Source: a virus. From it: a stretch of 21,777 nucleotides of DNA. The position numbers and the translations under genes were made by a program. Position 1 is the first letter of the stretch. Each line of letters begins with the position of its first letter. The stretch spans positions 1-21,777 of IMG/VR virus record IMGVR_UViG_3300049255_000539, one strand, 5' to 3'. Below are positions 1 through 21,777 of this stretch, in pieces. Below the pieces are notes generated by a model. That model saw only the letters and a list, made by a program, of their open reading frames with translations, searched no databases and was not told the DNA's origin.

Positions 1-717
1 TCACAGCTGCCCGAGCAGGACTCGGCGGAGTCCGTCGGCGACGGCGGCGCGATCGGGCGGCCCCGCGGGCGCTCGGGGCGGCGGCTGTGCGCCGGGCCGA
101 TCACCCGAACCGAGAGCCCCACGCGCGGGCAGGTACAGCTTTGCGTCGTCCGTCTTGAGCCATTCGCGAAGGCCAGCGGCCAGCTCGACGTCGTCGAAGG
201 CGATCGACTGACCGTCCTCGGTCCAGCGCACGCGGCGCTCGGCGTCGACGAGCAGGCCGATGGCATGGCGGGCACGTACGCCTTCGATGCCGGCGACCGA
301 GAGCGCCTCCGTGAGCCGCTGGCGCAGCATCGTGTCGCGCGCGCGCGCACGCTCGGCGTCGCGCTCCCGCTCGGCCGCCTCCGCCTTCGTGGTGAGCTGG
401 GCGATCTGGTCCTGGAGCTTCTTCAGCTCCGGCGCCGGCTCGCCCTCGCCGGCCTTGCGGGGCGGGCTCTTACCGTCGCCGCCCTCCGGAGGCTTCGGCT
501 CGGGCTTGGGGAAGAGCGTCGCGAGCTCGTCGCGCAGCTTGGGGGCGAGCCCCGAGAGGGTCTTGTCGACCTTCTGCTCGAGCGCGCGGAAGCGCTCGGC
601 GAGCGCGGACTGGAGCTGCTCCTCGGTGACGTACTTGGGCGCCTCGCCTTCGGGCTTGGGCGGGTCGCTGCCTGCGGGCGGCGGCTGCGCCGCCCCGGGC
701 GGTTGCACGGGCTCCAT
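1..717 (-). CDS. Putative phage scaffolding / capsid-assembly protein
   Basis: The 238-residue product has a Pro-rich N-terminus, a helical segment with heptad-like spacing at about 30-70, a second strongly charged coiled-coil segment at about 97-130 (rich in Lys, Glu, Arg), and a Pro/Ala-rich tail. This low-complexity, coiled-coil layout, together with its place just after the head morphogenesis gene, fits a scaffold that guides procapsid assembly, as in many siphophages. There is no diagnostic motif, so the role rests on position and composition. The start is well supported: AAGGAG lies 6 bases before the ATG. The TGA stop occupies the first three bases of the window, so the gene is complete. 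The major capsid gene would be expected just beyond the window edge. It could instead be another head accessory protein. Confidence 0.7.
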   Translation of the reverse strand: MEPVQPPGAAQPPPAGSDPPKPEGEAPKYVTEEQLQSALAERFRALEQKVDKTLSGLAPKLRDELATLFPKPEPKPPEGGDGKSPPRKAGEGEPAPELKKLQDQIAQLTTKAEAAERERDAERARARDTMLRQRLTEALSVAGIEGVRARHAIGLLVDAERRVRWTEDGQSIAFDDVELAAGLREWLKTDDAKLYLPARGALGSGDRPGAQPPPRAPAGPPDRAAVADGLRRVLLGQL

Positions 718-744
718 GCGGTCTCCTTGCTGTCGGGGGCGCGC

Positions 745-1677
745 TCAACGGCGCACGTACGGCTTGTGAGTGAATCGTCCGGTGAGCACCAGCGGCGAGC
801 GCCGGCCGTCGTCCATCGACTCGGTGAGGAACTCCGCTGCGTGCCGGCCGCTCTCCTCTCTGCGCTCGCGGATGACGTCTCGGACCGCGGACTTGTAGTT
901 CTCGTAGTCGAGGCCGATGTCGATGAGACGCTCCGGGTGCGGGATACGGACGATCTCGATGATGCAGCGGCAATTGGGGTGCACCGGAGGCACCGCGCCG
1001 AAGCTCTCGTGCATCCCCCGCACCTGCCCATCCTTGCCGAAGCAGTAGGAGCAGGTCTTGCGGTCGAGGACCGCGCTCCACACGCGCACGACCTCGTCGG
1101 CGAGCGGCGATCGGGCGATGTCGCGGTAGACGTGGCGTCGTTCGGCGTTGAAGGCACTCGCCGTCTCGGTCGCAGCGGTACGCTCGAGGCGGCGCTCCAA
1201 TGCCCGACCGGCAATCCGCAAGGCGTCGTCGGCGGGCTCGTCGCCGACCGCCATCGCGGTCGCCGAGCGGCTCCAGGCTGACGCGAGGCTGGCCGCTGCA
1301 CTGTGTGCCGCCGCGGTGTCGTGCTCCTCGCGGCCGTCCAGGGGCGTAATCGGCCCCGCCGCGAACGCGTCCTCGACCGTGCGGCGGGACGCGATGCGGG
1401 CAGCGCGCCGAACCTCCGCGACGGCGCGCTCGAGGGCCCCCTGCAAGCGGCCGGCGGTCCGCCGCACGGTGGCAAGGGCGATCCGCTCCCGGTCGAACGC
1501 GGGTGCGTGGCCGACGGAAGCCGCAGCCTGCTCGACGATGGGACGCGCCGCAGCGCGCAGCACGCCGAGTGCCGCGCGCTCGGCGCGGACCATCGCACGG
1601 AGGCTCCGTCGCTCACGATGAAGCAGCAGCGCGGCGGTAGCCGCCACCAGAGCCTTCTTCTCGGTCTCCTTGTCCAT
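745..1677 (-). CDS. Phage head morphogenesis protein (SPP1 gp7 / Mu F-like)
   Basis: The 310-residue product has a long helical N-terminal part. At about 199-240 it carries the family signature: a Trp, an Asp, Cys209-x2-Cys212, then PP-x-HPNCRC with His233, Cys236 and Cys238. In SPP1 gp7 and Mu gpF relatives this Cys/His block marks the conserved minor head protein domain, which binds the portal and acts in head assembly or DNA entry. The gene sits directly after the portal gene, as is usual. It starts 65 bases inside the 3' end of the portal gene. The sequence GGAGG three bases before the ATG supports that start; the next in-frame ATG (base 1593) would remove the overlap but lacks this support. 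Function is confident at family level. Confidence 0.9.
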   Translation of the reverse strand: MDKETEKKALVAATAALLLHRERRSLRAMVRAERAALGVLRAAARPIVEQAAASVGHAPAFDRERIALATVRRTAGRLQGALERAVAEVRRAARIASRRTVEDAFAAGPITPLDGREEHDTAAAHSAAASLASAWSRSATAMAVGDEPADDALRIAGRALERRLERTAATETASAFNAERRHVYRDIARSPLADEVVRVWSAVLDRKTCSYCFGKDGQVRGMHESFGAVPPVHPNCRCIIEIVRIPHPERLIDIGLDYENYKSAVRDVIRERREESGRHAAEFLTESMDDGRRSPLVLTGRFTHKPYVRR

Positions 1678-3217
1678 CGTCCTCCGTGCCGCCGCCGTGC
1701 GCGTGGGCGTCGAGCACGCCTTGCTCGTCGACGCCGTGTTCGATCTCCTCGCGGATGACGTCCTGCGTCTCCGGCGGGCAGTTGCCGACCAAAGCGAGGG
1801 CGATCTTCGTTTTGTAGGTCTTCGCGAAGGTCGCGCTCGGGATGCTGATCGCGTCGAGGGCGAGGGCTTCCTTCAAGATCCCGTCGCGATCCTCGAGCTC
1901 GTACTTGTCGAGGCCGTGTGCGGTCCACACGACGTTCTCGCCCCGCGCGGCCGACAGGCAGTCGTAGATGCGCTTGGCCGCGTCGCGTACGAGCGCGCCG
2001 TAGGCCGCCAGCACGATTTCCGTCGCGTGCCTGTCCTCGGCCTTGCTCGCCGCCGCTCGCGCGAGCGCTTGCTTGGTCGCTGAGACGCTCGAGGCCATCT
2101 GGTGGACGACCCGGAACATCTCGTCGACGAGCTTCTCGAGCTGCTTGTCGACCAGTTCGTAGGCCGCCCCGGCTGGCTCGGCGAACCCGATGTCGTCGTC
2201 GGCGCCGAGGACGACATAGCCCTTGCGGTTGAACTCGCCGCGCGGGTCCCGCCCGCGGCCGGGGTTCTGTTGCACCTCGCTCGGCATCGCCGCGCCCGGG
2301 GCCGTGACCTCCGGCCCGAGCTTGACGTACGGGACCGCGAAGAGGCTCTTGTTCTCGGCGGCGTTGAGCGCACTGCGGCGCGTGAAGTGCTCGCGGGCGA
2401 GCACGCCGAGCTTGTTGCCCACCCAGAGGCCCGCCGGGATGGAGAGCGCGATGATGGGGATCTGTTTGAACGTCGTCGTGCCGCCGCCGACGCGAGGGAC
2501 CTCGTCCTCGTCCTTGGGCGGCTCGTTCGGCTTGTACGGCGCCGTCCGGAAGAGTTCCCAGGCGGCGTGCTCGCCGCCCATGGTCCAGACCTTGAACTCC
2601 TCGACGATTCGGTCGCGCGATCCGGCCGGGGTCGCGCGCCGAACGATCAGTCGGTGCAGGATCGCCCACGCGAAGCCGCCGCGGTCGTCAGGCTCCCAGT
2701 CGATGAGCTCCTCGGGCTGGGCCTCGAACGCGTAGCCACGCGTGGCGCCCGAGTCCTCCTCCTCAGCGAGGCTCGCCGGCGCCTCGGGCCCTGAGGGCAG
2801 GTCCGCGATGACGAGACCCTTGCCCTTCACCAGGGCCGTGGTGAGCACTTCGCGCAGGAGCTTCACGAGCGGGGAGCCGCGCAGGTCTGCGTCGTGTGCG
2901 AAGGCCTCCCAGAAGCCGTCCTCCTTGGCCGGCGTCCCTGGCGTCGTCGGATCGGCCGCATCGGCCGCCTGCGTGACCGTCAGCTCCTGCGAGAACAGGT
3001 TCGCGACGAAGTAGTCGACGATCTGCCCCATGTACGCGAGGTACGAGGCAGCGCTCAGGCGCTCGCGGTAGCGCTCGCGGCTCTCGCCCACGAACTTCGG
3101 CATGTACCGGCTCGCCTTGTCGACGAGCTGGTAGCCGCCCACGTACAGATCGCCGAGCTCCTCCCAGCGTTCGGCCGTGTACGCCGGGTTACGCTGGCGA
3201 AGGACGCCGTACTTCAA
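1613..3217 (-). CDS. Phage portal protein (DUF4055-like)
   Basis: The 534-residue product lies between terminase large subunit and head morphogenesis protein, the standard portal position. Its N-terminus (about 10-70) shows the pattern of DUF4055-type portals: a Pro-x-Tyr-containing start, Trp18, an aromatic segment, then a Tyr/Arg-rich stretch near 'ERYRERLSAASYLAYMG'. The region near residues 120-140 ('TTALVKGKGLVIADLPSG') resembles the conserved core of that family. Portals form the dodecameric vertex ring through which DNA is packaged. The predicted start is TTG at 3217, preceded by AGGATGA, which also holds the stop of the terminase gene; the two genes are 3 bases apart. The last 20 or so residues are a Gly/Glu/Asp-rich tail encoded in the overlap with the next gene. 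The family assignment is from memory of sequence patterns. Confidence 0.85.
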   Translation of the reverse strand: MKYGVLRQRNPAYTAERWEELGDLYVGGYQLVDKASRYMPKFVGESRERYRERLSAASYLAYMGQIVDYFVANLFSQELTVTQAADAADPTTPGTPAKEDGFWEAFAHDADLRGSPLVKLLREVLTTALVKGKGLVIADLPSGPEAPASLAEEEDSGATRGYAFEAQPEELIDWEPDDRGGFAWAILHRLIVRRATPAGSRDRIVEEFKVWTMGGEHAAWELFRTAPYKPNEPPKDEDEVPRVGGGTTTFKQIPIIALSIPAGLWVGNKLGVLAREHFTRRSALNAAENKSLFAVPYVKLGPEVTAPGAAMPSEVQQNPGRGRDPRGEFNRKGYVVLGADDDIGFAEPAGAAYELVDKQLEKLVDEMFRVVHQMASSVSATKQALARAAASKAEDRHATEIVLAAYGALVRDAAKRIYDCLSAARGENVVWTAHGLDKYELEDRDGILKEALALDAISIPSATFAKTYKTKIALALVGNCPPETQDVIREEIEHGVDEQGVLDAHAHGGGTEDDGQGDREEGSGGGYRRAAASS

Positions 3218-3220
3218 GGT

Positions 3221-4573
3221 TCATCCTGGCGGCAGGTTGTCGAAGTCACGAACGACCGGCTGCGCCTCGATCAGAAGCTCGGTCATGCCCCAGACCAGGG
3301 CGTCCATCCGATCGGGGCTCACGCTCCGGCTCTGGCTGGAGAGCACGCTCTCGCGTCGGCTCCGGGACGCAACTGCGCTCGGGTCCCACGCGCACATCTG
3401 GTCCTCGAGCTTCGGGAAGCACCCGACGTGGTGCACGCGACCCTGCTCGTAGAGCCCGGCGACCGGCTCGGCGCGGATGGTCTTGCCTCGCGTGGCGACG
3501 ACGCCCTTGTAGGGGATGCGCGGGTCGAGCGTGCGGAGGTTCGACTCGACGAGGGCGCCGCCCTGGTTTCGCTCAGCGATGATCCGGTCGGCCTGGTGCG
3601 TGTGGTAGGCGTCGACCGCCTTGCGCGCCCATTCGTACGGCGAGAACCGTCCCGAGTGGTCGGCGAGCACGTAGCCGTGCCCGTCAACGCCCAGGCCCAC
3701 GACCACGATGCCGGTCTCGTTCGACGACTCGCCGCTCGATACGGCGGGGTCGATGGCGACCACGATGCGGAGCAGCGGCGGGTGCTCGCGCACGCGCCCC
3801 TTCTCGATGTCGTCGCGGCGGAAGATCGCCCCGGGGTTGTCGTCGAGAAGCTCGGCGAGAAGCTCCTGCTGCCCCAGCCGCGTGCCCTCGTACTGCCGGA
3901 CGATGGAGTCGTAGAACGCGCCGGCGAGGTGTGCGCGGTTCTCGTACGTCGTGCCGCGCGTCACCACCGTCGTAGGCAGGGCGATGAGCTCGCGGATGAG
4001 CGGCGTCGGGCGTGGGGTCGTCGTGACGATGACGCGGGGATCGGCGCCGAGGCGCAGCCCGAACATGAGCTGGTCCCAGGCCTCCGGGTAGCGCCAGGCG
4101 GCCAGCTCGTCGGTCCACGCAGCGTCGTGCTGCGGGCCGCGGAGACGGTCGGGTTCGTCGGCCGAGTACAGCGACGCGATGGCGCCGTTGCGCCAGCTGA
4201 GACGTCGCTTGCTCGGCTCGTACAGCGGCCTGTTCCACGGCGGGCAGACGGCAACGATGCCGCTCTCGCCCTCGACGACAACGTCGCGGACGTCGGCGGC
4301 GGTCGCGGCGACGAGCGCGATGCGCCCTGCGCGCCCGGTTTCGACGAGGCCGCGGACCCACTCCGCCCCCGTCTTCGTTTTTCCGAAACCGCGTCCGGCG
4401 CACAGCATCCAGACGCGCCAGTCGCCCGGCGGCTCGAGCTGTTTGGGGCGAGCCCAGAAGGCCCATGTGTACTCGAGCTCCGCGCGTTCGCGCGCGCTCA
4501 AGGACGCGAGGATCTTCTTTCGGCGCGGCTCGGGCAGGGCGGCGAAGCGCTCGGCCAGAGATCGCTCCGTCAT
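3221..4573 (-). CDS. Terminase large subunit (ATPase and nuclease)
   Basis: The 450-residue product is the motor that packages and cuts phage DNA. The ATPase domain shows Walker A GRGFGKT (60-66) followed by TGAEW, Walker B acidic pair Asp155-Glu156 in 'AAWTDELAAW', and the coupling motif TTTP (184-187). The nuclease domain shows Asp275 in 'VVAIDPAVSSG' and Asp424 in 'SPDRMDALVW', which is the usual C-terminal metal-binding segment. The start ATG follows AAGGAA with 9-base spacing, and the gene begins 3 bases after the small subunit stops. One oddity is a Ser/Arg-rich stretch of about 21 residues at 398-418, between the Trp of 'MCAW' and 'SPDRMDA', where the relatives I recall have a short linker. 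Length is otherwise ordinary for the family. Confidence 0.96.
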   Translation of the reverse strand: MTERSLAERFAALPEPRRKKILASLSARERAELEYTWAFWARPKQLEPPGDWRVWMLCAGRGFGKTKTGAEWVRGLVETGRAGRIALVAATAADVRDVVVEGESGIVAVCPPWNRPLYEPSKRRLSWRNGAIASLYSADEPDRLRGPQHDAAWTDELAAWRYPEAWDQLMFGLRLGADPRVIVTTTPRPTPLIRELIALPTTVVTRGTTYENRAHLAGAFYDSIVRQYEGTRLGQQELLAELLDDNPGAIFRRDDIEKGRVREHPPLLRIVVAIDPAVSSGESSNETGIVVVGLGVDGHGYVLADHSGRFSPYEWARKAVDAYHTHQADRIIAERNQGGALVESNLRTLDPRIPYKGVVATRGKTIRAEPVAGLYEQGRVHHVGCFPKLEDQMCAWDPSAVASRSRRESVLSSQSRSVSPDRMDALVWGMTELLIEAQPVVRDFDNLPPG

Positions 4574-4576
4574 TCG

Positions 4577-5008
4577 TCAGGGTTCCTTGGGTGGGCGGCC
4601 GCGCTTCTTCGGCTCGTCCCCGCCGTCGATGAGGCGAGCGAGCTTCGCGACGAGCGACGCGCCGTCGTGTTCGATCTTCGCGTCGACCTTGATCCGGTCG
4701 TTGCGTCCGTACTTCTCAGGGAACCGGCGCTCGAGGCGCCACGCTGCCGCAGTCCAGTTCTGAGTCGAGGCCTTCAGAATGGTCGCCAGGTCGCGGGATT
4801 CGCTCTCGGCGACGGCCTTGTTCACGGCGGCGGCAAACGCCGCGTAGGGTGCGATGCCGCGCGCGCCCTTCTTCATCCACTCGTAGAAAGTGTCCTTGTG
4901 GATGCCGACGCATGCGGCGGCGGTCTCTACGTAGGCGCCCACGCGCAGGTGCAGCAGGATCTTCTCCTGCAGCTCGGGCGTGAGCTTGGTCTTCGACTGG
5001 CGAGGCAT
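4577..5008 (-). CDS. Terminase small subunit (HTH DNA-binding)
   Basis: The 143-residue product has an N-terminal helix-turn-helix: helices around 11-22 and 26-45, with 'AAACVGIHKDTFYEWMKKG' as the turn and recognition helix. A central helical segment ends in 'WRLERRFPEKYGR', a very common small-terminase signature. The C-terminal tail is basic (KKRGRPPK). Small subunits recognise the packaging site on phage DNA and load the large subunit, whose gene follows after 3 bases. I see no good ribosome-binding site for the ATG at 5008; a GGAGGT at about 5044-5049 is too far upstream and has no start codon behind it. The divergent region 5009-5201 probably holds the promoter of the late operon. Confidence 0.9.
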   Translation of the reverse strand: MPRQSKTKLTPELQEKILLHLRVGAYVETAAACVGIHKDTFYEWMKKGARGIAPYAAFAAAVNKAVAESESRDLATILKASTQNWTAAAWRLERRFPEKYGRNDRIKVDAKIEHDGASLVAKLARLIDGGDEPKKRGRPPKEP

Positions 5009-5201
5009 CGATCGTGCGTCCGTCGTCGCGGCGCGGCTTGTCCTACCTCCGCGCTCCCCGGAACGGGGACAACGGACCTGTCGAGGTCTGTGAGAGCTGA
5101 GCGGCGCGAGCGGGACTCGCTCGTGCCCCGGTCTCTACTGCGAGAAGCGAAGCGAGTGGTGCACCTTGACGTGGCGCCCGCTCGAACGAGACTAGGGCGC
5201 C
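5009..5201. promoter_or_regulatory. Divergent intergenic region with small hairpins
   Basis: These 193 bases separate the leftward terminase operon from the only rightward gene, so promoters for both should lie here. Visible structure includes CCCC-GGAAC-GGGG near 5056, GACCT-GTCG-AGGTC near 5075, and CGAGCG-GGACT-CGCTCG at 5107-5123. A TTGACG at 5166-5171 could be a -35 element for the rightward gene, but the expected -10 position (about 5189-5194) matches the consensus poorly. I could not define a -10 for the leftward side. The pac or cos site could also be here, because small terminases often bind near their own gene. Confidence 0.35.
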
Positions 5202-5420
5202 ATGAGCACGAACGTCCCGGTGGACCTGGAAGTCACGTGGGAGCAGATCATTGGCCTCGCGCGTTTGCTCGAGGCCTCGGCAATCGGGCGGAAGGTCCCA
5301 CCGGAGGACGCGGCGCGGCTCGTTCTCATGCTGCTCGAGTTCCAGAAGCGGCTCGTCGCGCCCGTGCGAGTCCGCAGTGCATCAGGTGCCGTGCTGGCCG
5401 CGCTCAGCAGGGTCGGCTGA
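5202..5420 (+). CDS. Small hypothetical protein, only rightward gene
   Basis: The 72-residue product is predicted mostly helical and has no motif I recognise. The reasons to accept it are codon use with G/C third positions throughout, as in the neighbouring genes, no longer competing ORF on the other strand, and a fit into an otherwise empty interval. It converges on the HisKA-receiver gene, whose stop lies 7 bases beyond its own, and it is divergent from the terminase operon. The ribosome-binding site is weak (AGGG about 4 bases before the ATG). If the TTGACG at 5166-5171 is a real -35 element, the transcript would begin close to the ATG and could be leaderless. A short gene on the opposite strand at a module boundary is often regulatory in phages, but nothing in this protein shows that directly. 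Confidence 0.6.
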   Translation: MSTNVPVDLEVTWEQIIGLARLLEASAIGRKVPPEDAARLVLMLLEFQKRLVAPVRVRSASGAVLAALSRVG

Positions 5421-5427
5421 ACGGAAC

Positions 5428-6054
5428 TCAGCAGCCGCGAACGAACGCGCGGATAGCCTTCTCGTCGTCCGGCCGCAGGACCGCGGAGCCCGCGCGCGCC
5501 AGGAACGAGGCGACCTCCGGTTCGCTTGCGCCGGTATCGAGGAAGCCCACCCTCGGCGGCGGCTCCTGTCGCGCGACGCGAACGAGCACCCATGCGGCTG
5601 CGATCGACGCGTCGCAGAGGATCGTCTCGAAGGGCCCTCCGCGTTCGATGGCCCGGAGGGCCGAGGACACACTGTCGCAGACGGTGACCGGTCGCCCATG
5701 AAGGGCCGTGCAGACGGCGGCCAGCGCTGGAACGTCGCCGCTTACGATCAGAGCGCCCCCGTGCAAGGCTGACGCGTACTGGTTCTGGCCTGCACCAAGC
5801 GGCATCAGGCCGGAGACCAGCCGACCGAGCGCCCGACGCAGCCGATCGAGCCCGGCGCGCGCGTCGTCGAGAGTCTCGTGTGCATCGCCAACCTGAGAGC
5901 GAGGAAGCGGGCCGGCGGGGTCGAGCGACTCCTCGAGGTGATCGAGCGAGGCGGTCAGGATCGCGAGGGGCGTGCTGACCAAGTGGCTGAGCAGCGCGTG
6001 CGCGAGCGCTTCGAGGTGGTCCCCCCCAGGGCCGTTGCCGTCCTCCGGGATCAC
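5428..6054 (-). CDS. HisKA plus degenerate receiver protein, no ATPase domain
   Basis: The 208-residue product begins with a histidine-kinase dimerisation helix. 'SHLVSTPLAIL' at 23-33 aligns with the H-box SHELRTPL, with His24 as the phosphoacceptor, and a second helix runs from about 55 to 85. No N, G1 or G2 box of a HATPase domain follows. Instead residues about 94-206 look like a receiver: 'ALIVSGDV' in place of the acidic pocket, Asp in 'ETILCDAS' at the phosphorylation position, and Arg where receivers have the conserved Lys ('AVLRPDD'). It could dimerise with or receive phosphate from host kinases, but it cannot phosphorylate itself with ATP. I place the start at GTG 6054, which overlaps the previous stop as GTGA; a TTG at 6096 is the alternative. 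The function is inferred. Confidence 0.7.
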   Translation of the reverse strand: MIPEDGNGPGGDHLEALAHALLSHLVSTPLAILTASLDHLEESLDPAGPLPRSQVGDAHETLDDARAGLDRLRRALGRLVSGLMPLGAGQNQYASALHGGALIVSGDVPALAAVCTALHGRPVTVCDSVSSALRAIERGGPFETILCDASIAAAWVLVRVARQEPPPRVGFLDTGASEPEVASFLARAGSAVLRPDDEKAIRAFVRGC

Positions 6055-6356
6055 CGAGCGGGAAGTATGCGACGGACCGAGCGGGTCGTCGAGCAAGCTC
6101 GCGAGAGCGGGGGCGAGCGCGCGCTCTTCATCCGCTCGAGGGCGCGCACTAGCTCTCGCAGGTCTCTCGCCGCCTTCGCCAGGATGGCGTGGTCATGCTC
6201 ATCGAGGGTCCCGTCGCTCGAGGCCGCCACCTCGGCGGCCAGCTCGTCGGCGCCCGCGAAGAGCTGCCGTAGTTCCTCAAGCCGACAGGGCTCGCGGCGC
6301 AGGCGGCGGGCGAGTTCAAGCGCGCGCTCCAGCTGCGTCCGCTGGAAGTCGAACAT
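6051..6356 (-). CDS. Small helical hypothetical protein upstream of HisKA gene
   Basis: The 101-residue product is almost entirely helical and highly charged from residue 5 to 78 (Leu/Arg/Glu/Ala-rich), with a Cys24. I recognise no family. It is coupled to the HisKA-receiver gene by a GTGA overlap, so the two probably act together. A four-helix or histidine phosphotransfer-like fold is possible from the helical pattern, and His54 or His56 in 'LDEHDHAIL' would be the only candidate phosphoacceptors; this is speculation. The last 20 residues are Arg/Ser-rich and less convincing. The gene starts 50 bases after the methyltransferase gene ends and has no clear ribosome-binding site. Confidence 0.6.
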   Translation of the reverse strand: MFDFQRTQLERALELARRLRREPCRLEELRQLFAGADELAAEVAASSDGTLDEHDHAILAKAARDLRELVRALERMKSARSPPLSRACSTTRSVRRILPAR

Positions 6357-6406
6357 CTACGAGATCTGTACGTCCAAAGCCCCGCCGCGGACGTACGGCT
6401 CGTCGG

Positions 6407-7774
6407 TCATTGCGGCCCGTTCGTCGGCGAATGTGCGGCCGGGGCTTCGTTCACGGACGAACTCGTCGAACGCCTGCGCGCGATCGCGGTCCCGGCCTGC
6501 TCAGGGGCGAGACCCATGACGGTCATGCGCTCGAGTGCGACCGCCACGTACTTCGGATCGAGCTCGATGGCGTTGCAGGCGCGCCCCGTCGCCTCGCAGG
6601 CGGCGAGCGTAGATCCCGAGCCGCTGAACGGCTCGAAGACGAGCCCTCCGGCGGGCGTGCTGTTGCGCACCATGGCGGCCACGAGCTCGGGAGGCTTCAT
6701 GGTCGGGTGCTCTTCGGACGCCTTCGGCCGGGGCACCTGGAAGACGCTCGTCTGCGCGTTGTCCCCGAACCAGCCCTCGCCGCCGCGCCCGCGACGACCC
6801 GGCCCCGGCGTGTAACCGAAGAGGACCGGCTCGTGGGCGTAATGGTAGTCGGAGTGCCCGAGGACCATCCTGTCCTTCACCCACACGAGCGTCTGGTGCA
6901 GCCGCCAGCCAGCGTGCTCGAACGCGAGGAGGAACTGCAGCGACAGGGCGCCGGCGGGGTGGGCGATGTAGATTGCCGCGCCCGGGGCGAGCGCATGCTT
7001 GTCGGCCGCTACGAACGCGGCGCAGAGGAACTCGAACAGGCGCTCGCCGGTCAGCCGGTCGTTCGCGAGCGTGAGCTTCGCCCTGGTCTTTCCGACGTAG
7101 GCCACGCCGTACGGCGGGTCCGTCCACATGCATCCCGCCCGCGCGTCGCCCATCACCCGGGCCACGTCCTCGGGCTTCGTGCTGTCGCCGCAGAGCAGCC
7201 GGTGCGTTCGGCCGGGGGCCGAGCGGCTCTCGAACGTCCAGAGCTGCCCCGACTCGGTGCCCCACTTGGCGCAAAGCTCGTCGGCTCGCGAGGGCTCCGC
7301 CTCCGCAGGCTCCCGCGCCTCGGGAGCCGCAGCGGCATCGGCGAGCAGCTCCGCGAGCTCGTCGTCGCTGAAGCCGGTAGCGGCGAGATCGGCCTCGTGG
7401 GCCTTGAGGTCCGCGAGGACCGCCGCGAGCATCTCGTCGTTCCAGGTCGCCTCCTCGCCCAGGCGGTTGTCGGCGAGCGCGAGCAGGTGCGCGTCGACGG
7501 GATCGAGGTCGAGCAGGCGAACCGGGACGCGATCCAGGCCGAGCTGCTGCGCAGCCTTCCAGCGCGTGTGCCCCGCAATAATCTCGCAGTTCGCTCGACG
7601 CGCGAGGATCGGCGCGCCGAACCCGAAGCGCTTGATGCTCGCGGCGACGGAGGCCACGGCGTCGTCGTTCTGGCGCGGATTGTCCGCCCAGGGCCTCAGG
7701 CTACTCGTCGGCAGCCACTCGGCAGCTGCTTCCGCGGCCGAGGGCGGTGCGGCGCTCTTCTTGGCCTTGGCCAT
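6407..7774 (-). CDS. ParB-like domain fused to DNA methyltransferase
   Basis: The 455-residue product has two parts. Residues about 18-120 are a ParB/Srx-type domain: 'NPRQNDDAVASVAASIKRFG' at 32-51, then 'IIAGHTRWKAA' at 65-75 and 'ADNRLGEEATWN' at 101-112. Residues about 180-430 are an S-adenosylmethionine-dependent DNA methylase: 'LLCGDS' at 193-198, catalytic TDPPYGV at 218-224 and cofactor motif FSGSGST at 383-389. The DPPY motif precedes FxGxG, as in beta-class N6-adenine or N4-cytosine enzymes. Such fusions are common in phages and are thought to modify phage DNA against host restriction, or to affect expression. No restriction enzyme lies beside it. The C-terminal 40 residues are low complexity. 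The ATG at 7774 gives the natural N-terminus MAKAKK, although I see no strong ribosome-binding site. Confidence 0.92.
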   Translation of the reverse strand: MAKAKKSAAPPSAAEAAAEWLPTSSLRPWADNPRQNDDAVASVAASIKRFGFGAPILARRANCEIIAGHTRWKAAQQLGLDRVPVRLLDLDPVDAHLLALADNRLGEEATWNDEMLAAVLADLKAHEADLAATGFSDDELAELLADAAAAPEAREPAEAEPSRADELCAKWGTESGQLWTFESRSAPGRTHRLLCGDSTKPEDVARVMGDARAGCMWTDPPYGVAYVGKTRAKLTLANDRLTGERLFEFLCAAFVAADKHALAPGAAIYIAHPAGALSLQFLLAFEHAGWRLHQTLVWVKDRMVLGHSDYHYAHEPVLFGYTPGPGRRGRGGEGWFGDNAQTSVFQVPRPKASEEHPTMKPPELVAAMVRNSTPAGGLVFEPFSGSGSTLAACEATGRACNAIELDPKYVAVALERMTVMGLAPEQAGTAIARRRSTSSSVNEAPAAHSPTNGPQ

Positions 7775-7860
7775 GCGTGGTGGCTGGAAAGGCCCGCGCT
7801 CGGCCACGGAGGCGGCGACTGGGCGCCGCGCGGCGAGCAGCGGGGTAGGGGGCTGCGGTC

Positions 7861-7881
7861 GCCCACGCGGCGAACGTGGGC
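7861..7881. other. Inverted repeat between small ORF and methyltransferase
   Basis: GCCCACG and CGTGGGC form a perfect 7-bp stem around a 7-base loop in the 130-base gap after the 68-residue ORF. No T-run follows on either strand, so a simple intrinsic terminator is not indicated. It may be a regulatory site or chance in GC-rich DNA. Confidence 0.3.
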
Positions 7882-7904
7882 CAACGTCGCGCCGCCGTCG
7901 CGGC

Positions 7905-8111
7905 TCAGGGGTCGGACGACGCCGCGCGGGCGCGCATCGCCGCGACGAACTGCGCGTGCGCCTTCGGGTCGCGAAGCGTCGCCATGGGTTCGAACGGGTA
8001 CCGCTCCAGCACCGACGAGTCGTAGCGGGCGCGCTCGACGATCGTGTGGAACTGAGCGGCCGGCAGCCAGCGGACGCCGCCGCTCGAGCGCTGGCGTGTG
8101 CAATCGCGCAT
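7905..8111 (-). CDS. Small hypothetical protein
   Basis: The 68-residue product has no domain I recognise. It is Arg- and Ala-rich, with a central 'FHTIVERARYDSSVLERYPF' segment that reads like a folded helical protein. Third codon positions are overwhelmingly G or C and the frame uses the same preferred codons as neighbouring genes, which is why I accept it. There is no Shine-Dalgarno sequence before the ATG at 8111; GGGAGAG lies about 20 bases upstream, so the true start is uncertain. It stands alone between the HTH/coiled-coil gene and the methyltransferase. Confidence 0.5.
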   Translation of the reverse strand: MRDCTRQRSSGGVRWLPAAQFHTIVERARYDSSVLERYPFEPMATLRDPKAHAQFVAAMRARAASSDP

Positions 8112-8316
8112 CGCGAGAAGTAGTCGCGGTCTCTCCCGCGAGTCACGCCATGGTGACGTCGGCGTTCGCGGCGCGGTCGGCCTCGTCGGACCTTTAGGAC
8201 GCGCGCAGTTTGGGGATGGCGCAGCCGGTCACCGGCCCTCCATCCGTCATCGTGTCCCCTCAACCTTGGGACTCTGGATCGCGAGGTTCTTCCGCCTTCG
8301 CTTCCTCCGGCTCGAA
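8112..8316. other. Intergenic gap without a convincing gene
   Basis: These 205 bases hold only a possible 18-codon leftward reading frame (about 8250 to 8195) and GC-rich short repeats. I see no clear promoter, terminator or RNA gene. Confidence 0.4.
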
Positions 8317-8715
8317 CTAAGCGCTCGACTTCACGGTCGAATCGGTCGATGTCGATTTGTGCTGGAGCGCCGACACCGCCTCGCGGAGCTGGTACACCTC
8401 CTGGCGCAGGCTCTGGACGCCCTGGGCCGTGTCGTGATCGAGTTCGCGCAGCTCGTGGATCGCGCGAGCTTGGGCTTGCACCTGGTTGAAGAGCCGCCGG
8501 TGGTCGCCGTCCCGCGTGGCTGCGCAGGGCACTTGGACTCCGGGATGCAGCCGATCGAACGCCCGGCGAGAAATGCACAGCTTGTTTCCGATGCGGCGAA
8601 CCCCGCTGGCCGGCTGGCCCTCGAGCGATGCGAGCCGTGCGCGCGAAGCGCGGGGCGAGATTCCCAGCGCCCTCGCGACATCGGGCGCGTAGAGCACTTC
8701 ACGATGTTCGTCCAT
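8317..8715 (-). CDS. HTH DNA-binding protein with coiled-coil tail (excisionase/MerR-like)
   Basis: The 132-residue product begins with a winged-helix/MerR-like DNA-binding region: 'LYAPDVARALGISPRASRARL' at about 8-28 reads as a helix-turn-helix, followed by a wing-like 'GVRRIGNKLCISRRAFDRL' at about 38-56. Residues about 75-120 form a predicted coiled coil with heptad Leu/Val spacing, likely for dimerisation. The tail is Ser/Thr-rich. GGAGG with 7-base spacing supports the ATG at 8715. It lies 136 bases after the serine recombinase on the same strand, so it may be a recombination directionality factor or a local regulator. It could equally be an unrelated transcription factor. Confidence 0.7.
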   Translation of the reverse strand: MDEHREVLYAPDVARALGISPRASRARLASLEGQPASGVRRIGNKLCISRRAFDRLHPGVQVPCAATRDGDHRRLFNQVQAQARAIHELRELDHDTAQGVQSLRQEVYQLREAVSALQHKSTSTDSTVKSSA

Positions 8716-8851
8716 GGTTCTGCCTCCGTGTGACGGCTCGCGTTCTGCGCCCCGTCATCTCCCCGTAAGGCAAGGCTTCCGGCGAACTTGGGCCGAAATC
8801 GACCTGCGACCGCGCTCGTCCGGCGCTTCGAAGCTGTCGTGGCCGTGCGGC

Positions 8852-9541
8852 CTATGCCGCCACGAGGCGCTGCACCTGGACGACGGCGAAGCGCCCGCCG
8901 GAGCGGCTCGTGAGCCCCTCAGCGGCCAGCTGCGCGGCGATCTGGCGCAGCGACGCCCCTTGCGCCCGCAGCTCGCGCGCCCGCGCCAGGACCCGCTGCT
9001 CGGCCGCGTCCTCGACCAGCCGTACGCCGTCCGCGGCGAGCTGGTACCCGAAGGGCGGCTCGCCGCCCGTGTACTCGCCGCGCTCGGCCTTGTGCTGGAG
9101 CACCGCCGACGTGCGCTCGCTGATCTGGTTGCGCTCCAGCTCCGCGGCGCCGGCCATGACGGTCAGGAAAAACTTCCCCATCGCGCTCGACGTGTCGATC
9201 GCGGAGCCGCCGAGGTCGAGCAAGTGCAGGCCCACCCCGGCGCGATCCCAAACCTCGACGTTCGCCAAACAGTCCGCGCAGTTGCGGAACAGGCGATCGA
9301 GCTTGAAGGCGACCACGCCGGTGATCCGGCGGCGCCTGAGCAGTTCGAGGAGCCGCTGCCCCCCTGGGCGCACCCGCAGCGGCTTCGAGGCGCTCACGCC
9401 GGGGTCCTGGACGAGCTCGACGAGCTCCAGGCCGCGCATCGCGCAGTAGGCCTCGATCCGGGCGCGCTGGGCGTCCAAGCTGATGCCCTCGCGGCTTTGC
9501 TCCTCGCTGCTCACGCGCACGTAACCGGCGACCTTTCGCAT
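8852..9541 (-). CDS. Serine recombinase (resolvase/invertase type)
   Basis: The product is 229 residues from the ATG at 9541. The N-terminal catalytic domain shows 'YVRVSSEEQ' with nucleophile Ser11, the helper region 'FKLDRLFRN' with the conserved Arg residues, and a long E-helix region ending near 'ERNQISERTSAVLQHKAERG'. A short C-terminal segment ('RELRAQGASLRQIAAQLAAEGL') is an HTH-like DNA-binding part. At about 230 residues it is longer than classic resolvases and much shorter than large serine integrases, and it has no Cys zinc ribbon. It could integrate this element, resolve multimers or invert DNA. A GTG at 9568 would add nine residues; the ATG gives the typical family N-terminus. 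Neither has a good ribosome-binding site. A 22-base hairpin sits just upstream. Confidence 0.9.
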   Translation of the reverse strand: MRKVAGYVRVSSEEQSREGISLDAQRARIEAYCAMRGLELVELVQDPGVSASKPLRVRPGGQRLLELLRRRRITGVVAFKLDRLFRNCADCLANVEVWDRAGVGLHLLDLGGSAIDTSSAMGKFFLTVMAGAAELERNQISERTSAVLQHKAERGEYTGGEPPFGYQLAADGVRLVEDAAEQRVLARARELRAQGASLRQIAAQLAAEGLTSRSGGRFAVVQVQRLVAA

Positions 9542-9568
9542 GGCCGGCACGTTGAGTCCGGGCCGCAC

Positions 9569-9904
9569 GAAGTCAACGGCGGGACCCCGCCGTTGTCACC
9601 TGCGCCCGAGGAGAGGGCGCGGGCCCTCGAAGTCAGCGCGCGTGGGGCTGACCGGTGGGCTCACCCACCGCCGCGCGCTCCGGTGCACGTGCCATCGGGG
9701 CCCAACCCGAGCGGGCTTCGCGGCGCCGAGCGCCCTCCGGCTCGTGTGCGCGCGCCGTCTCCGAGCGCCGGCGCGCCGTTCGGTTCACAAGTCCGCGCTT
9801 TTTTTTGTCGCGTCGGTGCGCGGCTGCGAACCCCCGCGTCCGCCCATGACGTCCCGGAGATCCGGCGACAGCCCCGACAAAACCGTCTCCGGAGTCTGCG
9901 CCAC
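9569..9904. other. Non-coding gap upstream of recombinase (possible attachment/control region)
   Basis: These 336 bases contain no ORF I accept. They contain the 22-base hairpin at 9574-9595, GAGGGC-GCGG-GCCCTC near 9612-9627, a GCGCCGGCGC palindrome at 9765-9774 and a run of eight T at 9799-9806 on the plus strand. The recombinase attachment site could lie here, as it often adjoins the recombinase gene, but I see no core sequence that proves it. Confidence 0.35.
9574..9595. promoter_or_regulatory. Perfect hairpin just upstream of recombinase gene
   Basis: CAACGGCGGG and its exact reverse complement are separated by two bases (ten base pairs, or nine with a four-base loop). It ends 5 bases upstream of the recombinase GTG and 32 upstream of the ATG. 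No T-run follows on either side, so an operator or recombinase-binding site is more likely than a terminator. Confidence 0.45.
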
Positions 9905-10567
9905 TCATCTGAGACAGCAGACCTCATCGGAGTAGGCGCACGAATCGGCAGGCCCCATTCGGGTGCAGTCGACGCTCGCCGAAAGCACGCACCGGCCGCC
10001 TGCGTTCGCGCAAGCGGGCAGTGTGTCCTCTGGCTCGGAATACCCCAGCTGGCACTTGCCAGCACGGCAAATTGCCCCCGGAGGGCCCTCCGCTGGGCAG
10101 TTGCAAGAGGATCCGGGTGGGGAGCTGGCGATTGCGCGCGCAAACGCCGTCACGTACTGGGACGCGGCGCACCGGTTGACGGCCGCCCCCCAGCATCCGT
10201 CGCAGGCCGAGGCGGGGCACGAACCCACTTCGCCTACCGGTACACAGTCGCTGTCGACCGCACAGGACTGGTCGTACTGAGAGGCCAAGACGACGGCGCA
10301 CGATGCTGAATCGGTCGCGCCGGCGTCGCCGCGTGCCGCGGCATCGCCGCAGGACGCCTCGGCCACACCGGTCGCGTCGACTGTCACGCTCGCGTCGAGC
10401 GCGGAGCCAGAGTCGTCCATGACGCCAGCGTCGGCAGCCGAGCTCCGTGGAGCGCCACCTTCCCGCACGGCCCCTTCGGCGGAGCCCATGTCAATGGCGC
10501 GCCCGCCGCACGCCACACCGAGCGCAGCGGCGAGGAGACCGTACGCAGCAACGGAACGAAGCCGCAT
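9905..10567 (-). CDS. Cys-rich secreted lipoprotein
   Basis: The 220-residue product has a signal peptide with basic 'MRLR', a hydrophobic core and Cys20 in 'LGVAC'; the lipobox is imperfect, with Gly at -3. A linker of Asp, Ala, Gly and Ser (about 25-85) follows, of the sort common in myxobacterial lipoproteins. The remainder has about 16 cysteines, including 'DSDCVPVGEVGSCP', 'CDGCWGAAVN' and a final 'CCLR', implying a disulphide-rich extracytoplasmic domain. No enzymatic motif is seen. I choose the ATG at 10567 because it puts the signal peptide at the N-terminus; an upstream GTG/ATG would add a non-signal extension. It is the last of three lipoprotein genes in a row and lies next to the recombinase. 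The family looks host-like rather than phage-like. Confidence 0.75.
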   Translation of the reverse strand: MRLRSVAAYGLLAAALGVACGGRAIDMGSAEGAVREGGAPRSSAADAGVMDDSGSALDASVTVDATGVAEASCGDAAARGDAGATDSASCAVVLASQYDQSCAVDSDCVPVGEVGSCPASACDGCWGAAVNRCAASQYVTAFARAIASSPPGSSCNCPAEGPPGAICRAGKCQLGYSEPEDTLPACANAGGRCVLSASVDCTRMGPADSCAYSDEVCCLR

Positions 10568-10699
10568 GCCGGGGACACGTACACGCCGCGTGCCGAGCGC
10601 TGGGATGTGACTCGAGGCGCGATACTTCACGCGCGCGCGTGCGCGGGACGCGACCGCTTCTTGTGGTGTCGGCGGTGGGCTTGGCGCGACTGCCTTGCG
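10568..10699. other. Gap between lipoprotein genes with alternating GC palindrome
   Basis: The 132 bases hold a 14-bp palindrome of alternating C/G (CACGCGCGCGCGTG at 10628-10641), which could form Z-DNA. I see no promoter or terminator. Confidence 0.3.
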
Positions 10700-11014
10700 C
10701 TACTCGAAGGCGCTGTCGGCCGACGCATCGATGTCGGCATCTTGCTCGTCGTCGGAGTCCGGTGCGTCGGCGGATGCGTCCTGACTGTCAGTGGATCCAC
10801 TCTCTGCCTTGGGCATGCAGCAGGTCGGAGAAGAGAGAAAGGGCCCGCATGAGATCCCCGAATTCGGCGCGAGACCCGTCGGGCACCAGACCCACGTGCC
10901 TCCGCACCAGCCACCCGCCTTCTCGCAGTCGCTCTTGCCCTGCTCGAGCAGGGGGTTGCGCCGCTCGTCCGGCACGCACGCGCAAAGCAGGGTGAGCACA
11001 AGGGGCCAGCGCAC
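10700..11014 (-). CDS. Small Cys-rich lipoprotein
   Basis: The 104-residue product starts with a short signal peptide; 'LTLLCAC' contains lipobox LCAC with lipidation at Cys13. The mature part has about eight cysteines in 'CEKAGGWCGG', 'WCPTGLAP', 'SCGP' and 'TCCMP', a pattern implying a small disulphide-bonded fold like secreted myxobacterial proteins. The tail from about 72 is strongly acidic (Asp/Ser/Ala-rich). The predicted start is GTG at 11014, with no strong ribosome-binding site. It lies 33 bases after the larger lipoprotein gene. Function is unknown. Confidence 0.7.
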   Translation of the reverse strand: MRWPLVLTLLCACVPDERRNPLLEQGKSDCEKAGGWCGGTWVWCPTGLAPNSGISCGPFLSSPTCCMPKAESGSTDSQDASADAPDSDDEQDADIDASADSAFE

Positions 11015-11047
11015 AATCGGAGCTTACGCGGTCGGACGGCGCTGCGC

Positions 11048-11734
11048 TCACGGTTCGGTCTGGATTGTCGCCTGCACGAACGTGCTCGGAGCGGACTCGG
11101 GCAGCAGCGAGAACACAGTTTCGCCCGACGGCACGGCGGACCCGGCGCAGCTGCCGTCGGGCTGGAGCGAATAGAGCTGGGCCGGTGCGTGGGTGAGGAC
11201 GGTGCCCATCTTCGCGAGGTGGGCTCCGCCAGGGCCACAGGCCGATCCTGGGTCGGTCCACGACGCCCACGTCGGCGTGCTGCAGAAGGAGCCGCCAGCG
11301 AGGGCAACACGCTGTGAGCAGCCTGAGTCCGAGAACGCTGTGTACGGCGTGACATTGCCGCCGAACCCCGTCCAAGTTGGGATGCACCGGACCCAACCAT
11401 CAGCCGTCGGTTGAAATGTGCAATCGAGATCGAGCGTCGCGTCGTGCCAGCCGAGGAACTGCTTCGAACCGTCCGCTCCGGCGTAGTACTTCGCCTTCAG
11501 GCGGGAGCCGCTCTGGTAAGGATCCGCGCTGGCCTCGGATACGGGATCCGTGAGCGCGTCGAGGATCCCGCTGGAACCATCACCCGATGCACTCCCGCTG
11601 GATCCGCTCCCACCTCCACTTCCGCCTTCGCCTGCCGCGTGCCCCGAAGGCCCGCTGGCGGCACTGCAGGCGGCCATGATGGCGTAGATCGCGAGTGAAC
11701 CAGCAAGCATCCGAAGCGCTTCACCTGAACGCAT
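11048..11734 (-). CDS. Predicted outer-surface lipoprotein
   Basis: The 228-residue product has a signal peptide, with lipobox-like 'IMAAC' giving Cys23. A Gly/Ser-rich linker (about 27-55) leads to a globular part beginning 'SGSRLKAKYYAGADGSKQF' (about 75-93). This part includes 'GWHDATLDLDCTF' and 'DGWVRCIP', which resemble a domain I recall from many Polyangia secreted proteins; that is memory, not a search. Several paired cysteines suggest disulphides. The ATG at 11734 is preceded by GGAGGT with 8-base spacing, a strong site that sets the start. It is the first of three lipoprotein genes. It lies 26 bases after the preceding replication-module gene, so it may be transcribed from that operon or carry its own promoter. 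A phage moron or acquired host cargo is plausible. Confidence 0.75.
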   Translation of the reverse strand: MRSGEALRMLAGSLAIYAIMAACSAASGPSGHAAGEGGSGGGSGSSGSASGDGSSGILDALTDPVSEASADPYQSGSRLKAKYYAGADGSKQFLGWHDATLDLDCTFQPTADGWVRCIPTWTGFGGNVTPYTAFSDSGCSQRVALAGGSFCSTPTWASWTDPGSACGPGGAHLAKMGTVLTHAPAQLYSLQPDGSCAGSAVPSGETVFSLLPESAPSTFVQATIQTEP

Positions 11735-11760
11735 CGACGAGTACCTCCGAGGCCGCGAGC

Positions 11761-12399
11761 CTACCTCGGGGACCGCGCGACGGCGACGCTCACGCGAGCC
11801 TCCGCGTACCTCGCCCTCGCGGCGGCGAGCATCGTCGTCGCCTCGCGCCGGATCTCCTCGTAGGCTGCGCGCCCGTCGGGAGCAGTCGCCGCCGCCAGCC
11901 ATCGCACCGTCGTCTCGATGGGCTCGTGCATGCCCCTCGCCGCGCGCGAGCGGTTCCTGGCCCACGCCGTCTGCGTCAGGCAGGCCACGTCCGCAAGCCG
12001 TCCGAGCGTGTGTTCGGTGGGCTCGCCGCCGTAGTAGGCGTCGAGCACTGCTTGGTCGCGCTGGGAGAGCAGGGCGAGCGTCTTGCTCACCAGGCGAAAC
12101 CGCCCCCGCGCGTCGAGGTACGCAACCATCGCGTCCTCGCCGTCGAAGTTCACGGCGCCGTGCTCGCTCCCGCACTCGACGAGCTCCGTCCACGGCGTGC
12201 CCGGGGTGGGGCGCTCCGCCGTACGCCCGGGAGTCGCCCTCGCCAAGCGCGTGCACACCGCGCCGAGGTTGGACCGCTCGCCGGGCGCGCCGGGCATGTA
12301 CCGCCCGAAGTAGGCGCGCAGCTCGGCCTCGTAGCGCAAGGACAGGGGCGCGGGAACTTCGATGCTCGGATGGCTGTGGATGGCACGCTCAGGTCGCAT
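11761..12399 (-). CDS. Putative HTH transcription factor (sigma region 4-like)
   Basis: The 212-residue product has a central segment 'LVSKTLALLSQRDQAVLDAYYGG' (about 105-127) followed by 'LGRLADVACLTQTAWARNRSRAARG' (about 133-157). This resembles the pattern of sigma-70 region 4 or phage late-gene activators: a helix before a helix-turn-helix. I am not sure of the family. The start at ATG 12399 is supported by AAGGAGG with 6-base spacing. The gene begins 11 bases inside the end of the ParB-like gene and closes the replication module, a common place for a late-gene activator. A C-terminal helical tail is Ala/Arg-rich. Confidence 0.6.
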   Translation of the reverse strand: MRPERAIHSHPSIEVPAPLSLRYEAELRAYFGRYMPGAPGERSNLGAVCTRLARATPGRTAERPTPGTPWTELVECGSEHGAVNFDGEDAMVAYLDARGRFRLVSKTLALLSQRDQAVLDAYYGGEPTEHTLGRLADVACLTQTAWARNRSRAARGMHEPIETTVRWLAAATAPDGRAAYEEIRREATTMLAAARARYAEARVSVAVARSPR

Positions 12400-13192
12400 C
12401 GTCGTCCTCCTTCGCCCTGCACTGGTCTCGCAGGGCAGCGAGCAGCTGCACCGCCTTCTCTTGCACGCGCAGGATCTCTGCCGCCGCCTTCTCGGCGAAC
12501 ACCATGTCCAGCCGGCGGTCGGTGCTCCATCCGCCAGCGAGGCGCTTCCAGTCGGACGCCAGGCGGGTCTGCGCCATGAGCACCGCCTCGACAGCCTTCG
12601 CTTCATCCTGCGGCTTGCGCCTTCGCCGCTGGCGCGGGGTGCTCATCCCCATCGTGTAGGTCTTGCCCTTCCGGCGCACCTTGCGGCGGGCCTTCGAGGG
12701 CGCCGTGGCGGTCGCCTCCGCGAGCGTCATCTGGGATTCGCATCTGGCAACGTTGCCAGATGCACGGGTGGATCCTCCGCGGAGCTTGCTCACGAAGGTG
12801 TGCGAGACGCCTGCCCGACGGGCGATCTCGCGATCGTTCCACTGCGACCACTCCTCGTCGCGAAGCAGTACCTCGACGGCGCGGCGCTTGTCCGCCTTCG
12901 TCCTCGGCAGTCCGTGCGCGGCGTTGGCGCCGACCGAGTGCAGTATCGCGTCGCGCACGGTGCCCTGGCGGACGTCGCAGGCCAGTTCGGATTCGCCAGC
13001 TTCTCGGAACGCGGCGAGCCGGTGAAAGCCGTCGGCCAGCCAGTACTCCGTGCCATCGTGGAAGACGACCACCGGGGGGAGCGCCTCCCCCCGGCGGATC
13101 GCCTCCGCATACTCCGCGACGGTTTCGGCGGAGATGGCCGCGCGCGACTGCGTGCCGCCGTCCGTGCGGACAACGTCCAGCGCGAGTTTCAC
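12389..13192 (-). CDS. ParB-like protein with HTH
   Basis: The 267-residue product begins at GTG 13192, overlapping the previous stop as GTGA. Residues about 1-75 form a ParB/Srx-type domain with 'GTQSRAAISAETVAEYAEAI' and 'WLADGFHRLAAF' (51-62), where the usual GxxR signature is GFHR. Residues about 100-139 are a helix-turn-helix with 'NDREIARRAGVSHTFVSKLRG'. The C-terminal part (155-267) is basic then helical. ParB-type proteins bind palindromic DNA for partition or silencing, and some act as regulators. Codons 144-151, directly after the HTH, form a perfect 24-bp palindrome (12740-12763), reported separately. No ParA ATPase is seen in the window, so classical partition is not established. 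Confidence 0.85.
   Translation of the reverse strand: MKLALDVVRTDGGTQSRAAISAETVAEYAEAIRRGEALPPVVVFHDGTEYWLADGFHRLAAFREAGESELACDVRQGTVRDAILHSVGANAAHGLPRTKADKRRAVEVLLRDEEWSQWNDREIARRAGVSHTFVSKLRGGSTRASGNVARCESQMTLAEATATAPSKARRKVRRKGKTYTMGMSTPRQRRRRKPQDEAKAVEAVLMAQTRLASDWKRLAGGWSTDRRLDMVFAEKAAAEILRVQEKAVQLLAALRDQCRAKEDDDAT
12740..12763. promoter_or_regulatory. Perfect 24-bp palindrome inside ParB-like gene
   Basis: The half-site GCATCTGGCAAC is followed directly by its exact reverse complement. It spans eight whole codons (residues 144-151, A-S-G-N-V-A-R-C). Four of these are GCA, TCT, GTT and AGA, unusual beside the surrounding G/C-ending codons, which suggests selection on the DNA. It may be a binding site for the encoded ParB-like HTH (parS-like, or an autoregulatory operator). 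Confidence 0.7.
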
Positions 13193-13992
13193 GCGGTCCT
13201 CGCCGATGCCCGCAGCGCGGTGTGCAGGTCGCGGAAGTAGTGCAGCCCGTCCTCCGGCTGCGTGATGCGCTGGACCGAGCGGCCCAGGATGTAGAGCTGC
13301 GCGCAGCGCAAGGTGCGGAGCATCATGTCGATCCGGTCCGACGTGCGCCGCGGCGAGGCCTCGACCACGGCGCGATGCAGAGCGAGGACCGGCGAGCCGG
13401 GACCGAGGGGTGCGAGCGCGACATAGCGATGGGCGAACTCGTCCACACGCGCCGGGTGACACGGGTACGCGTAGGCGAGCGCGCCATGAACGAACGCCGG
13501 CGTCCTACCCGGCAGCGTCTCGATGACCCAGTCGACGCCGGACCGATGCTCCTCGTAGCAGGCGCGGATCGCGTCCACCGAGGGCCGTGTGTCCGATCGC
13601 GTCAACAGCAGCTCGATCGCCGAGCACGCCGCAGCGACACGCGTAGACTTCGCGACGCGCGTACCCGATCCGTCGAGCAGGAAGTCGCCCACGCGACGGA
13701 TCCGCCCGCGGTCGCGCGGTGCGTCGATGTTGGGTGCGTTGAGCGTCACGCGCATGGTCTGGGCGCAGCCCGACTGGACGATCGCGTGCAGGCGGTGCTG
13801 GCCGTCGACGAGGTTCATGTTCTCGTCGAAGGCGATGCCCTGCTCGGTCGTGACGAACCTGCCCTTGAGCATGTCGAACGCCAGCGTCTTCACGGCGTCG
13901 GCGCTGATCGGCCGGTTGTTCCTGTTGTTCTTCAGGTAGAACCGCGCCAGCTCCGGGGTGATGTTCTCGGTGACGGTGTACATCTCGCTCAT
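13189..13992 (-). CDS. ParB-superfamily (DGQHR-type) protein
   Basis: The 267-residue product has the hallmark 'NLVDGQHRLHAI' with DGQHR at 63-67, preceded by 'NRPISADAVKTLAFDMLKG' (about 26-44). This matches the N-terminal core of ParB/sulfiredoxin-like DGQHR-domain proteins found in phages and defence islands. The remaining helical region (about 95-267) has no motif I recognise. The ATG at 13992 overlaps the previous stop as ATGA, and AAAGGA lies 9 bases before it. It sits directly upstream of a second ParB-like gene joined by GTGA, so the two are coupled. DNA binding or nucleotide-dependent activity is expected from the superfamily but not shown. Confidence 0.8.
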   Translation of the reverse strand: MSEMYTVTENITPELARFYLKNNRNNRPISADAVKTLAFDMLKGRFVTTEQGIAFDENMNLVDGQHRLHAIVQSGCAQTMRVTLNAPNIDAPRDRGRIRRVGDFLLDGSGTRVAKSTRVAAACSAIELLLTRSDTRPSVDAIRACYEEHRSGVDWVIETLPGRTPAFVHGALAYAYPCHPARVDEFAHRYVALAPLGPGSPVLALHRAVVEASPRRTSDRIDMMLRTLRCAQLYILGRSVQRITQPEDGLHYFRDLHTALRASARTA

Positions 13993-14195
13993 CGGGCACG
14001 TCCTTTCACTTCGAGGGTGGGAACTGCATCGGGGCCGCTCGGGGGCGGCCAGAACGCGGCCAGGACGCAGATCGCCAGGCCGAAGTAGAACTGCGCGACC
14101 AGCACGGGGACGCAGGCGCCGGGCACCGCGAGTTCGACGACTGCGGTGAGGACGATCGCCAGGCTCGTCCAGCACCAGAAGGCGCGCTCGCTCAC
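13989..14195 (-). CDS. Small two-pass membrane protein
   Basis: The 68-residue product has two hydrophobic segments, about 9-22 ('TSLAIVLTAVVELAV') and 28-47 ('CVPVLVAQFYFGLAICVLAA'), separated by a short Pro/Gly turn. A basic C-terminus follows. It starts with GTG in a GTGA overlap and ends in an ATGA overlap, so it is translated as part of the operon. I do not recognise it. Its place inside a replication operon is unusual for a membrane protein; superinfection exclusion or membrane anchoring of replication are guesses. A holin is unlikely from context but not excluded by size. Confidence 0.6.
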   Translation of the reverse strand: MSERAFWCWTSLAIVLTAVVELAVPGACVPVLVAQFYFGLAICVLAAFWPPPSGPDAVPTLEVKGRAR

Positions 14196-14440
14196 GGCTG
14201 CCTCCGCAGGTGCTGACAGGCGAAGTAGACGAGGCTGTCTTCGATCTCCTCGCGGGCCTCGGTGGCGAAGTCGCGCCTGTCATGTGCGACGTCGAGGCGG
14301 CCGTAGATCTCCGCGCCACGCAGGAGGCGCGCCGCGATCCGGGTGAGCACACGCACCTCGTCCTCGCCGAGAACGTCGACGATGGCGCGGAGCTCGTCGC
14401 GCGGGGCGAGCGTCGCCCAGGACTCGGGACAGGCGATCAC
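14192..14440 (-). CDS. Small helical hypothetical protein (possible MazG-like)
   Basis: The 82-residue product has an acidic helical C-terminal half: 'EIYGRLDVAHDRRDF' then 'EAREEIEDSLVYFACQHL' (about 43-78). The ExxE-x-D spacing and preceding Tyr-Gly recall small phage proteins with an all-alpha NTP pyrophosphatase (MazG-like) pattern, which would act on nucleotides. The match is weak and only by eye. It starts with GTG in a GTGA overlap with the nuclease gene and is joined by GTGA to the next gene. Confidence 0.6.
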   Translation of the reverse strand: MIACPESWATLAPRDELRAIVDVLGEDEVRVLTRIAARLLRGAEIYGRLDVAHDRRDFATEAREEIEDSLVYFACQHLRRQP

Positions 14441-15618
14441 GGGCGCACCTGCTTCGCCGAGAAGCGCGGCGTCACGGTCTTGTTCGCACGCGCCTCGAGC
14501 TCGGCCCGGAGCATCGTGAGCCGGGAGCGGGGGAGCTTCTCGCCGATGGACTTGAGCAGCTTCGAGAGCGAGTCCTTGTCGACCGTGGCGAGCTTGGCCA
14601 GGAGCGTCATCCTCGGCAGGCCCGTCGCCTCCTCGAGGAGGTTCAGCGTGGGCTCGAGTGGGTACTCCGTGCTCGTGATGGGCAGAAGCTGATAGCGGAC
14701 GCCCCCGAGCTCCAGCTTCTCCTGCTCCTCGAGATGCGCCCGCAGAACGTTCTCGAGCTCGCCCTTGCGCGCGTAGGCGATCTTCGCGATCCGAGCGACC
14801 TCCTCACGCTCGCGAGCGACCGCCTCCAGGTCGCTCTGGTCGATGGCGATCGTCGTGCGCTTCCCTGCGAGGGCATCGGCGTACGCGCTGCACTGCTTCT
14901 TGTGGTCGCAGTAGACGCAGTTCGGGTTGGGCCGGGCCGGGTACTCCTGCGCGCTCTCGGTCTGCTCGCCGACGGCGATGACGTACCGGCGCGCGGCCTC
15001 GAGTTGCTCGGGCGTGCGCGACGTCCGGAGCCTCAGGTCGTGCCGCAGCATGTCGTACTGGAGCTCGATCTCCCGAGCCCAGGGGAACAGCTGCTGCGCG
15101 GCCATGTGGTAGAGCGAGAGCTGCAGGCTCTCGGCGACCTCGTCGCGCGTGAAGACGACGCGGTTCGTCTTGTAGTCACGCACCCGAATGGTGTGGTCGT
15201 CGATGCGATCGATGCGGTCGATGGAGCCGACGACGCGGAACCGACCGACGGTGATCTCGAAGGGCTGCTCGACCGCGAGCACGTCCTTCGGGTCGACAAC
15301 GCGCTCGCCCCGGCAGAAGGACTTCAGGATCTCCGCACCCTCGCCGAAGAGGCCGAGGCCCGTCAGCCCCTCGTTCGTCCAGGCGACCTGCCAGAGGTCG
15401 AGGGCGTGCTCCGGCGAGAGCGGCTCGACCCGGTGGTCAATCGCGTGCTCGCCGACGAGTTGCTCGAGGGTCCAGTGGACCGCCTTGCCGAACTTGAGCT
15501 CGACGCCCGGTTCGGCTTCGAGATGGTCGATGTAGTGCAGCCGGAACGAGAGCGGGCACTGCTCGTAGCGCTGCAGGCGGGAGAAGCTCAGATGCCTGTT
15601 CGTGAACGTCGTCCTCAT
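14437..15618 (-). CDS. PD-(D/E)XK nuclease with Fe-S cysteines (Cas4/RecB-like)
   Basis: The product is 393 residues from ATG 15618; a GTG six bases upstream (15624) would add two residues. It begins with 'LSFSRLQRYEQCPLSFRLHY', typical of RecB-family nucleases. Numbering from the GTG, the catalytic core shows His50, Asp136 in 'VGSIDRID', Asp150 and Lys152 in 'VRDYKTNR', and Gln168 in 'LQLSLYHM'. Cys23 together with Cys236, Cys239 and Cys245 ('CVYCDHKKQC') has the arrangement of the iron-sulphur cluster seen in Cas4 and AddB nucleases. It is likely a DNA exonuclease in recombination or end processing. No CRISPR genes lie nearby. The TGA stop overlaps the next GTG start. Confidence 0.92.
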   Translation of the reverse strand: MRTTFTNRHLSFSRLQRYEQCPLSFRLHYIDHLEAEPGVELKFGKAVHWTLEQLVGEHAIDHRVEPLSPEHALDLWQVAWTNEGLTGLGLFGEGAEILKSFCRGERVVDPKDVLAVEQPFEITVGRFRVVGSIDRIDRIDDHTIRVRDYKTNRVVFTRDEVAESLQLSLYHMAAQQLFPWAREIELQYDMLRHDLRLRTSRTPEQLEAARRYVIAVGEQTESAQEYPARPNPNCVYCDHKKQCSAYADALAGKRTTIAIDQSDLEAVAREREEVARIAKIAYARKGELENVLRAHLEEQEKLELGGVRYQLLPITSTEYPLEPTLNLLEEATGLPRMTLLAKLATVDKDSLSKLLKSIGEKLPRSRLTMLRAELEARANKTVTPRFSAKQVRP

Positions 15619-15778
15619 GCCCACTGTTAGGCAGCGCGCTCACACGACTTCGGCGGGAAAGTGATTGGCGTGTCGCTTTCCTCGCTGGACCGTCGTGGAT
15701 GGCAGAGGTGGTCACGGACCACCGAGAATTCGGCTCGATCGTGAACCGAGGTCGAAAAACATCGAGAAAAGGGGGGGG
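15619..15778. promoter_or_regulatory. Intergenic region with clustered inverted repeats
   Basis: This gap lies between the primase-helicase palindrome and the nuclease operon. It has GGAAAGTGA paired with TCGCTTTCC (15656-15681; 8 of 9 pairs) and GGTGGTC-ACG-GACCACC (15707-15723; 7 of 7). A run of eight G (15771-15778) abuts the large palindrome. It is likely a promoter or replication control region; I could not assign -35/-10 boxes with confidence. Confidence 0.5.
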
Positions 15779-15832
15779 TGTTCACGGGATCCCTTAACTA
15801 AGAGATCTCTCTGTTAAGGGATCCCGTGAACA
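15779..15832. repeat. 54-bp near-perfect palindrome at end of primase-helicase gene
   Basis: Outer arms of 20 bases (TGTTCACGGGATCCCTTAAC and its exact reverse complement) surround a concentric inner palindrome AGAGATCTCT; only the two pairs at 15799/15812 and 15800/15811 mismatch. It contains the TAA stop and the last codons of the leftward primase-helicase gene. It could be a replication origin, operator or terminator. The leftward side is followed by a C8 run then TTTT, so an intrinsic terminator is not clear-cut. Confidence 0.85.
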
Positions 15833-18750
15833 GCTGGGCCTGCTCCAGCTACGAGCGAGCGAAGCTTGGTCGCGATCTCGGTTGGCACGGGACGACGCCC
15901 GGAGGCGTAGTTCGTGATCGCGCCCGCACTGCACCCGAGGGCACGCGCAGTGGACCGGATGCCGCCGAGGATCTGCACGTGCTTCGTCAACTCGGCGAGG
16001 TCCATCGCCGTGTCTTCTCGCGTCGGCCCTGGCTTCATCGCCCGGATCTCCACCCCGCCCGCCGTCCAGCCGAACCCGCTCGGGAGCACCGTCCCCACGT
16101 GGAGCGCCCGCCCCGGGCGGGTCCGGTGGACCGCTCGGATGCGCCCGTGCGCCTGCTCGAGCTCCGCGCGGCACATGGCCTCGAGCCTCTGCTCCCACGT
16201 CGGCCCGAGGCCGAGGAAGGCCGCGTCGTTTCTCGCGTCACCAACGTTGGGCCACGGATCGCCGAGCGTCGCGAGCGCGTCCACGTCGGCCATCGTGTTC
16301 AGGCCGCGGACGGCGCCGTAGTGGCCGAAAAGGATCTCCCCGCTCCATGCACGCAGGACGGGCCCCAGCTTCTCGCGCGCCTGCTGCACCTCCGCCTTCG
16401 TCAGTTCCTCGGGTGGCTCGTCATCGAGGCGCCACGCGGCTTCCAGGTGCACGCGCAGGAGCCGCATCGTGATCAGCCCCAGGCGACGGCACGAGCCATC
16501 CTCGCCGGCCCAGTCGATCGCCGCGCGCAGGGCGGGTACCACGGCGTCCTGCGACAGCCTGCCGCCGACGAACCACCCCTTGCGCGTCGCCGTCCGGCAC
16601 CGCAGCAGGGTCCTCGCGATGGGAGCACCGTCCGCCGCGGCGAACCTGTGGAAGCGCGGTGCGTAGCCGACGATCTTCTCGAAGACCGGCAGGTGCAGCT
16701 CCGCGTTCGCATCGGTCACGACGACGGAGCCCTGGCGCTTGAGCGCGCGCGTGAGGTCGGTGCGCGGCATCGTCAGGACGAGCGCGTGCGCCTCGCCCCG
16801 CTTCTCTACGCGGACAGCGACGCGAACCGGGGTGGTTACCGCCCGATGCAACGTCCCGAGCACACGCGAGGCATTCCCGAGCCGCTTCGCGTAGTTCTCG
16901 GAGCCCTTGGCAACGTAGATGTCCGCGCGCTGGATCGGCGGCGCCCGCGACCGGCGCTCCTCGGGGATGGCGCCCTTGGCGCCGTCGACGAGCGCCGCGA
17001 TGTCGGCGCCAGGGAGGACCTCGCGCAGGGCGATGACGGGCTCGGTTGGTGCGTCCGCGTCGGCCAGGTCCATCCAGCGGTCGAACGCCTCGACGATGGG
17101 CCGCATGGCGAGGGCGTACTTCCCCTCGAAGGAGCCGAGACGGTCCCGGGCATCGGCGAAATCGTGACGGCCGAAGGTGACGGTCTCCAGCGCGGCGGGC
17201 GGCTCGTCGATGACGAGCAGGCCCGAAGCCCCGGCGGCCGAGTCGAGCTCGCCCAGGAGGGCGTGTGGGCCCACTGTGACGCGCGCATCGTCCGGGCCCT
17301 CGACGCCGTCCTTCGCCTTGCACACGTCGCGGTGCTCGCAGTCCCTGCAGAGGACCCACTGCATGGGCTGGCCACCTTCGACCAGGGGCGCTGCGACGGC
17401 GGCGAGCCGACACTCGAGCGTCCCGTCCTCGCGGACGACCGACAGCGGCCCGAAGATGCGGCGGACGGCCGTCCCACGCGCGCGCAGGTCGCTGGCGACC
17501 TGGATCGCGAGCGTGTTCTTGTCGAGGCTGATCGACGTCTTGGACTGCGGTGGCGCGCGAAGGCCCTTCGCATCGGGGCTCGCGTACGGCTTTGCCGCGC
17601 GCTCGGTGGCGACGGTCATCGCGGCGTTCGTCTTTCCAAGGCCGCACTCGGCCGAGATCACCGTCAAGCCGTCAGGGGCGCCGCGGATGGCCGCCGTCAT
17701 CGCGGCGAGCGACTCCGCGAGGGGAACCACAGGGACGGGGCCCGCGGCGCCCACCTGGGCGCGCAGGCGCGCCTCGGCGCGCGTGGGAGCCGCCTGGTCG
17801 ATGGCTTCCGCGACGGCCTGCCACTGCCGGCGCAGGCTCGGGTAGCCGGTGATCTCGAGCCGGTCGGCGTAGCGGCGGGCCGTGTCGCGCGCGCCGCGCG
17901 CGTGGCTGGCGGGCTTCTCGGAGCCCGCGGCGGTCGCGATCCAGTCAACCATGGCGGGCAGGCGCTCCGGGGGGAGGCCGCGTCCAAGCAGCGCGCCGCC
18001 GAGGGCGAGGTACATCTCGTGCCAGCGGTCGGTGACGCTCTCACGTACGGCCTTCGCGATGGCGACGGCGCGGTCCTGCCATTGCGTCGGCAACTCAGGC
18101 GCCCACGCGAGCTCGGCATGCGTGCGCAGGGCGCGCGGGGCGCGGTCGGGCTCCTGGCTCGGGGGCGGCTCCGCGATCGGCTCGAGCTCGATGGCGCGCA
18201 TGCGCGAGAGATCCACTACCGGACTGCGGTAGGCTCCCGTCCGCCGCCGAACGACGTGTGCGAGGCGGAAGTGACGCGTCCAATCCCGACACGTCCAGTC
18301 GACCTCGAGCCCTGCGCTCTCGAGCGAGAGGAGCCAGCGGCGGATGTAGGGCTCGGCCTTCGTGACGGGGATTGGGTTCGCGAGGGGCTGCACGATGTGG
18401 CGCCCGTGGAGCGTGTGGTAGATGCCGCACCTCGCGAGCTCCGGCGTGGTGTCCCACTCGAAGGCGGCCTGCGTGCGCAGTGCGTCGTTCCACTCGGCGT
18501 GGCCCGGGTTGTCGATGTCGCAGACGAAGGTCGTCGTGAGGACGGGCCGGTCGAAGTAGGGCAGGCCTGGCTTGTTGATCCGAGGCTGACGAGTGGCACC
18601 CTCGACGATGTACGTGACGAAGTGGGCGTCCGTCTTGTACACGCGCTCGATGGCCTCGCGCATGTCCACGACCTCGTAGGCATCGACCACTGCCCGTCCC
18701 GAACCGTCGAACCCGCGGTTGTGGATGTCGGGAGCGACGGCGATCTTCAC
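15814..18750 (-). CDS. Multidomain primase-helicase with C-terminal HTH
   Basis: The 978-residue product appears to combine four parts. Residues about 40-170 look like an archaeo-eukaryotic primase: Asp78-x-Asp80 in 'FVCDIDN', His118 in 'LHGRHIVQPL', and 'VDWTCRDWTRHFRLAHVVR' (150-168) with Asp151/Asp156. About 220-320 is a helical linker like primase C-terminal domains. About 360-880 is an SF2/DinG-like helicase: Walker A 'AECGLGKT' (367-374), Cys447, Cys468, Cys471 and Cys477 like an Fe-S cluster, Asp515-Glu516 ('VIDEPP'), and motif VI 'QAHGRIRAVHR' (866-876). About 920-968 is a Cro/XRE-like HTH ('TARALGCSAGAITNYASGRR'). It would prime and unwind DNA at an origin. The GTG start overlaps the upstream stop as GTGA. 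TAA, rather than TGA, ends it inside the 54-bp palindrome. Confidence 0.85.
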   Translation of the reverse strand: MKIAVAPDIHNRGFDGSGRAVVDAYEVVDMREAIERVYKTDAHFVTYIVEGATRQPRINKPGLPYFDRPVLTTTFVCDIDNPGHAEWNDALRTQAAFEWDTTPELARCGIYHTLHGRHIVQPLANPIPVTKAEPYIRRWLLSLESAGLEVDWTCRDWTRHFRLAHVVRRRTGAYRSPVVDLSRMRAIELEPIAEPPPSQEPDRAPRALRTHAELAWAPELPTQWQDRAVAIAKAVRESVTDRWHEMYLALGGALLGRGLPPERLPAMVDWIATAAGSEKPASHARGARDTARRYADRLEITGYPSLRRQWQAVAEAIDQAAPTRAEARLRAQVGAAGPVPVVPLAESLAAMTAAIRGAPDGLTVISAECGLGKTNAAMTVATERAAKPYASPDAKGLRAPPQSKTSISLDKNTLAIQVASDLRARGTAVRRIFGPLSVVREDGTLECRLAAVAAPLVEGGQPMQWVLCRDCEHRDVCKAKDGVEGPDDARVTVGPHALLGELDSAAGASGLLVIDEPPAALETVTFGRHDFADARDRLGSFEGKYALAMRPIVEAFDRWMDLADADAPTEPVIALREVLPGADIAALVDGAKGAIPEERRSRAPPIQRADIYVAKGSENYAKRLGNASRVLGTLHRAVTTPVRVAVRVEKRGEAHALVLTMPRTDLTRALKRQGSVVVTDANAELHLPVFEKIVGYAPRFHRFAAADGAPIARTLLRCRTATRKGWFVGGRLSQDAVVPALRAAIDWAGEDGSCRRLGLITMRLLRVHLEAAWRLDDEPPEELTKAEVQQAREKLGPVLRAWSGEILFGHYGAVRGLNTMADVDALATLGDPWPNVGDARNDAAFLGLGPTWEQRLEAMCRAELEQAHGRIRAVHRTRPGRALHVGTVLPSGFGWTAGGVEIRAMKPGPTREDTAMDLAELTKHVQILGGIRSTARALGCSAGAITNYASGRRPVPTEIATKLRSLVAGAGPAVHGIP

Positions 18751-19133
18751 GCCGCCCTCCGACGGCGCTCGGCGAGTGCGGCCTCAACGAGGCCCACGCC
18801 CGCAGCCACGTTCTCCGCCATCGAGCGCGCCTCGTCGAACGCGACGAGCGCGTAGACGCACCCGCCCTGCGTGACGAGGCGCGCGAAACGCTCCTGCTCG
18901 GGGCTGCGCTCCCCGCCGGGGCCCTTGACCTCGATCTCCAGGCGCCAGCCCTCGGGGCGCACGTAGCCGGAGATGTCCGCGGCCCCCTTCGGCACGCCCG
19001 TGTGGAACACGCGAACGACGCGCCCTCGTTCGTCGCGAACGGGGATGGAGCCGACGTTCTGGCGCCAGATCCGCATGTCGGGGCGGCGCCCGAGCGCGAG
19101 CATCAGGCGGCGCATGAACTCGCCCTCGGTCAC
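18747..19133 (-). CDS. VRR-NUC domain nuclease
   Basis: The 128-residue product starts with GTG at 19133, overlapping the helicase stop as GTGA (an ATG at 19115 is the alternative). The core 'VPKGAADISGY' with Asp, followed by 'RLEIEVKGPGGERSPEQERF' with Glu, Lys and Gln, is the PD-(D/E)XK signature of VRR-NUC enzymes, small phage-type resolvase or structure-specific nucleases. Length is normal for the stand-alone phage form. Position between helicase and primase-helicase fits recombination or fork processing. A much longer in-frame reading runs upstream across the helicase gene, but it is a shadow with atypical composition. Confidence 0.92.
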   Translation of the reverse strand: MTEGEFMRRLMLALGRRPDMRIWRQNVGSIPVRDERGRVVRVFHTGVPKGAADISGYVRPEGWRLEIEVKGPGGERSPEQERFARLVTQGGCVYALVAFDEARSMAENVAAGVGLVEAALAERRRRAA

Positions 19134-20581
19134 AGCCGCCCCCAGGCGCCCATGACCCACTCGGGCGGCGGTGGGGCGCCGTATCGTTCGATGAACTTCG
19201 CCCGCACCCAGAAGGCGTCCTGCCTTTTCGCTCGCGCCAGGGCCCAGAGCTGCTCGAAGACCGCGCGCTGCATCCCGCGGTTCCAGGTCTCTCGCGCCCC
19301 CTTCTTCGCCTCGACGTCCTCGCGCGCGATCGGCGTGTCCCCCGGCTTCGCGAGCACGAGCTGCCCCTCGATCTCCGCGGGAACGGGCCGCGGCTCGGTG
19401 AAGAAGAACCCGCACTCGGGGCAGATGCGCATGCGCGCGGGCAGGACCGCCTGGCACTGGTCGCAGATGCGGATCGGAACCTCGACGGCCTCGCCGCGCT
19501 GTCGCTTGGGGCGCGGCTCGAGCGAGAACTCCCGCTCCTCCTGGGGGAGGCCGTGCTCGCGCGCGCAGCCGGCGTGGTCGAGGATGATCGCGCGCTGCCC
19601 CTGCCAAGGCCGCAAGATGCGGCCAGCCTGCTGCAGGTACAGGCCCGTCGACTTCGTGGGGCGCGCGAGGATGGCGCACTTGACGGAGGGCTGATCCCAG
19701 CCTTCGGAGAGGACGCCGCACGACGACACGACGAGGGTCTCCCCGCGGTCGATGCGAGCGAGGATCGCGTCGCGTTCGGGGGTCGGCGTCGCGCCGTCGA
19801 GGTGCTCGGCCGTGATGCCCGCCTGCCGGAAGCGCTCGACGACGTGCTTCGAGTGCTTCACGCTGACGGCGAAGGCGACTGTGCGCATGCCGGGCGCGTG
19901 CTTCTGCCAGTGCTCGACGATGTCGCCGACGAGCCGCGCCTGATCGACCGCGGCGTCGAGCTGGTCCTGGGCGTAGTCGCCCGCCCGCACGCGGACGCCG
20001 GCGAGATTCGGCAGGCGCTCCTTCGGCACCGTGAAGACGTGCGGCTCGACGAGGTAGCCCTGCGCGATGAGGTCCCTGATCGAGGCGACCAGGAGCAGAT
20101 CCTCGTAGAACTCCCCGAGCCCGCGGTTGTCGGCCCGGTAGGGCGTCGCTGTGAACCCGAGATGGACGGCATTGGGGTAGTGCGCGCGCATCTCGCGGTA
20201 GGAGCGCGCGAGCTCACGGTGGGCATCGTCGACGATGACGATGTCCGCCGGAGGCTTCGGCCTGTGCCGGAGCGTGTCGATGCTGGCCACCTGGACCGGG
20301 GCGGCGGGACGGCGTCGCGCGTCGGACGCCATGAGCACGCCGACCTGCTGCTCCCGTAGCCCGGCACGCAGGAGCTTCTCGTAGGTCTGCTGAATCAGCT
20401 CTCGGCGGTGCGCGACGACGAGCGCGGTGTGCCCACGTGCGACCGCATCGGCGACCACGCGCGCGAAGACGACCGTCTTGCCGCTACCCGTGGCGGCGAC
20501 CACGACGATGCGCCGCCTGCCGGCGGCGATCCGCGCCTCGAGCTCACGTATAGCGTTCTCCTGGTACGGACGAAGCTGCAA
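19130..20581 (-). CDS. SF2 helicase (RadD-like) with zinc finger
   Basis: The 483-residue product is a DEAD/DEAH-type helicase. Motifs: 'LRPYQENAI' (3-11), Walker A ATGSGKT (30-36), motif II VDDAH with Asp117-Asp118-x-His120 (a variant of DEAH), TATP (143-146), and motif VI QQAGRILRP (316-324). A four-Cys zinc site follows: Cys372, Cys375, Cys386, Cys389. The C-terminal 'RDAFWVRAKFIERYGAPPPPEWV'-like end (shown in parts) resembles RadD/SSL2-type proteins, which act in repair and recombination. The start is TTG at 20581, decided by GAGGAGG at 20592-20586 with a 4-base spacer; this site overlaps the stop of the upstream gene. It is coupled by GTGA to the VRR-NUC gene. Confidence 0.93.
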   Translation of the reverse strand: MQLRPYQENAIRELEARIAAGRRRIVVVAATGSGKTVVFARVVADAVARGHTALVVAHRRELIQQTYEKLLRAGLREQQVGVLMASDARRRPAAPVQVASIDTLRHRPKPPADIVIVDDAHRELARSYREMRAHYPNAVHLGFTATPYRADNRGLGEFYEDLLLVASIRDLIAQGYLVEPHVFTVPKERLPNLAGVRVRAGDYAQDQLDAAVDQARLVGDIVEHWQKHAPGMRTVAFAVSVKHSKHVVERFRQAGITAEHLDGATPTPERDAILARIDRGETLVVSSCGVLSEGWDQPSVKCAILARPTKSTGLYLQQAGRILRPWQGQRAIILDHAGCAREHGLPQEEREFSLEPRPKRQRGEAVEVPIRICDQCQAVLPARMRICPECGFFFTEPRPVPAEIEGQLVLAKPGDTPIAREDVEAKKGARETWNRGMQRAVFEQLWALARAKRQDAFWVRAKFIERYGAPPPPEWVMGAWGRL

Positions 20582-20590
20582 GAGGCCTCC

Positions 20591-20950
20591 TCACGAGCGC
20601 GCGTTGATGCGCTCCCACTCGACGCAGGACGAGCGTTCGGGACGGCCGCATCCGCCGCCCGGCACGAACGAACGGCAGCGGATCGAGCCAGCGGAGCGCT
20701 CGTAGTCGGGGCAGATGAAGCGCCGGATGACGAGGCGCACCTCACCGTGCAGCTCCATCTCGATGCGGCGCTCGTTGATGACGAAGGGGCTGTCCGGGAT
20801 CCGGCGCGGAAGCCACGCCAGCGCGAGCGCGACGCCCTCCTCGTCGAAGCCCGCGGCGCGGGCGCGCGCGGCGACGTACGCGGCGAGCGCCTGGTCAGCG
20901 GCCCTCTGCCAGTCGGCGGAGGGCGAGGACGTCGCGGGCGGCGCGGTCAC
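20591..20950 (-). CDS. Small Cys-containing hypothetical protein
   Basis: The 119-residue product has an N-terminal helical part (about 12-45) and a C-terminal cysteine cluster ('FICPDYERSAGSIRCRSF', then 'GGGCGRPERSSCVEW'), which could bind zinc. It is not a family I recognise. I place the start at GTG 20950, because the ATG at 20995 would overlap the 60-residue gene by 101 bases and its N-terminal 15 residues look random. The GTG has no strong ribosome-binding site, so the start is uncertain; some overlap with the upstream gene (56 bases) remains. The stop lies inside the ribosome-binding site of the helicase gene. Confidence 0.55.
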   Translation of the reverse strand: MTAPPATSSPSADWQRAADQALAAYVAARARAAGFDEEGVALALAWLPRRIPDSPFVINERRIEMELHGEVRLVIRRFICPDYERSAGSIRCRSFVPGGGCGRPERSSCVEWERINARS

Positions 20951-21077
20951 AGCCCGCGCGACACCCGAGGTAGTAGCGGATCGTCGTCTCGGCATCGGAA
21001 GGCAGCCGGTCGCCGAAGCGCTGCACGAGCTGGCGCACGATGGCCTCGGCCTGCTCGTGCAGCGGGTCCGGCGACAT
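20895..21077 (-). CDS. Very small hypothetical protein
   Basis: The 60-residue product is helical and charged ('LHEQAEAIVRQLVQRFGDRLP', then 'RYYLGCRAGCDRAARDVLALRR'), with two cysteines four apart. I do not recognise it. It starts at ATG 21077, 7 bases after the ssDNA-binding-like gene ends, and continues the operon. Its protein-like composition and G/C third positions support it as real. Confidence 0.55.
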   Translation of the reverse strand: MSPDPLHEQAEAIVRQLVQRFGDRLPSDAETTIRYYLGCRAGCDRAARDVLALRRLAEGR

Positions 21078-21084
21078 GGCTCGC

Positions 21085-21777
21085 TCAGAGCGCGAAGGGA
21101 TCGGCCGCCGCGGCGGGCTTCTCGCGTGCCTCGATGAAGCGCAGGGCGCGAGGCAGGTCCGCCGAGAGCAGGTCGCGAATGCGCTCGATCTTCATCTCGG
21201 CGAGGAAGGCCTGCGCGACATCGCGCGGCAGGGGACGGAGCCGATCGACGAGCTGGCGAGCCGTCTCCAGGTCGATCGTCTTCGGAGCGTCGGCGGGTGC
21301 GCCGTCGGCGTCCCCATCGGAGCCGTTGCCGATCGCGCCGAGGTCGTGGAGCCCGGCCGCAGCGATGCGGGCGCGCATCGCGTCATCGACGGGCAAGTCC
21401 GGGAGGATCGTGTACTTGGTCTTCGGATCCCCCTTCTTGCCGCGGCGGGTGACCTCGAAGCTGTACTTGTCGAGGCCATACTTGTCCTTCACGGCCAAGA
21501 CGTCCTTGAACCAAGCGGTGCCGCCCTCGATGATCTTCATCGCCCCCTCGGCAGGGACGAAGATGTTGAGCGACACGCGCAAGCTCGACTTCGCCGCCGA
21601 TCCCTCGGGCCGGGTGTCGGTGTACTTCTCGCCGTCCCAGTAGACCTCCTTGGCGTACGGCTCGCCGCAGAAGACGCCGACGACCTTGTCGCCATCGCTC
21701 TGCAGCCGTACAAAAATGCCGCCGGCGGCGGCATGCTTCTCGGCCAGTGCCTTCGCGTTGTCCCATGCGTTGCTCAT
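21085..21777 (-). CDS. Putative phage ssDNA-binding protein
   Basis: The 230-residue product has an N-terminal region (about 1-135) with Gly/Phe/Tyr/Trp-rich beta-like segments: 'GGIFVRLQSDGDKVVGVFCG', 'WDGEKYTD', 'YSFEVTRRGKKGDPKTKYTI' and 'LPDLPVDD' near the end of the core. This order resembles gp32-type OB-fold ssDNA-binding proteins of some phages, by eye only. An acidic linker follows, then a helical C-terminal part (about 165-225). The last residues 'ADPFAL' faintly recall the acidic Phe-containing tips of bacterial SSB proteins. Its place at the head of the replication genes supports the call. The gene reaches the window edge at its ATG, so its promoter lies outside. Confidence 0.65.
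   Translation of the reverse strand: MSNAWDNAKALAEKHAAAGGIFVRLQSDGDKVVGVFCGEPYAKEVYWDGEKYTDTRPEGSAAKSSLRVSLNIFVPAEGAMKIIEGGTAWFKDVLAVKDKYGLDKYSFEVTRRGKKGDPKTKYTILPDLPVDDAMRARIAAAGLHDLGAIGNGSDGDADGAPADAPKTIDLETARQLVDRLRPLPRDVAQAFLAEMKIERIRDLLSADLPRALRFIEAREKPAAAADPFAL

Follow-up and report, generated by a model that had tools for sequence, protein, structure and literature searches.

In the literature compared here, what is known of stem-loop origins that work with primase-helicase proteins rests on the Sulfolobus plasmid pRN1 and on a suggestion made for one phage group (PMC4234260). In pRN1, a stem-loop of roughly 100 nt lies 54 bp past a gene encoding an archaeo-eukaryotic primase (AEP) joined to an SF3 helicase and a winged helix; this stem-loop is required for replication, still works when it is moved, and tolerates changes to its letters if pairing is kept (PMC4234260). 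It forms an island of low conservation between conserved flanks, the structure being conserved and the sequence not, and the same kind of stem-loop origin has been proposed for the Bordetella phages BIP-1 and BPP-1 (PMC4234260). For some AEP proteins, a C-terminal domain with no more than remote similarity to SF2 helicases has also been reported (PMC5862659). Of these published cases, pRN1 is closer to the system described here than phage N15, the precedent named in the preliminary description of this locus.

The DNA analyzed here, referred to as the window, is an entire IMG/VR record of 21,777 bases with 70% GC; the record is itself a fragment. Its phage genes include an integrase, a PD-(D/E)XK exonuclease, a helicase, and an ssDNA-binding-like protein, with the serine-recombinase integrase gene at positions 8852-9568. 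Adjoining the integrase, at 9905-12256, are ORFs that by eye resemble myxobacterial secreted cysteine-rich or lipoprotein-type proteins and may be cargo. We infer a host of Myxococcota type because the relatives that carry organism names are Deltaproteobacteria, Myxococcales, and Polyangiaceae MAGs.

The palindrome and the gene that it ends

Direct reading of positions 15779-15832 gives TGTTCACGGGATCCCTTAACTAAGAGATCTCTCTGTTAAGGGATCCCGTGAACA, which matches its reverse complement at 50 of 54 positions (25 of 27 pairs, counted base by base), with perfect outer arms of 20 bp and a 10-bp inner palindrome, AGAGATCTCT. This confirms the near-perfect palindrome, its arm, and its inner palindrome as they were described from the sequence at the outset. 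The palindrome contains the longest perfect stem of the window (20 bp, with a runner-up of 12 bp), and the maximum arm in 20 first-order Markov sequences of the window's length and composition was 9-12 bp. Folded as ssDNA it reaches -24.5 kcal/mol (z -11.6) on either strand, and in RNA context its folding has a z of -7.4. The 20-mer arm has no second copy in the window, and an exact search of other viral and genome contigs found none; Rfam at gathering score gave no matches in the window or in four related loci (L003, L009, L014, and L015; see below). The heptamer CGTGAAC occurs in both arms and in two more copies nearby in the window, as well as close to the hairpin in each of L003, L013, and L014, and as a candidate helix-turn-helix (HTH) half-site it shows a modest enrichment that is limited to these four loci. 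The stop codon of the primase-helicase gene had been singled out as a TAA among neighboring TGA stops, and this contrast holds: among 18 ORFs checked, some of which may be non-genes, 15 end in TGA, two in TAG, and the primase-helicase gene alone in TAA (Table 1).

Table 1. Features at and around the palindrome, in window coordinates
Feature	Position	Strand	Basis
Next gene, PD-(D/E)XK exonuclease of phrog_69 type; in relatives not always next	14437..15624	-	Profile matches
Non-coding stretch from palindrome to next gene, with minus-strand C-run and T-runs	15625..15778	.	Sequence reading
Extra CGTGAAC, heptamer of the outer arms; possible half-site, a lead only	15740..15746	+	Heptamer search
Near-perfect palindrome, 54 bp; proposed origin hairpin or cruciform	15779..15832	.	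Pairing and folding; same site in relatives
AT-rich core of the palindrome, 24 nt, 29% GC (window 70% GC)	15794..15817	.	Composition
TAA stop of the primase-helicase gene, within one palindrome arm	15814..15816	-	ORF reading
Primase-helicase-HTH gene, 978 aa; proposed initiator	15814..18750	-	ORF and homologues
C-terminal Cro/YdaS-like helix-turn-helix, residues 922-968	15847..15987	-	Profile matches
SF2 helicase region, DinG/XPD-like, residues about 350-905; Walker A GLGKT, DEPP, QAHGRxR	16036..17703	-	Model and alignment
Four cysteines, C447, C468, C471, and C477, invariant in nine homologues; possible Fe-S cluster	17320..17412	-	Alignment
Archaeo-eukaryotic primase (PrimPol) domain, residues 1-195	18166..18750	-	Structure model, DxD conservation

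The first 195 residues of the encoded protein take an AEP fold in an AF2 model (pLDDT 88.7), for which the best match is the cyanophage S-2L PrimPol 6zp9 (Foldseek E 2e-4; VIA Z 10.1, 143 aligned, 3.2 A), and the two aspartates of the DxD motif, D78 and D80, are invariant in 18 sequences. For the helicase region, sequence profiles yielded weak DEAD matches only, and the top Foldseek matches of its model (pLDDT 78.5) were DinG (E 1.5e-8) and XPD (E 3.7e-8). The four cysteines within this DinG/XPD-like region, fused as it is to a primase, suggest a possible iron-sulfur primase-helicase. At the C terminus, the Cro-like HTH noted in the preliminary description was found again as a Cro/YdaS-like domain, present in seven of nine members with a profile score below Pfam's gathering score. 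When the protein's sequence profile was compared with PDB chains, weak Cro matches alone were returned, the primase fold coming from the model instead, and a protein search of phage and plasmid collections gave no match. Among more distant homologues the N-terminal domain is common, and most carry a DUF5906 region instead of the SF2 helicase; DUF5906 is restricted to these more distant homologues and is SF3-like by weak co-matches to parvovirus and papillomavirus helicases. A recognition helix of the form G-[AT]-[IV]-x-N-[YF] was seen in the window, L013, and L014 when the HTH was compared by eye with the arm sequence, and a link between helix and arms was dropped because L003 does not fit.

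Recurrence of the hairpin in relatives

Homologues were gathered from viral contigs and genomes starting from the window's own protein, and 14 family members were inspected (the window, L003, L006, L007, L008, L009, L010, L011, L013, L014, L015, L020, L038, and L043); most of the relatives are contigs from metagenomes, decayed prophages occur among them, and L007, L008, and L011 are close kin. The check proposed in the preliminary description, whether relatives have a palindrome conserved at this site, gave a positive result: in 13 of the 14 members the start of a 50-78-nt inverted repeat falls in the interval from -98 to +161 relative to the primase stop. The remaining member, L006, keeps the AT-rich core alone, on a contig that ends 187 bp past the stop. 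The strongest stem anywhere in the locus fell within -150 to +165 of the stop at 11 of the 14 loci, versus 0.4 expected under uniform placement, and the probability computed for this count treats as independent all loci, including L007, L008, and L011, which are not. For L014 and L043, the stem that scores highest near the stop is not the homologous hairpin but a neighbor of it, either another palindrome or a shifted pairing. No comparable hairpin was seen near the stop in homologues farther removed, the majority of which have an SF3-type helicase, and it was likewise absent from L021 and L039, which are divergent but have HTH matches.

Groups differ in the letters of their arms: GTTCACG..CGTGAAC is found in the window and L013, and with one-side changes in L014, while L015 and L043 share CGAAACCCCT..AGGGGTTTCG, of which L009 has a close variant, and the others differ again. 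A MAFFT alignment of all 13 hairpins aligned poorly, and pair counting was therefore limited to the close trio L007, L008, and L011, in which both sides of the mid-stem have changed at 6 of 23 pairs between flanking stems that are almost identical. In this trio 95.7% of cells are paired, versus 33-45% in slid controls, and its double pair changes were reached by none of 500 shuffles. The central 24 nt have 17-42% GC in loci that are otherwise GC-rich (62-73% where measured), and a AGAGATCTCTTA-like core is present in the window, L006, L007, L008, and L011, and partly in L009 and L014. What follows the hairpin varies, from the exonuclease gene (the window and L003) or a small Cys-rich gene and then the exonuclease (L008 and L014) to a methylase or ParB-N/methylase gene (L013, L015, and L043) or an opposed gene (L010). 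The hairpin is tied to the primase gene and not to the next gene. The comparison shows pairing, AT-rich core, and position as the constrained parts and the arm letters as free.

Individual loci carry further features. The primase gene has frameshifts or stops in some homologues (L008, L011, and L015), and at L008:7634-7740 the primase frame stops before the hairpin, which is kept along with GGTGGCAATCTGA, the segment in which L007 and L011 have their stop codon. One contig of 82,586 bp (IMGVR_UViG_3300035523_000117) holds two different primase-hairpin modules, L013 and L015, with hairpins near 70.9 and 19.3 kb, respectively, the L015 gene being frameshifted. In L038 (reverse complement 2544-2850) the hairpin and its surroundings stand in a tandem duplicate of about 168 bp, each copy of which is followed by another hairpin, CTTATCTG..CAGATAAG. 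At L043:8844-8943 one arm sequence occurs three times in alternating orientation, giving two alternative stems, and the hairpin here is part of the coding region. L014:9116-9166 is an additional GC-rich near-perfect palindrome with 22-bp arms and a 1-nt loop, located past the primase stop and ahead of the homologous hairpin. About 4 kb past the primase hairpin, a second sequence-conserved hairpin, CGAATAGCCGCTTCC..AAAGCGGCYATTCG, is present at L007:13297-13330, L008:12057, L009:9085-9120, and L011:6406-6439, and it was not found in the window.

A candidate replication origin and its alternatives

We think it somewhat probable that the palindrome is a cis-acting replication origin, or the core of one, whose initiator is the protein encoded by the gene that it ends. 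This reading is drawn from a structure that persists at one gene's end while its letters are free, and from symmetric arms and an easily melted core beside a primase-helicase-HTH protein; primase, helicase, and HTH domains are what an initiator needs. The C-terminal Cro-like HTH would bind the symmetric arms, and the AT-rich core within its GC-rich arms, judging from composition and symmetry, could then extrude or melt as a cruciform or ssDNA hairpin. Loading of the DinG/XPD-like helicase domain would widen the bubble, and the N-terminal AEP domain would lay down the first primers before host or phage enzymes take over. On this reading the origin would be that of a temperate phage of Myxococcota-type hosts. 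The earlier suggestion that the palindrome is an origin or operator served by the primase-helicase-HTH protein is supported in its core idea by the HTH end and the conserved palindrome in relatives, HTH binding and origin activity being predicted. GC skew did not switch consistently at the hairpin: in the 82-kb contig the L015 copy has a local minimum and the second copy (L013) has none, and neither the window nor a 59-kb contig had a clear switch there. No iteron array was noticed in the hairpin flanks.

The main rival of the origin reading, and in our judgment an unlikely one, is that the hairpin acts on the primase transcript, as a transcription terminator or as a 3' mRNA-stabilizing structure; it may resemble the terminators without a T-tract that have been proposed for high-GC bacteria. 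Its position at or just past the stop in nearly all relatives, its high RNA stability (z -7.4 and -8.5), and its placement between convergent genes in L010 are all consistent with such a role, and T-runs some way past the hairpin in the window and L003 make it possible in those two. However, the 10 nt past the stem contain 0-5 T (mean about 1.8 over 12 loci), with most loci having no tract, and the palindrome is absent from the terminator-scan list. Arm mismatches comprise 11 G.T on the gene strand and 12 A.C, so G.T is not in excess and nothing favors pairing in a transcript over pairing in DNA; moreover, a terminator needs neither the recurring AT-rich core with its AGATCTCTTA-like motif nor symmetric arms of at least 20 bp. 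Rather less likely again is an operator for the protein's own HTH, acting in autoregulation or in control of the next gene and not as an origin. Symmetric arms would suit a dimeric HTH, and so would the CGTGAAC copies, which in the window lie in both arms and at two sites nearby and which recur close to the hairpins of L003, L013, and L014. Against this, the palindrome is found at the 3' end of the gene that encodes the HTH, what comes next differs in kind and direction among relatives, and hairpins of 50-78 nt with divergent arms exceed what an operator needs. Because there is no consistent T-tract, no mRNA-strand wobble bias, and no fixed next gene, a terminator or next-gene operator fits less well than an origin, and HTH binding of the operator type may occur and is compatible with an origin role.

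The serine-recombinase integrase of the window, the repeated arm of L043, and the duplicated hairpin of L038 could instead point to a site-specific recombination site or the remnant of a mobile palindromic element, but this seems improbable for a structure that keeps one fixed gene position while its letters change, across which gene order runs on, and whose 20-mer arm was seen nowhere else in the window or in the searched viral and genome contigs. A protelomerase target, that is, a telomere resolution site, had been raised on the basis of shape and is not supported by the present comparison. Length, shape, and the symmetric center of the window's palindrome (AGAGATCTCT) would suit it, yet a PF16684 telomere resolvase was found in none of ten related records or genomes (the window, a fragment, lay outside this search), and the loop centers of L007, L008, L009, L011, and L015 are asymmetric; we consider this explanation very improbable.

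Comparison with known systems

Several described systems share single elements with the window family. RSF1010, with ssiA/ssiB and RepB', likewise has a primase of AEP kind that acts at hairpins (PMC4234260), the role proposed here, and RepB' (3h20) is among the structural matches of the window primase domain, with a large rmsd; RSF1010, however, has separate RepA, RepB', and RepC proteins, iterons, and two short hairpins (PMC4234260). The alpha protein of phage P4 is a multidomain primase-helicase with an origin-binding domain (PMC4234260), as is predicted here, but it combines a Toprim primase with repeats as the recognized element in place of an AEP and a hairpin (PMC4234260). By model comparison, the domains of the window protein resemble those of DinG/XPD helicases (PMC11981726) and of mobile-element AEP families (PMC5862659). 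Our data point to the fusion of a primase with a DinG/XPD-like helicase, and a text search of PMC11981726 and PMC5862659, a limited literature comparison, found no mention of such a protein.

With pRN1, the window family has in common an AEP primase, a helicase, and a putative C-terminal DNA-binding domain in one protein, a large stem-loop just 3' of the gene (in 13 of 14 members) conserved in structure and divergent in sequence, and, in the alignment of L007, L008, and L011, a diverging stem between conserved flanks. The stem-loop region published for BPP-1, folded for comparison, formed a 9-bp outer stem only and was much weaker than the window palindrome. The window family would be a second one, from bacteria; its 13 natural variants separate the constrained parts of such a hairpin from the free ones and render the mechanism testable. 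More tentatively, and with less confidence than for the origin itself, we suggest a new class of self-contained phage replicon, in which an AEP primase, a DinG/XPD-like iron-sulfur helicase, and a Cro-type HTH in one polypeptide would initiate at a structure-conserved, sequence-free hairpin ending their own gene, and which may have evolved independently of the pRN1-type system or by swapping helicase and DNA-binding domain with it. Compared with that of pRN1, the hairpin is shorter (50-78 nt versus about 100), has longer near-perfect arms and an AT-rich core, and often overlaps the stop codon, its origin function being a predicted one. The helicase of the window family is SF2 (DinG/XPD-like) where that of pRN1 is SF3, and its HTH is Cro/YdaS-like where pRN1 has a winged helix; because of this difference in helicase class and in the type of DNA-binding domain, we do not class the window family as a member of the pRN1 type but regard it as a variant distinct from pRN1.
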